Of a stretch of 64,000 nucleotides of DNA, positions 1 to 64,000 are shown piece by piece (within the stretch, counting starts at the first letter, position 1; the number at the start of each line of letters is the position of its first letter). Both the position numbers and the translations under genes were made by a program. The DNA is from an uncultured Kiloniellaceae bacterium. GTDB taxonomy: Bacteria; Pseudomonadota; Alphaproteobacteria; Kiloniellales; Kiloniellaceae. Where the stretch lies: the NCBI GenBank assembly GCA_947493695.1, contig CANLSF010000007.1:186001-250000 (forward strand), read 5' to 3'. The notes beneath the pieces were generated by a model. The model saw only the letters and a program-made list of their open reading frames with translations. It did no database searches and was not told the DNA's origin.

Positions 1-632
1 CGACGTTTGTTTTCGATCATACCGTCGGACACAAAACCGCGTAAAATCGCGGTAACATACTGTCGCCTGGAAAGGACGAGCGTCGCCAGTTCCTCGTGGG
101 TGATCGGCAGGACCGGATCCACGCCCGGTGGCGTGCGGGTGGCAACCTCGGCATTGAGCTGTAGAAGCACCCGCGCCAGACGCTGCTCCACACTATGACC
201 GGTGACATCGCTGACCCGGGCGTGCAAATGCTGCTGCCGCTTCAACAGAACCCGGACCAGCAGGACTCCAAGCTCGCCATCGGCACGCATGTAGTTGAAG
301 AACTCGTCTCGGCTGAAACAGGTCGTCTCGACTGCCTCGAGAGCGATGCCATTGGCATCACGCAGCGCATGCGGCCGGAGCGCGGAAAGCCCCAGCAGGC
401 TGCCCGGGCCATGTATCTTCAGCAGGGTTTCATGACCATTCTCGTCGGTGCAAGTCGCCTTCACCGTGCCGCTGTTGAGAACGTAGACCTGTCCTGCGGC
501 GTCACCCTGGAAATAGAGATGTTCGTTGCGCTTGAAAGCACGCTTCTGACCGCGCGCCGCCAGCTTGCGTATATAGGTATCGTCGAGATCCTGCTCTAAG
601 TCGATACCGTCGCTGAGTTCTAAATCCGGCAT
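1..632 (-). CDS. Crp/Fnr-family transcriptional regulator (partial, 3' end outside window)
   Basis: About 210 residues are visible in an uninterrupted minus-strand frame that runs off the window start. Residues ~20-115 read as a cyclic-nucleotide-binding-type beta-barrel (KRNEHLYFQGD, then VYVLNSGTVKAT). Residues ~150-205 are the Crp-type helix-turn-helix (HSVEQRLARVL, THEELATLVLSRRQYVTAILR). There is no N-terminal cysteine cluster as in FNR, so an oxygen-sensing Fe-S role is not supported; a FixK/Dnr-like or cAMP-type regulator is possible. ATG at 632 is the only good start. It lies 65 bp downstream of the response regulator on the same strand, so the two are probably co-transcribed with the kinase. 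The C-terminus is missing because of the window edge, not a mutation. Confidence 0.88.
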   Translation of the reverse strand, partial: MPDLELSDGIDLEQDLDDTYIRKLAARGQKRAFKRNEHLYFQGDAAGQVYVLNSGTVKATCTDENGHETLLKIHGPGSLLGLSALRPHALRDANGIALEAVETTCFSRDEFFNYMRADGELGVLLVRVLLKRQQHLHARVSDVTGHSVEQRLARVLLQLNAEVATRTPPGVDPVLPITHEELATLVLSRRQYVTAILRGFVSDGMIENKR

Positions 633-697
633 ATCACGGTATAGTGTTTACCGGTGGCTGTTGGCAATGGCGCCGCTTAAACCGAAGTCCGACGACT

Positions 698-1114
698 TCA
701 GGTCTCGACCACCGTTGAACGGGCTTCATCGTTGGCGCGCTGGGTCTTTTGCAGGATCTGACGCAGGGTGTTGACTCGGACCGGCTTTGCTATCGGACTG
801 ATCTTCAGGTGCTTCGAACGGCCCATGGCGAGTTTGTCCGCCATCATTGCGTAACGAGGATTGTACCCGGTGGCGAGCACAACGTGTACAGGGCGTTCTT
901 TGGAGGACAGCCATTGAATAATTTCGATCCCGTCAATGTTCGGCATCACCAGATCAAGGACAATCAAAGTCGGGTTGAACGATTCATACAACGCCTCGAA
1001 TTCCCGGGAGTCCTGGAGCGTTTTGACAATATAGTTTTCCTGTTCCGCAACCTTGCGCACGTATTCGCAGAACTCCGGTTCGTCGTCGAGAACGAGCAAT
1101 CTCTGCTGCATCAT
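698..1114 (-). CDS. Single-domain response regulator (CheY-like receiver)
   Basis: A receiver domain of about 138 residues with no output domain. The acidic pair is D10-D11, the phospho-acceptor is D54 (LIVLDLVMP), a Thr follows in LATGY, and the conserved Lys is in the C-terminal IAKPV. The start is ATG at 1114, which overlaps the kinase stop codon as ATGA and has the Shine-Dalgarno GGGGAG just upstream; a TTG at 1126 would also be in frame but is less likely. Translational coupling to the kinase suggests they form a phosphorelay. Without an effector domain it probably acts by protein contact or as a phosphate shuttle from the hybrid kinase. Confidence 0.9.
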   Translation of the reverse strand: MMQQRLLVLDDEPEFCEYVRKVAEQENYIVKTLQDSREFEALYESFNPTLIVLDLVMPNIDGIEIIQWLSSKERPVHVVLATGYNPRYAMMADKLAMGRSKHLKISPIAKPVRVNTLRQILQKTQRANDEARSTVVET

Positions 1115-3453
1115 CTTTCTCCCCAATCACCAGGTATCTCCTGCATCAGAGCCTCCCGCATCTTCAGCGCGAGATCTTTTTTGCGGAAAGGCTTTTGCAA
1201 CAGCACCGCGTCCCGATCCAAACGACCGTGATGAATAATGGCGTTCTCGGTGTAGCCGGACATGTAGAGTACGCGCATTCCCGGCCAGCGTTTCTTCACT
1301 GCGTCGGCTAGCTCGCGCCCGTTCATCCCGCCTGGCAAAACGGCATCGGTCAGCAGCATGTCAAAGGCCTCGCTCTGTTCGATAATCTTGAGTGCCGCCG
1401 GCCCGGCTTCGGCTGTCGCAACCTCGTATCCAAGGTCCAGCAGGAGGTCGCGCGTAAGATCACGCACAAGCTGTTCATCCTCTACGACAAGGACTCGCTG
1501 CCCCTGCCCCGAAAGGTCACCGACCTGGATAGGCTTGATCGCATCCTGTTCATCCTGAACAGTGGCGCGCGGAAGGTAGATCTTGATAGTGGTCCCTTCC
1601 CCCTCTTCGCTATAAACCGAGACATGGCCGCCAGACTGTTTGACGAAACCGTACACCATGCTGAGACCGAGCCCGCTGCCCTGACCGACTTCTTTGGTCG
1701 TGAAGAAGGGCTCGAAGATCCGCGATCTTACATCGGACGGCATGCCGCAGCCGGTATCTGTGACAGCGAGCATGACGTATTGACCCGGCTTAACGTCGAC
1801 TTGCGCAGCGACATATTCATCGTCCAGGTGGGCGTTGGCCGTTTCGATCGTCAGCTTGCCGCCTTGACGCATGGAATCTCGTGCATTGATCGCAAGATTC
1901 AATACGGCATTCTCGACCTGGGAGGGATCGACTTCGCAGCGCCATAAACCCGCGGCGCGCACAAACTCGAGTTGGTTCTGTTCGCCGAGCGCGCCGTGCA
2001 ACAACTCCTCGATGCCACTTACCAACGCGTTGATGTTGGTTGGCGTTGGAATGAGAGGCTGTTTGCGGGAGAACGCCAGAAGACGTTGAGTCAGGAGCGC
2101 CCCGCGCTCCGCAGCGCGGATAGCCTTGAACGCCAGTTGATTGCACTCCGGGTGATCTCGGACATGCTCGGTCATCAAATCCAGGTTACCCAGCACGACA
2201 GCGAGAATGTTGTTGAAGTCGTGGGCGATACCCCCGGTCAGTTGACCGACAGCCTCCATCTTCTGCGCCTGACGCAACTGCTCATCGCGCAAGACCTGAT
2301 CTGTCACCTCTATATTGCCCGCGAGTGTGTATCCCTCGGCCGTGCGGATCCGGATACTGTCCGTCCAGTGTATACTGCCGTCGAGCCAGCGGTATCTGAC
2401 ACGGAAATGCGCGCCGTGCTCTCCAGTGCCGAGATTCCGATAACTCTGCAAACGCTCGTCAATCCATTCCTGCTCGCGGCCTGCCACATCTTCAACCGAA
2501 CCGGACCGCATGATCTCCTTGAGAAGCTCCTGGTAACCTGTACCCAAACCAACGTTCCAGCCGGCGTTGGAGGCAAACCTCTTGAAAGCGTTGTTCTGAT
2601 AGATCATCACATCGTCTGGGTCGTAGAGCGCGAAATTCACGTTCAGCATTTCGAGCGCTTTCACGAAAAAATCCTGCGCGCGCTCCCGCTCCTTGATCGC
2701 ATCCACTTCGGTCGTGATATCGTTGGCACTGCCGCGATAACCCGTAAAACACCCTGAAGCGTCGAACAGAGGAATGCCACTAATCGCGACATGATGCACT
2801 TTGCCGTCCGCAGAGCCTTTGTAGTGACAACGCAGGTCTCGGAATGCGGCCTGGGCCTCGATCAAAGACCGGCATTCGCGCCACAACTGATACTGCTCAT
2901 CGGGATCACTTTCGCTCCACGGCGTCCGACCGATCATCTGCTCGATCTCAATACCGCCGATATCTGCGGCGCGCTCGGAGAGATAGGACATCTTGAGCTC
3001 CGTATCCAGCTCCCAGAACCAATCGGATGACGCCGATACAATATCGCGAAACCGCTGCTCGCTCTTCTTCTGCGCTCCCTCGGCGCGTTTGCGCTCATCA
3101 ATGTCAACCATCAAGGCGTAAAAACCCCTGATGTTCGAGGGACCGGTACTCTTCGGCGAAGCAGAGGGATCAAAATCCGGTGCATAATTCACCGCGACCC
3201 AACGCCGTCCACCGTCCTTCAAAAGGATCTTGTTTTCGAACTGCACGGGAGTCCCGGTCAGCACTTGCTCCATCATCGGCTTAGCAAAAGCAAAGATTTC
3301 GGGATCGAGGAATTCTTCCGGTGTTTTTCCGATGATGTCTTCCGGGTCAATCCCAATCAAATTAGAGTAATAGCGATTGACGAAGCGATAACGGAGATCG
3401 GTATCGACGTAGGCAATCATCGCAGGCACATTGTCAATAACCAGCTTCAACAC
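1111..3453 (-). CDS. PAS-domain hybrid sensor histidine kinase with C-terminal receiver
   Basis: A soluble-looking sensor kinase of about 780 residues. PAS-like domains lie at ~1-125 (NVPAMIAYVDTDLRYRFVN), ~130-250 (ending GYRGSANDITTEVD) and ~262-388. HisKA follows with phospho-acceptor H411 (GGIAHDFNNIL). The ATPase domain shows the N-box (NLAINARD, ~519-526), G1 (DTGCGMP, ~566) and G2 (GSGLGLS, ~592). A receiver domain is at ~652-770 with D703. The HDFNNIL motif places it in the large family of alphaproteobacterial PAS/hybrid kinases. The 5' end is odd: the start chosen is GTG at 3453, yet the frame stays open and kinase-like back to a stop at 3544-3546 without an ATG, so the true N-terminus may be lost to a frameshift (see findings). 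It probably phosphorylates the receiver protein encoded next. Confidence 0.9.
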   Translation of the reverse strand: MLKLVIDNVPAMIAYVDTDLRYRFVNRYYSNLIGIDPEDIIGKTPEEFLDPEIFAFAKPMMEQVLTGTPVQFENKILLKDGGRRWVAVNYAPDFDPSASPKSTGPSNIRGFYALMVDIDERKRAEGAQKKSEQRFRDIVSASSDWFWELDTELKMSYLSERAADIGGIEIEQMIGRTPWSESDPDEQYQLWRECRSLIEAQAAFRDLRCHYKGSADGKVHHVAISGIPLFDASGCFTGYRGSANDITTEVDAIKERERAQDFFVKALEMLNVNFALYDPDDVMIYQNNAFKRFASNAGWNVGLGTGYQELLKEIMRSGSVEDVAGREQEWIDERLQSYRNLGTGEHGAHFRVRYRWLDGSIHWTDSIRIRTAEGYTLAGNIEVTDQVLRDEQLRQAQKMEAVGQLTGGIAHDFNNILAVVLGNLDLMTEHVRDHPECNQLAFKAIRAAERGALLTQRLLAFSRKQPLIPTPTNINALVSGIEELLHGALGEQNQLEFVRAAGLWRCEVDPSQVENAVLNLAINARDSMRQGGKLTIETANAHLDDEYVAAQVDVKPGQYVMLAVTDTGCGMPSDVRSRIFEPFFTTKEVGQGSGLGLSMVYGFVKQSGGHVSVYSEEGEGTTIKIYLPRATVQDEQDAIKPIQVGDLSGQGQRVLVVEDEQLVRDLTRDLLLDLGYEVATAEAGPAALKIIEQSEAFDMLLTDAVLPGGMNGRELADAVKKRWPGMRVLYMSGYTENAIIHHGRLDRDAVLLQKPFRKKDLALKMREALMQEIPGDWGER

Positions 3454-3933
3454 CTCTTCGCTCTGTCGAAGTATGTTGTCAGCAAATTTATGGTCGTTTT
3501 GGCCGGTGATGAGGTAATCCTCTCGCCGAAAAACAATAATAGCTCAATGATAGCAAAACACACGCGACCCACAAAGCAGCAATCACCAACATTTACTTGC
3601 AGTTGTTGGAATTTTATTAACAAATAATCGAAGACAATGTCGTCATTCACTCCCACCAACAGCATTTTCAGAGTGTAACTATCTAAAAACGCGAGATCTC
3701 CAGGCGACGCGAGGTCTGTATACGCATCATTTTCGAGGCAGGCAGATCAACCAAAGCGGCTGAGCTCTGGCACGCCCCGGCAGAGTTAGCACACAACCAA
3801 TCAGACAAAAAACAGATGCAAAAATGCCCCAAAGGCCCGGGCGGTGGATACATCTCTGCGGGATAACAAGCCCTTGGGAGGGTGAAACGGCTCAGCTTGT
3901 TCGTCTCCGCGCGGCGACTCTCTCAGAAATAAT

Positions 3934-3949
3934 TTGACCAAATGGACAG
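3934..3949 (+). promoter_or_regulatory. RutR-type operator upstream of hydA
   Basis: The sequence TTGACCAAATGGACAG matches the E. coli RutR box TTGACCANNTGGTCAA at 14 of 16 positions. It matches the box upstream of preT in this window (minus-strand reading) at 15 of 16. Its TTGACC half can serve as a -35 element, with GATGAT at 3958-3963 as a weak -10 (18-bp spacer), so bound repressor would block the promoter of the downstream hydantoinase/dihydropyrimidinase gene. Function is inferred. Confidence 0.72.
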
Positions 3950-3981
3950 GTTTCCGGGATGATTAAAAAAAACCGGAAACC
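3949..3981 (+). repeat. Perfect 9-bp inverted repeat upstream of hydA
   Basis: GGTTTCCGG (3949-3957) and CCGGAAACC (3973-3981) are perfect inverted arms around a 15-base A-rich loop. It abuts the RutR-type box. There is no T-run after the second arm, so it is not a standard terminator. It could be a second protein-binding site or a leader hairpin. Confidence 0.5.
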
Positions 3982-4182
3982 AAGGTGGCCAACGCCAGGA
4001 TCAGTCGGCGGTCGGATAGCCAATTCATCCTGTTCTCAGCACCTTGAAACAACAGCATCCGGCTTCGTGTCGAAAAAGGTCATTCAACGATCAAATGAAT
4101 GGCGCTGCGTACGCACACCATAGTGAGACGCTGGGGTGAGTGTAGGGGAAAGCGCAGTGATTCTGACGGAGAATGGATCTAA

Positions 4183-5670
<1,488 letters not shown>

Positions 5671-5704
5671 GTCGTCTCAACGGCTTGCTCTGAGAGCAAA
5701 ACCG

Positions 5705-5740
5705 ACAAACCCCGCCAGCAACGGCGGGGTTTGTTTTTTT
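5705..5740 (+). terminator. Rho-independent terminator of hydA
   Basis: Twelve perfect base pairs (ACAAACCCCGCC, 5705-5716, with GGCGGGGTTTGT, 5723-5734) close a 6-base loop and run into T7 at 5734-5740. It lies 34 bp after the stop codon. Confidence 0.93.
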
Positions 5741-5778
5741 GAAGCTGTACCGGCTGCACCGATTGAAAGGCTGACGCC

Positions 5779-7089
5779 TTACTTAATCGAACTGGGCAGC
5801 AGCAACTTGGGCAGCCAAAGCACGAGTTCGGGCAACAGAATTATGGTGAGCAGGATCGCCAGCATCGGCAAGAGAATGATCACCACATCCCGCAATACCT
5901 GCACGACATTGAGATTCGCGATTGAGGCGGAAATCAAAAGGCAGAGACCGTAAGGTGGCGTCACCAATCCGAAAGCCAGCGAGACGATCCCGATAATCGC
6001 AAAGGCGACCGGGTGGATGTCTGCCGCCGTCGCCACAGGAAAGAGAACCGTGCCCAGGATGATGATGGTCGGGATGGCGTCGATGAAGAGACCGAAAAGC
6101 AGGAAGAGCGCCGCAATTACCAGCGCCGTACCGAACTGACCGAACTCCAGGCTGGTCATCAGGCCGACGATCAGGCGCGGCACATTATAGAACGACAGCA
6201 TCCAGCCGAACGCCGAGGCCGTCCCGATGGCAAAGAGCGAGATTGAGGCGAAACGGCCCGTGTCATAAAGAACGCCGACCAGTTCTCGCGGGCTGATGGT
6301 CCGGTAGACAAAGAACCCCAGAATGAAGGAATAGAAAGCCGCGACAATGGCGCTTTCCGTCGGGGTGACGATCCCGCCGACGATCCCGCCGATCACGAAG
6401 ACCGGCGTCAGCAGAGCGAGGCCCGCCCCCTTGAAAGCCAGCCAGAATGCGCCAAAGGTAGGACGCCCGGCGGTGGGATAGCCATAGACCTTGGCATAGC
6501 AATAGACGGTCGCCATCAAGGCGGCGGCGATCATCAATCCGGGAATCGCGCCGGCGAGAAACAGCGCGCCGACCGAGATGGACATCACCCCGCCCCAGAC
6601 CACCATCAGGATGCTCGGCGGGATAATGACCCCCATCACCGAGGAACAGGCAGTGATCGCAACGGCAAAGCGGGGGTCATAGCCCTGCTTGGTCATGGCG
6701 GGTATCAGGATCTTGCCGCAGCCCGCGGCGTCGGCGGTGGAGGAACCGGAGATCCCGGCGAAAAGCATGGAGACGGCAACGTTTACCTGCCCTAATCCAC
6801 CCGGTAGCCAGCCGGTCAGCACTCGTGCCAATTCGATCAGGCGATCAGTAATCTTGCCCGAATTCATCAGGTTGGCGGCCAGAAGGAAAAACGGAACCGC
6901 CAGCAGGATGAAGGAATTATAGGACTGGAACATCCGATCCATGATCAAGAATGGCGTCAGACGCAGATCAAACGCCACGACCGGGATGGTCGCGATGCCC
7001 AGTGCAAAGGCAACGGGGACACGCGCGGCGACGAGAAGTACGAACCCGCCGACCAGAATGAGGCAGGCTATACCCGTTGGAATAATCAT
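5779..7089 (-). CDS. dctM: TRAP transporter large permease (DctM type)
   Basis: A 436-residue integral membrane protein with about 12 hydrophobic segments. It is the DctM subunit that carries solute in tripartite ATP-independent periplasmic transport, driven by the sodium or proton gradient. Family signatures include the glycine-rich FAGISGSSTADAAGCGKIL and GVIIPPSILMVVWGGV, plus the C-terminal VSLAFGLVTPPYGLCL. The start ATG overlaps the DctQ stop as ATGA, so translation is coupled. The substrate is not predictable from the permease. Confidence 0.94.
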   Translation of the reverse strand: MIIPTGIACLILVGGFVLLVAARVPVAFALGIATIPVVAFDLRLTPFLIMDRMFQSYNSFILLAVPFFLLAANLMNSGKITDRLIELARVLTGWLPGGLGQVNVAVSMLFAGISGSSTADAAGCGKILIPAMTKQGYDPRFAVAITACSSVMGVIIPPSILMVVWGGVMSISVGALFLAGAIPGLMIAAALMATVYCYAKVYGYPTAGRPTFGAFWLAFKGAGLALLTPVFVIGGIVGGIVTPTESAIVAAFYSFILGFFVYRTISPRELVGVLYDTGRFASISLFAIGTASAFGWMLSFYNVPRLIVGLMTSLEFGQFGTALVIAALFLLFGLFIDAIPTIIILGTVLFPVATAADIHPVAFAIIGIVSLAFGLVTPPYGLCLLISASIANLNVVQVLRDVVIILLPMLAILLTIILLPELVLWLPKLLLPSSIK

Positions 7090-7580
7090 GCCGCCACCTC
7101 ATCCCGGTGACGGTAGTCCTGAACCGCTTCCCACAAACGATAGAGCGCAAACAGCGACCAGCTGATTCCGGCAAAAGGCACGGTGATGTAAATGACCAGA
7201 AGGTTCACCTGCATCATCACTGACTGCTGGATCGAGCCGAACTTGGCATAGCCGATGCCGTAGTACGCAAAGAGAACGGCAAAGATAGCCACCATCGCCA
7301 GCACAAAACCCCTTTGCAGAAGCTTGCCCAGCGGAGACTTCGCGTCAGGCACGACATGCACATCGAAGTGCGTGCCCTCCCACACCGCGATCATGGAGCC
7401 AACCATGACGGTCCAGATAAAAATGAACTTTGCGAGTTCTTCGGTCCAGAGATAGACCGGAATCAAACCGGTGTAGCGCGCGATCACCTGCATCGATACA
7501 GGGACAATCAGAACCGCGATCAAAACGCCGACGAAAACTCGCAGCACCTGACAATAGGCCTCAAGAGCCTGCTTAATCAT
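7086..7580 (-). CDS. dctQ: TRAP transporter small permease (DctQ type)
   Basis: The small four-helix membrane subunit of a TRAP transporter, about 164 residues. Hydrophobic segments lie near the N-terminus (VFVGVLIAVLIVPVSM), at the TEELAKFIFIWTVMVGS motif typical of DctQ, and twice near the C-terminus. ATG 7580 is preferred over the in-frame TTG at 7592. It sits between the binding-protein gene and DctM on the same strand, with an internal terminator upstream. Confidence 0.9.
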   Translation of the reverse strand: MIKQALEAYCQVLRVFVGVLIAVLIVPVSMQVIARYTGLIPVYLWTEELAKFIFIWTVMVGSMIAVWEGTHFDVHVVPDAKSPLGKLLQRGFVLAMVAIFAVLFAYYGIGYAKFGSIQQSVMMQVNLLVIYITVPFAGISWSLFALYRLWEAVQDYRHRDEVAA

Positions 7581-7686
7581 GGCGATATCCAACGGGTGAA
7601 ATTATAGAGGCCGAGCCTGTTGCAACAGGTCACATCTTCAACAGAGTGAAGCACGCTCATGCGCCCCTGCCAATAAATGCGTAGCC

Positions 7687-7718
7687 AAAAAAAATCCCCG
7701 CGGCTATCAACCGCGGGG
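7687..7718 (-). terminator. Terminator between dctP and dctQ (minus strand)
   Basis: The arms CCCCGCGG (7696-7703) and CCGCGGGG (7711-7718) form an 8-bp GC stem. Read on the minus strand it is followed by T8 (A8 at 7687-7694 on +). It lies just after dctP and before dctQM, so it probably attenuates read-through and gives excess binding protein over permease. Confidence 0.85.
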
Positions 7719-7735
7719 AGCAGTACAGCGATGTC

Positions 7736-8737
7736 TTACTTCTCGCGGATCGCCTTGAGCAGGGCACTGGCGCCCAGTTCCTCGGCATAAGAGTCCTGAA
7801 CCGGAAGGACCAGATCAAGCAGCTTCGCGCGGTCAGCGAAAGGATGAACCTGAATCTGCTTGGCAGTTTCCATCTGGGTCAGCTTTTCGCCATCCTGACG
7901 GGATTCCAGCTCACGACCGTACTCACCGGCTTCCTTACCCGCACGCAGAATGACTTCCTGCATCTCCGGGGAGAGCTTGGCAAAGGATTTCCCGCTGAAG
8001 AGAATCGGACGGACGGTAATGGAGTGCTGGGTCAGCGTAATGTGCGGGGCGACTTCAAAGAACTTGTACTGCAGAAGACTCGCAGACTCGTTTTCCAGTC
8101 CATCAACCACGCCGGTCTGAATAGCGTTATAGACCTCGGAGTAGGCAATCGCCGAAGGAGCCGCTGTCAGCGCTTCGAAGACACGGGCCTGAATCGGCGC
8201 ACCCATGACGCGCATCTTGTGGCCGCCAAGCTCATCCAGGTTCGAGATTTTCTTGTTCGAAATCAGGTTGCGGGTTCCACCGCCGGCATAGCCGATAACC
8301 TTGATGTCGGCGCGTTCGAGAATGGCGTCTTCCAGTGGCTTCAGCACGTCGCTGGAAAGAACCGCGTTCCAGTGGTCGAGATCCCGGAAGACAAACGGCA
8401 TATCCATGAGCGGAACCGAAGGCGCGAAGCGTGCAAGGTTGGACGGAGCCGCAATCGCATAGTCGATGGCAACGCCCTGATTCAGAAAGTTGATGTAATC
8501 CGGCTCGATGCCCAGCTCGCTGTTGCCGCGCAGATCGAAGTCGATGTCCTTGCCGGAATACTTGTTTACCAGCTCGCCGAAGCGGATCAGCGTTTTGCTG
8601 TAGGCGTGCTCGTTATCGAACAGGCTTGCGCCCCGAAACGTCATGTCGGCGGACTGTGCAGCTGTTGCGGAAACCGCGAAGGCTCCAACGAGGGCAGCTC
8701 CCTGGATCAGTCTTTTGCCTTTATTGAAAAGAGTCAT
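7736..8737 (-). CDS. dctP: TRAP transporter substrate-binding protein (DctP type)
   Basis: A 333-residue periplasmic solute receptor. A signal peptide (LIQGAALVGAFAVSATAAQSA) precedes the mature domain. DctP hallmarks are visible: VIGYAGGGTRNLISNKK followed by LGGHKMRVMGAPIQARVFEALTAAPSAIAYSEVYNAIQTGVVDGLEN, which contains the region binding the substrate carboxylate. ATG 8737 follows GGGAGGA, so it is a secure start; an earlier in-frame ATG at 8779 is not needed. It is the first gene of dctPQM. A GntR regulator gene starts divergently about 310 bp away. The ligand is probably an organic acid, but which one is unknown. Confidence 0.94.
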   Translation of the reverse strand: MTLFNKGKRLIQGAALVGAFAVSATAAQSADMTFRGASLFDNEHAYSKTLIRFGELVNKYSGKDIDFDLRGNSELGIEPDYINFLNQGVAIDYAIAAPSNLARFAPSVPLMDMPFVFRDLDHWNAVLSSDVLKPLEDAILERADIKVIGYAGGGTRNLISNKKISNLDELGGHKMRVMGAPIQARVFEALTAAPSAIAYSEVYNAIQTGVVDGLENESASLLQYKFFEVAPHITLTQHSITVRPILFSGKSFAKLSPEMQEVILRAGKEAGEYGRELESRQDGEKLTQMETAKQIQVHPFADRAKLLDLVLPVQDSYAEELGASALLKAIREK

Positions 8738-8853
8738 GTTCGTCCTCCCGATACTTGTTTTGGCCGCGCCTACATTCACGTGACGCGGTCCATTTCCTGA
8801 ATTTTGAACTTCGAGACAAACACGTCATTCGGCGTTCGTCAACAAATATGCAG

Positions 8854-8867
8854 ACTAGTATGGTAAT
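8854..8867 (+). promoter_or_regulatory. Candidate GntR operator, TRAP-operon copy
   Basis: ACTAGTATGGTAAT matches the minus-strand reading of 9939-9952 (ACTGGTATGGTAGT) at 12 of 14 positions. It lies in the divergent region between dctP and the GntR gene. The recurrence on both sides of the regulator gene, ahead of two likely targets, suggests its binding site. Confidence 0.55.
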
Positions 8868-9050
8868 TTATGACAACTCGGGCTATCTATAGTCCCGCTT
8901 CTTGATGAGCTTGAGATAATAGACAGAAATTCGCTGTAGGCTTTGCTTAAAGGCGGAGGCATTTTCTGTCCGGAAGAGTTGTGATAAATTCAAAATCCGT
9001 TATCTGATGCTTGTGGGTTCTAGGACCAAATGGGCGATCCGAGGGACTGA

Positions 9051-9740
9051 ATGAACGTTTTAAATACGATCCGCAGCGCGGGCAGACGAACCTCCGCCGA
9101 CGATGTTTTTGAACGCTTGCGCGCGGATATCGTCTCGCTTCGCCTGGTGCCGGGCACCAAACTCTCGGAAGTGGAGGTTGCAAAGCAGAGCGACGTATCG
9201 CGCCAGCCGGTGCGTGAAGCCTTCATCCGCCTCAATAATATGAACCTGCTCCAGGTCCGCCCTCAGAAAGCGACCCTGGTACGTAAAATATCGGTGCAGG
9301 GTATTCTGAACACCCGCTTCATCCGCACCGCGATCGAAGTCGAGGTCGTGCGCAAAGCTTGCGAACGCGCGGAGCAAGAAGATCTCAAAAAGATCGAGAA
9401 CAACCTGAAACAGCAGAAACGAGCCGCCAACAGCCACAAGACAGACCACTTCCACCAGTTGGACTACGACTTCCACCACCTGATGTGCGCTGCGGCAAAA
9501 GTCGAGTTCGCCTTCGAAGCCATCGAAGACAATAAATCCCAGGTAGACCGGCTCTGCATGCTGAGCCTTGCGGATAAAGACGGAATGCTGGAGCTCTATG
9601 AGGATCATTCCAGAATATTCGAGGCGCTGAAACAACGTGACGGAGACGCTGTGGTCGCTGCAACGCGCCTACATTTGAGCCGTCTCGACAAAACCCTTCA
9701 GGACGCCCGCAGGAACCACCCAGACTTTTTTGACGATTGA
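9051..9740 (+). CDS. GntR-family regulator (FadR/FCD subfamily)
   Basis: A 229-residue repressor-type protein. Residues ~15-75 form the winged helix (RLRADIVSLRLVPGTKLSEVEVAKQSDVSRQPVREAFIRL). Residues ~90-215 form an all-helical FCD ligand domain with metal-binding-type residues (DYDFHHLM, then DHSRIFEAL and HLSRLDKTL). FCD regulators commonly sense organic acids or sugar acids. The gene lies between a TRAP operon (divergent) and an SDR gene (downstream), each with a copy of the same 14-bp motif upstream, so it probably controls both. ATG at 9051 is the natural start. Confidence 0.92.
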   Translation: MNVLNTIRSAGRRTSADDVFERLRADIVSLRLVPGTKLSEVEVAKQSDVSRQPVREAFIRLNNMNLLQVRPQKATLVRKISVQGILNTRFIRTAIEVEVVRKACERAEQEDLKKIENNLKQQKRAANSHKTDHFHQLDYDFHHLMCAAAKVEFAFEAIEDNKSQVDRLCMLSLADKDGMLELYEDHSRIFEALKQRDGDAVVAATRLHLSRLDKTLQDARRNHPDFFDD

Positions 9741-9938
9741 GGCTTCTTGGTTACAGGTCGCTGACCTGCTCCGGAACTCTGCCCGGCAGCGTTGATCACA
9801 CCGGAAAAGGTGCGGCAACTGGTGGATGAGAGACAAATGTCACCGCCCGTCTTGGCGATCCAATTCTTTGCTGGATCAGCCTTTGCAGCGACCTTGGCCA
9901 CGGGACTGGAGATTTGAATCTCTTGACAGCATTGGGCC

Positions 9939-9952
9939 ACTACCATACCAGT
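9939..9952 (-). promoter_or_regulatory. Candidate GntR operator upstream of the SDR gene
   Basis: Minus-strand ACTGGTATGGTAGT is the second copy of the motif at 8854-8867. A -35-like TTGACA lies at 9923-9928, so a protein bound here would cover the -10 region of the SDR promoter, consistent with repression. Confidence 0.55.
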
Positions 9953-10027
9953 TGAGCGTGATATTCAAACCACGATAAATACAAACACCGGCCAATCTGA
10001 TTTGGACGACAGCGCGAGGAATTCTTG

Positions 10028-10777
10028 ATGAACCTGAATGGAAAAGTAGCGATTGTAACCGGCGGCGGCCGCGATATTGGCCGCGCCTGCGTGATGCGCC
10101 TGGCGCAAGAAGGCGCCAAGGTTGCCATCAATTATCATTCCAGCAGCGAAGGCGCTGAATCCGCGGTCAATGAAATCAAAGCTGCCGGTGGTGACGCCTT
10201 CGCCCTGCAGGGTGACATGACCAAACCTGCCGATGTCGAAGCACTGGTCAGCGAAACCCGCGCGAAGTTCGGCGACGAGATCAACGTGCTCATTCACGTA
10301 ACAGGTGGACTGGTGGCCCGTAAGCGCATCGAAGAGATGGACCTGGAGCACTACAATAAGGTCATGGACCTGAACACCACGTCCCTCTTCCTGATGGTGA
10401 AGGCGGTTGAACCCTACATGCCGACAGGCAGCGCAATCGTGCCTCTCGCCTCTCAGGCCGGACGCGACGGCGGCGGCCCGGGTGCCGTGGCTTACGCGAC
10501 GTCCAAGGGCGCAATCATGACTATGACCCGTGGTTTGGCCAAGGAATTCGGCCCGCGCATCCGCGTCAACGCCCTCTGCCCCGGCATGATCGACACCGAC
10601 TTCCACAACACCTTCACCAAGCCTGAAGTCCGCGCCCATGTGGCGAACGTCAGCCCGGTGAAGCGCGAAGGCACCTCGGAAGAAACCGCCAATCTGGCCG
10701 TCTTCCTGGCCTCGGATCAGTCGGCCTTCATGACCGGCTCCTGTGTCGACATCAACGGCGGCATGCTCTTCTCCTGA
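10028..10777 (+). CDS. Short-chain dehydrogenase/reductase (SDR, classical type)
   Basis: A 249-residue NAD(P)-dependent oxidoreductase. The nucleotide-binding motif TGGGRDIG is at 11-18, N116 is in the helix motif, and the catalytic residues are S142, Y156 and K160 (YATSK). The usual NNAG is replaced by HVTGG (~90-94). The C-terminus ([12 protein letters not shown]) is typical of FabG-like enzymes. ATG 10028 directly follows an in-frame TTG, with GAGGAA upstream. It probably oxidises or reduces a hydroxy- or keto-acid brought in by the neighbouring TRAP system; this is inferred from the shared motif only. A strong terminator follows. Confidence 0.92.
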
Positions 10778-10809
10778 TGTCAGGGCGCTAAATCGCCACG
10801 CCTAAAAAG

Positions 10810-10847
10810 AAAACGCGCGCCGACATTAAACCGTCGACGCGCGTTTT
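10810..10847. terminator. Bidirectional terminator between SDR and PEP-mutase-like gene
   Basis: AAAACGCGCG (10810-10819) pairs with CGCGCGTTTT (10838-10847), and an inner CGAC/GTCG extends the stem. T-rich sequence follows on the plus strand, and the A-rich upstream flank gives T's on the minus strand, so it can end both converging transcripts. Confidence 0.88.
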
Positions 10848-10900
10848 GCATTTAGTCTTCAGTGGCTGTAGCAAAAATCAACAGGCCGGTAGCTAAAACC

Positions 10901-11671
10901 TCACGCCTCACCATAGACCTCCTGTGCGCGCTTCCCAAGATCCGCCATAGCCGTGAAGTAAGGCCCCGGACCGTAGCTGATGCGCGCGACGCCGAGCCCA
11001 CTCAATTCCTCAATCGAAGGAGCGCCGTCCAGCATCATGCAGTTGACCGGCAGGCTCACCGCTTCGCATATGTCCTTGATCAACGCGGGATCTACAAGAC
11101 CAGGGACGAAGAAGCCACTCGCGCCCGCTGCGGCATACGCCGCCGCCCGTTCCTTGGCCTCGGCAACAAGGCCAGCGTGTTTGCTACGATCCTTCTCCTT
11201 CAGGAAAAGGTCGGTCCGCGCATTGATGTAAAGAGCGACATCCGCCGCCTGAGCGGCCAGCCGTGCTGCCGCAATCCGTGCCGACTGTGTCTCTAGGGAA
11301 TGGAGCCCTGCGCCACCAACAATCTGATCCTCGAAGTTGATGCCGATCGCCCCTGCTTCGATAACCCGCGCGACGTTCGCACCGACCGCATCCGGTGCCT
11401 CGGCATAGCAGCCTTCGAAGTCAACAGAGACCGGCAGGTCCACTGTTGCGGTAATACGTGCGACGACCTGGAGAAGAAGGTCCATTGGAATTTTCTGGCC
11501 ATCTCCAAACCCCTGCGCAGCAGCAACCGACCAGCTTCCTGTTGCAAGGGACCTTGCCCCCGCCTTGGCAACGGCCTGGGCCCCACCGGCATCCCATATG
11601 TTGTAGAGCACCAGGGGTGTTCCCGGAACGTGCAACTGAGTAAAATCAAGAGCTTTGCGGGCTTGCGTCAT
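10901..11671 (-). CDS. Isocitrate lyase/phosphoenolpyruvate mutase family protein
   Basis: A 256-residue member of the ICL/PEPM superfamily (alpha/beta barrel, Mg-dependent C-C or C-P lyases). Visible features are YNIWDAGGAQAVAKAGA near the N-terminus, the metal-site stretch VSVDFEGCY, then INFEDQ and YINARTD. It lacks the KKCGH-type catalytic loop of true isocitrate lyase, so it is not one. Relatives act on oxaloacetate, 2-methylisocitrate-like or phosphonate substrates, and many are uncharacterised. ATG 11671 follows AAGGA. It converges with the SDR gene. Confidence 0.85.
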   Translation of the reverse strand: MTQARKALDFTQLHVPGTPLVLYNIWDAGGAQAVAKAGARSLATGSWSVAAAQGFGDGQKIPMDLLLQVVARITATVDLPVSVDFEGCYAEAPDAVGANVARVIEAGAIGINFEDQIVGGAGLHSLETQSARIAAARLAAQAADVALYINARTDLFLKEKDRSKHAGLVAEAKERAAAYAAAGASGFFVPGLVDPALIKDICEAVSLPVNCMMLDGAPSIEELSGLGVARISYGPGPYFTAMADLGKRAQEVYGEA

Positions 11672-12223
11672 GGAATTTTCCTTCGACTGGATCGTCAGAG
11701 TGGTGCAACACCTCGGGAGGCCGGACAGGGCAAGATTCTTTCTACTTCCAGGGATCCTACCCTCTGCCTGCACGCGGTGAATGAGTTGATAGCTCAGAAT
11801 TAACAGCCCGGATGCCAAAGCGCCAGATCGCGCCGGATTATGGCGTCCGAAACAAGCCAATATACACCATGTCGACGACGGTCTCAGGGCCCTGATTGAA
11901 CTTGTGATGCACAGTGGCAAACACGTGAGCGTGCTGGAATATGCCGAAAGTTCGTGTATGGCGATGGCTCACTTGGCCAAGGTCTCGAAATGGCTGATAG
12001 ATGAAGGCCACGCGACGCAAGGCTGGTGGCCTGATGCTTACCCGGGTGACGGGCCCATGAGAACCACTGGCGCCTTAAGGCCGGGCATTCTGCCTCCCCG
12101 GATCACATTCCTGCGAGGGGTCCCTTTTTCTTGTGGGATCCCGAACCATATTCACGTCGTTAGAGCCGACGAGAATGCTCGCTAACACAATGAAATACTG
12201 TAGAAATTGGAGGTCCTTTAAGG
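11672..12223. other. Intergenic region, no supported gene
   Basis: The 550 bp between the divergent PEP-mutase-like and DoxX-like genes holds short open frames on both strands (for example 11838-12110), but none has a start site or recognisable sequence. Near its end, GTTAG (12159-12163) plus CGAG (12170-12173) pair with CTCG (12178-12181) plus CTAAC (12182-12186), giving a bulged hairpin about 40 bp before the next start codon. Confidence 0.5.
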
Positions 12224-12640
12224 ATGCTCAAGCTGCTGACGCCTACGGCAAGTCTCGCCGCCACCCTGCCCATTCTCAGATGGAGTATTGCGATCTTCAT
12301 GCTGGTCTGGTCAGTCGACAAGCTCATCATGCCCGAGGACTTCATCGGCCTCTTCCAGCATTTTTACGGCGCATCACTCGGCGTTACGACGATCTTGGCC
12401 ATCGGCGCCGTACAGACGGCCCTGATCCTGGCCTTCGCCCTCGGTTTGTACCGCACAGCGACCTACGGCCTGATGCTTCTGATGAACGCCGTGACCGTGA
12501 TCGTGTCCCTGCCGCAGATCCTCGATCCTTACGGCGGCTCGAGCAATCAGCTCTTCTTCGCTTCGGTTCCGGTTCTGGCGGCCTGTCTCGTCCTGTTCCT
12601 GCTCCGCGACCAGGACACAAAGCTGGTTTTAAAGCGCTGA
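12224..12640 (+). CDS. DoxX-like small integral membrane protein
   Basis: A 138-residue protein with four hydrophobic helices (about 14-32, 50-77, 79-97, 107-128). The helix arrangement and RWSIAIFMLVWSVDKLIMPE near the N-terminus resemble the DoxX/DoxD-like superfamily, whose members are linked to redox or thiol stress in some bacteria. No catalytic residue can be named. A GGAGG motif upstream of ATG 12224 supports the start. It converges with the MarR gene. Confidence 0.7.
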   Translation: MLKLLTPTASLAATLPILRWSIAIFMLVWSVDKLIMPEDFIGLFQHFYGASLGVTTILAIGAVQTALILAFALGLYRTATYGLMLLMNAVTVIVSLPQILDPYGGSSNQLFFASVPVLAACLVLFLLRDQDTKLVLKR

Positions 12641-12726
12641 CGAGCGGGAGAGTTCGTCGGGTGCCGGATCGACACGGCCTCCTGCGTGTCGTGGCTTCTC
12701 GATCGAGCCTCGGCAAATGGGGGCCG

Positions 12727-13185
12727 TCATCGGCTCAAGGCTTGTCTCTCATCGATCAGTTTCCCGAGCAGTTCCCCCAGGATTGCCTGCTCTTTTAAAT
12801 TTAAGCGATCGGCAATGGCGGTTTTGAGGGCCGCAGCATAGGTCGGCCAGACTTTACGGCGCAGTTGCTGCCCCGCCTTCGTGATCACCACCACCTGCCC
12901 GCGCGCGTCCTCTTCGCAAGGACGACGCTCCAGGTAGCCAGCCGCCTCAATCCGGTCGAGCAACCGGGACAGACCGTATTGCGGCAGAAGTAACTGACGC
13001 TCAAGTTCGAAGGGACGCAGGCCCGCTCTGTCGCCGCGCTCCAGTTCCAGCAGAACGTCGTACCAGGATAGAGGCGGAAGCCCAGCGTCCTTCAAGACCT
13101 TTTCCACGTAAGACTGAGCGGCGTGCTGCGCACGCAAGAGGCGCGTCCAGGTGCGGATTGCGGTTTCACCGGGGATATTCTTCAT
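12727..13185 (-). CDS. MarR-family transcriptional regulator
   Basis: A 152-residue winged-helix dimer of the MarR type: RTWTRLLRAQHAAQSYVEKVL forms the dimerisation helix, ALQYGLSRLLDRIE-like recognition-helix residues lie at ~60-80, and the wing EEDARGQVVVITKAG at ~92-106. The start ATG 13185 lies 5' to a cluster of three near-identical palindromes in the divergent region with a GST gene, so it probably represses itself and that gene, being released by phenolic or electrophilic compounds as in other MarR proteins. Confidence 0.92.
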   Translation of the reverse strand: MKNIPGETAIRTWTRLLRAQHAAQSYVEKVLKDAGLPPLSWYDVLLELERGDRAGLRPFELERQLLLPQYGLSRLLDRIEAAGYLERRPCEEDARGQVVVITKAGQQLRRKVWPTYAAALKTAIADRLNLKEQAILGELLGKLIDERQALSR

Positions 13186-13206
13186 AGCAGGAACTTTGGC
13201 ATATTC

Positions 13207-13266
13207 ATGCAAATGCATCAAGCTTGACTCTTTAATGCAAGTGCATAGATATTCATGCAATCGCAT
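13207..13266. promoter_or_regulatory. Three palindromic MarR operators
   Basis: ATGCAAATGCAT (13207-13218), ATGCAAGTGCAT (13235-13246) and ATGCAATCGCAT (13255-13266) are three copies of one 12-bp palindrome. The last is extended outward by ATTC and GAAT. Centres are 28 and 20 bp apart. They fill the region between the MarR start (13185) and the GST start (13286). Confidence 0.85.
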
Positions 13267-13285
13267 GAATATGGAGCGCACAGAA

Positions 13286-13963
13286 ATGTACAGTCCCGAA
13301 CAACCTACTCTGATCAGCCATCACCTCTGCCCCTATGTGCAACGTGCAGCCATCGCGCTGATGGAAAAGGGCGTCGCTTTCAAGCGGGTCGACGTCGATC
13401 TGTCAAATAAGCCCGACTGGTTTCTCGAACTCTCCCCTCTGGGTAAAACACCGCTGCTCAAAATCGGCGGGAATGCAGTCTTCGAATCCGCCGTCATTCT
13501 GGAATATCTGGAAGAAACCCAGCCCAACCCCTTGCATGCAAAGGAACCACTGGAGCGCGCGGACCAGCGCTCCTGGATCGAATTCAGCTCCGCCGTTCTG
13601 AACGACATCGCGGGGTTTTATGGGGCTGCGGACAGCATAGCCTTCGACGCAAAGGTCTCGGCTTTATCCAGGAAGTTCGCGCGGCTCGAGCAACGCCTTG
13701 ACACGGGTCCTTATTTCGCCGGACGGAATTTCTGCCTGGTCGACGCGGCTTTCGGACCGGTTTTTCGGTACTTCAATGTTTTCGATCAGATCGGCGACTT
13801 CCGAATCCTGGAAGGCAAACCTAAAACCGCATCCCTGCGCAGCAACCTCGCCGCACGTCCTTCTGTACAAACAGCCGTCACGCCGGGTTACGAGCAGCGC
13901 CTGTTGAAATTTCTGGAGGCGCGCGGGTCACACCTGTCACGACTGATGCAAAAGGCCACCTGA
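13286..13963 (+). CDS. Glutathione S-transferase family protein
   Basis: A 225-residue thioredoxin-fold/helical protein. The N-terminal domain has HHLCPYVQR (C15 at the active-site position, as in Omega/glutaredoxin-like GSTs), the cis-Pro SPLGKTPLL and the gamma-glutamyl-binding FESAVI. The C-terminal helical domain follows from ~90. A cysteine GST often acts as a thiol transferase or dehydroascorbate/quinone reductase. ATG 13286 has GGAG 9 bp upstream; an earlier in-frame ATG at 13265 lies inside the MarR operator. The divergent MarR gene is the likely regulator. Confidence 0.9.
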   Translation: MYSPEQPTLISHHLCPYVQRAAIALMEKGVAFKRVDVDLSNKPDWFLELSPLGKTPLLKIGGNAVFESAVILEYLEETQPNPLHAKEPLERADQRSWIEFSSAVLNDIAGFYGAADSIAFDAKVSALSRKFARLEQRLDTGPYFAGRNFCLVDAAFGPVFRYFNVFDQIGDFRILEGKPKTASLRSNLAARPSVQTAVTPGYEQRLLKFLEARGSHLSRLMQKAT

Positions 13964-14006
13964 CAGGCAGCGGACAAGACCGAGAACAGCTCGTCCTGTC
14001 AGAGCG

Positions 14007-14594
14007 CTACGTTCCTTTTGCGGAAAGCTGAACCTGCACCAGCGCCGCAGCCGCTTCACCCGCCGCTTCCACATAGGCTGGGTCACGATGAACCAGCATG
14101 GTGGAGAAAGCGCCATCCATGAGCAGAACGATCTGACGCGCGAGCTGCGGCGCATTGCTGCCGCCACCCGCCGCGATGACCTCCGCCAGCCAGACTTCGA
14201 ACTTATGCTTGTGCGCGGCGCCAACCTGAACGGCCGGATGACCGGGCATATTGGCCAGTTCGGCCGCGGTCCGCAGGAAGCCGCACCCCTTCCACTTGGG
14301 ATGCCGGGCGGATTTGGCCAGATTCCGAAACAGAGCTTCGATCTTTTCCGATAATCCACCGTCAGCATCCTCGAACCACTTCGAAAAGAGTTTGAGGTTG
14401 GGCTGGTCTCTCGATTCAAGATAGGCGGTGACGAGCTCGTCTTTGCTCTTGAAGTGATAATAGAGCGTTCGTTTGGTCAGGCCGGCCTTTTCCGCGATCG
14501 CGTCCACACTGACGGCACGAATGCCCTCCGCATAAAAGAGGCGGTTTGCGGCATCCAGAATCCGGTCTTTGGTGGTCTTGGCGTCCTTAGGCAT
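14007..14594 (-). CDS. TetR-family regulator
   Basis: A 195-residue repressor. Its N-terminal HTH (DRILDAANRLFYAEGIRAVSVDAIAEKAGLTKRTLYYHF split across helices 1-3) is canonical, and the C-terminal helical ligand domain contains KGCGFLRTAAEL, as in a common TetR subgroup. It is divergent from an enoyl-CoA hydratase-like gene, with a perfect inverted repeat at 14605-14626 in between, so the two genes probably form a ligand-controlled unit. Confidence 0.92.
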   Translation of the reverse strand: MPKDAKTTKDRILDAANRLFYAEGIRAVSVDAIAEKAGLTKRTLYYHFKSKDELVTAYLESRDQPNLKLFSKWFEDADGGLSEKIEALFRNLAKSARHPKWKGCGFLRTAAELANMPGHPAVQVGAAHKHKFEVWLAEVIAAGGGSNAPQLARQIVLLMDGAFSTMLVHRDPAYVEAAGEAAAALVQVQLSAKGT

Positions 14595-14604
14595 GCCTCA
14601 GAAG

Positions 14605-14626
14605 GTATACTGCCTAGTGAGTATAC
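14605..14626. promoter_or_regulatory. Palindromic TetR operator
   Basis: GTATACT (14605-14611) and AGTATAC (14620-14626) are perfect inverted arms with an 8-base spacer, 11 bp upstream of the TetR start and 63 bp upstream of the hydratase start. Arm length and spacing fit a TetR dimer. Confidence 0.82.
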
Positions 14627-14688
14627 TCAATATCAACTTGGCCCTAGTCTGCTTCGAAGATTTCCAAATGCGCTTTGAGGTATTGAAT

Positions 14689-15480
14689 ATGTCCGATCCG
14701 GTTCTGATGCATGTCGAAAAGAAGCTTGCGGTTCTCACGCTGAACCGCCCGCAAAAGCTCAACGCCCTGAACTACCAAACCAACGATCTGCTGCTGACTC
14801 TTCTGGACGATATTGAGCAGAACCGGGAGATTGGGGCCGTAGTCCTCACCGGTGCCGGCGAACGCGCTTTTTCCGCCGGTGGCGATATTCACGAGTTTTC
14901 GCAGAGCATAAAAGAAGGGCCCGACGTCGCGGTCCGGGACTTTGTGCGCCGGGGTCAGACCATGACCGCCCGATTGGAGGCCTTCCCCAAGCCGATTATT
15001 GCGGCGGTCAACGGATTGGCGTTCGGGGGCGGCTGCGAAATCACCGAGGCGGTTCACCTGGCCGTCGCCAGTGAGCAGGCTCTCTTCGCCAAGCCGGAGA
15101 TCAACATCGGCATCCCACCGACCTTTGGCGGCACACAGCGTCTGCCCCGCCTGGCCGGACGGAAACGTGCTCTGGAACTGCTGCTGACGGGAGACAGCTT
15201 CTCGCCGCAAAGAGCCTTTGAATTGGGTCTGGTGAATCAGGTTGTCCCGCACGATGCCCTGATGCCCGCGGCATTCGAACTGGCGGAACGCATCCTGCGT
15301 CACTCGCCACTGGCCGCCGCCCGCATCATCACGGCCGTCACCCGTGGCCTCAACGCCAGTATCACCGAAGGCCTGCAGATTGAACGCGAGCAGTTCGCGC
15401 GTATGGCTGTGACGCAGGATTGCCGCGAAGGCCTGGATGCCTGGGTCGAACGCCGCACGCCCGTCTATCAAGGAAGTTAA
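14689..15480 (+). CDS. Enoyl-CoA hydratase/isomerase (crotonase family)
   Basis: A 263-residue crotonase-fold enzyme acting on acyl-CoA thioesters in the cytoplasm. Both glutamates of true hydratases are present: E117 (GGGCE) and E137 (KPEINIGI). The oxyanion loop reads FSAGGDI at ~61-67. It therefore could hydrate trans-2-enoyl-CoA. ATG 14689 follows GAGG; upstream in-frame ATGs lie within the operator region and are less likely. The TetR neighbour suggests induction by a specific acid or acyl-CoA; the chain type is unknown. Confidence 0.92.
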   Translation: MSDPVLMHVEKKLAVLTLNRPQKLNALNYQTNDLLLTLLDDIEQNREIGAVVLTGAGERAFSAGGDIHEFSQSIKEGPDVAVRDFVRRGQTMTARLEAFPKPIIAAVNGLAFGGGCEITEAVHLAVASEQALFAKPEINIGIPPTFGGTQRLPRLAGRKRALELLLTGDSFSPQRAFELGLVNQVVPHDALMPAAFELAERILRHSPLAAARIITAVTRGLNASITEGLQIEREQFARMAVTQDCREGLDAWVERRTPVYQGS

Positions 15481-15497
15481 CGCGACACCCCTTACCC

Positions 15498-16358
15498 TCA
15501 GGCTCCGCTCTCGCGAAAGGCGGAGGCAATCGCGGAGGCAATCTCGTTCCCGCTGCGCCCGGACATTCGGTGATACAGAAGCATCTGCGTTGCGGGGAGC
15601 GGTGGCAAAGCCATGCCGGCTTTCACCCGGCGACAATCATCAGGCAGGTTACGGCTATCCAACGCAGCAATCCCCAATCCCGCCAAAACCGCTGCCTGAA
15701 CCGCCGCAACGCCTGTCCCGACAAAAACCTCGCGCCAGGGAATATCCCGGGCCTCAAGGGCCGCGAAGGCCGTCGCCCGCACTCCGCAGGGCGCCGCAAG
15801 GGAAACCAGCGGCAGAGGTGTGCGCCGGTCCCATTCGAAGTTCTTGGCGGCGGCCCAGATTAACTTGTCATGAAAGACGCGCCGCCCCTTTCCGTCACCG
15901 GAGTCTTCCCGGACAACGACCGCGTCGTAATGCCCTGAGGTAAAAGCCTCATAGATCTCCGCAGACGCGCCGACGGTCGCAGAAAACTGGACCTCCGGAT
16001 GGCGAGCGTAGAGCACAGCGAGAACCTCCGGCAGGCAGGCACCTGAAGCGTGGTCGCTCAACGCGAGCGAGATACTGGGGCGCTCAACATGAGATTGCGC
16101 GCGCAGAACCGCATCATCATGGGCGTCCAGCACACGGCGGGCGTCCATGAGAAAGCTCTCGCCAAAAGCGGTCAGAACGATCGAGCGCGGCGTGCGGTCC
16201 AGAAGCCGACGCCCCAGCCGTTCTTCAAGCTTGCGGATCCGCACGGACATCGCCGACTGACTCGCGCCAAGGGCGGCACCGGCGGACGTGAAGCTGTCGC
16301 CTTCGGCAACGGCGATGAAACTGCGTAAGAGATCGATCTCAAGTGCGGGCTTAAGCAT
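15498..16358 (-). CDS. LysR-family regulator
   Basis: A 286-residue LysR protein: the HTH at 8-65 (LLRSFIAVAEGDSFTSAGAALGASQSAMSVRIRKLEERLG) and a periplasmic-binding-type effector domain from ~90. It is divergent from a tautomerase gene across 115 bp of AT-rich sequence, which presumably contains its binding sites, so the tautomerase is the probable target. Confidence 0.92.
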   Translation of the reverse strand: MLKPALEIDLLRSFIAVAEGDSFTSAGAALGASQSAMSVRIRKLEERLGRRLLDRTPRSIVLTAFGESFLMDARRVLDAHDDAVLRAQSHVERPSISLALSDHASGACLPEVLAVLYARHPEVQFSATVGASAEIYEAFTSGHYDAVVVREDSGDGKGRRVFHDKLIWAAAKNFEWDRRTPLPLVSLAAPCGVRATAFAALEARDIPWREVFVGTGVAAVQAAVLAGLGIAALDSRNLPDDCRRVKAGMALPPLPATQMLLYHRMSGRSGNEIASAIASAFRESGA

Positions 16359-16473
16359 AATTACTTTTTTGCATCATTAAAATATTATCTATTCGTTTTG
16401 ATTATGAAAGATCTCTCCCTAGATTTCCAGTCACACGCAGTTGAGACTTCAAACAGAGTGACGGAGACCCGCA

Positions 16474-16854
16474 ATGCCGCTGACACGGATTTCACTGAAA
16501 CGGGGTAAAAACCCTGAATATCGCCGTAAGCTTATGGAACAGGTCTACAAAGCCATGCGCGAGACCTTCAACGTTCCCGAAGACGACCGCTTCATGACGA
16601 TCACGGAACACGACGACGCTGGTTTCGCCTTCGGGAGAAGCTATCTCGACATAGAACGTTCGGAGGACCTGGTCATCATCCAGCTCACGGTCAATAACAC
16701 CCGGAGCCTTGAACAGAAGAAAGCGCTCTACGCCGCAATCGTATCTCGCCTGGGCGAAGCGCCCGGCCTGCGACCGGAAGATGTTCTCATTGGCCTAACA
16801 GAGGTTCCCAAGGAAAACTGGTCCCTCGGTCTCGGGCTGGCGCAGTATGCATAA
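16474..16854 (+). CDS. Tautomerase-superfamily protein (YrdN-like)
   Basis: A 126-residue protein with Pro at position 2, which becomes the catalytic N-terminal proline after methionine removal. MPLTRISLKRGKNPEYRRKL and the later FMTITEHDD fit the two-domain tautomerase group related to malonate semialdehyde decarboxylase and B. subtilis YrdN. These act on enol/keto or halogenated acids; the actual substrate is unknown. It lies next to a divergent LysR gene, which probably induces it. Confidence 0.85.
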   Translation: MPLTRISLKRGKNPEYRRKLMEQVYKAMRETFNVPEDDRFMTITEHDDAGFAFGRSYLDIERSEDLVIIQLTVNNTRSLEQKKALYAAIVSRLGEAPGLRPEDVLIGLTEVPKENWSLGLGLAQYA

Positions 16855-16871
16855 CGTCAGGGGCGCCGGTT

Positions 16872-17507
16872 TCAGGCTTTAACCAGAAGAGCCGCCAACA
16901 GCGTGCGGATGGCTGTCTTGTAGTCTTCCGCCACGCCTCCCTCCGCAATGGCCAGCGCGGCACGGTCAAAGGCAGCGGAGAGAATAGCCGCCATAGCATC
17001 GAGCGGCACGGGTGCGAGCGCCCCCTGCTCCACCGCGAAGGCCAAACCCTGGCGCAGCTCTTCGCCACCGGTTTCCCGGTCGATCTCAGCCATCTCCGCA
17101 TGGCCCAGCACGGCCGGCCCATCGAGCAAAAGCAGACGCGCCCGACCCGGAACCGCCATTGCCGCAAAGTAGGATTCGGCGCCCTGCGTCATGGCCTCCA
17201 GCGCAGAGAACTCTCCTGCAGTCTCGCGTTCGATCCTTTGCGCGACCGCCTTCGCCTCCTCATGAAGCGTGGCGCGGAAGAGATCCGCCTTGTCCGCAAA
17301 ATGATGATAGAGCGCGCCACGCGTCACCTCCGCCGCCGCAACGATCTCAGGGGTTCCGGTCTCGGCATAGCCCTTCGCGACAAACAGCCGCCGGGCCGCT
17401 GCGATCAGCGCTTTGCGCATGCTTTCGCTTCGCTGTTCGTTGGACCGGCGCCCCGAGGAACGTTTCGCAACCTGAGCGTCCGAGCGCTTATCTGATTGCT
17501 CTTGCAT
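16872..17507 (-). CDS. TetR-family regulator
   Basis: A 211-residue TetR repressor. The HTH region [41 protein letters not shown] is canonical, and the helical C-terminal domain contains [24 protein letters not shown]. The start is ATG 17507, which touches the first of two palindromic operators; a longer start at 17543 would begin within the operators. The divergent VOC-fold gene is the likely target. Confidence 0.92.
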
Positions 17508-17552
17508 ACATACACCTTGTATGTTTTTATCATTTACATACATATTGTATGT
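17508..17552. promoter_or_regulatory. Twin palindromic TetR operators
   Basis: ACATAC-N5-GTATGT occurs twice, at 17508-17524 and 17536-17552, with centres 28 bp apart (under three helical turns). Both lie between the TetR start and the VOC start at 17576. Two copies suggest cooperative binding. Confidence 0.88.
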
Positions 17553-17575
17553 TTATTACAGGGGAATTGAAAGCC

Positions 17576-18001
17576 ATGAAATGCATCCAGTTTTATCCCG
17601 TGATCATGACCAATGACGTTAGCGGCACCGCCCGCTTCTATCAGGACCATTTCCGCTTCCAACCGAGTTTTGAGAGCGACTGGTATATGCATCTGCAATC
17701 CACCGAAGACAAAAGCGTCAACATTGCGATCCTGCAGGGCGATCACGAGACTGTTCCAGAGGCTGGACGCGGCCAGGTCTCTGGCCTGATCATCAATTTC
17801 GAAGTTGAAGATGTAGACAGGGAATATGAACGGGCCCAGACGGCAAACCTGCCGATCCTGCTGCCGCTGCGAGACGAGCCTTTCGGTCAACGCCACTTCA
17901 TCACCCGTGACCCCAGCGGTGTATTGATCGATGTCATCAAACCGATCCCGCCCAGCCCGGAGTTTCTGGCGCAATACACCGAGGACGCGGCACCTGTTTA
18001 G
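17576..18001 (+). CDS. Glyoxalase/bleomycin-resistance (VOC) superfamily protein
   Basis: A 141-residue VOC-fold protein with two beta-alpha-beta-beta-beta modules: [23 protein letters not shown] at the N-terminus and [19 protein letters not shown] at the C-terminus. Relatives are glyoxalases, dioxygenases or antibiotic-binding proteins; the reaction cannot be told. ATG 17576 is preceded by GGGGA. It is controlled, by inference, by the divergent TetR protein. Confidence 0.85.
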
Positions 18002-18078
18002 GCGTGGCCGGGTCCGCGCAAACAAGAAACGGCGGCCCGAGATAGGAGCCGCCGCTTTCCGTCTTTTGTCGCTCATGC

Positions 18079-19152
18079 TCAATAAAGCGCAACCGGATTC
18101 CCCGGCGAGCCGGTGCCGCCCTTGATCTTCAGCGGCGACCAGACGAAGAGGAACTCGTAAGCTTTGTCTTCGGCCAGTTTGGAGAGGTCCATGTTTTCCA
18201 GGTTCCAGATGCCACGCTTGGTCAGCATTTCTACGTGGCATTCGAAGGGCTGATCGTTCTCGCCGCCGAAGCCGGGGCCGACCGCTTCCGAGCCCCAGGT
18301 GTCCGCACCCCAGAGGATGATCTTACGTTCCGCCAAGTATTTGCAGGCTGACAGTCCGAAGCCCGGTTCACCGCTGTTGAACTTCGCAATGCGGGTCTTC
18401 TTCTCCTCGGCGCTGTAGCTGTCCCAGTCCTTCGGGTGCCAGAAATTTCCGTGACCGGTGTGGAGAAAAACGCAGTCGCCCTCTTGAACGGGATCGATCC
18501 CCTGGCGTTCGACCATGGCCTCAATGTCAGCCGCGGACACGATACCGGGATCGGTCTTTTCACGGCTGGTCGGGATCGGCATGGGTCCAGCGTTGTAGGC
18601 GACTCCGTCGAGCAGCACACCACGGCAGACGAAGCCCTTCTCGGCAACATGCTCCACGCCCAGGGGCCCGAGCCCATAGGGTGTTACATCTTCATCCTCG
18701 ATAAAGCGGCCGTTGTAAAAGAAGTGTCCTTTCGAAGTGATAATGCCGATGTGGCCGGGCCCGTCGAACTGGGTACCGATCTGGCCGATCTCGGCGGAGA
18801 CGTATTCGTCGTTGTAGACCATCTGCTGTTCGCCAAAGGGCCCGCCGGTGGGCATGCCGGGAATGGTCATGCGCCAACCGCGTGAACCGAAAGCAGGCGC
18901 GTCCTGCTGATAAATCTTACCCAGAGTCGCGACTTTGCCCTGCTTAACCAGCTTGGCGGCCTTCAGGACCATCTCCGGCGTGGTGCGGTTGACCGACCCC
19001 GCCATGTCGTCGGCGCCCCATTCGCTCGGCGCCCAGTTTTCGGTGAGCGGCTTATCGTTTGCCGCCAGCGTCTGTCCCGCAAGACCGGCAGTCAGTGCAC
19101 CGGTCAGGGCGAGTGCGCCCAGGCTGACATAAATTCGAAGACAAGTGATCAC
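18079..19152 (-). CDS. Exported cyclase-family protein (kynurenine formamidase-like fold)
   Basis: A 357-residue protein with an N-terminal signal peptide (VSLGALALTGALTAGLAGQTLA), so it is probably periplasmic. The family signature reads IGTQFDGPGHIG, a variant of the HxGTHxDxPxH metal motif of PF04199 enzymes, with Gln at two His positions, as in a known subgroup. FLHTGHGNFW and LWGADTWGSEAVGPG follow. Members hydrolyse amides or act as isatin hydrolases. GTG 19152 follows AGGGAGGA, better than an upstream ATG at 19245. A secreted member is less usual; substrate unknown. Confidence 0.85.
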   Translation of the reverse strand: MITCLRIYVSLGALALTGALTAGLAGQTLAANDKPLTENWAPSEWGADDMAGSVNRTTPEMVLKAAKLVKQGKVATLGKIYQQDAPAFGSRGWRMTIPGMPTGGPFGEQQMVYNDEYVSAEIGQIGTQFDGPGHIGIITSKGHFFYNGRFIEDEDVTPYGLGPLGVEHVAEKGFVCRGVLLDGVAYNAGPMPIPTSREKTDPGIVSAADIEAMVERQGIDPVQEGDCVFLHTGHGNFWHPKDWDSYSAEEKKTRIAKFNSGEPGFGLSACKYLAERKIILWGADTWGSEAVGPGFGGENDQPFECHVEMLTKRGIWNLENMDLSKLAEDKAYEFLFVWSPLKIKGGTGSPGNPVALY

Positions 19153-19319
19153 AGTGTTCCTCCCTATCAATCGATTGATTTTTGATTTTGAGACGAAGGT
19201 GAACCAGCTCTGAACGAGCTGTCGGCATGATGCCATCTCACACACGTGATGAGAAGCTTCTCGAGGGCTTCATCTCGCACAAGAGGCGAGCGACCAACCC
19301 CATCGATAACACCCGAAGG

Positions 19320-19832
19320 TCAGGACACCCGCCCGCGCCGATAAAGAAAGCGCGCCATTTCAGGCACGAAGCGCACTTCTTCGAAGCCCGTCTTTTCCAA
19401 CACCCTGCGCGAACCCACGTTGTCCGGCTGCGCGAAAGCCCAAACCTCCGGGAGCGCCAGAACCTGATCCGCCTGCTGGAGACTCGCAAGCACAAGCTCG
19501 GTCGCGTAGCCCCTGCCCCAGGCATTCGGATGAAAGGAATAGCCGACCTCGACACCCCAGTCCCGGTCGAAGGGATCGTGATACAACCCGCCCCAACCGA
19601 TAATCTCGCCCGAGGCTTTCTCGATCACCGTCCAGGGCGCGCAGCCGTCACGGCGACGGTAGCGTTCATGCACGGCAATCCGTTGGCGGCACTGGCGCAA
19701 TGAACGGTCGAGATGAGTGTGGCGCATGGCCACCGGATCGCCCAGAAACCGGAACAAGGCCGGGACATCGGTAAGGCGTGGTCGACGGAGAGCCAGGCGT
19801 TCAGTTTCGAGCTCAGGTAACCGCATATGCAT
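19320..19832 (-). CDS. GNAT acetyltransferase (RimJ/RimL-like)
   Basis: A 170-residue N-acetyltransferase. LETERLALRRPRLTDVPALFRFLGDP is the typical RimJ/RimL opening. The acetyl-CoA loop is NAWGRGYATEL (~106-116), and the C-terminal NVGSRRVLEKTGFEEV completes the fold. It probably acylates a protein N-terminus or small amine. No operon partner is evident. Confidence 0.88.
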   Translation of the reverse strand: MHMRLPELETERLALRRPRLTDVPALFRFLGDPVAMRHTHLDRSLRQCRQRIAVHERYRRRDGCAPWTVIEKASGEIIGWGGLYHDPFDRDWGVEVGYSFHPNAWGRGYATELVLASLQQADQVLALPEVWAFAQPDNVGSRRVLEKTGFEEVRFVPEMARFLYRRGRVS

Positions 19833-20452
19833 GGAATGTCAGCTTCACTCGACTTAGTTCGGTCCTATGCCACGCATCATCGTCAACTTGCTCTGCCCTG
19901 CCAAGAAAATGGAATGCTCCGGTCCGAGACACCCTGAAGGAGGCCGCGGCGGCAGTGATCCTCTACTGGCAACTTTCTGCCACTATAAATTGAATTCCAC
20001 TTAAGCGTAGCCAAGAAAATCGCGTCATACCGATTGGAAAGTCGAAGGTCTGCACTCGGCTACCCCAGACGCTCAACAGAGTGCGGATCAGGCAATCGTT
20101 TTCTTTGGTTAGAAGTAATTTTTCAAAAACATATGCACCCATACAAACATAAGAATAATAAGAAAGGTCCTATTTTTTATCAACTAAAAACAGTTATTTA
20201 CTGGAGCTCTAGCAATCGAAATCACTGTTCCGAAACATTGTCGAAGAATTTTACAAGATTTGCGCCATATCGCCCAAAAGTGTCGGCATAGATTACATGC
20301 GCGAAAATTGATTCTTTATCTGGATGGATAAACCTCTGGTTTCACTATGGTTAACAAATTGGCACAACCCTTGCTTTCGTTAACAGAATCGAGAGCAAAC
20401 GCACCGCAGGAAGCGGCACGTACTCCATCCGGGGAAAAGGTAATCAAAAATC
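19833..20452. other. AT-rich intergenic region upstream of PEP-CTERM gene
   Basis: The 620 bp are markedly AT-richer than their surroundings, especially 20110-20300, and have no supported gene. The useful element is a sigma-54 promoter at 20360-20375; the AT-rich DNA upstream could hold activator sites or a bend. Confidence 0.6.
20360..20375 (+). promoter_or_regulatory. Sigma-54 (RpoN) promoter of the PEP-CTERM gene
   Basis: TGGCACAACCCTTGCT fits the -24/-12 consensus TGGCAC-N5-TTGCW exactly, with GG and GC 12 bp apart. Transcription should begin about 12 bp downstream, giving a leader of roughly 65 nt before ATG 20453. PEP-CTERM/exosortase systems in other Proteobacteria use the PrsK/PrsR pair with sigma-54, which makes the match more credible. 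Confidence 0.82.
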
Positions 20453-21121
20453 ATGATGTTCAAAAAACTCGTTATTGCTGTTGGCGCAGCGATGACGCTT
20501 GCTTACGCGCTACCAAGTTCGGCTGCACCAGTTTTGGATCAGTCCTTCGACGCGGTCGCAGCAGGATCAACGACTTCAGGTGGAATCGCGTCGGATCAGG
20601 AGTTAGGCCAGACCTTTACGTCAGGCATCAGTGGGCAACTGACACGTATCGATCTGCAGATTCAGAGCATTAGCTTCGATGCGCCTACGTCCGACCTGCT
20701 GTTTGACATCCTGCCCTCGGATGGCACGTTTCCGACGGGGCCTGCAATCGCCAGCGGGTCAATATCAAGAGAGAGTATCCCTACGTCCTTGCCTGTTGAT
20801 GACCCATTCGTTTCGGTCGACTTGACGTCGTTTAACATTATGGTCACCGCTGGTGAATCCCTAGCGATCCTGTTACGCAATCCCAATCCCGGCGGCTACG
20901 GTTGGTTTGAGGTTTTTGGAGGCGATTACGCTGGCGGAAACTCGCTCATTCGTCTTCCACCAGAAACGGGGTTTGGCGCTATCCCGCTGATCGATCAAGG
21001 TTTTCGAACTTTTGTTGATCCGGGTGCAGTCGTAGCTCAAGTACCTGAGCCCGGCACCATAGCTCTGCTTGGACTTGGGCTTGTCGGCATTGGTTTCGCT
21101 CGTCGTCGAATGGCTGGCTGA
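20453..21121 (+). CDS. PEP-CTERM anchor-domain exported protein
   Basis: A 222-residue exported protein. A signal peptide spans ~1-24 (ending SSAAP). The middle is Ser/Thr/Gly-rich and beta-like with no known domain. The C-terminus (~198-222) is a textbook PEP-CTERM sorting signal: VPEPG, a hydrophobic helix ALLGLGLVGIGFA and RRR. Such proteins are cut by an exosortase and released or anchored with extracellular polysaccharide. No exosortase or polysaccharide gene lies in the window, so it acts at a distance from its processing system. Expression should need sigma-54. Confidence 0.88.
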   Translation: MMFKKLVIAVGAAMTLAYALPSSAAPVLDQSFDAVAAGSTTSGGIASDQELGQTFTSGISGQLTRIDLQIQSISFDAPTSDLLFDILPSDGTFPTGPAIASGSISRESIPTSLPVDDPFVSVDLTSFNIMVTAGESLAILLRNPNPGGYGWFEVFGGDYAGGNSLIRLPPETGFGAIPLIDQGFRTFVDPGAVVAQVPEPGTIALLGLGLVGIGFARRRMAG

Positions 21122-21151
21122 TCACAGCCAAGCGGCTGAAGCTGTGAGTTG

Positions 21152-21181
21152 ACGGCGGTTCCCCCGGGGGATCGCCGTTTT
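21152..21181 (+). terminator. Terminator of the PEP-CTERM gene
   Basis: ACGGCG (21152-21157) pairs with CGCCGT (21173-21178), enclosing CCCCC/GGGGG, and is followed by a short T-run. It lies 31 bp after the stop codon. Confidence 0.75.
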
Positions 21182-21261
21182 CCTTTGCATGAAAAAGCAA
21201 TTGACCACATTGGGTAATACTATAACGTCCCGCCATCGAATTTCTGTGGCTGGCATTTCCA

Positions 21262-21675
21262 TTGGCTGAACTCCGCAAATTCCGGCGACTGGCGCTATTA
21301 CCCCTGATGGCGTGGCTGCTGATGCAGGCCGTCTCGGCGTCTGTCGTCGTGCAGCGCGCAGATGCGGCTTTTTCAGCGGAGTCCCTCTCTGCCTCTGGGA
21401 TTCTTGCCAGTGATATGCTGGTCATCTGCACCCCGCGCGGTCTTGTCGTTATCAACCTCGATGCCGATGGCGGGGAGATCCCTCAGGACTCGAGTTTCTT
21501 TCCAGGCTGTGAATGGTGTCAGCCTTTTGGAGGCCCCGCCGCGATTGCCGGTCCCGAACAGCCGGGATTGAAACTACCGAATACGCGGCTGTATCGGGTC
21601 AAAAACCCTTCCTCGCAGATTGTTGCGCAGAGCGGTGATGCTGATGCCTTTCGGAGCCGCGCCCCGCCTCTTTGA
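21262..21675 (+). CDS. DUF2946-like small exported protein
   Basis: A 137-residue protein with an N-terminal hydrophobic signal (LALLPLMAWLLMQAVSASV), then MLVICTPRGLVVI and CEWCQPFGG. The spaced ICT...CxxC layout resembles DUF2946 proteins, often found beside metal uptake or export genes and suspected of metal binding. No ATG exists: TTG 21262 is the best start after an in-frame stop at ~21222. It is immediately upstream of an iron-chelate-type ABC importer, a context consistent with metal handling. Confidence 0.65.
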   Translation: MAELRKFRRLALLPLMAWLLMQAVSASVVVQRADAAFSAESLSASGILASDMLVICTPRGLVVINLDADGGEIPQDSSFFPGCEWCQPFGGPAAIAGPEQPGLKLPNTRLYRVKNPSSQIVAQSGDADAFRSRAPPL

Positions 21676-21757
21676 GCCCTGCATAGATCTCTAAGTCCGC
21701 GCCAACATAAGTCTGATCGCGCGGATGGTTTCTGCACTCTCAAAAGAAAGCCCATCA

Positions 21758-22873
21758 ATGTTTAAAATTCTGAAGGGACTCGCCGGCGGTCTTGCCGCGT
21801 TCGCCCTCACATTTTCGCTGTCGCAAAACGCGTCGGCTGACACCATCACTGTTACCGACACCGAAGGCCGCAGTGTTGAAGTACCTCACGGCGCCCAGCG
21901 GGTCCTGCTGGGATTTTACTTCGAGGACTTCTACGCCATCGTCGGTGAGAAGGCCTTCGACCGCGTGGTTGCCATCTCCCGCGAGCCCTGGGAAGGCTGG
22001 CGCAACAGCCAGTTTCAGGCTTATGCCGCGGTTACGCCACGCATCACAGAACTGATCGACGTCGGTTACGAAGAAGCGGGCGGTTTCTCCGTCGAGAAGG
22101 CCGTTGCCGCAAAGCCGGATGTTGCGATCATAGCCTCCTGGCAGTACAGCGGTCTGGGTGAAGAAGGTGTCGCCAAGCTGGAAGCCGCGGGTATTCCCGT
22201 TGTGGTCACAGACTACAACGCACAGACGCTCGAAAAGCACCTGGCGAGCACGCGCATCATCGGTCAGGTGATGGCGAGCGAAGAGCGCGCGGAAAAGCTG
22301 GCCGGCGAATATGAAGCAGCAGTGCTGGACGTTATCCAGCGGGTCAAAACCGCCGGCGGCGCGCGGGTACCGGTATATGTCGAGCTCGGGAACAAAGGCC
22401 CGGAGACTTACGGCAACTCCTATGGCAATACCATGTGGGGTGGCGTGATCAAGATGGCCGGCGGCGACAACATTGCCGAGGACAAGATTGCAAACTGGGG
22501 CCCGCTGAACCCTGAGTACGTTTTGGCCCGCAGGCCGCAGGCAGTGTTACTCGCCGGGTCGGACTGGGCCGGTCGCGCTCAGGTTGTCCTGATGGGCTTC
22601 GGCGTCGACGCGGACACGACACGCGAGCGCATGACGCCGTATGCAAAACGTCCAGGCTGGGGCAGCCTGCCCGCCGTACAGAATGGAGAGGTGCACGCGG
22701 TCTATCATGGCGGTGCCCGGACGCTCTATGACTACAGCTTCCTGCAGTACATCGCCAAGGTTCTGCATCCCGAGGCCTTCGCAGACGTGGACCCGGTCGC
22801 GAACCAGGCGCGTTTCTACGAGACCTACCTGCCCATCGAAGCCGAGGGAAGCTTCATGGTGAAGCTTAACTAA
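21758..22873 (+). CDS. ABC transporter substrate-binding protein (iron-chelate/cobalamin type)
   Basis: A 371-residue periplasmic binding protein of the PF01497 (FecB/BtuF) class. A signal peptide spans ~1-28 (ALTFSLSQNASADT). Next comes the class opening ITVTDTEGRSVEVPHGAQRVL, then two lobes linked by a long helix (ASEERAEKLAGEYEAAVLDVIQRV). AKPDVAIIASW is in lobe one, and WGPLNPEYVLARRPQAVLLAG in lobe two. ATG 21758 is chosen by the signal peptide. It is the first gene of a three-gene importer. Ligand could be a siderophore, haem or a corrinoid. Confidence 0.9.
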   Translation: MFKILKGLAGGLAAFALTFSLSQNASADTITVTDTEGRSVEVPHGAQRVLLGFYFEDFYAIVGEKAFDRVVAISREPWEGWRNSQFQAYAAVTPRITELIDVGYEEAGGFSVEKAVAAKPDVAIIASWQYSGLGEEGVAKLEAAGIPVVVTDYNAQTLEKHLASTRIIGQVMASEERAEKLAGEYEAAVLDVIQRVKTAGGARVPVYVELGNKGPETYGNSYGNTMWGGVIKMAGGDNIAEDKIANWGPLNPEYVLARRPQAVLLAGSDWAGRAQVVLMGFGVDADTTRERMTPYAKRPGWGSLPAVQNGEVHAVYHGGARTLYDYSFLQYIAKVLHPEAFADVDPVANQARFYETYLPIEAEGSFMVKLN

Positions 22874-22978
22874 ACAGGATTGCGACAATCCCGGTGTGCG
22901 GTGGCCTGAGCAGATCATGCGCACCGGGATCTGCTGAATTTCACAAGAGTCTGATTGCAGACGAAGAGGCGTTTCGCC

Positions 22979-24028
22979 ATGTCACTCATCGCTTCGGAAA
23001 GCCTCAGCTACGGCGCATTGGTCCGGCGCCGCAGCGTGATCCTTCTGACCGCCGCGGCGGTTCTGGCAACGGTCGTCATCATCGACATCCTCGTCGGCCC
23101 CGCCTTCCTCGGCTTTCTCGATGTCCTCTCTGCGCTGGTGCTGCCGGAAAGCCAAGTTGACGCAACGGTCCACGTCATCGTTCACGAGATCCGCCTGCCC
23201 ATGACCCTGATGGCCTTATTGGTCGGTGCATCGCTTGGGACCGCCGGAGCGTTGATGCAGACCATTCTGGGCAATCCGCTGGCCAGCCCCTACACACTGG
23301 GCTTCTCCGCGGCCGCCGGTTTCGGTGCGGCCCTAGCCATTCTCACCGGCTTCGAACTGCCCCTGATTCCGAGCTTCTCGGTCCCCGTCGCAGCCGCGCT
23401 GGGCGGCTGCATGGCCGCCTGCATTGTTTATGGGATGGCGCGACTGCGCGGCATGACCTCCGAGGTCATGATCCTGGCCGGTATCGCGACCCTCTTCATG
23501 TTCCAGTCGCTGCAGTCCCTGGTGCAATACATGTCCGCACCGGAAGTACTGCAGGAAATCGTCTTCTGGCTTTTCGGCAGTCTGGTCAAGGCCACCTACC
23601 TCTCGGTTTCAATTACCGGCGGGATACTTCTCTTCACCGCGGCTCTGATTCTTCCGGACGTCTGGAAACTGACTGCCCTGCGACTGGGCGATGAGCGCGC
23701 GCAAAGCCTGGGCGTACCGGTCGAACGGCTGCGCCTCAAGATCTTCGCCCTGATCGTTCTGCTGACCGCCGGTGCGGTTGCTTTCGTTGGCACCATCGGC
23801 TTCATCGGCCTTGTGGCCCCCCATATTGCCCGAATGCTGGTGGGGGAAGATCAGCGGGTCCTGCTCCCCATGTCGGCGGTCACCGGGGCCTTTGTGATGG
23901 CAGGTGCCTCGGTCATGTCGAAGTTGATTTCTCCAGGGGCAATTGTGCCGATCGGGATCGTGACAGCCGTCATCGGCGTGCCCTTCCTGTTTCTTTTGAT
24001 CATTCGCGGACGACGGAGATTCTGGTGA
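22979..24028 (+). CDS. ABC transporter permease (FecCD type)
   Basis: A 349-residue inner-membrane permease with about ten helices, homologous to FecC/FecD/BtuC. Signatures include VHEIRLPMTLMALLVGASLGTAGALMQTILGNPLASP and the coupling and C-terminal GTIGFIGLVAPHIARMLVGEDQR. ATG 22979 has GAAGAGG upstream. Its stop overlaps the ATPase start (GTGA), indicating coupling. Confidence 0.93.
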   Translation: MSLIASESLSYGALVRRRSVILLTAAAVLATVVIIDILVGPAFLGFLDVLSALVLPESQVDATVHVIVHEIRLPMTLMALLVGASLGTAGALMQTILGNPLASPYTLGFSAAAGFGAALAILTGFELPLIPSFSVPVAAALGGCMAACIVYGMARLRGMTSEVMILAGIATLFMFQSLQSLVQYMSAPEVLQEIVFWLFGSLVKATYLSVSITGGILLFTAALILPDVWKLTALRLGDERAQSLGVPVERLRLKIFALIVLLTAGAVAFVGTIGFIGLVAPHIARMLVGEDQRVLLPMSAVTGAFVMAGASVMSKLISPGAIVPIGIVTAVIGVPFLFLLIIRGRRRFW

Positions 24029-24783
24029 CCCTGCATGTCAAAGACCTTGAAGTTTCGCTGGGCGACACTTCCATCGTAAAGCATGCCAGCCTCTCCTGCG
24101 CGGCGGGACAGTTCGCCATGTTGATCGGGCCCAATGGGGCGGGAAAGTCGACCCTGCTCAAGGCGCTTTCCGGCCTTCTACCATCGAGCGGCCAGGTGAT
24201 CCTGAAAGACGCAACGCTCGAAAAGACGCAGCGGCAACAGCTTATCGCATACATGCCGCAGGATATCGGGCCGACCTCATCGCTGACAGTCCTGGAAGTA
24301 GTTCTGCTAGGCCGCTTGCGCTCACTCGGCCTATCGGTCCCGGGGGCCATGGCCGACGCCGCCCAGGCGGCACTGGCGCAATTCGGCATCGGCGCCCTTC
24401 AGGGGCGCACGCTGGATGCCGTCAGCGGCGGCCAACGACAACTGGTTTATCTGGCACAAGCTCTCTTCCGCCAGCCGGACGTGCTCTTGCTGGACGAGCC
24501 GACCGCAGCACTCGACCTGCGGCATCAGCTGGTGGTTCTTGAAGCGGTCAGACAGCATTGTGAAACCCATGGCACCATCGCAATTGCCGCCATGCACGAC
24601 CTGACTTTGGCCGCACAATTCGCCGACCAGATGATCTGTCTCTCGCAAGGCCGGATTGAGGCGAAGGGCCTGCCCGAAAGCGTCTTGACCGCCGACCGCC
24701 TACAACGGGTTTACGGCGTCGAAGCGGCCATCACCTATGGCGCGCGCGGACGTCCGAACATCACACCGCTCAGGGCCAGTTAG
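24025..24783 (+). CDS. ABC transporter ATP-binding protein (FecE/BtuD type)
   Basis: A 252-residue ATPase: Walker A GPNGAGKST (~34-42), Q-loop in YMPQDIG, signature VSGGQRQL (~137), Walker B VLLLDEPTAALD, and switch His in AMHDLTL. It energises the FecCD-type importer upstream, with the GTG start overlapping the permease stop. No TonB-dependent receptor lies nearby, so the outer-membrane step is encoded elsewhere. Confidence 0.94.
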   Translation: MTLHVKDLEVSLGDTSIVKHASLSCAAGQFAMLIGPNGAGKSTLLKALSGLLPSSGQVILKDATLEKTQRQQLIAYMPQDIGPTSSLTVLEVVLLGRLRSLGLSVPGAMADAAQAALAQFGIGALQGRTLDAVSGGQRQLVYLAQALFRQPDVLLLDEPTAALDLRHQLVVLEAVRQHCETHGTIAIAAMHDLTLAAQFADQMICLSQGRIEAKGLPESVLTADRLQRVYGVEAAITYGARGRPNITPLRAS

Positions 24784-24796
24784 ACAGAATTTCGAA

Positions 24797-25354
24797 TCAG
24801 GTTACTTCCTTCACCTTTGCATAGAGAGTGCAGTCGCGCGGTGTGGCTGCAACATTGGGGTGGACGAAATAACGCCGAAGCAAACCTTCGAAACGCATGC
24901 CGGCCTTTTCCATGACCCTTGCGGAAGCCGGGTTCTCAGCATCGCAGAAAGCCGTCGCCCGCCAGATATCCGGCTGCGCCAGAGACCAGTCGACCAGAGC
25001 TTTGAGCGCCTCGGCGACAATCCCCTGCCGCCAGAAGGCACGCGCCAGGACATAGCCGAAATCAACGCTGTGCTGAGCCCGACGCAGGTCTATCATACCA
25101 ATCGGCCCCGTTGGGTCATCACGCAGTTCGATCACGTAAGGAAAGACTTCGCCCTCCAACCACTGCGCATCGCACCATTCGAGAAACTTTCGGGTATCGG
25201 CGATAGAGCTGTGAGGCTTCCAGGTTAGAAAGCGCACGACTTCCTCATCCTGCGTGTAGGCCTCGAACAGACCCGCAGCATCCTGGGTTGAGGGTTTCCT
25301 CAACCGCAGTCGTTCAGTCAAAAATTCAACCGGTATGGCGTAAGCTGTTGTCAT
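24797..25354 (-). CDS. GNAT acetyltransferase (RimJ/RimL-like)
   Basis: A 185-residue acetyltransferase with the opening FLTERLRLRKPSTQDAAGLFEAYTQD, central DFGYVLARAFWRQGIVAEAL (acetyl-CoA loop) and NPASARVMEKAGMRFEG. It is another ribosomal-protein-type GNAT paralogue. The substrate is unknown. It converges with the ABC operon and diverges from another GNAT gene. Confidence 0.88.
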   Translation of the reverse strand: MTTAYAIPVEFLTERLRLRKPSTQDAAGLFEAYTQDEEVVRFLTWKPHSSIADTRKFLEWCDAQWLEGEVFPYVIELRDDPTGPIGMIDLRRAQHSVDFGYVLARAFWRQGIVAEALKALVDWSLAQPDIWRATAFCDAENPASARVMEKAGMRFEGLLRRYFVHPNVAATPRDCTLYAKVKEVT

Positions 25355-25505
25355 CACGGGACGTTATCACAGCTCAATCCCAATACAAGCCATGAGTGTC
25401 TGCCATTCGCACTTTGGCCCTGGCGGGTTATTCAAACCGGACCTTTCGCGCGCATCGGAACTCAGAGATCGTAATGGCGAATTTCATTCGACAATGGAAA
25501 ACCCT

Positions 25506-25967
25506 ATGTCTGCCAAGCTCGTTCTGCGACCACCCCTGCCATCAGACTTCGAATCCTGGGAGCGCCTCTGGGAAGGCTATAACAATTTTTACAAAAGGAC
25601 CGGCCCCACAGCCATACCGGCGGAAGTCACCGGAATGACCTGGAAGCGTTTCTTCGATGCTTACGAACCGGTCCATGCGCTGGTCGCCGAGCGCGATGGT
25701 GCTCTGGTCGGTCTGGTTCATTACATCTTTCACCGCAACACAACGATGCTGGGGCCAACCTGTTATCTACAGGACCTCTTCACCGACGAGACGACGCGGG
25801 GCCAGGGCGTCGGGCGGGCCTTAATCAACGCAGTCTACGACAGGGCAAAATCGGCAGGGGCAACACGGGTCTACTGGCACACGCACGAAACCAACGAAAC
25901 CGCCATGAAGCTCTACGACAAGGTCGCCGAAGCGCCTGGATTTGTCATGTATCGAAAGGATTTCTGA
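25506..25967 (+). CDS. GNAT acetyltransferase
   Basis: A 153-residue acetyltransferase with LVLRPPLPSDFESWERLWEGYNNFY at the N-terminus and the acetyl-CoA loop TRGQGVGRALINAVYD (~95-108). YWHTHETNETAMKLYDKVAE resembles diamine-acetyltransferase-like GNATs. ATG 25506 has GGAAA just upstream; the in-frame ATG at 25494 does not. Substrate unknown, perhaps an amine or amino acid. Confidence 0.88.
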   Translation: MSAKLVLRPPLPSDFESWERLWEGYNNFYKRTGPTAIPAEVTGMTWKRFFDAYEPVHALVAERDGALVGLVHYIFHRNTTMLGPTCYLQDLFTDETTRGQGVGRALINAVYDRAKSAGATRVYWHTHETNETAMKLYDKVAEAPGFVMYRKDF

Positions 25968-25971
25968 CGGG

Positions 25972-26913
25972 TCAGGCTTTCACGCCGAAGAGTCCGCGAA
26001 AACTGCGCCAGGGTCGTCCGTCGATGGCCGCAAGCCCCAGGCCGATCAATGCCATGCCCATGAGATGCTTGGGCAACAGCACTTCACCCAGGATCAGCAC
26101 GCCCAGCAGGATCGCACTGACAGGAACAAGGAACGTGACCAGCAGCAGGTTGGTGGCACCCGCGGTTGCGAGAATCCGGAAGTAAAGGATATAGGCAAAG
26201 GCGGTCGAAAGCGCTGCAACTCCGATCAGGGACCAGATGGCAGCCGCACTGGGCAGCGGCAGCAACCAGGGCTGATCGATAATCAGCATTGCCGGCACCA
26301 TTAGCACACTGGAGGCAGTCACCTGACCTGTCGCCGTCGCCATGGGCGAGACCTCCAGCGCGCGGAAACGGCGACCGTAGACACCGGCGAAGGCATAGGA
26401 CAATGCCGCCGCCAAAACGGCGATCTGCGCAAATACATTCGTACCGAGTCCACTGAGAACATCGCCGCCGATCATGATCACGACCCCGACCAGCCCGACG
26501 AGCACACCCACCACTCTGCCCCCCGTGATTTTCTCGTCTGCCGTCATCCAGTGCGCGACCAGAACGGTAAAGAGCGGTGTGGTCGCATTCAGGATCGAGG
26601 CGACCCCCGAAGCGATATGAATCTGCCCCCAGACGATAAGGGTAAAGGGAATGACATTGTTAATGAGGCCCATACAGAAGAAGGCGCGCCAGATGGCGAA
26701 AGACGTCGGCATCCGCTGTCCGAACGAGCGGAGCAGAATGTGCAGGATAACGGCCGCCAACACCACACGGCCGACCACGACCGTCAGTGTCGGTAATTCA
26801 CGGACGGCGACCTCATTGAAAAAGAACGACCCGCCCCAGACCAGAGCGAGCAAAATCACCATCCCCCACTCCAGTGCGCCCATGGAGTGATTAATCGCCG
26901 GTCCCTTGGTCAT
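25972..26913 (-). CDS. EamA/DMT-family transporter
   Basis: A 313-residue ten-helix membrane protein formed by two EamA repeats. The first repeat has WGMVILLALVWGGSFFFNEVAV, and the repeat boundary lies near HWMTADEKITGGRVVGVLVG, typical of the family. These are exporters or exchangers of metabolites and drugs. It converges with the GNAT gene, with stops 4 bp apart, and is head-to-tail with the TetR gene upstream, 96 bp away. Confidence 0.92.
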   Translation of the reverse strand: MTKGPAINHSMGALEWGMVILLALVWGGSFFFNEVAVRELPTLTVVVGRVVLAAVILHILLRSFGQRMPTSFAIWRAFFCMGLINNVIPFTLIVWGQIHIASGVASILNATTPLFTVLVAHWMTADEKITGGRVVGVLVGLVGVVIMIGGDVLSGLGTNVFAQIAVLAAALSYAFAGVYGRRFRALEVSPMATATGQVTASSVLMVPAMLIIDQPWLLPLPSAAAIWSLIGVAALSTAFAYILYFRILATAGATNLLLVTFLVPVSAILLGVLILGEVLLPKHLMGMALIGLGLAAIDGRPWRSFRGLFGVKA

Positions 26914-27009
26914 GATTTCCCGCCCGCCCCTTAAATGCAAAGTCTGCCCCCGGAACTACTCCCATTCACACGCACGCGCCATCCGTTTCTTGCGCTTGAA
27001 TACGCCGGA

Positions 27010-27588
27010 TCATCGCAGACTCATCATTGCAGCCTTGGACACAGCATCGAGCCGGGCTTTATCGCGCGTCAATCGGCCAATCACACCGAAGCCCTGAAAA
27101 CAGGCGCTCAGATGCGCTGCGAGCAATGCCGGATCCTTGTCGGCACTCAAGGCCCCTAAGGCCTGCGCCTCCTCCAGTCGCGTTTTGAACGCCGTCTCGA
27201 TAGAAGTGATAGCCTCGGAGACACAGGCCTGGATTTCAGCATCTCCCGACGCGACTTCTATGGCCGAATTGGTCAGCAGGCAGCCCGCCAATTCTTCCGG
27301 CTCCAGATCCTCATAGGCCGTCCGAAAGAAAGCCTCGATCGCTGCCAGTGGTTCCCCGCCGTGCAAAAGAACGTTCACCCGCTCTCCAACCACCTGCTCC
27401 CGGTAATGGTCCAGAACCGCGAGGAACAAACCCTTCTTACTGCCGAAGGCGTTGTAGATGCTGCCCGGCTGAAGCCCTGTTGCCTGTTCCAGATCCACCA
27501 TCGAGGTCGCGCGGTAGCCTTTTTCCCAAAAAACCCACATTGCGCCCTCCAGAACCTCCTGCGCATCGAACTCCTGATGACGTCCCAT
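27010..27588 (-). CDS. TetR-family regulator
   Basis: A 192-residue TetR repressor with HTH EFDAQEVLEGAMWVFWEKGYRATSMVDLEQATGLQPGSIYNAFGSKK across helices 1-4, the YNAFGSKKGLF subgroup. ATG 27588 follows GAGAGG. A palindromic operator lies at 27630-27645 in the 71-bp divergent region with the next gene. It may also read through into the EamA transporter on the same strand. Confidence 0.92.
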   Translation of the reverse strand: MGRHQEFDAQEVLEGAMWVFWEKGYRATSMVDLEQATGLQPGSIYNAFGSKKGLFLAVLDHYREQVVGERVNVLLHGGEPLAAIEAFFRTAYEDLEPEELAGCLLTNSAIEVASGDAEIQACVSEAITSIETAFKTRLEEAQALGALSADKDPALLAAHLSACFQGFGVIGRLTRDKARLDAVSKAAMMSLR

Positions 27589-27629
27589 GAAACCTCTCTT
27601 GCATCCAGCAAAACTTATGATATCTTTTT

Positions 27630-27645
27630 TTGAGTGTTCATTCAA
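27630..27645. promoter_or_regulatory. Palindromic TetR operator
   Basis: TTGAGTGTTCATTCAA is a near-perfect palindrome (arms TTGARTG/CATTCAA) centred between divergent start codons at 27588 and 27660. It fits the binding site of the TetR protein. Confidence 0.75.
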
Positions 27646-27659
27646 GAATAGGATTTGTC

Positions 27660-28334
27660 ATGGCCGGTCAGCTCTCGGGTTTCGTTCAGTTGGACGGGGT
27701 TGATGGCGTCTACATCGCGGAGCGGAACAACCTGCGCTGCTCGGCGCTCGTCCTGAGGGACGGACGCCTCTGCCTCTTCAGTCCGGTTGCCGGTTTGGGA
27801 AATAAAGCCCTCGAAAGCCTGTCTGAAATCGGAGAGGTCGCGTTTCTGTTGGCGCCCAATCACTATCACAACAAGGCCCTTGGGGCGTATTGCGATGTCT
27901 TCGCGACGTCGGAACTCTGCGCATCCGATAAGGCCGCACCTCGCTTGGCGGAAGTCACGGGCCTGACCCTCGAAAATCTGGAAAAGCTTACTGCCCTGCT
28001 TCCGGCCGGGGTCAATTTTGTCGAGCCCGAGGGATTGAAGACGGGTGAGGTCTGGTTGCGGATAAGCGCGAAAAAACAGACGAGCTGGCTGGTTGTCGAC
28101 GCCTTTTGCGGTCCCCAGATCCGGGCCGGACAAACAGAGTCGGATACGCCCGAAATTCTCAAGCCTTTTCCGACCTATGGAACAGGCGACAAGACCGCCT
28201 ATGCGGCCTGGGTTCAGGCGCAGATCCGGGAAGACAAGCCGAAGATCGTCGTTCCCTGCCACGGCGCGGTGCTGCGCGCGAAAGACCTGCCGGTAAAGCT
28301 GACAAAACTGGTCGACGAATTTTTTGGCGTCTGA
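27660..28334 (+). CDS. DUF4336/metallo-beta-lactamase-fold-like protein
   Basis: A 224-residue protein that looks like the metallo-beta-lactamase fold without its catalytic motif. AFLLAPNHYHNKALGAYCDVFATSEL (~61-86) occupies the HxHxDH position, with His 68 and 70 but no Asp or further His. VVDAFCGPQ and VVPCHGAVL match later strands. It may be a structural or redox relative rather than a hydrolase. ATG 27660 follows ATAGGA. It is divergent from a TetR gene that presumably controls it. Confidence 0.6.
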   Translation: MAGQLSGFVQLDGVDGVYIAERNNLRCSALVLRDGRLCLFSPVAGLGNKALESLSEIGEVAFLLAPNHYHNKALGAYCDVFATSELCASDKAAPRLAEVTGLTLENLEKLTALLPAGVNFVEPEGLKTGEVWLRISAKKQTSWLVVDAFCGPQIRAGQTESDTPEILKPFPTYGTGDKTAYAAWVQAQIREDKPKIVVPCHGAVLRAKDLPVKLTKLVDEFFGV

Positions 28335-28363
28335 CGAAACGAAAAGGAGGTCAGACCGCCAGG

Positions 28364-28741
28364 TCAAACCGGGTTGCGCTCCAGGCATTCCCGGACGCCG
28401 AGCCACTCGGACCTGACAACCGCCATCTGCCTGCGCGATTTCAAGTCGTGGAACCAGCCAGTAACCCAAGACCGCGGCTGGAGACGATTGCACACCAATT
28501 CGCGCACCTGCTGTTCGCTCCAGGGCTCCCACTCCCCCGCAACCTGAAGAAGGTTCGTCCAAAAGACCGGGGCGACTTCACGACATAGAACTTCCTCGGC
28601 CTGATCTGCGGAAAATCCAGCAGCGCGTATTTTCTCCGCGATCACCCCCAGATCGGATTGGTCCAACTCGGTATCCAGGAAAAGCTCCGAGAGTGCGTGC
28701 CATACGGGCGCGCGACGATCTATCTCTTCAGCACTGTACAT
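28364..28741 (-). CDS. Small conserved hypothetical protein (DUF7079-like)
   Basis: A 125-residue soluble acidic protein. RRAPVWHALSELFLDTELDQSDL at the N-terminus and EVAPVFWTNLLQVAGEWEPW in the middle match a widespread family of unknown function that I associate with DUF7079. There is no signal peptide or catalytic motif. It converges with the MBL-like gene, and lies downstream of the LysE gene on the same strand, 32 bp away. Confidence 0.65.
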   Translation of the reverse strand: MYSAEEIDRRAPVWHALSELFLDTELDQSDLGVIAEKIRAAGFSADQAEEVLCREVAPVFWTNLLQVAGEWEPWSEQQVRELVCNRLQPRSWVTGWFHDLKSRRQMAVVRSEWLGVRECLERNPV

Positions 28742-28773
28742 TCACTGTCCAAGGCAGAAAGGCTCCCTCCCGC

Positions 28774-29385
28774 TCAGCGATCCGACATCGCGAGCCGCAG
28801 CCCAAGGACGCCAAATGCACCAGCAAAACCGCGCTTCATCCAGAGCAACACGCGCGGTTTCGAAATCACGTACTGCCTTGTGGCCGCAGCGAATGCGCCG
28901 TAACCGGCAAAAATCACAAAGGTCAGCAGCATAAAAATAGCCGCCAGCCCCAGCATGTAGGACGTCGGGTTAGCTGTGTTCACCGGCACGAACTGAGGCA
29001 GAAACGCCAGGAAGAAAAGCGAGAGCTTCGGATTCAGAATGTTCAGGAAGAAGCCGTTGAAGACGATCTTGCGCGCCGACATAGGGGCGATCTTTTCCGA
29101 AACTTCCATGGCGCCACCATCGCGCAGAATGCTCCACGCCATGTAAAAGAGGTAGGCAACACCGAGATACTTGATCACCTGGAACGCCAACGCGCTGGTA
29201 TGGAGCAAAGCCGCCAGTCCGGCGACGGACGCGACAATGGCCGGGATAATCCCCAGCGTACAGCCAAGCGCCGCCAGAACACTCGCCCGCCAGCCTTTAC
29301 TGAGTCCGAATGCCAGAGTGTAGAGAACACCAGTGCCCGGCAAAAGCACCACGACAATCGAGGTCAGCAGATATTCCAGCGTCAT
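28774..29385 (-). CDS. LysE/RhtB-family amino acid exporter
   Basis: A 203-residue inner-membrane protein with about six helices. The N-terminal VVVLLPGTGVLYTLAFGLSKGWRASVLAALGCTLG and FNGFFLNILNPKLSLFFLAFLPQF are LysE/RhtB signatures. It would export an amino acid or related amine; which one is unknown. It probably forms an operon with the small downstream gene. Confidence 0.92.
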   Translation of the reverse strand: MTLEYLLTSIVVVLLPGTGVLYTLAFGLSKGWRASVLAALGCTLGIIPAIVASVAGLAALLHTSALAFQVIKYLGVAYLFYMAWSILRDGGAMEVSEKIAPMSARKIVFNGFFLNILNPKLSLFFLAFLPQFVPVNTANPTSYMLGLAAIFMLLTFVIFAGYGAFAAATRQYVISKPRVLLWMKRGFAGAFGVLGLRLAMSDR

Positions 29386-29597
29386 TCAGTCCGCTCCAGA
29401 GTTGGAATTGAATTCGGCGGAAAAGAGACCAGAGATTGGAACGACTGGCAAGTTTTGCAGAGTTTCGATCCCATCGGCTTAGTTTCCAGCATTGCAGATC
29501 TCTCACGAGACAGTGTTTCAAAGCATTAAGACTTTGTTTGAATTCCTGCCTCATGATTATCGCCTGAGTTGTACTCCAGGTTTTCCACCAGAGCTTT

Positions 29598-30461
29598 ATG
29601 ACGGTAACAACGAGATCAATCTTCGTGACCGCAATATGCATCACGATAATGGCAACGGCGCTCTATTTGACAGCCGGTCTTTTTACCGATTACGACCTGG
29701 GAGTCGGACCGACATCGCAGGTCTATAATTGGTTCTCAGTCACAGTTATCGGTCTCTACATTGCCTGCTACGTAATCACCGATGCGGCCTTATCGACACA
29801 GTTTCATCCAGGACATCGCTTGTTTCAGGTCATTGTCGGGTTGCTGGCCGGTTGGGTGATTGTCGCTGGCCCTCTATTTGGCTGGACAATCATGATCGGC
29901 CTCGAGGTTTCGGCCCTCGTCTCGTCAATCCTGACGCCGACACCCTCTGTCACAACCCCTCCCATGCAGGGGATTGCCCTGGTCGTCAGCCCCCTCGTGG
30001 CCGGATTTTTGATTGGGGCTTTGGTTCACTTCACCCAACGCAGCCTGACCGGGCAGCAGTTTTGGGACCCGCGTTCGAAACGTGAATTGCAGGGTCACTG
30101 CGTTGGTTTCGCCCTGGTGATTTATATTAGCTTTTACGGCCTATCCGGTCTCGGAGAAGATCTTTCCAACCTTGGCAAACAAAGCACGACGACGTGGGAC
30201 TATATGAGTGCCCTCTGGCTAATCTTCATCGCAGCTCCCTTGGCGCATCTCGCTCGTATGTCACTGACGCGGAATCTTTATGGAGCGCCAAGATCACATG
30301 CGATATCAACACGGATGCTCCGCCTCGGTCTCCTGCTCTTTTTCATCGCTGGTGCAGGGAGAAGTCTTGAATACCGCGACTTGAGCCTTCTCGTAACATG
30401 GCCGGTCAAAGATTTTTCCGATGCCATGTTTTGGAAAGACAAGTCGAAACGGGATACCTAG
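29598..30461 (+). CDS. Multi-pass membrane protein of unknown function
   Basis: A 287-residue protein with about seven hydrophobic segments (near 8-28, 45-62, 80-105, 125-145, 172-190, 210-225, 240-258), one frame throughout, and a basic C-terminus. I do not recognise the family. It is isolated between a LysE gene (divergent) and a DUF1801 gene (convergent). GC content is lower than in its neighbours, which may mean recent acquisition. Confidence 0.65.
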   Translation: MTVTTRSIFVTAICITIMATALYLTAGLFTDYDLGVGPTSQVYNWFSVTVIGLYIACYVITDAALSTQFHPGHRLFQVIVGLLAGWVIVAGPLFGWTIMIGLEVSALVSSILTPTPSVTTPPMQGIALVVSPLVAGFLIGALVHFTQRSLTGQQFWDPRSKRELQGHCVGFALVIYISFYGLSGLGEDLSNLGKQSTTTWDYMSALWLIFIAAPLAHLARMSLTRNLYGAPRSHAISTRMLRLGLLLFFIAGAGRSLEYRDLSLLVTWPVKDFSDAMFWKDKSKRDT

Positions 30462-30499
30462 CGAGGAACGTCTCAAAACCCCATAACTGGCAAGTCCCG

Positions 30500-30940
30500 T
30501 TACTTGAGGGAGGTGCCGGCTTTCTTTCTGGCGTGGTAGGTCAACGCCAGTCCGATGCAGTGCCTGAGGGCTTCGTCATCCACTGCGTCGGCCGCATCGA
30601 AGATCATCGCCCGATTACCTTCGAAGCGGAACGCGTCGGCATAGAGTTCGCGGAAGTCTTCAATCAGCGTGGTCTGGCAGTGACAGTAGAGCGCGTAACG
30701 ACCGGGCTCATCCCTGACCTGATCGATGCGAATGGTGCTGCCGCTTTTTGGCTTGAACGTGAGATAACTCGGCTGACCCCACTTCAGAGTCTCCTGGAGT
30801 GAACCGACCGCCTCAGTCGCTTCAGCCGTCTCCAGGATCAGGGAGCGCAAGTTCAGCAGGTTTCCCCGGACCTCCGGTGGATAGGCATCGAAAACCGCCC
30901 GCACTGCTGGGTCGGCGATCTTCGAGGCTCGACTGGCCAT
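30500..30940 (-). CDS. DUF1801-domain protein
   Basis: A 146-residue protein. AVFDAYPPEVRGNLLNLRSLILETAE and LKWGQPSYLTFKPKSGSTIRI are typical of the DUF1801/YdhG-like fold; related proteins from this fold are frataxin-like in shape and of unclear function. Start is ATG at 30940, near an AGGAGAGCAG-like Shine-Dalgarno. It converges with the membrane protein gene. Confidence 0.85.
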   Translation of the reverse strand: MASRASKIADPAVRAVFDAYPPEVRGNLLNLRSLILETAEATEAVGSLQETLKWGQPSYLTFKPKSGSTIRIDQVRDEPGRYALYCHCQTTLIEDFRELYADAFRFEGNRAMIFDAADAVDDEALRHCIGLALTYHARKKAGTSLK

Positions 30941-31015
30941 TCTGCTGCTCTCCTCCTCCGCATGGACGCGAAGAGCTTAGCTGGTCATAAGCCAGCCACG
31001 CAATGAAGCTCCCTT

Positions 31016-31918
31016 CTAAACTTCATCCCGGCAGAGTGCCTGGCAGAGGCAGTGTACGCCCCCGCCCCCCAGGGTGAACATCGACATATCCGGGTCATAC
31101 ACGGTGAAGCCCAACGCACGCATCTTGTCGTTCAACTCGCCAGTGCCTCTCATGGAGAGCACTTTGTCGTTGCCCAGCGCCACCAGATTAACGCCCAGAT
31201 TTTTGGCTTCCCGATAGGGCACGTCGACGAAATCGAACCCCCAGTCTTTCAGCTGCATGACCACCCAGGGTTCCAGGGCATCGACACAGGCAACCAGCAG
31301 CTTTTCCGCCAAAGGCACCACCAGTCCATCCATGTGGACGAACTCCCGGCTGATCGGCGCGGTGACCGCCTCCCAGCCTTCCTTGTACAGGAAGCCCGCA
31401 ACCTGCTCCGAACCTTCCTTTTCCGAGCGCTCGCCGCAGTAACCGATCAGGGCCCTGCCCGGCTCCAGAATAACAAAGTCTCCACCCTCGAAGTGACCGG
31501 CGGTCGCGAAGTTCCAGATCGGAACATCGTTCTCCTGGTAGAACTGGATCGCCGTCACGTAGTCCGCGCGCCGCACCTTAAGCTGCATATGACAGATCAA
31601 TGCGCCCCATGGCGTCATAGCTGAACTGTCACGGGCAAAGAAGTTCCGATGCAAAACCGGGTCGGCCTCCAGATAGTGGCAGGCCACGCCGTTGTCTTCG
31701 TAGATCGAGACCATCTCAGCATGCTGCGCCATCGCAGTCTGAAGGTCGAACTTCGCCCCGGTCTTGTGCGCATTGGCCAGGGTCCTGCCGATCAGAGGCC
31801 CGGCCTCAACCCAGCGGTAGTGTTCCGGCTTGCCCAGCAAAACATCACGCAAGGGCGCATAGTCATTGTTGATCCCCCAGGATCTTCCTTTTGCTGTCCC
31901 TGTTTTCGTTCCTGACAT
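31016..31918 (-). CDS. Arginine deiminase/DDAH-family amidinohydrolase
   Basis: A 300-residue guanidino-modifying enzyme of the pentein fold. The active-site set is complete in arrangement: FEGGD (143-147), H195 (FVHMDG) and nucleophile C290 (GGGGVHCLCQ). It should hydrolyse a guanidino compound such as methylarginine or arginine. A LysR regulator gene lies divergently 90 bp away and is likely to control it. ATG 31918 has GGGAG upstream. Confidence 0.88.
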   Translation of the reverse strand: MSGTKTGTAKGRSWGINNDYAPLRDVLLGKPEHYRWVEAGPLIGRTLANAHKTGAKFDLQTAMAQHAEMVSIYEDNGVACHYLEADPVLHRNFFARDSSAMTPWGALICHMQLKVRRADYVTAIQFYQENDVPIWNFATAGHFEGGDFVILEPGRALIGYCGERSEKEGSEQVAGFLYKEGWEAVTAPISREFVHMDGLVVPLAEKLLVACVDALEPWVVMQLKDWGFDFVDVPYREAKNLGVNLVALGNDKVLSMRGTGELNDKMRALGFTVYDPDMSMFTLGGGGVHCLCQALCRDEV

Positions 31919-32008
31919 CTGTCACTCTCCCGTCCCATTCCAGGGCAAGAGGCTAGGATTGGTTTAAGTTATAAAAAATGCTAAAGTACTTACTCTTACT
32001 TGCATAAA

Positions 32009-32947
32009 ATGATAACTATGAATTCACATCATGTTTCGCCTTTTGGCAGGCTTTCGAAAACCGACCTGCACCACCTCTCCGTCTTTGTGACCGTCGCGGA
32101 GGCCAAGGGCTTTTCTGCCGCTCAGGTGACTTTGAATGTAGCGACTTCAACCATCAGCCGTCAGATATCGGAGCTGGAAACGCGGCTCGGGCTGCGGCTC
32201 TGCCAGCGTGGCCGCAGCGGTTTCCGCCTGACCGATCAGGGGACAACGGTGTACAGCGCCGCGAAGCAGCTCTTCGCAGCGCTGGAAAACTTCCGCGGCA
32301 CGGTCGATGCCAGCCGCGGCCTTCTGACCGGGCAACTATCACTCGCCGTTATCGAGAACTGGGTCGCTGATGAGCGTGCGCCTGTCGCGTCGGCGCTGGC
32401 CAACTTCAGATCACTGGCGCCAGACGTCCAGATCGATATCCATTCGCTGGCACCTGACGAGATCGAGCTGGCGGTGATCGACGGACGTGCGGACCTCGGC
32501 ATGGGGGTGTTTCACCAACAACGCCCGGGCCTGATCTACGAGGCAATCGGCGAGGATCCGGTTGAGCTCTACTGCGGGAAAAACCATCCACTTTTTGATC
32601 GGGTCGCCAACGGCCTGACGGCGCGGGACCTAAACTCAGCAGAACTGGTCCGACGGGCTTATCTCTCGGAAGAGCAGGTCGCCCCCAAGACCGCGCATCT
32701 AGCCTCCGGAGCCTTTGCCCATCAGGTGGAAGGCGTCGCCTTCATGATCCTTTCGGGGAAGTTCATCGGCTACCTGCCGGTCCACTACGCGGCGCGTTGG
32801 GTGAAGGAGGGCCATATGCGCTCCCTACTGCCCCGCCGCCACCGGCTCAAGACCAGGATCGAAATCGTGATCAAGCGAGGCAGCAATGCGTCAACAGCCC
32901 GACAGGCATTCCAGGACATCCTCAAACGCGAGTCGGCGAACCTTTAA
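32009..32947 (+). CDS. LysR-family regulator
   Basis: A LysR protein of about 312 residues. The HTH reads HHLSVFVTVAEAKGFSAAQVTLNVATSTISRQISELETRLG, and the effector domain follows from ~95. The start is uncertain: TTG 32000, ATG 32009 and ATG 32018 are in frame without a clear ribosome-binding site; 32009 is used. Divergent from the DDAH-like gene, which is probably its target. Confidence 0.88.
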   Translation: MITMNSHHVSPFGRLSKTDLHHLSVFVTVAEAKGFSAAQVTLNVATSTISRQISELETRLGLRLCQRGRSGFRLTDQGTTVYSAAKQLFAALENFRGTVDASRGLLTGQLSLAVIENWVADERAPVASALANFRSLAPDVQIDIHSLAPDEIELAVIDGRADLGMGVFHQQRPGLIYEAIGEDPVELYCGKNHPLFDRVANGLTARDLNSAELVRRAYLSEEQVAPKTAHLASGAFAHQVEGVAFMILSGKFIGYLPVHYAARWVKEGHMRSLLPRRHRLKTRIEIVIKRGSNASTARQAFQDILKRESANL

Positions 32948-32956
32948 AACAATGGC

Positions 32957-34864
32957 TCAGTAGCAATTGTTTTCCTGTGCGATCGTCGCCAGGGTCGGTT
33001 GGATCAGGACATCGAAGTTCCGGTCCTCCGTCTCACCCTGACGGAACAGGCGACCGACAATCGGCACAGTGGTAACGGGACTCTCTTCCGGCAAGGTCGT
33101 GTGCACGACGACATCCATCGGTTTGGCCAGGTCTTCTTTCCGGATCTTGAAGACTGCGCCGACGGAGCGCATGCCTTTGTTCGCGGTCTTGAAGCCCATC
33201 ATCTTCCAGAGACCGGCGTCCTGCGCCGCCCCTTCGGTCAAAGACGATGCAACGTAGACATTGCGCCCGTCTTCGCTCCAGCCGCCGCTTTCTTCCTTGA
33301 CCAGTTCATTGTCGACCCATTCGCGGTAGGTCCAGGTCACGCTCAGATGCCACTCGTGCCACATGCCGTAGAGACGAATTTCATCAGGTGCCCGACGCCG
33401 GCCTTCGGAGTCTTCCAGAAAGATCGACTGGAAGGTGCCATCGCCCGGCGCGTCTTCGATGGAAACGCTGACCAGCAGGCCCTCGTCCGTCCACATCGCG
33501 CCGGTAGCCAGTTCGACATCCTGAACCTCCTGGGTGACCTTGTCGTCATCATCGATGGGATCATCGTCGAGATCGGGCTTGGGACCGATTTCCGGACGTC
33601 CGCCACCACCGCCGAAGGTGCTGCGCCCCTGCCCGAAGCCGCCACCGATCGAACTACCGCCGCTGCCGCCCACACCAAAGCCGCCGCCAAAGGCTTCCTT
33701 GACCTTGTTTTTCAGGCGCGCACCGCTGCCAATCTTGTCGTTGGCGCCAACCACGACTGCCAGATGCGCCGGAGGCATGGGACAAACGTACGCCGTTTCC
33801 TTGCTCTTCGACGTTGTCTCGCCTTTGCCCGGAACGGCCTCGCTGCCTTTCGTCAGACAGGGATAATCGTCCGGACAGGTAAGCGTCATTTTCTCACCGG
33901 CGGCCGTGGCCTCCTTGACGCAGTTTCGAATGCAGTCGTAGTAAGCATTCCGCGCTTCGTCGGCATAGCGCTTGACCCAGTTCACATGATCCTGCCAGCT
34001 CTTGACCTGGGCCTGTGCTTTTTTGAGTGCCGCTTTGGCCGACGCAACCTCACCGGTTAAGCGTTTGACGGCGAGTTCGTAAACCGACAGATCCTTGCCG
34101 GCGTTTATGACCGCCTGTCGCTCGGCGAAGCTACTATCTGGATTAAGCGTTTTCCCCACGTTCTTTTTGGCCTTTGCGACCTTCGCTTTGCTTTCGGCCA
34201 GATCTGCTTCCAGCTTGGCAAGCTTCTTTTGCAGCCGCGCAACCTCGTCGCTGGCCTTCTTAAGAGACTCTTCGGCGCTCTTCTGGGACTTTTCCCATTT
34301 GCGCATAGTGTCGAACGCCGCCTGACAGCGGTGACGGCAGATTGCGTCTCCGACGGTTTCGCCGGAACGCGGCGTAATCCTCCAATCCTCCTCGGCCTCT
34401 TCCTGTTCCGTCTCCTCTTCCGCGTCTTCGTCGCTCTCGCCAGCGACCGGCCCACCCTCGCCGATCAAGCCAACCCGTGTGCACTCCAAAGCCAGTTTGT
34501 CGACGAAGGCCTGCATCTTTTGAATGACCTGCGTATGACGAATCTGTTCGTCACCGGACAGAACCGAGTTCTCGATAATCATGTTACGGATATCGACCCG
34601 GAAATTGATCAGCCAGGCATTGCAGATTAACTCACCGGAATTGACAGTCAGCTCCGTGAGTGCGCCGCTCGCACCGCGAACCGCATTGCCTTTCGTCGCC
34701 AAAGCGGAAAGCTCGCCCTGCAGGGCATCACCCAGACTCTGGGTCTGCTCGTCCATTCCCAGCTCGCCGAGCGCCTTGCCAACCACACCCGCTTGCGCCG
34801 GCTGTAGCATTACCGCAAGTAACAGGAACGTCAGAAATCCGACCCCAGAAATGAAACGCGCCAT
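32957..34864 (-). CDS. Exported coiled-coil protein with paired CX3C motifs, function unknown
   Basis: A 635-residue protein with a signal peptide (~1-25). A helical N-part with C81 and C128 precedes an acidic linker (~143-160). A heptad-like, charge-rich coiled coil runs ~181-310, broken near 241-246, so it folds back as a hairpin. CRHRC (176-180) and CIRNC (311-315) lie at the two ends, a symmetric pair of CX3C motifs that could disulfide-link the hairpin base. A Gly-rich linker (~393-422) and acidic stretch (~431-441) follow, then a beta-like domain (~450-600, including SVSIEDAPGDGTFQSIFLED). I do not recognise the family. It stands alone, with a short AT-rich gap upstream. Confidence 0.85.
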   Translation of the reverse strand: MARFISGVGFLTFLLLAVMLQPAQAGVVGKALGELGMDEQTQSLGDALQGELSALATKGNAVRGASGALTELTVNSGELICNAWLINFRVDIRNMIIENSVLSGDEQIRHTQVIQKMQAFVDKLALECTRVGLIGEGGPVAGESDEDAEEETEQEEAEEDWRITPRSGETVGDAICRHRCQAAFDTMRKWEKSQKSAEESLKKASDEVARLQKKLAKLEADLAESKAKVAKAKKNVGKTLNPDSSFAERQAVINAGKDLSVYELAVKRLTGEVASAKAALKKAQAQVKSWQDHVNWVKRYADEARNAYYDCIRNCVKEATAAGEKMTLTCPDDYPCLTKGSEAVPGKGETTSKSKETAYVCPMPPAHLAVVVGANDKIGSGARLKNKVKEAFGGGFGVGGSGGSSIGGGFGQGRSTFGGGGGRPEIGPKPDLDDDPIDDDDKVTQEVQDVELATGAMWTDEGLLVSVSIEDAPGDGTFQSIFLEDSEGRRRAPDEIRLYGMWHEWHLSVTWTYREWVDNELVKEESGGWSEDGRNVYVASSLTEGAAQDAGLWKMMGFKTANKGMRSVGAVFKIRKEDLAKPMDVVVHTTLPEESPVTTVPIVGRLFRQGETEDRNFDVLIQPTLATIAQENNCY

Positions 34865-35064
34865 AAAACAATCTCCGCCGAAAATGTATACACTCTGTAT
34901 CGCGCGTCGAAGCTTCTAATCTGCCGTCTTTATACTAATTTGTTAACTATACTTAGACGCACCAAGATCATTAAAACACATATGATGATTTTTTTCTATA
35001 TAGTTGAGTTTTTAAAGCTCGAAAATACAGTGACAGATTTTCAAACCTTCACCTCTCGCGACGA

Positions 35065-36021
35065 TCAGACAAGATACCGCGGCGCCCCCGCCAGGAGGTC
35101 TTGCGCCTGCGCAACGGTCTGCGTGACAATTTCACCGGCGGGTTTGATAGCATCGATCAGATCGACAACCTCGCCCCCGATAACAACACGGGTCGTGTAG
35201 TCTTCGGCTTCCGCGGAATTGTAGCGTGCCCGTTCCGCATCGTTCGCCTGAAGCGCCCCTTCGTCCCCATGCCAGCGGCGCGAGTAGTCGTTGTGCAGGA
35301 CCCGGCCGGAAAAATGCCAGGGCCAGTCCAGGCCGCGTGCGACATCAAAAACCTTAGTGCGCACGGTATCGTCACCCTGGGTTTCCACGAGATGCGTCTT
35401 TGCGCTTTCAAGACCGTTGGCTTCTTCTGAGGCCCAAAAGCGGGTGCCCATCATGACACCATCCGCGCCCAACATGAGCGCTCCCGCAAGGCCACGGCCA
35501 TCGCCGATGCCCCCCGCCGCCACGATGATCTGCTCAGGTCCGACAGCATCACGGACCGCGGGGAGCAATGCAGTCAGGCCACGGTCCATCCCGTGACCAC
35601 CGGCCTCCTGCCCTTGCACCACAATGACATCAACACCCGCCGCCAGGGCCTGTCGGGCCTGCTCGACCCGATGGACCTGCCAGATCGACGGCACATCCGC
35701 ATCCCGGCACTTGGCGACGAATTCCGTGGCGTCCCCGAACGCGAAGATCATGGCTGCCGGTTTACGTTCCAGACAGAGGTCCAACAGGTGTGGTTTCTCG
35801 GCCAGCGCCCAGGTGATAAAGCCGGCGCCCACCCGCTGGTTTTTCGCAGCAATGAACTGCTCAAGCATCCAACTGCCATCCCCATAGCCGCCGCCGATCA
35901 AACCGAGCCCTCCCGCGGCGGTCACAGCCGCCGCCAGAGCGCCGTCGGAGACCTTATCCATCGGCGCCAGTAGGATCGGATGTTCGATATCGAATTTCTC
36001 CGTCAGTCGGGTGCGTATCAA
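35065..36021 (-). CDS. Nitronate monooxygenase-like flavoenzyme
   Basis: A TIM-barrel FMN enzyme of about 318 residues, like 2-nitropropane dioxygenase/nitronate monooxygenase. It opens with IRTRLTEKFDIEHPILLAPMDKVSDGALAAAVTAAGGLG. The catalytic His is in GQEAGGHG, followed by FMN-phosphate residues IIVAAGGIGDGRGLAGALMLGADGVMMGTRFWAS. The best start is TTG 36021 with AAGGG upstream; the frame extends to 36096 without a better site. It could detoxify nitronates or act on enoyl-type substrates. Confidence 0.85.
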   Translation of the reverse strand: MIRTRLTEKFDIEHPILLAPMDKVSDGALAAAVTAAGGLGLIGGGYGDGSWMLEQFIAAKNQRVGAGFITWALAEKPHLLDLCLERKPAAMIFAFGDATEFVAKCRDADVPSIWQVHRVEQARQALAAGVDVIVVQGQEAGGHGMDRGLTALLPAVRDAVGPEQIIVAAGGIGDGRGLAGALMLGADGVMMGTRFWASEEANGLESAKTHLVETQGDDTVRTKVFDVARGLDWPWHFSGRVLHNDYSRRWHGDEGALQANDAERARYNSAEAEDYTTRVVIGGEVVDLIDAIKPAGEIVTQTVAQAQDLLAGAPRYLV

Positions 36022-36230
36022 GAGAGTAGCCCTTCGTATTTTTTCGCGGGTTTCCGAATGATGCACAGCGTCGCAGCCGGAACAGCCCAGCGTCAAGAAC
36101 GCGCACTATCGAGTTCATTCACAAAGCCGTATCGGAGGTGGATTTGAAGGTCGAATAAATTTAACACGTATACATACAATTATGATATCCTGCCTCTTCA
36201 AGTGCTGAAAAAAGAGGAGCTCGTCGAGGG

Positions 36231-37271
36231 ATGACGGCGCCGAACAATCCTGGTGACGCCACAAGCGACGCCGGGAATAGTGAGATTGTGTCAGCTGGCA
36301 CGCCAAATACTGCAACCCGAAGAACCGGGGCTCCGACGCGGCAAAGTCGCCAGCAATGGCGATACAGCCTCCCGCTGTTTGTGTTGGGTGCGGCCTGGGG
36401 GCTGCAGTTCACGCTCCTGAAAATTGCAGCCGATTCGGATCTGGATGAAATTTCGATCCTCACAATTGCGATGTTTCTTCTGGCACTGGCCTACCTGGCT
36501 GTCGTGGCCACCCGGGGCATATGGTTCCGTCCGACGCGCAGGCATCTCTGGTTCTTTCTGATCAGCTCCTTCTTCGGTTTCGTGGTGCCACTGGGAGGCG
36601 TCATACTGGTCGCGGAGCAGCTCTCGGCGGGACTCATTGTTTTCTTCGAATCTCTTACGCCGGTTCTTACCGTCGCAATTATCCTTGTCGTGGGCACGGA
36701 ACGCCTGAATGCGCCACGGCTATGGGCGGTGGCGCTCGGCATGGCCGGAGTCCTGTTAGTGCTTTGGCCCGATCTGACAACCCCCGGCTCGACCAGGACA
36801 GAGAGCCTGCTGCTGGCCCTGATCATCCCGCTGGCCTATGCAATCGACGGAGTCTATGTCGCCGCGCGCTGGCCATCGGATCTCAGCGCGTTCCAGGTCG
36901 TTGCCGGGGAAGCGGTGGCTGCGACGGCGATGCTGCTGCCTTTTTTCCTCTGGCCCTTCCTCGCATCACAGGAGGCCGCGGCAGCGCTGGTCGCGCCCTG
37001 GTTCAACGAGGGCTGGGGATCGGGTCAGTGGTCTGTTCTGGCGTTTGTTCCGGTAAGTTTTCTCGAAGTCTATCTTTACTTCTATCTGCTTAAAAATGCC
37101 GGCGCGGTCTTCGTCTCAATTGGCAGCTTCATCTCACTCTTTGCCGGAATCTTCTGGGGCATGCTTCTGCTTGGAGAGCGGCATTCCGCATCGGTGTGGG
37201 CTGCCGTTTTGCTGGTGTCATGCGCCCTCTATCTCGCGAACTTCAGGACAAGGGCATCCGCCCACAAATGA
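36231..37271 (+). CDS. EamA/DMT-family transporter
   Basis: A 346-residue ten-helix transporter with two EamA repeats. An unusually long, Ser/Thr-rich and probably cytoplasmic N-terminus (~45 residues) precedes LFVLGAAWGLQFTLLKIAAD. Family features include VVPLGGVILVAEQLSAGLIVFFESLTPVLT and FVSIGSFISLFAGIFWGMLLLGERHSAS. ATG 36231 has GAGGG close upstream. Substrate unknown. Confidence 0.9.
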   Translation: MTAPNNPGDATSDAGNSEIVSAGTPNTATRRTGAPTRQSRQQWRYSLPLFVLGAAWGLQFTLLKIAADSDLDEISILTIAMFLLALAYLAVVATRGIWFRPTRRHLWFFLISSFFGFVVPLGGVILVAEQLSAGLIVFFESLTPVLTVAIILVVGTERLNAPRLWAVALGMAGVLLVLWPDLTTPGSTRTESLLLALIIPLAYAIDGVYVAARWPSDLSAFQVVAGEAVAATAMLLPFFLWPFLASQEAAAALVAPWFNEGWGSGQWSVLAFVPVSFLEVYLYFYLLKNAGAVFVSIGSFISLFAGIFWGMLLLGERHSASVWAAVLLVSCALYLANFRTRASAHK

Positions 37272-37279
37272 CTCCGTGA

Positions 37280-37489
37280 TCATTCCTGCACGTCTTGTCG
37301 CGCGATGTCTTCAGCGAACTTTGCAGAACAGGCGGCGCTGCAAAAGGGCCTGTTCGCGCCGGATGTAAAGAGCGTTGGCATCGGACCGATGCCCGACCAA
37401 TAAGTGGAACCTTCAGTATCCCCACCGCAAATTGCGCAGGGCCCAAACGCATAATCACTCGGAGAAGAACGTTCTACATCAGAAGGCAT
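37280..37489 (-). CDS. Small putative zinc-ribbon protein
   Basis: A 69-residue protein with a CAICGGD pair and a later FCSAACSAKF pair, C-x2-C and C-x3-C, spaced like a treble-clef or ribbon zinc site. I do not recognise a family. It lies 78 bp downstream of a RidA gene on the same strand and ends 8 bp from the convergent EamA stop. The cysteine pattern and the tight fit support a real gene, but the ribosome-binding site is weak. Confidence 0.5.
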   Translation of the reverse strand: MPSDVERSSPSDYAFGPCAICGGDTEGSTYWSGIGPMPTLFTSGANRPFCSAACSAKFAEDIARQDVQE

Positions 37490-37567
37490 CTAACAGCATA
37501 TCTCCTTGTCAGGGGTGTCACGTGGAACAGCAAGGTGGGGCTCACTCAAGACTGGCGGCATGCCGGT

Positions 37568-37909
37568 CTACTTCGCCGCAAGCAACTTGATCTCAACCAG
37601 ATCGCCCGGCGCAAGATTTGTTCCAACACAGGCACGGCAAGGCCAGCCATCATCGGGAATCCACGCGCACCAGACTTCATCCATCTCCGCCTTGGTCGCC
37701 ATATCCGTCAGATAAATCGTCGCTTCCAGAATGTGATGCTTGTCGGTTCCGGCATCCTTCAGATTCGTCTCGATCGCCGCGAGGGTATTGCGGGTTTGCT
37801 CGGCGACAGAGGCGCCTGCCCCGGTTCCAACGGTCCAGACAAAATCGCCACGGGCAACTGCTCGGCAGCGCCCCTGGGCCTGACCCGGTAATCTGGTTAT
37901 GTCAGTCAC
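37568..37909 (-). CDS. RidA/YjgF-family protein
   Basis: A 113-residue trimeric-type protein of the RidA superfamily, which hydrolyses reactive enamines/imines from PLP enzymes. GDFVWTVGTGAG and QTRNTLAAIETNLKDAGTDKHHILEATIYLTDM are typical, and the conserved Arg is in CRACVGTNLAPGDLVEI. GTG 37909 follows GGGAG; a longer start at 37963 is not needed. The small cysteine protein follows on the same strand. Confidence 0.88.
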   Translation of the reverse strand: MTDITRLPGQAQGRCRAVARGDFVWTVGTGAGASVAEQTRNTLAAIETNLKDAGTDKHHILEATIYLTDMATKAEMDEVWCAWIPDDGWPCRACVGTNLAPGDLVEIKLLAAK

Positions 37910-38134
37910 GATTTGCGCTCTCCCAAAAATTGCCGCCGTTGTGATCGAGTGTGCCTCCATCACAACAGCAACACACCGGATTTACAATGACGTCGTTGCG
38001 GGAGCGTGAGCCACAGGATCAGAAATTAAAATCCGGTAGCGACGCCTTCTTTGACTCCTCGCCGGCCTCTTGCGCCGAAGTCCTGAAATCGCCTCGAGGT
38101 ATGGGAACGTCGCAACGGTTCCAAAGGACTCAAC

Positions 38135-40114
38135 CTACTCTTCCTTCCTGATCGTCAGCGCCGGGTTATGGGCGAAGAAGTTGTGCGGCATGATATGGAC
38201 GGTCTTCCACTCCGTCGACATCACCGGCCAATCCTCCATACGCGGGATGTGGTGGAAGCCGGCGGAGAACCAGGTAACGATGTCCCGCCCCATCAGATTC
38301 CGATCCGCTTTCACCCATTCCGCAAGCGTGTCCGAGCCGTCGCCCTGCATGGGAAGGGCGCCACCCGCGTAACGCTGCGTCGGGTCGTGAACCGTATTCC
38401 AGACGCTGTACTCGATATAGGCGTTGCGCTTCATCGGCGGGTCATGTGCGAAGTCAAAAGGTCCATAGGCAATGCTGCCGTGGTGGATCATGTAGCCGGG
38501 CGTGTGACCGAGCGGTCCCTTCCGGTCGGGGTTCATGAGGTGATAGTACCGTGGCGATTTCGCGCTGACCTGATAGCGGGCTTCAAGTTCGCTCTTGGGC
38601 ATTTTATGCTCGACCGTCCACATGGAACGGCGCGGACTATCGGCGTCTAACTTGGCCGGCACGATCTCCATGACACCAAAGTTGTTCTTGGGCTGATCCA
38701 CATCGAAGTCGAGGCGGAAGTTGAAGTAGTGGTCGTGGTATGGCGCCACCAGATGCGGTGCGATCAACGTGCCGAAGCGGGTGTCCTCGGCAGCCGTCTC
38801 ATCATCCATCGAGGTTGACGCCACGCCCTTAACCGCATCCAGCCCTGTGGCCCCGATCTTGATGTAAATCTCACCGTTTTGCTTGAAGCGGTAGTCGATG
38901 AGGTAGTCGTAATTCCCGACCTCTGACGCCGAACGGACGACCAGTTCCGTCTCCGGACGCCCTTCCGCCGGCACGAAGGTCTCTTCGCTCTGCGCGAAGA
39001 TCTCGAAATGGCGCCAGGCCGGATCGCCGATGTTGCGCTCAAAGACGCAGATCGCATCCGGGATTTCCAGCGGCTGTCCGGCATCATCGTTGATCACGGC
39101 GGGCAAGAAGGTCGCGTAACTGGGACAATCGACTCCAGGAGTCAAGGGTGTCAAAAACAGACCGAAACCATATTCGCCGCTGTCCATGTAAGTCCGCCAG
39201 TACCAGCCCTCGCCTGGATCCATGTAAGGCACGAAGAACTCGGAGAGATGCGCCTGATAGAGCACGGAACGCCAGTCGCTGCCATCGTTGACATCGATAT
39301 TGGAGAGCACCACCCCAGGGCGTTTGTCGATGCGATAGCGGAAGCGCCAGATGTCCCATTCGATTAAGCTGCCCTCGATCTTGTAATTGGGACCGCCCGG
39401 CTGCGAGAGGCGCGCGGGATTGCTCTCGGAACGCAAAGCCGTCCGCGCCGCCACCTCATCTTCCGTATAGCCCCAAGAATCCTGCGGCAGGGGAATGGCG
39501 CCCTCGTCGACCACCCTCAGGGTCTTTCTGGTATTGAGATCCACCACGGCGAAAAGGCCTTCGATCGGTTTGGCATAGAAGTTCGAACCGGTGGGACTGA
39601 GGTAGCATGGCACCTTCATCAAACGGGTGCCTTCATACTCGGGCGTGAAGAAATTACCCGCCGTCAGCGGCAGGCAGAACACATCGTCCGGCGTGAGGCC
39701 GCGTTTTTCGAGTCCGGCCACCATGTCCGGATGCCCCAGCGCGGCTTCCATCGCACTGATGAACTCCGCGAAGAGGATCATGGGCTGGCCAGCCGCAGGT
39801 CCCTGCGCCTCAACAGATTCCTGCGTGATGTTGACCACCGCGCTCTGGAAGCCGGCCGCGCCGCTGAAATGCACCCGCGCCTTGCGGTCGATAATGTCAC
39901 CGTCCGACCAGGCCAGCACCGCCGCTTTGGAGGGTTCGATCAGTTCAATCAAAGGATAGAGCGTCTGCGCGTCTGCCAGTTCCTTTACTTGCAAAATCTC
40001 GCTGACTTTCGCAATCTCTTCAGCGGAAAAACCATCGAGCGGATGGGCAGCCAACCTACCGCTCCCCAGGCTCATCACGCACACGAAGCCGATCAAAAGT
40101 TTCAGAACTCTCAT
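38135..40114 (-). CDS. Copper amine oxidase (TPQ-dependent), exported
   Basis: A 659-residue periplasmic primary-amine oxidase: signal peptide ~1-23. The TPQ cofactor precursor is Y402 in the consensus NYDY (401-404). The catalytic base is D311 in YMDSGEYG, and copper ligands are H460 and H462 (YHDHYFNFRLDF) plus H621/H622 near the C-terminus. It oxidises primary amines to aldehydes with H2O2 and ammonia. Divergent from a PQQ dehydrogenase gene across ~244 bp. Specificity (phenethylamine, tyramine or other) is not readable. Confidence 0.93.
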   Translation of the reverse strand: MRVLKLLIGFVCVMSLGSGRLAAHPLDGFSAEEIAKVSEILQVKELADAQTLYPLIELIEPSKAAVLAWSDGDIIDRKARVHFSGAAGFQSAVVNITQESVEAQGPAAGQPMILFAEFISAMEAALGHPDMVAGLEKRGLTPDDVFCLPLTAGNFFTPEYEGTRLMKVPCYLSPTGSNFYAKPIEGLFAVVDLNTRKTLRVVDEGAIPLPQDSWGYTEDEVAARTALRSESNPARLSQPGGPNYKIEGSLIEWDIWRFRYRIDKRPGVVLSNIDVNDGSDWRSVLYQAHLSEFFVPYMDPGEGWYWRTYMDSGEYGFGLFLTPLTPGVDCPSYATFLPAVINDDAGQPLEIPDAICVFERNIGDPAWRHFEIFAQSEETFVPAEGRPETELVVRSASEVGNYDYLIDYRFKQNGEIYIKIGATGLDAVKGVASTSMDDETAAEDTRFGTLIAPHLVAPYHDHYFNFRLDFDVDQPKNNFGVMEIVPAKLDADSPRRSMWTVEHKMPKSELEARYQVSAKSPRYYHLMNPDRKGPLGHTPGYMIHHGSIAYGPFDFAHDPPMKRNAYIEYSVWNTVHDPTQRYAGGALPMQGDGSDTLAEWVKADRNLMGRDIVTWFSAGFHHIPRMEDWPVMSTEWKTVHIMPHNFFAHNPALTIRKEE

Positions 40115-40358
40115 CGCACTCTCCCCTGGTTTTCCGGCAAGCCGTTCTGGAATTCGTTGTTCCCGGACTCATGCTATGCGCGCCCGGATAGAATTCCCAT
40201 TGGAAAAACGTCGGAGTGTCAAACCGAACGCCCACGCCATCACAGTGAAATCTCTTTGGCGTCACGCCTCAGAGTTGCGCAAAAATCGCTCCCGCCCTAC
40301 CCTGACCTCAATGAAAGCGTCTCAAGACGTTCGCAAATGACTTCCGTGGGAGGATCCA
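40115..40358. promoter_or_regulatory. Divergent promoter region between amine oxidase and PQQ dehydrogenase
   Basis: The 244 bp serve two exported oxidases transcribed in opposite directions. TGGAATTC (40148-40155) and GAATTCCCA (40191-40199) form an imperfect inverted repeat. The spacing (~43 bp) and shared location could reflect one regulator controlling both, but no promoter core is clear. Confidence 0.4.
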
Positions 40359-42458
40359 ATGAAGAAGCTGCTCGCCATCGCTTTTGTGCTGACCGCCAGC
40401 CTGATCGCCAGTGCCGGCGTTGCGCAAGACATCGCTGAAGACGCCATCCGCAAAGCCACCGGCGGCATCAACAGCCAAGCCATCATCGACAACGCTGCCG
40501 AGACCAAAAACTGGCTGAACTACGGTCTCGATTACGCCGAGACGCGCCACAGCAAACTGAGCAGCATCACCACGGAGAACGTCGGCGAGCTGGGTCTGGC
40601 CTGGTCACACGGACTGAAGTCGCGGCGCGGAGTTGAGGCGACGCCGATCGTCGTGGACGGCGTAATGTATGTCACGGCCTCCTGGTCGGTGGTCCATGCC
40701 CTGGACGCGGTGAGCGGTGACGAGCTCTGGGTCTACGATCCGGAAGTGCCAAGGGACTATGGTTACAAGGGCTGTTGCGACGTGGTAAACCGCGGCGTCG
40801 CTCTCTACGAAGGCAAGGTCTTCGTCGGCGCCTACGACGGGTTCCTCCATGCCATCGACGCAGCGACCGGCAAGCGGCTCTGGAAAACAGACACGATCGA
40901 AAACCGCGAGATGTCCTACACCATCACCGGTGCGCCGCGTGTCATCAACGGCAAGGTGATCATCGGCAACGGCGGTGCTGAGTTCGGTGTGCGGGGCTAT
41001 GTCAGCGCCTACGATGCCGAAACAGGCGCGCAGTCCTGGCGCTGGTACGTGGTGCCCGGCGATCCTTCCAAGCCCTTCGAAGACCCCTCCATGGAGGCGG
41101 CAGCAAAGACCTGGGACCCTTCGGTCGAGTGGTGGAAAGCCGGTGGCGGCGGCACGATCTGGGACGCCATGGCCTATGACCCGGAGCTCGATCTGCTCTA
41201 TGTCGGCACCGGCAACGGCAGTCCCTGGAACCGCAATCTGCGCAGCCCCGCCGGTGGTGACAACCTTTATCTCGCCAGTATCGTTGCGTTGGATCCGGCG
41301 ACCGGCGAGTACAAGTGGCACTATCAAAATACGCCGGGCGACTCTTGGGATTACACCTCAACCCAGCACATCATTCTGGCCGACCTGGAGATCGACGGCG
41401 CGCCGCGCAAGGTATTGATGCAGGCGCCCAAGAACGGGTTCTTCTACGTCATCGACCGCACCGACGGCAGCTTCATCTCGGCCGAACCCTTCGTGAAGGT
41501 CACCTGGGCAACCGGTTACGACGAGGACGGTCGTCCCATCGAAGCAGAGGGCGCGCGCTCAATCACCGAGCCCTGGGAGACGGTTCCCTCGGCCTACGGC
41601 GCGCACAACTGGCACCCCATGAGCTTCAACCCCGATACCGGCCTGGTTTACATCCCGGCACAGGGTGTGCCGCTGGTCCAGACGCAGGATCCCGCCTGGG
41701 AACTGAACAAACATAAACCCGGTTCGGTCATGTCGGGCCTTGGCTGGAACCTCGGCTATCTCTTCAACACCGTGGCGCCGGAAGCCACCCCCTTCGGTCA
41801 CCTGCTCGCCTGGGACCCGGTAAAGCAGAAAGAAGCCTGGCGCGCGGAGTATGTTTCACCCTGGAACGGCGGTACTCTGACCACGGCCGGGAACCTAGTT
41901 TTCCAGGGTACCGCCGATGGTCGTTTTATCGCCTATAACGCCACCAGCGGCGAGGTGCTATGGCAAACCCCGGTGGGCTCCGGCGTGGTAGCCGCACCGG
42001 CAACCTGGGAGCACGATGGCGAGCAGTATGTCACCATCGCGGTCGGCTGGGGCGGTGTCTACGGGATGCTGCAACGCGCGTCTGACAGAACCGGACCGGG
42101 ACGGGTCTATACCTTCAAGGTCGGCGGTACGGCGGAACCGCCGGCCTATGTCGAGCACGATGCCGCTACACTCGTGGCCGGTCTGCCCTACAGCCCCGAT
42201 GACGTCGGCCCGGGCGCAGCCCTCTACGTCGCGAACTGCCTCTTCTGTCACGGCGTGCCCGGCGTGAACAACGGCGGCAACGTGCCCAACCTGGGATACA
42301 GCGATGCCGACACGCTGTTCGACGCAAAAGACATCGTGCTGGCTGGATCTCTGGTCGGCAACGGCATGCCCAGCTTTCAAGACAAGCTGAGCGAAGACGA
42401 TCTGAAGAAGGTGATCGCCTTCATCCAGGGCACAGCAGATGCGGTAAGACCGAAGTGA
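40359..42458 (+). CDS. PQQ-dependent quinohemoprotein dehydrogenase (alcohol dehydrogenase type), exported
   Basis: A 699-residue periplasmic eight-bladed propeller enzyme. Signal peptide ~1-22. The vicinal disulfide C139-C140 (GCCDV) sits over PQQ. WDYTSTQ carries the catalytic Asp; the residue two after it is Thr, not the extra Asp of lanthanide XoxF-type enzymes, so calcium use is expected. The C-terminal cytochrome c domain has CLFCH (C627-H631) and a Met ligand in GNGMPSFQ. It oxidises alcohols or aldehydes and passes electrons to cytochromes. ATG 40359 has GGGAGGA upstream. Confidence 0.94.
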   Translation: MKKLLAIAFVLTASLIASAGVAQDIAEDAIRKATGGINSQAIIDNAAETKNWLNYGLDYAETRHSKLSSITTENVGELGLAWSHGLKSRRGVEATPIVVDGVMYVTASWSVVHALDAVSGDELWVYDPEVPRDYGYKGCCDVVNRGVALYEGKVFVGAYDGFLHAIDAATGKRLWKTDTIENREMSYTITGAPRVINGKVIIGNGGAEFGVRGYVSAYDAETGAQSWRWYVVPGDPSKPFEDPSMEAAAKTWDPSVEWWKAGGGGTIWDAMAYDPELDLLYVGTGNGSPWNRNLRSPAGGDNLYLASIVALDPATGEYKWHYQNTPGDSWDYTSTQHIILADLEIDGAPRKVLMQAPKNGFFYVIDRTDGSFISAEPFVKVTWATGYDEDGRPIEAEGARSITEPWETVPSAYGAHNWHPMSFNPDTGLVYIPAQGVPLVQTQDPAWELNKHKPGSVMSGLGWNLGYLFNTVAPEATPFGHLLAWDPVKQKEAWRAEYVSPWNGGTLTTAGNLVFQGTADGRFIAYNATSGEVLWQTPVGSGVVAAPATWEHDGEQYVTIAVGWGGVYGMLQRASDRTGPGRVYTFKVGGTAEPPAYVEHDAATLVAGLPYSPDDVGPGAALYVANCLFCHGVPGVNNGGNVPNLGYSDADTLFDAKDIVLAGSLVGNGMPSFQDKLSEDDLKKVIAFIQGTADAVRPK

Positions 42459-42730
42459 TTTGTGCAACGACACCTGATGCCGTCTGCGCGTCCTTCAAAT
42501 CCGGATGCGTCAGGCCTGAGGTGGAGATAAGGGGAATCCCTAATTTACCCAACCCCCCGTTTTAGGCACTATCGTAGGCGTCTACTCAATGCGCGCGGAG
42601 CGACACTACGGTCGCGTCGCAATGAGATCGACAGCCTATAGTTTTTTGAAGTTAACCCCATTTTCCTTGTGCCCGCCTCACTGGCGGGCACTTTTTTTAT
42701 AGGAGTTCCTATTCGTCCGCCGACTCCCAG
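42459..42730. other. Structured intergenic region, possible 3' UTR or small RNA
   Basis: The 270 bp downstream of the PQQ dehydrogenase contain GCGAC/GTCGC (42600-42604 with 42611-42615), TAGGC/GCCTA (42575-42579 with 42634-42638) followed by T6 (42642-42647), and then a strong terminator at 42669-42698. Two terminator-like elements in series suggest a 3' UTR or independent small transcript. No protein is seen. Confidence 0.35.
42669..42698 (+). terminator. Strong rho-independent terminator
   Basis: GTGCCCGCC (42669-42677) pairs perfectly with GGCGGGCAC (42683-42691) around a 5-base loop, then T7 (42692-42698). It ends the PQQ dehydrogenase or small-RNA transcript about 210 bp after the stop. 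Confidence 0.9.
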
Positions 42731-43360
42731 CTAAGAGAGCAGACCACTGTTGGCCACGCCGTCGAAGATGAACTGAACCGCCAGTGCGGCGAGCAATACA
42801 CCGATCACACGCGAGAGGACATGCAGGCCGGTGACGCCAAGCAAGCGCTGTACTTGTGTGGCAGCGAGCATCAACACGAAGGTCAAGAGCACGATCGCAA
42901 GCATGGCCCCGATCACGATAGAGACCTGCACAGGATCACCATCGGCATCCGCAACCAGCAGCACCGCGGCCCCGATGGCCCCAGGACCGGCAATAAGCGG
43001 TGTCGCGAGAGGGAAAACCGAGAGATCCTTCTTAGCCGCTGCCTCCTTGTTTTCCTCGCTGGTCGTCGTCGTACCGCCGGACGAACGCGCGAAGACCATG
43101 TCGATCGCGATCAGGAGCAGCAAAATACCACCAGCCGTACGCAAAGCGGGCAGCGAAATCCCGAAGTTGGCCAGCACCAGTTCGCCGAAAAGCGCAAAGA
43201 ACAGAAGAATTGCACCGCCGATCAGCGAGCCCTTCAGCGCCATCGCGCGCCGCTCGGCGGCTGTATTGTCATGTGTGAGCGCGGCAAAAAGTGCAGCAAC
43301 GTCGGCGGGCCCAACCGTGGCGAAGAAGGTGGTCAGAGCAACGAAGGCGGTTTCGGTCAT
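42731..43360 (-). CDS. MarC-family integral membrane protein
   Basis: A 209-residue protein with about six helices, of the MarC/UPF0056 family. LTTFFATVGPADVAALFAAL, FGISLPALRTAGGILLLLIAIDMVFA and FPLATPLIAGPGAIGAAVLL are family hallmarks. The biological role of MarC proteins is unsettled. The long Ser/Thr/Glu-rich loop (~93-112) is usual. Confidence 0.92.
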   Translation of the reverse strand: MTETAFVALTTFFATVGPADVAALFAALTHDNTAAERRAMALKGSLIGGAILLFFALFGELVLANFGISLPALRTAGGILLLLIAIDMVFARSSGGTTTTSEENKEAAAKKDLSVFPLATPLIAGPGAIGAAVLLVADADGDPVQVSIVIGAMLAIVLLTFVLMLAATQVQRLLGVTGLHVLSRVIGVLLAALAVQFIFDGVANSGLLS

Positions 43361-43536
43361 GATGGCCCCGTGGGAAGTCCGGAGATCTCTCTAAGGACCC
43401 AAGTGCGATTGCGCGATCAAGTGCTTTAGGGGCTGGTTCGCAGATATCTCTGAACCAGCGAAACACAATCAGACGCCATCGTTCTATGGAGGTCAACGGA
43501 ATCCTGTGCACTTCGCCAGTCTCTGCAGGCGTCGCC

Positions 43537-44535
43537 TCAGCCGTCGCCGAAATGCTCCATACTGGCCTTTTCCGCCTCACGAATTTCACGGGCCGCTTTG
43601 GAGAGAAGTTCGGTGACAGAATCCAGTTGCCTGGCGAGCTGCTCTCTGTCCGCCGTATAGCCAGGGCGATCGATCTGGGCGCGCAGCATCTCCTGGCCCA
43701 TCCAGGCAATATGACGGGCGTATTCGCTTGCGGCGACATGCTTCGGATCGACAAGGTATAGCTGATCGAACCGAGTGAAGTCCGGAAAGCCGATCTCGCG
43801 CGGGACGTAGCCGTTCACAAGAGTGATCCGTTCGCCGCTCTGGCGCAAAGCCTTGGCTCTGTGGCCGACCATGTTGCCCTGTTGCAGCACGGCATAACCC
43901 GCCCCCGGCAAGACCGGCGCGACAATCTTCTCGGCTGGTAAGCTCGCACCCCGGCAGGTCAGCTCCTGCATCTCATGTTTGGTCCCGCGAAAGTACTCGA
44001 ACTCGCCACCCTCGATTTCGTTTGGGTCGGTCACAAAGAGCACATAGTCGATCCGAAGGGTGTCCGTGTGCCACTTGTCGACATTCTCACCGACCGTTTC
44101 AGGGTTGTAGTTCAGATGTCCCAGCTGGTGCGGAATACTGTGCGGCAAAACCCCGGTTTCACAGATCTCTGAAACGGCTTCAGCCACATCTGGCGACAAG
44201 CAAAAATCGCGGAGAAAACGAGACTGATAAACGCCCCCACGCACCAGACGTGGAATACGATCATTGCTGAGGGCATAAGGGGAAAGACTGCGCGCAACTT
44301 CCTGCAGACAAGCAACGCCCTCTTCGCTCAAAACCCGAAAACAGGAGGTGATGCCGAGGCCCGACGGACACTCCTCAATCTCTTCGGGGCTGTAGCCAAG
44401 CTGCTCCAGGGTCACGAGAGTTTCAGGTTTCTCGAGCGCCAGATGGACAGACGGATTGAACTCCGGCTCACTTATCAAGCCGGGGAATCCTTCAGGGATC
44501 TCGGTCGGAAATGCGAGCTGTGTGGCCTGCGGCAT
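43537..44535 (-). CDS. Fe(II)/2-oxoglutarate-dependent oxygenase-like protein
   Basis: A 332-residue protein with the facial-triad motif H156-T-D158 (KWHTDT) and distal H225 (MVGHRAKAL), then R236 in GERITLV as the probable 2-oxoglutarate-binding residue. EIEGGEFEYFRGT is typical of the double-stranded beta-helix. Probably a small-molecule hydroxylase. The LysR gene lies divergently 94 bp away and is the likely regulator. Confidence 0.8.
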   Translation of the reverse strand: MPQATQLAFPTEIPEGFPGLISEPEFNPSVHLALEKPETLVTLEQLGYSPEEIEECPSGLGITSCFRVLSEEGVACLQEVARSLSPYALSNDRIPRLVRGGVYQSRFLRDFCLSPDVAEAVSEICETGVLPHSIPHQLGHLNYNPETVGENVDKWHTDTLRIDYVLFVTDPNEIEGGEFEYFRGTKHEMQELTCRGASLPAEKIVAPVLPGAGYAVLQQGNMVGHRAKALRQSGERITLVNGYVPREIGFPDFTRFDQLYLVDPKHVAASEYARHIAWMGQEMLRAQIDRPGYTADREQLARQLDSVTELLSKAAREIREAEKASMEHFGDG

Positions 44536-44629
44536 AGGAAACCTCCTCTATCCTGTCGACGGAACTCTAGGTTCAGCGCAAACCATCGACAAATTGATTG
44601 TTTTTCTCTTTTTCATTAAATTATTTCAT

Positions 44630-45547
44630 ATGAGAAAAATCGAGTGGCGCCATTACAGAATCCTACTGGCCATCCAGGAGAGTGGCTCCCTGACAGCCGC
44701 TGGTAAGGCGGTCGGGCTGACCCAGTCAGCGGCCAGTCATCAGGTCAAGGAAGCAGAACGAAGGCTCGGCGCAGAGCTTGTGCTGCGCCGTGGGCGCTCC
44801 TTGCGGCTGACCGAAGCAGGACAGGCGCTGGCAAGTGCCGCGGCGACCTGTGCGCCGCTTCTGCTGGAGGCGGAGACCAAGGCACGGGAGATAAGCCGCA
44901 TCGGTTGGCAGCGCCTGCGCGTCGCGTTCGGGCCGCAGGATGGATTGAGTTGGGTGCCGGATGTTGCCAGTCATCTGCGGAGCGCGAGCGATTCGCTTCA
45001 ACTTGATCTGATTGCCATCGAACAGGGCCAGGCAACAAAGCAACTTCGTCTCGGCAACGCCGACCTGGCGCTGGAAGTCGGCAACTCTGCATGCGCCGGT
45101 CTCCGAAGATGTCACTTAGGCGATGACGAACTGGTGTGCATTTTTCCGGCGGACACGATCTCGCGGAAACCGAAATCAGACGAGTCCGTCACCGTTCAAG
45201 AGATCGCCAGCGAAACCTACTTCGCACACTCACTGGTGCCCCAGACAGGCTTCGAGCTGGACGCTTTTTTTCAGCCCGCAGATGACCGCCCCACCCATGT
45301 TGCTCAGGTGCAGTCGGTCCCGGCAATCATTGCGCTGGTAGCCGCGGGTCAAGGGGTCAGTATTCAACCCCGCTCTGCCGTCGCCGCTGCCCTACGCGAC
45401 GGCAGCGTCCGTGCCCGCTCACTGGCCCCCAAGGAGATCTGGCAACCCTGGTTCCTCTACGCCAGACCCGATGCGCTCGCACAATACGGCGAACGACTCA
45501 TGACAGGCGTCGCTGAGACGATCGCGCCCCATCTGGTTCCTGCTTAG
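44630..45547 (+). CDS. LysR-family regulator
   Basis: A 305-residue LysR protein: the HTH reads IEWRHYRILLAIQESGSLTAAGKAVGLTQSAASHQVKEAERRLG, with an effector domain after ~90. ATG 44630 starts right at the conserved MRKIEWRHYR; a 58-residue longer version from 44456 would overlap the divergent gene. No ribosome-binding site is obvious. It probably controls the oxygenase gene. Confidence 0.9.
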   Translation: MRKIEWRHYRILLAIQESGSLTAAGKAVGLTQSAASHQVKEAERRLGAELVLRRGRSLRLTEAGQALASAAATCAPLLLEAETKAREISRIGWQRLRVAFGPQDGLSWVPDVASHLRSASDSLQLDLIAIEQGQATKQLRLGNADLALEVGNSACAGLRRCHLGDDELVCIFPADTISRKPKSDESVTVQEIASETYFAHSLVPQTGFELDAFFQPADDRPTHVAQVQSVPAIIALVAAGQGVSIQPRSAVAAALRDGSVRARSLAPKEIWQPWFLYARPDALAQYGERLMTGVAETIAPHLVPA

Positions 45548-45567
45548 CCTCTGACCGTTCGACGGCC

Positions 45568-46239
45568 TCACAGGGACCGGAAGTGCTCCGAAATACCGGC
45601 ATAGCTGGAGAAAACCATCTGAGCCCCGGCTCCCACCAACCGGCCCTGCAGACCTGCATCCGCATGCCCGCCGCCGGTGAACCCCCAAACTTTCATGCCT
45701 GCCGCTACGGCGGCCAGTACACCGTTGACGCTGTCCTCAATCACAAGACAGCGGCTCGGGTCCTGCCCCAACCTGGAGGCGGAGAGCAAAAAGAGATCCG
45801 GTGCCGGCTTACCCTGGGCGACGTCATCCCCGGAATAGATATAGGGGTCGAAACGGGTGTGCAGCGCGGTTAGCTCCAGCTTCCTGCGCAGCATGGGTCC
45901 GGAGCTCGATGAAGCGACGGCGACGGCACCATCATACCCATCCAGAAATGCCTCCAAGCCGTCGAAAGACGTGAGTTCAGCATCGTAACGCGCCACGCAT
46001 TCCGCCTTCATTTCCTCAAAAAATCCGTCGGGCAAAGGACGACCATTCAGGGCTTGATGATCCGCTTGCGTGGCGAGATGAAAATCCTGGTTGGTCAGGC
46101 CGACGAAACGGCTGAGATAGTCCGTGGTGTCATAGACCAGGCCCGTGCGTGCCAGATGTTCGCGCTCAACCGCAATCGCAATCCGTTCCGAGTCCACAAG
46201 GACTCCGTCACAGTCGAAGATGATCGCCGCATTTGTCAT
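45568..46239 (-). CDS. HAD-superfamily hydrolase (phosphatase/phosphoglucomutase-like)
   Basis: A 223-residue HAD phosphohydrolase. Motif I is IIFDCDGVLVDSE (nucleophile D10 and acid D12), motif II AVASSSSGP, motif III Lys in VAQGKPAPDLF, and motif IV LVIEDSVNGV. The helical cap follows motif I, as in beta-phosphoglucomutase or phosphoglycolate phosphatase types. ATG 46239 follows AAGGA. Substrate unknown. Confidence 0.9.
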   Translation of the reverse strand: MTNAAIIFDCDGVLVDSERIAIAVEREHLARTGLVYDTTDYLSRFVGLTNQDFHLATQADHQALNGRPLPDGFFEEMKAECVARYDAELTSFDGLEAFLDGYDGAVAVASSSSGPMLRRKLELTALHTRFDPYIYSGDDVAQGKPAPDLFLLSASRLGQDPSRCLVIEDSVNGVLAAVAAGMKVWGFTGGGHADAGLQGRLVGAGAQMVFSSYAGISEHFRSL

Positions 46240-46461
46240 TCCGAATCCTTGAGTCGCCGACTTCGAATAAAGCGCAGAAGCATCGCAGAACCTAGTCTGA
46301 CGTTCTCTTCCATTGCAATCAAAGACTTGCGACCCGGCCCACGGCATAGATACTATATGTCTACGTCTCAATTATAGTTTTTTGAGAACCCGTGAAACGC
46401 GACCTCACGACACTATATAAAAGCAGAACGCAGCAAGCGTTCAAAAACTGGGGAGACAACA

Positions 46462-46746
46462 GTGGACCTGAAGACGTTCAATTCGTCGCTTGAAATGTCC
46501 GCGCCACCGGAAAGTTACAGCCTTCCGCTCCAGGCGCTCTGGCACCAGGCCAAAGGCGACTGGGACAAGGCTCACCAGTCCGCACAAGCCGATGACACCA
46601 AGGCTGGCGCCTGGGTGCACGCGCACCTGCATCGGGTTGAAGGTGATGCATCCAACGCTGCCTACTGGTATCGGCGGGCCGGTCAGGACGTTCCGGCCAC
46701 CTCCTTGAGCGGCGAACTCCAGAACATCGTCGAAGCCCTGGATTAA
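46462..46746 (+). CDS. Small conserved hypothetical protein, TPR-like
   Basis: A 94-residue protein starting at GTG 46462 (GGGGAG upstream). LQALWHQAKGDWDKAHQSAQ and AHLHRVEGDASNAAYWYRRAG read as a helical repeat pair like tetratricopeptides. It belongs to a small family common in proteobacteria, of unknown role. It sits alone between HAD and EamA genes. Confidence 0.65.
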   Translation: MDLKTFNSSLEMSAPPESYSLPLQALWHQAKGDWDKAHQSAQADDTKAGAWVHAHLHRVEGDASNAAYWYRRAGQDVPATSLSGELQNIVEALD

Positions 46747-46766
46747 AACCTTCCCAGGCAAAAATA

Positions 46767-47735
46767 CTATTTAGCGGCGTCTATGGCCTTCTGACGTCGT
46801 GCGGCGAGCGCTTCGCGGTGCGAGATGTAGGTCGCAGCGCCAATCACAATAGCACCCCCAACGAAAACAAAGGGATCGAGGTTTTCGTCGAAAAGCGCCA
46901 TACCCAACAGGGCGGCCCAGACCAGTTGCAGAAACATAATAGGCTGGGTCACGGTTATGGGGGCGGCGCGGAAGGCACGGGTTTGGGTGTAGTGCCCCGT
47001 GGTCGCGAACACCGCCGTCAGAGCCAGCCACATCAGCTCTTCCATCGTGGGATCACGCCACTGCAGAATTGCACCCGGCAGCAATACGATCACGCATACG
47101 ACGGAGAGCATACCAACGATAACCGAGGGATCCGCCCGGTCGGTCAACTTCTTGGCAAGGATAAAGGAGGCGGCGAACAAGGGCGCCGCAACCACCTGTG
47201 CCAGCTGGCCGGAATTGATCTCCTGAAAGCCCGGACGCAGGATCACCAGCGATCCTGCGAGGCCCACAAGGATGGCCAATGTCCGGCGAAGCTGTAAGCG
47301 TTCGCCCAGAAAGAAAGCGGCTGCAATGGTGATGTAGATCGGCGCGGTGTATCCAATCGCGGTAACTTCGGCAATCGGGATCCGGGCCATGGCATAGAAC
47401 CAGAGCATCACGGCGATACCGTGGAACAAACCCCGGATCCCGAAGAGTTTCAGCAGGCCCGGCTCCATTCTTTGACGCACCAGCTTTGCCAGGACCGGAA
47501 GAATCAGCAGCAGGCCGAAGCAATAGCGGATAAAGGCCGCCTCAATCGCCGGCATATCGGATCCGAGATGGCGCACGATACCCGTCACGGCGACAAAGAG
47601 AAAACCGGTCAACAACATCCAGCCGACACCCTGCAGAACATTGTTCCGGGGCAGAACGGGAGTAGCGGTTTGTTCGGATGGGGAAGTCGTCTTGATGTTA
47701 TCCGATGGCACGTTGGCAGACTCTACAGGGTTCAA
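46767..47735 (-). CDS. EamA/DMT-family transporter
   Basis: A 322-residue ten-helix transporter. After a ~35-residue tail come GWMLLTGFLFVAVTGIVRHLG and the two EamA repeats, with FGIRGLFHGIAVMLWFYAMARIPIAEVTAIGYTAPIY in the first. The start is uncertain: TTG 47735 is used, and no ATG lies nearby. Third EamA paralogue in the window. Confidence 0.9.
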   Translation of the reverse strand: MNPVESANVPSDNIKTTSPSEQTATPVLPRNNVLQGVGWMLLTGFLFVAVTGIVRHLGSDMPAIEAAFIRYCFGLLLILPVLAKLVRQRMEPGLLKLFGIRGLFHGIAVMLWFYAMARIPIAEVTAIGYTAPIYITIAAAFFLGERLQLRRTLAILVGLAGSLVILRPGFQEINSGQLAQVVAAPLFAASFILAKKLTDRADPSVIVGMLSVVCVIVLLPGAILQWRDPTMEELMWLALTAVFATTGHYTQTRAFRAAPITVTQPIMFLQLVWAALLGMALFDENLDPFVFVGGAIVIGAATYISHREALAARRQKAIDAAK

Positions 47736-48071
47736 TGAGAGAGGGTTTCACATTCGCAACAAAACCTGTCGCGACCGATCACTCTCCTTGGGGTCTCGCA
47801 GACTTCTTAAGCGCGTCTCACGAGGGATCAAGAAACGTGCAAGGCTTCGCGTCAAGACCGCCTAAGTCTATCCACATCGCCAACTTTTATGAGCGGGTTC
47901 GCCGATTTGCTTCGAGACACGCAGGAAGAAACACTATGGAAGCCTCGACCAAAGAGTGCAACGAGAAAGCAATTTTCCCGCTAAAGCCACTAAAAATTAC
48001 GTGATGCAAAAACAGAAGAAGGGGAAGCCCGGAGACTTCCCCCTCGCCGTTCAGATCCTTACGGATCTGAC
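47736..48071. other. Intergenic region between pyrimidine operon and EamA gene
   Basis: The 336 bp hold the terminator of the upstream operon (48008-48042) and presumably the EamA promoter. No supported gene is seen; short open frames here are not convincing. Confidence 0.55.
48008..48042 (-). terminator. Terminator of the pyrimidine uptake/catabolism operon
   Basis: GGGGAAG (48021-48027) and CTTCCCC (48036-48042) form the stem. On the minus strand a T-rich run follows (48008-48020 on the plus strand is A-rich). It lies about 30 bp after the substrate-binding protein stop. Confidence 0.72.
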
Positions 48072-49073
48072 TTACTTGCCTTTGGACATGTTCCAGACGG
48101 CATGGGTCCAGGCACCTTCAGGCGCCTTGGTGATCACCGGCGTAGAAGCATTGCCCAGCAACACGTCGACCGTGCGCTGATAATCGGCGGGGTCGAGGAA
48201 GCCGATGCCCTTTTCGGAGCCGGCAACCAGCTTGTTGATCTCGCCAACCATACGCTTCTGGTGCTTTTCGGTCTGTGCACCGGTCGCATCGTTTTCGAGC
48301 ACGATATCAGCGGCTTCTTCAGGATTTGCAGCAGCATATTCCCAGCCTTTTACCGATGCTGCAACGAACTTGGCCATCTTCGAGACGAAAGCCTCGTCCT
48401 TGAGGTTCTCTTCCATGACATAGAGGCCGTCTTCCAGTGTGGCGACGCCCTGGTCTTCATACTTGAACACCAGAAGATCGTCCGGGGTCAGGCCCGCGTC
48501 GATAATCTGCCAATACTCGTTGTAGGTCATGGTGGAAACGCAGTCGGCCTGCTTCTGCAGGATCGGGTCGACGTTGAAGCCCTGTTTCAGGACCGTCACA
48601 CCGTCTGCGCCACCTTCAGTCGGCAGACCGAGTTTGCTCATCCAGCTCAGGAAAGGATACTCGTTGCCGAAGAACCAGACGCCCAGCGTGCGGCCTTTGA
48701 AGTCGGCGGGTGATTTGATGCCGGAGTCCTTGCGACAGGTCAGCATCATGCCCGAGGTCTTGAAGATCTGCGCGATGTTGACAAGCGGCACACCCTTTTC
48801 CCGTGATGCCAGCGCCGACGGCATCCAGTCGACGACCACATCGGCGCCGCCACCTGCAATCACTTGAGGCGGTGCAACATCAGGCCCACCCGGCTTGATC
48901 GTGACGTCGAGACCGGCCTCTTCATAGAAGCCCTTGTCCTTGGCCACATAGTAGCCCGCAAACTGTCCCTGGGTGACCCACTTGAGCTGCAGTGTCACTT
49001 CCTCTGCGGCCTGCGCTGCAAAGGCCGACAAACCGACCGCGGCAGCGGCGGCGAGCAATGTAATTTTTTTCAT
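48072..49073 (-). CDS. ABC transporter substrate-binding protein (NMT1/THI5-like), probable pyrimidine importer
   Basis: A 333-residue periplasmic binding protein. Signal peptide ~1-20 (AAAVGLSAFAAQAA). The mature start VTLQLKWVTQGQFAGYYVAKDKGFYEEAGLDV and later PGGPDVAPPQVIAGGGADVVVDW are typical of NMT1/ThiY-type receptors for pyrimidine-like ligands. ATG 49073 has AGGAGAGG upstream. As last gene of an operon with preTA and an amidohydrolase gene, its ligand is inferred to be uracil, thymine or dihydropyrimidines rather than thiamine precursors. Confidence 0.88.
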   Translation of the reverse strand: MKKITLLAAAAAVGLSAFAAQAAEEVTLQLKWVTQGQFAGYYVAKDKGFYEEAGLDVTIKPGGPDVAPPQVIAGGGADVVVDWMPSALASREKGVPLVNIAQIFKTSGMMLTCRKDSGIKSPADFKGRTLGVWFFGNEYPFLSWMSKLGLPTEGGADGVTVLKQGFNVDPILQKQADCVSTMTYNEYWQIIDAGLTPDDLLVFKYEDQGVATLEDGLYVMEENLKDEAFVSKMAKFVAASVKGWEYAAANPEEAADIVLENDATGAQTEKHQKRMVGEINKLVAGSEKGIGFLDPADYQRTVDVLLGNASTPVITKAPEGAWTHAVWNMSKGK

Positions 49074-49189
49074 TAAACCTCTCCTGTTATTATCCCTGCA
49101 GGTCGATCCGGCGTTTTGCGGGACCCACCCTTTTGTCCAGTCGCTTCTTAATTGCTTCGTTGTCTTTTTTTGGCGCCGACCGGTTTGTC

Positions 49190-50326
49190 TTACCCTCCCC
49201 TGCGCCGATAAGAAGGATGCCAGAAGGTCAGGCTGCGTTCCAGCATCGCCAGTCCTCCATAAAAGAGTGACCCAGAGAGCGCGGCAATCGCAATCGTCGC
49301 CCAAACCAGATCTACGTTCATCCGCCCGACCTCAGTCGAGATCCGAAAGCCCATGCCGACAATCGGAGTCCCAAAGAACTCCGCCACGATGGCGCCAATC
49401 AATGCCAGCGTCGAGTTGATCTTCAGGGCATTAAAGATAAACGGCAAGGCCGATGGCAGGCGCAGCAGCAAAAGCGTCTCAAAGTAACTCGCCGCGTAGG
49501 ATCGCATCAGATCCCGCTCCATCCGTCCGGACGCCGCCAGGCCTGCGATTGTGTTCACCAGCATGGGGAAGAAGGTCATGATGACCACCACCGCCGCCTT
49601 GGATTGCCAGTCGAAACCAAACCACATGACCATCACCGGCGCGATGCCGACGATAGGAATGGCGCTGACGAAATTCCCCAGCGGCAGCAAACCGCGTTGC
49701 AGAAACGGCACGCGGTCAACAAGAACCGCAACCAGCAAACCGGCCCCGCAACCCATCAGGTAACCGGGAATGACCGACTTGATAAAGGTCTGATAGAAAT
49801 CAGCCCACATGGTACCGGTGCTGCCGCCCATCACTTCCCCGATTGCACTCGGTGAAGGCAGCAGCACGCGCGGCACCCCAAACCCCTCAACCAGAACCTG
49901 CCAGAGGTACAGGAGCCAGAACCCGAAGACGGCGGGGACCAGCAAGGCATAGAGTGTATTGGTTTTCGACGACGCGCTGCGCAGCTCCGACATCAGCGCC
50001 ATGGCCCGCCAGGCGAAGAACGCGAGCGCAAAAAGATAAATCCAAAGACCGATACCCAGCCCCAGGCCGGATACTCCCTCTCCAGCGCCATCAACGGCAG
50101 CCAGTGGCACATAGGCACCGGCGAGTAATCCCGCGACCGCGACACCCGCCGCCAGATCGCCGCCTCGCTGATTCCAGAGACACCAGATCGCCGAAAGAAA
50201 GGTAATGCTCAGAGCCAAGGTCGCAGATACATCGCTGAACCAGTTGTGCCCACCGCCGATATCAACAAGGATGCCCAGCGCGGCAATCAGGATGAAAACC
50301 ACAAGGGAATTGATGCGCAGGGTCAT
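49190..50326 (-). CDS. ABC transporter permease (ThiX/SsuC type) with N-terminal extension
   Basis: A 378-residue permease. The last ~240 residues are a BPD_transp_1 domain with PSAIGEVMGG and the coupling motif SYAASYFETLLLLRLPSALPFIFNALKI. The first ~135 residues add three or four extra hydrophobic segments. Its start overlaps the previous permease stop (ATGA). It forms a heteromeric channel with the neighbouring permease. Confidence 0.9.
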   Translation of the reverse strand: MTLRINSLVVFILIAALGILVDIGGGHNWFSDVSATLALSITFLSAIWCLWNQRGGDLAAGVAVAGLLAGAYVPLAAVDGAGEGVSGLGLGIGLWIYLFALAFFAWRAMALMSELRSASSKTNTLYALLVPAVFGFWLLYLWQVLVEGFGVPRVLLPSPSAIGEVMGGSTGTMWADFYQTFIKSVIPGYLMGCGAGLLVAVLVDRVPFLQRGLLPLGNFVSAIPIVGIAPVMVMWFGFDWQSKAAVVVIMTFFPMLVNTIAGLAASGRMERDLMRSYAASYFETLLLLRLPSALPFIFNALKINSTLALIGAIVAEFFGTPIVGMGFRISTEVGRMNVDLVWATIAIAALSGSLFYGGLAMLERSLTFWHPSYRRRGG

Positions 50327-51276
50327 CCCGCACCTCCCGCTTGGACCACACCCATTCTGCGCAACACAAATTTCTCTGCCAATCCGACGAGCGCGACCAG
50401 CAAACCGGCCAGGATCGAGGCTGTGACCAGCGCCGACCAGATCTGGATGGTCTGCCCGTAGTAAGAACCGACCAGCAGACGCGCGCCGATGCCCGCCTGC
50501 GCACCGGTCGGCAGTTCACCGACAATGGCGCCGACAAGGCTGATCGCAATCGCAACCTTCAGGCTGGCGAAGAGGAAAGGCACCGATGAAGGCCAGCGCA
50601 GTTTCCAGAAGACCTGTGAAGTCGAAGAGCTATAGGTCCGCATCAGATCAAGCTGCAGCGGGTCCGGCGAACGCAAGCCCTTGACCATGCCGATGGTCAC
50701 CGGGAAGAAGCAGAGATACATGGAGATGATCGATTTTGGCACCAGTCCGGTCAAACCGATGGCCCCCAGCACAACAATAATCATCGGCGCGATGGCCAGG
50801 ATCGGAATGGTCTGGGAGGCGATTACCCAGGGCATCAGGCTTTTATCCAGAGCCTTTACGTGAACGATACCAACCGCGAGCAACATGCCCAGCGTCGTGC
50901 CCATGGCAAAACCCAGCAGGGTCGAGGAAATCGTCACCCAGGAGTGATATACCAGACTGCGCTTGGAAGTAATCTTCTTACCGAAAATGGTGTTGTTCAT
51001 CTCGATCAAGACCTGATGAGGCGCCGGCAGGATCGGCCGCTCCATCGCCCAGGCATCATCCGTGAGCTTGGAGAAATTCCATTCGGTGTCGTTGCGCTCG
51101 TAGCCGTCGATCAGACGCGGCGCGTTGAGATAAACCGCACCGGCGTACCAGATCACGACGATCAACAGTAGCATCAGGCCAACCGGACCGACCTTTCCGC
51201 TCATTGCGCGCGACAGCAAGCCCGGCTGCCGAACCGCAGGCGCCGAGGTGACTGGGTCGGCAACCTCAGTCGTCAT
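50323..51276 (-). CDS. ABC transporter permease (ThiX/SsuC type)
   Basis: A 317-residue permease: the first membrane segment is [18 protein letters not shown], and the EAA-type coupling loop is [36 protein letters not shown] 51276 overlaps the ATPase stop by several bases. It partners the second permease and the ATPase as the membrane half of an NMT1-type importer. Confidence 0.9.
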
Positions 51277-52099
51277 AGCTGTGCCCTGCCCGCAAGCCCT
51301 CACGCACCCGGTGCGCGATCTCCAGAAACTCGGGTGTCTCACGCGCGTCCAAGGTCCGGTCGGGTGGCAGGTTGCAATCGATCACATCGATGATTCGTCC
51401 GGGACGCGGCGACATCACGACGATCTTCGAAGAAAGAAAAACCGCTTCGGGAATGGAGTGCGTGACGAAGACAACGGTCTTTTGGGTCTTTTCCCAAAGC
51501 CGCAGCAGCTGCTCATTCAGATGATCACGGGTGATCTCGTCCAGCGCTCCGAAGGGCTCGTCCATCAACAGCAGGTCCGGTTCGAAGCTGAGCGCACGGG
51601 CGATGGAGACCCTTTGCTGCATACCGCCGGAGAGCTGCCAGGGAAATTTCTTTTCGAAGCCCTTCAGATTGACCATTTCGATGTAGCGAGCCGCACGTTC
51701 TTGCTGCTCCGTTTGAGACAAGCCCATGATTTCCAGCGGCAGGGTCACGTTGCGGTCAACCTGACGCCAGGGATAAAGCGCCGGTGCCTGAAAGACGTAG
51801 CCGTAAGCGCGGTTCAAACGTGCCTCGCGCGGCGAAACCTTATTGACGGTGATATCGCCCTCGGTCGGCTGTTCCAGATCCGCGATCACCCGCATCAGGG
51901 TGGTCTTGCCGCAGCCCGAGGGGCCGATGAAAGATACAAATTCGCCCTGTTCGATCGTCAGGTTGACGTTCGACAGGGCGTAAACAGGTCCGTCAGCTGT
52001 CTGAAAAGTCAACGACAGCTGATCGGTTTTAACCACGGAGTTTCCCGCGCTCCGATCCACCGCCGCAGCGGGTTCGGCTTTCACGGCCACATTCTGCAT
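51266..52099 (-). CDS. ABC transporter ATP-binding protein (nitrate/sulfonate/pyrimidine type)
   Basis: A 277-residue ATPase: Walker [11 protein letters not shown]-loop in [12 protein letters not shown], signature LSGGMQQRV, Walker [13 protein letters not shown] and switch His in VTHSIPEAV. It is of the SsuB/TauB/ThiZ class. ATG 52099 has GAGG upstream. It lies between the amidohydrolase gene and the two permeases on the same strand. Confidence 0.94.
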
Positions 52100-52211
52100 T
52101 CCAACCTCAAATTTCCAGCCCGGCCCTGCAGCCGGACTCTGTCCCCCAGATCAACCTTCGCCCGCATCGCAGCCGCATTCATGCGGCTTTTATCTTTATG
52201 GCATCCGCTCG

Positions 52212-53444
52212 TCAAAGAGTGGCGCGTGCGACCATTGCCTGCAGCAGCACATTACAGCCGGCCGCCAGATCTTCCGGCGTCGCGTTCTCGACCTCGTTGT
52301 GGCTGATGCCGTCTTCGCAAGGCACGAAGATCATGCCGGTCGGTGCTACACGGCTGATATAGCAGGCATCATGTCCGGCCCCGGAGATGATATCCCGGTG
52401 CGCAAAGTTCTCACTCTCGGCCCCGCCGCGCACGGCGCTTACGCAATCGGCGTCAAAGGCGATCGGCGGCGAATACCAGATCTCCTTGAGATCCAGCTCC
52501 AGGCCGTCTTCAGCACAAACCTTCTCGCAGATTTCAGTCAGTTCAGCCGCCATGGCCGACAGCGCTTCGTCCTCGGGATTGCGCAGATCGACCGCAAAGA
52601 AGACCTCACCGGGAATGGTGTTGCGCGAGTTCGGACTGACCTGCATCAGACCGACCGTTGTGACCGCATTCGGCGCGTGCTTCATGGCAATGTCGTTGAT
52701 CGCGGTGACCACTTTCGACGCTCCGAGCAGCGCATCCTTGCGACGGTTCATCGGAGTCGTCCCGGCATGGGATTCGGCACCGGTCATGGTGACTTCGAAC
52801 CAGCGCTGGCCCTGCGCGCCGGTGACCACACCGATGGTCTTTTCCTCGGCTTCCAGGATCGGGCCCTGCTCGATATGAGCCTCAAAGAAGGCGCGGATCT
52901 CACGACCGCCCACAGGCTCGCTGCCCTTGTAGCCGATGCGCTCCAGTTCCTCCCCCATGGTCTTGCCGTCCAGGTCGGCCCGGCTGTGACCGTATTCCAG
53001 ATCGAACACGCCGGCGAAGACGCCGGAGGCCACCATAGCCGGGGCAAAGCGCGAGCCTTCCTCGTTGGTCCAGACCGAGGCCTCGATGGGTGCATCTGTC
53101 TCGATGTTAAAATCGTTGAGGGTACGAATGACTTCGAGACCGGCGAGCACGCCGTAAACTCCGTCGAACTTGCCACCGGTCGGCTGAGTATCCAGGTGAC
53201 TGCCGGTCATGACAGGCGCGAGGCTGTCGTCCTTGCCCGGACGGCGTGCGAAGATGTTGCCCATCTGATCGACCTTGATCGTGCAACCGGCCTCCTTGCA
53301 CCAGCTTACGAAAAGATCCCGCCCTTCCTTGTCCAGATCGGTCAAAGCCAGGCGGCAGTTCCCGCCCTTTTCCGTGGCGCCGATCTTGGCCATCTCCATA
53401 AGGCTGTCCCAAAGGCGATCGCCGTTAACCCGCATATTCTGCAT
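52212..53444 (-). CDS. hyuC: M20-family N-carbamoyl amidohydrolase (beta-ureidopropionase/allantoate amidohydrolase type)
   Basis: A 410-residue binuclear zinc hydrolase. Metal ligands are visible as H83 and D94 (GSHLDTQPTGGKFDG), E129 (TNEEGSRF), H190 (EAHIEQGP) and the C-terminal His in GISHNEVE. This class cleaves N-carbamoyl amino acids to amino acid, CO2 and ammonia. Between preA and the importer genes it should perform the last step of reductive pyrimidine breakdown (N-carbamoyl-beta-alanine to beta-alanine). Related enzymes act on allantoate or L-carbamoyl amino acids, so assignment rests on context. Confidence 0.88.
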   Translation of the reverse strand: MQNMRVNGDRLWDSLMEMAKIGATEKGGNCRLALTDLDKEGRDLFVSWCKEAGCTIKVDQMGNIFARRPGKDDSLAPVMTGSHLDTQPTGGKFDGVYGVLAGLEVIRTLNDFNIETDAPIEASVWTNEEGSRFAPAMVASGVFAGVFDLEYGHSRADLDGKTMGEELERIGYKGSEPVGGREIRAFFEAHIEQGPILEAEEKTIGVVTGAQGQRWFEVTMTGAESHAGTTPMNRRKDALLGASKVVTAINDIAMKHAPNAVTTVGLMQVSPNSRNTIPGEVFFAVDLRNPEDEALSAMAAELTEICEKVCAEDGLELDLKEIWYSPPIAFDADCVSAVRGGAESENFAHRDIISGAGHDACYISRVAPTGMIFVPCEDGISHNEVENATPEDLAAGCNVLLQAMVARATL

Positions 53445-53550
53445 CTATCGTCCCCGAATCTGCCGCGACCGATCTTCGTGGAGAAGATAGTCGCATCCCT
53501 GAGTTTCAGCCGGTTTCCGGCTTTTTTCTGCGTCTCGTACCAACTGGCGG

Positions 53551-54828
53551 TTATTCCGCCGCCTTGATGTTCGCCGGATTACGCGGATCCTGCAACCAGT
53601 TCATGTAGGGCTTGCCGTTGTCGACCTCGACCATGGTGATACAGTCGTCGACGGGACAGGCCAGCATGCAGAGATTACAGCCGACACATTCCGGCACGTT
53701 GACCTCATAGTGCCGCTTGCCCTCGACACGGTTTGCGAAGATCGCCTGATGCGAAGTGTCTTCGCAGGCCACATGACAGAGACCGCATTTGATGCAGAGG
53801 TCCTGGTTGATCTCGGCCACGCACTCATAGTTCATGTCGAGCTGGTTCCAGTTGACCACGTTCGGAACCGCCGCACCGCGGAAGTCGTCCAGGGTTTTGT
53901 AACCCTTGGAATCCATCCAGTTCGACAGCCCGTCCGCCATGTCTTCGACGATCTTGAAACCGTAGTGCATAGCCGCCGTACAGACCTGCACGGATCCCGA
54001 ACCAAGCGAAATGAACTCAGCGGCATCGCGCCAGTTACTTACACCGCCGATGCCGGAGATCGGAATGTTCTGACAGTCCGGATCGCGGGCAATCTCCGCC
54101 ACCATGTTCAGAGCAATGGGTTTGACCGCCGGTCCGCAATAACCACCGTGCGCGCCCTTGCCACCAACGATGGGGGTCGGCGCCATGGCGTCAAGATCGA
54201 CAGTGACGATGGAGTTGATGGTGTTGATCAGGGAGACCGCGTCGGCTCCGCCCGCTGTCGCCGCGCGTGCGGGATGCAGGATGTTGGTGATGTTGGGCGT
54301 CAGCTTCACGAAGACCGGCATGCGCGTGTACTTCTTGCACCAGCGCGTGACCATCTCGATGTACTCTGGAACCTGCCCGACGGCGGAGCCCATACCGCGC
54401 TCCGACATTCCGTGCGGACACCCGAAGTTGAGCTCGACCGCATCGGCGCCTGTGTCTTCCACCAGCGGCAGGATGCGTTTCCAGCTCTCTTCTTCGCAGG
54501 GCACCATCAGGGAGACGACCATGGCCCGGTCCGGCCAGTCGCGCTTGACCTGTTTGATCTCGCGCAGGTTCACTTCCAGCGGTCGGTCGGTGATCAGCTC
54601 AATGTTATTGAAGCCGGCCATGCGAGTGCCGTTGTAGTTGATCGCCCCGTAACGTGACGAGACATTGACCACAGCCGGGTCCTCACCGAGGGTTTTCCAG
54701 ACCACGCCGCCCCAGCCCGCCTTGAAGGCGCGCACGACGTTGTATTCCTTGTCGGTCGGTGGCGCGGACGCCAGCCAGAAGGGATTGGGAGATTGCACAC
54801 CGGCAATGTTGCAACGAAGATCAGCCAC
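53551..54828 (-). CDS. preA: NAD-dependent dihydropyrimidine dehydrogenase, subunit PreA
   Basis: A 425-residue flavo-iron-sulfur subunit that reduces uracil/thymine to the dihydro forms. An FMN TIM barrel like dihydroorotate dehydrogenase occupies ~1-315 (NPFWLASAPPTDKEYNVVRAF, LNFGCPHGMSERGMGSAVGQ with the catalytic Cys region). Two 4Fe-4S clusters follow in CIKCGLCHVAC and CVGCNLCMLACP (~343-400). The start is GTG 54828 with GAGG upstream. It pairs with PreT, encoded just upstream. Confidence 0.95.
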   Translation of the reverse strand: MADLRCNIAGVQSPNPFWLASAPPTDKEYNVVRAFKAGWGGVVWKTLGEDPAVVNVSSRYGAINYNGTRMAGFNNIELITDRPLEVNLREIKQVKRDWPDRAMVVSLMVPCEEESWKRILPLVEDTGADAVELNFGCPHGMSERGMGSAVGQVPEYIEMVTRWCKKYTRMPVFVKLTPNITNILHPARAATAGGADAVSLINTINSIVTVDLDAMAPTPIVGGKGAHGGYCGPAVKPIALNMVAEIARDPDCQNIPISGIGGVSNWRDAAEFISLGSGSVQVCTAAMHYGFKIVEDMADGLSNWMDSKGYKTLDDFRGAAVPNVVNWNQLDMNYECVAEINQDLCIKCGLCHVACEDTSHQAIFANRVEGKRHYEVNVPECVGCNLCMLACPVDDCITMVEVDNGKPYMNWLQDPRNPANIKAAE

Positions 54829-54916
54829 CTCGACCTCTCCTATTATTTTCAGCCTCTTAAGGCCGCCTGTTAATAAATTTTCTTAACGCACTGCTCTTGA
54901 TGGCAGCATCGAATTC

Positions 54917-56266
54917 TCAAGCACGCAGACGCCGGTCGATGGCCACAGCGGCAAGCTTGCCGTCCTGAACCGCTGCGACCGTCAGATCGTCTCCGACAAC
55001 ACAGTCGCCACCGGCCCAGACATCCGGCAGCGAAGTCTGACGATCTTCGTTGACCGCGATCCGGCCCCCGGCAAGCTCCAGCACGTCAGCAGAACCATTC
55101 ACCAGCGGTGTCGGCACGAAGGTCTGTCCGATTGCCTTGAAGACCTGATCCACCAGCAGGGTGAAGTGATCGCCTGTACCCATCAGACGACCGTTGTCGT
55201 CAAGCTGCGTATACTCGAACTCGATCTCCTTCACCTGGCCGTCCTTGCCGATCAGTCTGGTCGGCTGGGCCCAGTGCTTGATCTTCACGCCGTTAAGCTG
55301 CGCGAAGTCCTGCTCGTGCCAGGTGGCGTTCATGTTGTCCTTGCCGCGCCGGTAGACCAGCGTGACATCTTCCGCACCGAGACGCTTTGTCTGGACTGCG
55401 ATGTCGATAGCTGTATTGCCGCCGCCGATCACCACGACCTTTCGGCCCACGGGGAGTTTCGAAAAGTCGCCGCTCTGGCGCAGTTCGGCAATGTAGTCCA
55501 CCGCATCGACAACGCCTGCAAGGTCTTCGTTCTCAAGACCCAGCGCATTGACGCCCGACATCCCCATGGAGAGGAAGACCGCATCGTAATCTCGGCGCAG
55601 ATCGCTGAGCGAGAAATCCGTGCCGATCGCCTGCCCGCAGCGCAGTTCGATACCTCCGAGCGAGAGGATGAATTCCACTTCCCGCTGCGCGAAATCGTGC
55701 GGCACCTTGTAGGCGGCAATGCCGTATTCATTCAGACCGCCGACCTTGTCGCGCGCCTCGAACACAACGACATCATGACCCAGCATCGAGAGTCGATGGG
55801 CGGCGGAGAGACCTGCGGGACCGCCGCCGACAACCGCGACCGTTTTGCCGCTCGATGCGGCTCGCTCGAAGACCTGCGCATCGCTTTCAAAAAGCCGGTC
55901 CGTGGCGTAGCGCTGCAGCTCACCGATCTTGACCGGCTTTTCTTCCTGCGTATTTCGGACGCAATCCCCCTCGCAGAGAATTTCAGTTGGGCAGACCCGC
56001 GCACAGGCGCCGCCCATGATGTTCTCGCTCAGGATATCGACCGCCGAGCCCTTGACGTTGTCGGTCGCGATCTTGCGGATGAAACTTGGAATGTCGATGC
56101 CGGTCGGGCAAGCCTCGACACAGGGCGCATCGTAGCAGTAATAGCAGCGCGACGCCTCGATCACCGCACGCTTGCGGTCAAGCGGAGGATGTACATCGTT
56201 GAAGTTTTCGATGTAGTCGTCAGGACGCAGCCGTCCTGCCTGGATATCAGCAGAAGCCGTCATCAT
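54917..56266 (-). CDS. preT: Dihydropyrimidine dehydrogenase, subunit PreT
   Basis: A 449-residue NAD(P)H/FAD subunit resembling the small subunit of glutamate synthase. The N-terminal Fe-S domain has CYYCYDAPCVEACPTGIDIP (~41-60) and CARVCPTEILCEGDC. The FAD site is VAVVGGGPAGLSAA (~144-157) and the NAD(P) site VVVIGGGNTAIDIA. It passes electrons from NAD(P)H to PreA. First gene of the operon; a RutR-type box lies 88 bp upstream. Confidence 0.94.
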   Translation of the reverse strand: MMTASADIQAGRLRPDDYIENFNDVHPPLDRKRAVIEASRCYYCYDAPCVEACPTGIDIPSFIRKIATDNVKGSAVDILSENIMGGACARVCPTEILCEGDCVRNTQEEKPVKIGELQRYATDRLFESDAQVFERAASSGKTVAVVGGGPAGLSAAHRLSMLGHDVVVFEARDKVGGLNEYGIAAYKVPHDFAQREVEFILSLGGIELRCGQAIGTDFSLSDLRRDYDAVFLSMGMSGVNALGLENEDLAGVVDAVDYIAELRQSGDFSKLPVGRKVVVIGGGNTAIDIAVQTKRLGAEDVTLVYRRGKDNMNATWHEQDFAQLNGVKIKHWAQPTRLIGKDGQVKEIEFEYTQLDDNGRLMGTGDHFTLLVDQVFKAIGQTFVPTPLVNGSADVLELAGGRIAVNEDRQTSLPDVWAGGDCVVGDDLTVAAVQDGKLAAVAIDRRLRA

Positions 56267-56616
56267 TCGGTCCCAGTATGTCTCTGTTCAAACGTGTTCT
56301 TGTGGCCGAGTCTTTTGCCCGGCCCTGTTATTGATGAAAAGGTTAGTCAAATTCTGACCATTTGGTCAACTTTTTTAATCACGCGATATTTTATGTTTGA
56401 TATCAACACTCTAATTATTGCGAACGCGTCGCATTATTACTTGAAATCATCCCTTTCACGCGAAATGATGCCGCATCCAATCTCTCAGTCAGAGAGAAGA
56501 AATTTTGCTTAGGCACGCGATGCCGCTATGCTTGTCCGGCATTGAGAGGGTGAATACGCGGAGCAACGTCGTACCAGGTTGCCTTTCATTGCACAGAGAG
56601 GAAAAGTCGGAAGCTC
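56267..56616. other. Divergent regulatory region of the pyrimidine locus
   Basis: The 350 bp between preT and the TetR gene contain the RutR-type box and an AT-rich stretch (56370-56460) but no supported gene. Confidence 0.6.
56354..56369. promoter_or_regulatory. RutR-type operator between preT and the TetR gene
   Basis: CTGACCATTTGGTCAA (minus strand TTGACCAAATGGTCAG) matches the E. coli RutR consensus TTGACCANNTGGTCAA at 15 of 16 positions. It lies between divergent preT and the RutR-like gene. On the minus strand its TTGACC can act as a -35 toward preT. Same arrangement as upstream of hydA. Confidence 0.88.
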
Positions 56617-57315
56617 ATGACCGAAGACGTAAGGCGCGAGGAAGCGCCGGGGGAATTACAAAACGGAGACAGCGGCAGCGCAAATGCCAAGGGCTCCAGC
56701 AAGACCGGCCAGATCCGCGCCCGCAACAAGGCCAGAATCATGTCTGCCGCCGAGGAAGTCTTCGCCGGGAAGGGCTACGATGGTGCAACCACGGCGGAGA
56801 TCGCGCTTAAGGCCGGACTGCCCAAGGCCAATGTGCACTACTACTTCAGCACTAAGGAAGCGATCTACCGCGCGGTCATCGACAACATTCTGGATCTTTG
56901 GCTGGAGCCCTTCCAACGCATCACCGAAGACGACGACCCAGCCGAAGCCCTGTCCATGTACATTCGAACGAAAGTCATGCTGTCTCGCGACCGTCCCCTC
57001 GCCTCGCGCATCTATGCGAACGAGATCATTCGCGGCGCGCCGATCCTCGCAGACTATCTGGGCAAGGATCTGCGCGAGTGGGTCGCGGAGAAATCCGAGG
57101 TGCTGCGCAAATGGGCTGACAAAGGCCTGATGGATCCGGTCGAGCCCGCCCATCTGCTCTTTCTGATCTGGGCCTCGACCCAGCATTACGCGGACTTTCA
57201 GGCTCAGGCCAAGGCTGTCCTGCACCACCGCGACCTGACCGAAGACGACTTCGAAACCGCCGTCGAGACCATTACCCGAGTGGTTCTGAAAGGCTGCGGG
57301 ATTAAGACGGGCTGA
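56617..57315 (+). CDS. rutR: TetR-family regulator, RutR-like
   Basis: A 232-residue regulator. An unstructured N-terminus (~30 residues) precedes the HTH (KARIMSAAEEVFAGKGYDGATTAEIALKAGLPKANVHYYF). The C-terminal domain (SRDRPLASRIYANEIIRGAPILADYLGKDL, YADFQAQAKAVL) matches the YcdC/RutR type, which binds uracil and thymine. It is divergent from preTA-hyuC-ABC, with a RutR box between, so it probably represses that operon and hydA, relieved by pyrimidines. The symbol is by similarity. Confidence 0.85.
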   Translation: MTEDVRREEAPGELQNGDSGSANAKGSSKTGQIRARNKARIMSAAEEVFAGKGYDGATTAEIALKAGLPKANVHYYFSTKEAIYRAVIDNILDLWLEPFQRITEDDDPAEALSMYIRTKVMLSRDRPLASRIYANEIIRGAPILADYLGKDLREWVAEKSEVLRKWADKGLMDPVEPAHLLFLIWASTQHYADFQAQAKAVLHHRDLTEDDFETAVETITRVVLKGCGIKTG

Positions 57316-57318
57316 GGT

Positions 57319-57921
57319 ATGTCGCAAAAAACGAAACCATTTGACAGGTGGTATCGTATGCCGGACGTGGTCTCTGTCCGATGCCCAAGCTGCCGCTCTA
57401 TGGCCACATATGAATTTGCCGAAATTCGATGTATCGATAGACGTAAAAAAGTAGCGGCTTTCAAGAAGAGTCGTGCCTTTGAATACTGGCGTTTTCATGA
57501 CTATCGAGGCAGCCGATGGCACGGTGCTGTCTATTATCACGGTCTCCGCGGGATGACGCGCAATGAAGCCGCAGGCAGCCTTCCACAAGGCTACTTGCCG
57601 AAAGACTGGGCCGACGGCAAGCGATACCGTTCTCACGATCCTGACTTTGGCACGCTGCACTGTTCCCGTTGCAGTACGCGCCGCAAGCACCGCCTTAAAT
57701 GGCCCCAAGAAGCGTTCTTTCAAATCGATTATCGGGGTAAGCCGCTTTGGGCTTTCGACCGCGACAGCTTGAATGCGCTGCGCAGCTTTATCGCTTCAAA
57801 CGACAGAAGACGCTTTGGCACATATTGGGGATGGTTTCTCTTTCACATCCCCAGCCACTTTCTATCCAAGAAAGCCCGTGCAGAGGTTTCCAAGAAACTC
57901 GATAAGTTGGCGCGCACCTGA
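57319..57921 (+). CDS. Putative zinc-binding hypothetical protein
   Basis: A 200-residue basic protein with two CxxC pairs, VRCPSCRS (~22-25) and LHCSRCST (~114-117), which could bind one zinc. FEYWRFHDYRGSRWHGAVYYHGL between them is distinctive, but I cannot assign a family. It starts 3 bp after the RutR-like stop with GAGG as ribosome-binding site, so it is co-transcribed with the regulator. Confidence 0.7.
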   Translation: MSQKTKPFDRWYRMPDVVSVRCPSCRSMATYEFAEIRCIDRRKKVAAFKKSRAFEYWRFHDYRGSRWHGAVYYHGLRGMTRNEAAGSLPQGYLPKDWADGKRYRSHDPDFGTLHCSRCSTRRKHRLKWPQEAFFQIDYRGKPLWAFDRDSLNALRSFIASNDRRRFGTYWGWFLFHIPSHFLSKKARAEVSKKLDKLART

Positions 57922-57956
57922 CCTCAAAAGTCGTACCCGCAACAGTAAGCAACCGG

Positions 57957-58520
57957 TTATCTCTCCTTACAGTCCGTCAGTTGCGCGTCCATCGCCGCAT
58001 TGTGCTCAACAAACGTCGCCGTCAGTTGCACTAACGCTCCGTCTTCGGACATCTCGCCCTTTACGAACGCACGCATATCGGGCCAGTCGGGGTGATCCTG
58101 ATTCTGGACTTTCAAAGCCTCAAGCCGAGCGATTTGGGTTTGGTAAGCAGGTGTGGAGGCAGTCAGTTTACCAACATCTTCCTCGGTCCAATCGAAGTTC
58201 CTGAACTGCGAGAGTCCCTGCGCACGCTCCAGCCGCTCCGGAGCGTTAGCGAGCAGATAATCCAGCCGCGCAAATCGCATCTCCGCAAAGAGAACCTGAA
58301 TATCCCGGTTGATATCCGCCAACTCGCTAAAGTCCGGACGCCGTTCGACAATCAGATCCCGCAGGCCCTGTTGATAGGCGGTTTTTGCAGCGAGGTCGGC
58401 TTTGGCCACGTCCTCCAGGCAGGAGATGAACTCATCTGCCGCGGCCACGTCTGAGTTCGCAACCTGCAGAGATAGGAAGAGGCTCAACACAAAAGCGGTC
58501 ATCTTATGGGACATAGCCAT
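57957..58520 (-). CDS. Exported hypothetical protein
   Basis: A 187-residue protein with a probable signal peptide (MTAFVLSLFLSLQVANSDVAAAD). The mature part is helical and charged (DLAAKTAYQQGLRDLIVERRPDFSELADINRDIQVLF) with two Cys only, in EFISCLED and at the C-terminus (TDCKER), likely a disulfide. ATG 58520 is used, with others at 58514 and 58502; a start at 58649 is less likely because the signal would be internal. Family unknown. Confidence 0.65.
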   Translation of the reverse strand: MAMSHKMTAFVLSLFLSLQVANSDVAAADEFISCLEDVAKADLAAKTAYQQGLRDLIVERRPDFSELADINRDIQVLFAEMRFARLDYLLANAPERLERAQGLSQFRNFDWTEEDVGKLTASTPAYQTQIARLEALKVQNQDHPDWPDMRAFVKGEMSEDGALVQLTATFVEHNAAMDAQLTDCKER

Positions 58521-58647
58521 ATGCTTCGCGGTTAGTGGGTTCACAAACATAGCCACAGGCATCTTTGTAAAAGGTAAAGCAGACCCTTTCAGTGGCACGG
58601 CTTTTGCTACCTGAAAGCGAAAGTAGAATGAGCCGAAGGACGCCGAC

Positions 58648-59424
58648 ATGATGCCGATTCAGCCAGGTTTTTCCATCAACGCGCCAGGCGTGAAGGAGAT
58701 CACGCCCAAAGCATCGGATAGAATCAATCTCACCGAAGCCTCGAATGAGATCTTCCAGAATTACTACGATCAACAGCAAAAATTCCTGGAAACCCGCTAT
58801 AGCAATCTGGGCGACACCTCAAACCATCCGGCCTATCAGGACTACGCAACAGTACGCGTCGATGGAAAAGTCGTTGCAAAAATAGACAATCACGGCTTCG
58901 TCGAAACTTCCAACGGCGTGGGGTCAAAACTGCTTAGCGAGTTGCCGGGTGCCGTGAACGGAAAATCAGGCCCTATGCTCGCCCAGGCACGCGCGGAAAA
59001 AATTGCCGAGCTTTTGGGCGGCAAGGTGGAAAGATCTTCCACCGCCCTCACCCAACCTCAGTTCGACAGGCTTCCCCAACCGCAATCCTCGCTGGACGTG
59101 ACTGCCATGCAGGCCGACCCCATGTACGAGCAATTGCAGAAATCGAAACAGGCCCGCACGGCATTTCTCGCTCAGCAGATCGGTCAGGATGATTCCTCGG
59201 CAACGTCATCAGGTACCGGTGCAGCCGCCGAGTTCCTGGATTTCATGAGCAAAACACCCGAAGAGAGGTTTTTCGCAGCCTTCCTGAAAGGCAAGGGTCT
59301 GACGGAAGAGGAGTTTGAGAAGCTGCCGCCGGAAGAGCGCACGGACCTGATGACCGAGTTCAAGCAGGAGCTCAAAGACAAGGCCCTTGAGAGTGTGGAG
59401 GAGTCGATAGAGAAAACTGCGTAA
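58648..59424 (+). CDS. Hypothetical protein, low-complexity, possibly secreted without signal
   Basis: A 258-residue hydrophilic protein, Gln/Ser/Asp-rich with no signal peptide, membrane segment or cysteine. The N-part mentions VRVDGKVVAKIDNHGFVETSNGVG, a beta-hairpin-like segment; the C-part is acidic and helical (TPEERFFAAFLKGKGLTEEEFEKLPPEERTDL). ATG 58648 has AAGGA upstream. No family recognised. Flanked by other unknowns. Confidence 0.7.
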   Translation: MMPIQPGFSINAPGVKEITPKASDRINLTEASNEIFQNYYDQQQKFLETRYSNLGDTSNHPAYQDYATVRVDGKVVAKIDNHGFVETSNGVGSKLLSELPGAVNGKSGPMLAQARAEKIAELLGGKVERSSTALTQPQFDRLPQPQSSLDVTAMQADPMYEQLQKSKQARTAFLAQQIGQDDSSATSSGTGAAAEFLDFMSKTPEERFFAAFLKGKGLTEEEFEKLPPEERTDLMTEFKQELKDKALESVEESIEKTA

Positions 59425-59720
59425 AATTAGTGCTTTACCTGCCCGCGCTTCAAGATCCCTCCAGGGTTACCTGTCCTGATCATCCGATACAAAGTCGGAA
59501 CAACCTGTCCTCCGGCTCAGAGGTGTGTCAGAGGGCGCATCGGCAGGTCGGTCTGCCACAACGCTACATTGCTCTACCCTGGGAATGAATACAATCCGGC
59601 GTAAAAGCATCAAAAGTTGAAAAATTGCATTAATACAGACGATCTTAATCTTTGCATAACCACTGGGGTAGATTCTGATCCCACGACTATTTTGACGTGG
59701 AAAATGGAGCTCGCTCCCCT
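59425..59720. other. Intergenic region upstream of the DUF2336 gene
   Basis: Nearly 300 bp with no gene seen. The last 100 bp (59590-59690) are AT-rich and probably contain the DUF2336 promoter. Confidence 0.45.
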
Positions 59721-60719
59721 ATGGCGACCCAAGACAATACCTCTTCTCCCAGGCAAGCGCTGAAGGACAAGCCACCCTCTGTGCGCAGAGAGGTGGCCGT
59801 CAAGCTGGGGGAACGGCTTGAAGGCGAACTCAATGACACCGAGCGTGATGTCGCCTGGGGGATTGCGCGCCAACTCGTCGAAGACACCTCGCAATCCGTT
59901 CGCGAAGAGCTTGCAATCAGTCTTTGCAACAGGCCCGATCTGCCAAAGGAACTCGGTCAAAAACTGGCGCGCGACAACGACAGTGTGGCAGCCCCCTTTT
60001 TGGCCAGGACCCCGCTTTTCAGCGACTCTGAGCTTTGCGAGATTGTTAAGGTGGTCTCGAACAAAGTGCGTAAAGCCATTGCGGGACGTCCACACCTGGA
60101 GAGTGAGCTCGCAGATCTTCTCGCTGAACTGGGCGACAGCGGTGTTGCGACGATCCTAATCTCGAACGAAGGAGCTCAAATCGGGATCTCAGGATACCGG
60201 GCGATTATCGAGCGTTTCAGCAACGAACCGAACCTGCTTGAGAAAATGGCGACCCGCTCGATTCTGCCTCCGAGCCTGGTTGCTGAACTGGTCGGTTACG
60301 TTTCAGACGCGACGCGCCTTTATCTGGAAGAAACCTACGAAGTTCCAGATAACATTGCCGACCGCGTCACGGAACAAACTGAATCGGCTGTATTGTTGCG
60401 TCTCGTGGAAATGCACAAAAACACCGAGGCCGCAGATCTGCTCAAGGTCATCCATGCCAAAGGCCTTCTGACCAAGACCCTTTGCCTCCTGATCATTCGC
60501 AGGGGCAACATTTCGGCGTTCGCGACAGCGATCTCACTCCTGACCGGCATTCCCGCAAAAAACATCGAGCTGGTTCTCAAACAAGGTGCGGTTGAGGCTG
60601 TCGAACAGGTTTGCAAACGCGCCGATCTGCCCGAGTTCGCGCGGGCCGAAGCCGTTCAGCACATCATGGCGGCCAGCAAGAAACAACCAAGCGCCGACGC
60701 ATCGGGTAAGGTCGCCTGA
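59721..60719 (+). CDS. DUF2336-domain protein
   Basis: A 332-residue helical-repeat protein typical of Alphaproteobacteria. Repeats such as SVREELAISLCNRPDLPKELGQKLARDNDSVAAPFLARTPLFSDSELCEIV match the DUF2336 family. Its role is unknown; relatives are often linked to signalling or the cell surface. ATG 59721 is preferred, GGAG upstream; GTG 59697 is also in frame. Confidence 0.82.
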   Translation: MATQDNTSSPRQALKDKPPSVRREVAVKLGERLEGELNDTERDVAWGIARQLVEDTSQSVREELAISLCNRPDLPKELGQKLARDNDSVAAPFLARTPLFSDSELCEIVKVVSNKVRKAIAGRPHLESELADLLAELGDSGVATILISNEGAQIGISGYRAIIERFSNEPNLLEKMATRSILPPSLVAELVGYVSDATRLYLEETYEVPDNIADRVTEQTESAVLLRLVEMHKNTEAADLLKVIHAKGLLTKTLCLLIIRRGNISAFATAISLLTGIPAKNIELVLKQGAVEAVEQVCKRADLPEFARAEAVQHIMAASKKQPSADASGKVA

Positions 60720-60754
60720 ACGAAACCCCATGAACTCCGCGCTAGGGCTCAGGT

Positions 60755-60943
60755 CTACTTGTTACCGATGTTCTGATGACGCCGGACACGCTGCGAAATC
60801 TTGTTGTACTCCGCCGCCTCACAATCCTTGAAAGTCTGGCTCCCGGGCGTCAGGCCGCGTTCGTCGCGGCAGACCCGCTCCGACGTGGTTTCGCAGGCCG
60901 CAAGCGGCAGCGCCAGGCAGGTGATGATCAGGAAAGACCGCAT
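60755..60943 (-). CDS. Small lipoprotein
   Basis: A 62-residue protein with a lipoprotein signal (ITCLALPLAACETTS; lipobox LAAC, Cys lipidated). The mature part is about 40 residues and charged, with two more Cys (RVCRDERG, FKDCEAAE). ATG 60943 has GGAG upstream. Converges with the DUF2336 gene. Function unknown. Confidence 0.78.
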   Translation of the reverse strand: MRSFLIITCLALPLAACETTSERVCRDERGLTPGSQTFKDCEAAEYNKISQRVRRHQNIGNK

Positions 60944-61152
60944 TTCATCTCCATCTCTTAAGTTCAATCCAACTTCAAACCAGCACTCACAACGAAATCT
61001 CCGCCGCCCCATCGTTCTCCTGAATAAGCGACGGCCCACTTCGAAGATATGGGGCGCATAGACCTGAGATAAAGTCGTTAAGGTCTGCGATTGTCGCTTT
61101 GCATGCGAGCTATGATGCGACAGGCTTGGTCCATACTTCAGAGGAACGGGTC

Positions 61153-61599
61153 ATGACGATTGTTGTCCGGGCGGCAGAGCAGCCAGATCTCGAAACGCTT
61201 TTGGAACTTTATCAGCAGCTCAATCCGGCAGACCCGGTGCCAGAACGGGGAGCTGCGGCCTCGACGCTGGAAAGCCTGAACCGCAATCCGATGAGCCAGG
61301 TTCTTCTTGCCACCGATAGCAAGAAAATACTTGGCAGCTGCACCTTGATTATCGTCCCCAATCTTACCCGCAACCTCGCCCCCTATGCGGTGATTGAGAA
61401 CGTCGTAACCCACAAGGACAGCCGCAGACGCGGTGTCGGAAAGATCTTAATGTCCCATGCGATTGATACAGCCTGGGAGGCAGGTTGTTACAAGGTGATG
61501 CTGATGACCGGCATGAAACGCGACGGCACCATCGCATTCTATGAATCACTCGGCTTTCGCGCGGACAGCAAGACCGCTATGGAAATCCGGCGGCCCTGA
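61153..61599 (+). CDS. GNAT acetyltransferase
   Basis: A 148-residue acetyltransferase: IVVRAAEQPDLETLLELYQQLN, then APYAVIENVVTHKDSRRRGVGKILMSHAIDTAW (acetyl-CoA loop RRRGVG) and IAFYESLGFRADSKT. ATG 61153 has GAGGAA upstream. Single gene; substrate unknown. Confidence 0.9.
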   Translation: MTIVVRAAEQPDLETLLELYQQLNPADPVPERGAAASTLESLNRNPMSQVLLATDSKKILGSCTLIIVPNLTRNLAPYAVIENVVTHKDSRRRGVGKILMSHAIDTAWEAGCYKVMLMTGMKRDGTIAFYESLGFRADSKTAMEIRRP

Positions 61600-61665
61600 C
61601 AGGGCCCTGACGGTCAAAACGTCTTGAAGTAACAGCCCGCGTTTCACCTGCGTTTCCAGATCACA

Positions 61666-62577
61666 TCAAGCCGCTGCGTCCTGCTTCAGCCACTGAACAA
61701 CCTGTCGGCTGATCTCGTCTTCCCGGCTTTGCTTCGACACCAGCGCGCAAAGCGGTTTGTCGCTGGGGAGGGAAAACCTGAAAGCCTGAACCAGACGCCC
61801 CCGCGCCAGGGCGCTTTCGACCAAGGGCTGATGACCGATCAACAGACCGGCACCATCGATCGCGGCCTGGACAGCCAGGCTGTAGAGGGAAAAGAGCGGC
61901 CCAGCGTGGCCGTCACTGGTATGACGATGCCTGCCACTGTGCGCTCTGGCCGCACGCAGCCACTCAGGCCAGTCCTCGCGCCAGGTTTCGTCATGCAGCA
62001 GGACGTCATGTGATGGCTCGGCCCTTTGCTTCAGCTTCTGCGCGAGCTCCGGCGTGCAAACGGGAAACAGACGGTCTTCGGCAAGCACGCTGCACTCCGC
62101 TCCTTCCGGCACCTCATTGAGAAAAAACAAGGCCAGGTCGAAAGATTCGCGCTGCAGGTTCGGCGGGCGCTCCAGCGCGGTCACTGAAATCAGAAGCTCG
62201 GGGAAATGCGCCCGCAACGCCGGCAAGCGGGGCGACAGCCAAAGCTGCGCCACAGAGGGTAATGCGGCAATGCGGATCGAGCCCGGCATACCGGCGCGGC
62301 GCAACTCCTGCGCCGATACCCCCAAGGCGTCGAAGGCCGCCGTCAGGGACGGCAGGGCGGCGCGTCCAACATCGCTCAAACGGACCCCCTGGGCCTTGCG
62401 TTCGAACAGCCGGCAGCCGGCCCATTCCTCCAACAGCTTAATCTGCTGCGCAATGGCGCCGGGCGTGACCAGCAGTTCTTCACCGGCCAGAACAAAACTC
62501 TCGTGCCGGGCTGCCGCCTCGAAGGCGCGCAGCGCCTTGAGCGGCATCGCCTTGGGTCTGGGAGGGTCAACGGCCAT
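61666..62577 (-). CDS. LysR-family regulator (GcvA-like)
   Basis: A 303-residue LysR protein of the GcvA group: HTH LKALRAFEAAARHESFVLAGEELLVTPGAIAQQIKLLEEWAG, effector domain after ~95. GcvA regulates glycine cleavage in E. coli, and here the divergent gene is a hydroxymethyltransferase-like enzyme, a suggestive match. The 140-bp gap presumably holds the binding site. Confidence 0.9.
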   Translation of the reverse strand: MAVDPPRPKAMPLKALRAFEAAARHESFVLAGEELLVTPGAIAQQIKLLEEWAGCRLFERKAQGVRLSDVGRAALPSLTAAFDALGVSAQELRRAGMPGSIRIAALPSVAQLWLSPRLPALRAHFPELLISVTALERPPNLQRESFDLALFFLNEVPEGAECSVLAEDRLFPVCTPELAQKLKQRAEPSHDVLLHDETWREDWPEWLRAARAHSGRHRHTSDGHAGPLFSLYSLAVQAAIDGAGLLIGHQPLVESALARGRLVQAFRFSLPSDKPLCALVSKQSREDEISRQVVQWLKQDAAA

Positions 62578-62717
62578 ACAACACCAAAAATCAGACTCAT
62601 TTTTTCTATGCCTAGATTCGACGATAACTGGTTTGCGATCTCACCGCCATAGATGGATTCTACCCTCCATAAATGAGGTCCGAACCCTCGGCCTCAATTG
62701 CAGAGCGGAAAGAAAGC

Positions 62718-64000
62718 ATGCCGAAGCTAACGCAGCGAAACTGGGTTCCCGCAGCCGTAGAAAGCTATGTCCAATCCATTGCCACAGAGACCGCGCACGC
62801 GGAAGCGGAGGCTGTCTCACGCCGGATCGATGCACTGATAGAGGAAAACCGCGCGATCCATGAGCGCGACTGCATCAACCTCAACCCGGCAACCAATATT
62901 ATGAATCCCAAGGCCGAGGCCGTTCTGGCGCAGGGTCTGGGTTCGCGGCCCTCGCTTGGCTATCCCGGCGACAAATATGAAATGGGCCTGGAAGCTATAG
63001 AGAAAATCGAGGTTATCGCCGCGGAGCTGGCCGCTGAAATATTTGAAGCCCGCTATGCCGAGATCCGGGTGGCGTCCGGAGCGCTCTCCAATCTTTATGC
63101 CTTCATGGCAACCGCCCGACCGGGCGATGCGATTATCGTACCGCCGGGAGAAATCGGCGGCCACGTCACACATCACACTGCAGGCGCGGCTGGCCTTTAC
63201 GGCGTCGAGATCCACAGCGCACCGGTCGACGCGTCCGGCTACAGCGTGGATATCGATGGCCTGCGCGCACTGGCACAGCGGATCAAACCCAAACTGATCA
63301 CCCTGGGTGGAAGCCTCAACCTCCTGCCCCACCCGGTTGCCGAGGTTCGCGCGATCGCCGATGAGGTCGGGGCCTATCTGTTGTTCGACGCCGCCCATCT
63401 CTGCGGCATGATCGCCGGTGGTAGCTGGAAGAATCCGCTGCACGAAGGCGCGCACCTGATGACCATGAGCACCTATAAATCACTCGGGGGACCGGCGGGC
63501 GGTTTGATCGTCACCAATGATGCAGGTCTCGCCGAACGTCTGGATTCGATCGCCTTCCCCGGTTTGACCGCAAACTTTGACGCCGCCAAATCTGCCGCGC
63601 TCGCGATCAGCCTGCTCGATTGGCGCGAACATGGCACAGCCTATGCAGAAGCGATGACAGAAACCGCCAGCGCCCTGGCCCAGGCGCTCCTGCAGGAAGA
63701 TTTACCGCTCTTCACGACAGAACACGGCATCACCAATTCTCATCAGTTCGCAATCAGGGCCGCGGACTTCGGCGGTGGTCAGGCAGCCGCAAAGCGTCTG
63801 CGTAAAGCCAACATCCTGACTTGTGGAATCGGCCTGCCGATAGAAGTGGTAGACGGCGATATGAACGGACTGCGCATCGGCACGCCGGAGATTGTCCGCT
63901 GGGGGATGACTGCGCGCGACATGCCGGAATTGGCCGGGCTGATAGCACGGGGCCTCTTGGCGGAAGATCCTGCGCGGGTTGCGACCGACGTCACCGCGTT
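62718..64000 (+). CDS. Serine hydroxymethyltransferase-like PLP enzyme (partial, 3' end outside window)
   Basis: About 427 residues are visible in an open frame through the window end. Fold-type I PLP enzyme of the SHMT family: N-terminal INLNPATNIMNPKAEAVLAQGLGSRPSLGYPGDKYEMGLEAIEKIE, SGALSNLYAFMATARPGD, LLFDAAHLCGMIAGG and the PLP lysine in STYKSLGGPAGG. The Lys environment differs from the usual TTHKTLRGPRGG, so it is a divergent member, perhaps acting on alpha-methylserine or another beta-hydroxy amino acid. ATG 62718 has GGAAAG upstream. Confidence 0.85.
   Translation, partial: MPKLTQRNWVPAAVESYVQSIATETAHAEAEAVSRRIDALIEENRAIHERDCINLNPATNIMNPKAEAVLAQGLGSRPSLGYPGDKYEMGLEAIEKIEVIAAELAAEIFEARYAEIRVASGALSNLYAFMATARPGDAIIVPPGEIGGHVTHHTAGAAGLYGVEIHSAPVDASGYSVDIDGLRALAQRIKPKLITLGGSLNLLPHPVAEVRAIADEVGAYLLFDAAHLCGMIAGGSWKNPLHEGAHLMTMSTYKSLGGPAGGLIVTNDAGLAERLDSIAFPGLTANFDAAKSAALAISLLDWREHGTAYAEAMTETASALAQALLQEDLPLFTTEHGITNSHQFAIRAADFGGGQAAAKRLRKANILTCGIGLPIEVVDGDMNGLRIGTPEIVRWGMTARDMPELAGLIARGLLAEDPARVATDVTA

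Follow-up and report, generated by a model that had tools for sequence, protein, structure and literature searches.

The window (the whole stretch of 64,000 nucleotides that was analysed) contains a dihydropyrimidinase gene, hydA, the preT-like and preA genes for the subunits of dihydropyrimidine dehydrogenase, and a gene for a RutR-like regulator. The coordinates of these genes and of the features discussed below are collected in Table 1. The name preT was assigned because the gene adjoins preA, its best family match being below the cut-off. Directly after the preT-preA-amidase genes, and on the same strand, an ABC transporter with an NMT1/THI5-like binding protein occupies positions 48072-52099; this transporter may be read together with those genes, as a pyrimidine uptake system.

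Table 1. Genes and sequence features of the window discussed in the text.
Feature	Position	Strand	Remarks
Conserved operator-promoter block	3923..3966	+	42/44 columns invariant in four g1 genomes
RutR-type operator of hydA (TTGACCAAATGGACAG)	3934..3949	+	present; such a box before hydA in 12/12 g1 and g5 genomes
Predicted -35 element TTGACC, inside the operator	3934..3939	+	sole sigma-70-like pair in 3700-4230; shuffle mean 0.3
Predicted -10 element GATGAT	3958..3963	+	4/6 to TATAAT, 18-bp spacer; same hexamer in 4/4 g1 genomes
hydA, dihydropyrimidinase	4216..5670	+	TIGR02033, 598.2 bits, cut-off 393.25
Hydantoinase/carbamoylase-family amidase	52212..53444	-	after preA, same strand; TIGR01879, 429 bits, cut-off 204
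preA, dihydropyrimidine dehydrogenase subunit	53551..54828	-	NF006183, 724 bits, cut-off 335
preT-like subunit, dihydropyrimidine dehydrogenase (NAD(P)-binding oxidoreductase)	54917..56266	-	best family NF009410, 344.6 bits, below cut-off 516
RutR-type operator between preT and the rutR-like gene (TTGACCAAATGGTCAG)	56354..56369	-	box here in 4/4 genomes of the window's genus
RutR-like TetR-family regulator	56617..57315	+	PF08362; sole close one in the genome

A RutR-type operator is a 16-bp inverted repeat with the pattern TTGACCANNTGGTCAA. For E. coli, the RutR box is described as palindromic and about 16 bp long (PMC10891134). The earlier note had pointed out that the box upstream of hydA matches 15 of 16 positions of the preT-side box, read on the minus strand about 52 kb away, and our scan of the window confirmed this: the preT-side box, which differs at 1 of 16 positions and lies 52.4 kb off, is the only other match to the hydA 16-mer at up to 3 mismatches. 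Such counting is weak evidence, since two or more window matches at this threshold were also obtained in 12 of 100 shuffles. With the G+C content assumed to be 60%, a simple model gives about 0.0008 one-mismatch matches to the preT box expected by chance per 64 kb, and about 5e-6 within 450 bp. Measured against the palindrome, the hydA box is off at 2 positions; of the 14 fixed letters of TTGACCANNTGGTCAA it matches 12, a level at which the genome is at background, and the preT box matches 13.

A genome scan built from the two sites, which had been proposed as a check, did not stand out from its controls at loose thresholds. When two mismatches were allowed, the pattern TTGACCAAATGGWCAG was found at 11 places in the 6.46 Mb genome against 8 for the reversed control, and the palindrome at 36 places against 36. 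Six of the 11 places, each with 2 mismatches (L004, L005, L006, L008, L009 and L011), were covered at the level of ORF tables. These scans were dropped as evidence because the reversed controls score about equally, and letter matching alone therefore proves little. At strict thresholds and across genomes the scan was specific. With at most 1 mismatch, the palindrome occurs at 4 places in the genome compared with about 0.6 expected (60% G+C assumed), the hydA box not being among them. One is in the gap that separates preT from the regulator gene; another precedes a carbon-nitrogen hydrolase gene about 11 kb ahead of the window (C7:174602); the third precedes a Bmp-type substrate-binding gene on contig C5, in a region where a cytosine deaminase gene is also found; and the fourth precedes another Bmp-type gene, on contig C4. 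The third-best genome match to the hydA box (C1:1305818, 1 mismatch) is inside a coding region unrelated to the pathway, with molybdopterin-dehydrogenase-type FAD-binding domains, and it was set aside as probably a chance match. RutR boxes outside promoters, of unknown consequence, are also reported from E. coli (PMC10891134).

The genome also encodes a dihydropyrimidinase-family paralog at C2:172721-174082 (L238, G000), which scores above the TIGR02033 cut-off and has no listed palindrome match at up to 2 mismatches within 50 kb. This paralog is probably a different hydantoinase, and as an unboxed member of the same family it provides an internal contrast that favours the hydA box as an operator.

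We judge the hydA box to be more than a chance match because it is conserved in relatives. A total of 23 genomes of the family were searched, the window's own included, and 20 of them have a hydA homolog at E of 1e-100 or lower. The box is present before hydA in all four genomes of the window's genus (called g1) and in all eight of another genus (g5), although these 12 genomes are related and do not count as independent cases. In a third genus (g4), where hydA is only 56-57% identical, no box at up to 2 mismatches was found in the 700 bp before the hydA homolog in any of the 8 genomes (one 3-mismatch site occurs), and near-perfect boxes adjoin two tandem rutR-like genes. In each of these 8 genomes (L161-L168; G006-G009, G011-G014) two near-perfect boxes precede the tandem genes, with starts 32-33 bp apart; the spacing, about three helical turns, suggests paired dimers or cross-regulation. 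We also collected 80 hydA relatives in named contigs, of which 3 were dropped and 77 had at least 100 bp upstream. A box at up to 2 mismatches occurs within up to 450 bp upstream in 9 of these 77, compared with 2 for the reversed control, a thin signal at this wider range. Genus g5 is probably Pelagibius: on contigs L034 and L036, which are named as Pelagibius, the box pairs and their distances are the same as at the g5 loci. The g5 genomes have a further conserved element, AAAAGCGGACTCGCATCG, which lies about 21-38 bp ahead of the hydA box in 8/8 (L117-L124) and is absent from the 45 bp upstream of the g1 boxes; it may belong to a different promoter or bind another regulator.

Around the conserved block of Table 1, the best non-overlapping window of 44 columns has 16 invariant columns in g1. 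The rest of the leader has diverged: over the stretch that begins 150 columns ahead of the box and stops 20 short of the ATG, 75 of 487 columns are invariant outside the fixed block, which for this count was shifted by 3 from 3923-3966 and has 39/44 invariant columns. In the window, 266 bp separate the end of the box from the hydA ATG at 4216; from box start to ATG the distance is 396 bp in one g1 genome and 281-282 bp in the other three, and the block stays with hydA. At these distances a long untranslated leader must be assumed. A structured leader RNA in the 266-bp gap was considered and rejected, as no Rfam match at E of 1 or lower was found in 3500-4300. The neighbour on the far side of the box, a PAS histidine kinase gene, is likewise kept in g1. 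We assign the box to hydA, and not to this kinase gene, because g5 has a beta-ureidopropionase-like gene on that side.

Exact matches to TTGACCANNTGGTCAR in the 23 genomes numbered 47 when counted by strand (42 distinct places), compared with 8 strand matches for the control. According to tblastn of the loci or their coordinates, all 42 places adjoin rutR/preT, the beta-ureidopropionase-like gene or the C5-type Bmp gene. The pattern TTGACCANNYGGACAR was built from the hydA boxes themselves, so that 12 of its 22 matches in the 23 genomes (6 for the control) are hydA boxes by construction; the remainder are 4 C4-type Bmp boxes and 6 unrelated places. The C4-type Bmp boxes, belonging to the four g1 genomes, turned up without being sought, and none of the 8 g5 genomes has any match besides its hydA box. 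The six places outside boxed units (C1:1305818, two in G001, and one each in G005, G007 and G011) equal the control's count and were discarded. At L198 (G001:C4:547218), a place that matches no boxed unit, TTGACCATCTGGACAA occurs, which is the same 16-mer as the C4-type Bmp box of G000.

The boxed units of g1 number five, and each carries its box in all four genomes (20/20, at up to 3 mismatches to the palindrome): hydA, preT-preA/rutR, the beta-ureidopropionase-like gene, the C5-type Bmp operon and the C4-type Bmp operon. The beta-ureidopropionase-like gene is the carbon-nitrogen hydrolase gene ahead of the window. The best solved relatives of its product are CG3027-PA and two chains named beta-ureidopropionase, and its best NCBIfam match is N-carbamoylputrescine amidase, below the cut-off. 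In view of the beta-ureidopropionase relatives, we regard it as probably the third enzyme of the pathway. Both boxed Bmp-type ABC transporter operons (L030, G000:C5, near the cytosine deaminase gene; L031, G000:C4) are candidates for pyrimidine or nucleoside uptake, given the boxes at both and the cytosine deaminase gene near the former, and this role is probable for both. In g1, the beta-ureidopropionase-like gene is about 9-20 kb from hydA, preT-rutR is 52-65 kb from hydA in the three genomes with both on one contig, and the C5-type Bmp operon is on another contig than hydA. In g5, hydA is divergent from the beta-ureidopropionase-like gene, both genes have a box, and the C5-type Bmp gene adjoins hydA (8/8).

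A single RutR-like protein is encoded in the genome; the runner-up in the search scores 27 bits. The domains of the RutR-like protein are above their gathering scores (TetR_N, 51.9 bits with a cut-off of 24; TetR_C_3, 180.2 bits with a cut-off of 25), and it aligns to E. coli RutR without gaps over 200 residues. In E. coli RutR, uracil is contacted by W77, Y97, W167, Q171 and Q179, and DNA by the lysines K52 and K62 (PMC10891134); at an offset of 18, all seven are identical in the window's protein. On the other hand, it misses both NCBIfam cut-offs for RutR (TIGR03613, 198.9 versus 368 bits; NF011584, 183.3 versus 230 bits), and no match to TIGR03612 (RutA) was found in the genome at E of 0.001 or lower. 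For these two reasons the accurate label is "RutR-like, controlling the reductive pathway". The earlier note's proposal of RutR-type control by one repressor over a split pathway is supported, with some refinements. The RutR-like protein is there, with PF08362 and the contact residues, but it is below the RutR equivalog cut-offs and RutA is absent. The pathway is split, but two loci are too few, five boxed units being present in the window's genus. Control by a single repressor is supported by comparison of the genomes, with the box at hydA in 12/12 and at the five units in 20/20.

The hydA box overlaps a predicted promoter. The combination TTGACC-18-GATGAT matches the consensus at 9 of 12 positions, where 0.3 such pairs are expected in shuffles. 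The GATGAT hexamer is not kept in g5, and the promoter reading is therefore confined to g1. Read towards the gene, positions 1-6 are TTGACC in 20/20 g1 boxes, of which 17 were collected by a pattern demanding TTGACC upstream and the other three (L206, L217 and L218) were found without it; as the preT/rutR region is divergent, the orientation of its box was chosen. The hexamers 18 bp downstream of the g1 boxes match TATAAT at only 3 or 4 of 6 positions, yet within a given unit they resemble one another. In the window, the predicted -10 element stands between the arms of an inverted repeat at 3949-3981, GGTTTCCGG / CCGGAAACC, which is only partly kept in the other three g1 genomes.

Our interpretation, which we hold with high confidence on sequence grounds, is that the hydA box serves as a uracil-released operator for the RutR-like repressor (56617-57315), which would control the five boxed units together. 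A repressor dimer would bind the 16-bp imperfect inverted repeat at hydA, and the gene-distal half TTGACC would double as the -35 element, so that RNA polymerase would be blocked. The operator would extend over the -35 element and into the spacer, and since the box overlaps the predicted -35, repression by occlusion is the simplest reading and a likely one. Uracil, as the presumed inducer, would bind the repressor, which would leave the DNA and allow hydA to be transcribed. Through boxes of their own, the preT-preA genes, the beta-ureidopropionase-like gene and the two Bmp-type transporter operons would be released alongside hydA. Most departures from the palindrome are in the gene-proximal half, as would be expected if the other half serves two functions.

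The presumed direction of regulation could also be the opposite, with the regulator binding the hydA box as an activator or anti-repressor, much as E. coli RutR raises carAB expression indirectly through blocking PepA (PMC10891134). The distance of the hydA box from the ATG and its departure from the palindrome would suit such a role, but in g1 the box covers the predicted -35, favouring occlusion. It is also general knowledge that a substrate-induced catabolic gene fits repression, and PydR, a RutR-like protein, represses the dehydrogenase gene of P. putida according to a cited title (Hidese et al. 2012, via PMC7332683). We therefore consider activation improbable. Even less probable, in our view, is that the conserved block is merely the hydA promoter and that its likeness to a RutR box comes from TTGACC as the -35 element plus chance. 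TTGACC as the upstream half in 20/20 g1 boxes, 17 of them collected by requiring it, and the likeness, within each unit, of the hexamers 18 bp downstream would both agree with this. However, 12/12 genomes retain (T or C)GGACA as the gene-proximal half although it would lie in the spacer, and the g5 box persists amid different surrounding sequence. As for a purely accidental match at hydA, the two-mismatch scans of the window's genome are indeed at background, but retention at hydA in 12/12 g1 and g5 relatives already contradicts it, and the box is the sole genome-wide match to its pattern in 8/8 g5 genomes; we give this explanation almost no weight.

One letter of the hydA operator deserves attention. 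In the gene-proximal half, GGACA stands in place of GGTCA (T13A) in the hydA and C4-type Bmp boxes of g1 (8/8) and in the hydA box of g5 (8/8), whereas the other three boxed units keep T13 in g1 (12/12). This conserved off-palindrome letter is the one unusual feature of the system. Either drift was tolerated here and inherited once per unit, or a lower-affinity operator has been kept. That the hydA operator is tuned rather than decayed, with one repressor acting on graded operators and releasing them at different uracil levels, is a tentative idea that we think somewhat unlikely.

When compared with known systems, the window's regulator is similar to E. coli RutR in belonging to the TetR family with a PF08362 C-terminal domain and in having a 16-bp palindrome-type box. 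It is different in being predicted to act on the reductive pathway and on uptake systems, the E. coli RutR box being that of the rutA and carA operators. Because it is below the RutR cut-offs and RutA is absent, its predicted targets resemble those of P. putida PydR more. By its title, as cited in PMC7332683, the paper of Hidese et al. (2012) describes PydR as a RutR-like repressor of the dihydropyrimidine dehydrogenase gene; as in that title, the window's regulator is RutR-like and associated with the reductive pyrimidine pathway, and its predicted regulon spans five boxed units. Across Proteobacteria, RutR regulons for pyrimidine catabolism, with taxon-specific motif changes, have also been predicted (Leyn et al. 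2016, PMC5343134; in RegPrecise), the prediction covering 68 genomes from 13 taxonomic groups. Among the literature matches listed, no title or abstract opening deals with hydA of this lineage as a RutR target. Control of the reductive pathway by a RutR-like protein is already known (P. putida PydR), and the hydA case is an ordinary, well-supported extension of a known type of regulon.

For a little-studied lineage, the result is a testable regulon. The pathway is partly clustered in one genus, where the beta-ureidopropionase-like gene, hydA and the Bmp gene adjoin, and dispersed in another, with an operator for each piece. If the operators are graded, they would set an order of induction among the scattered units.
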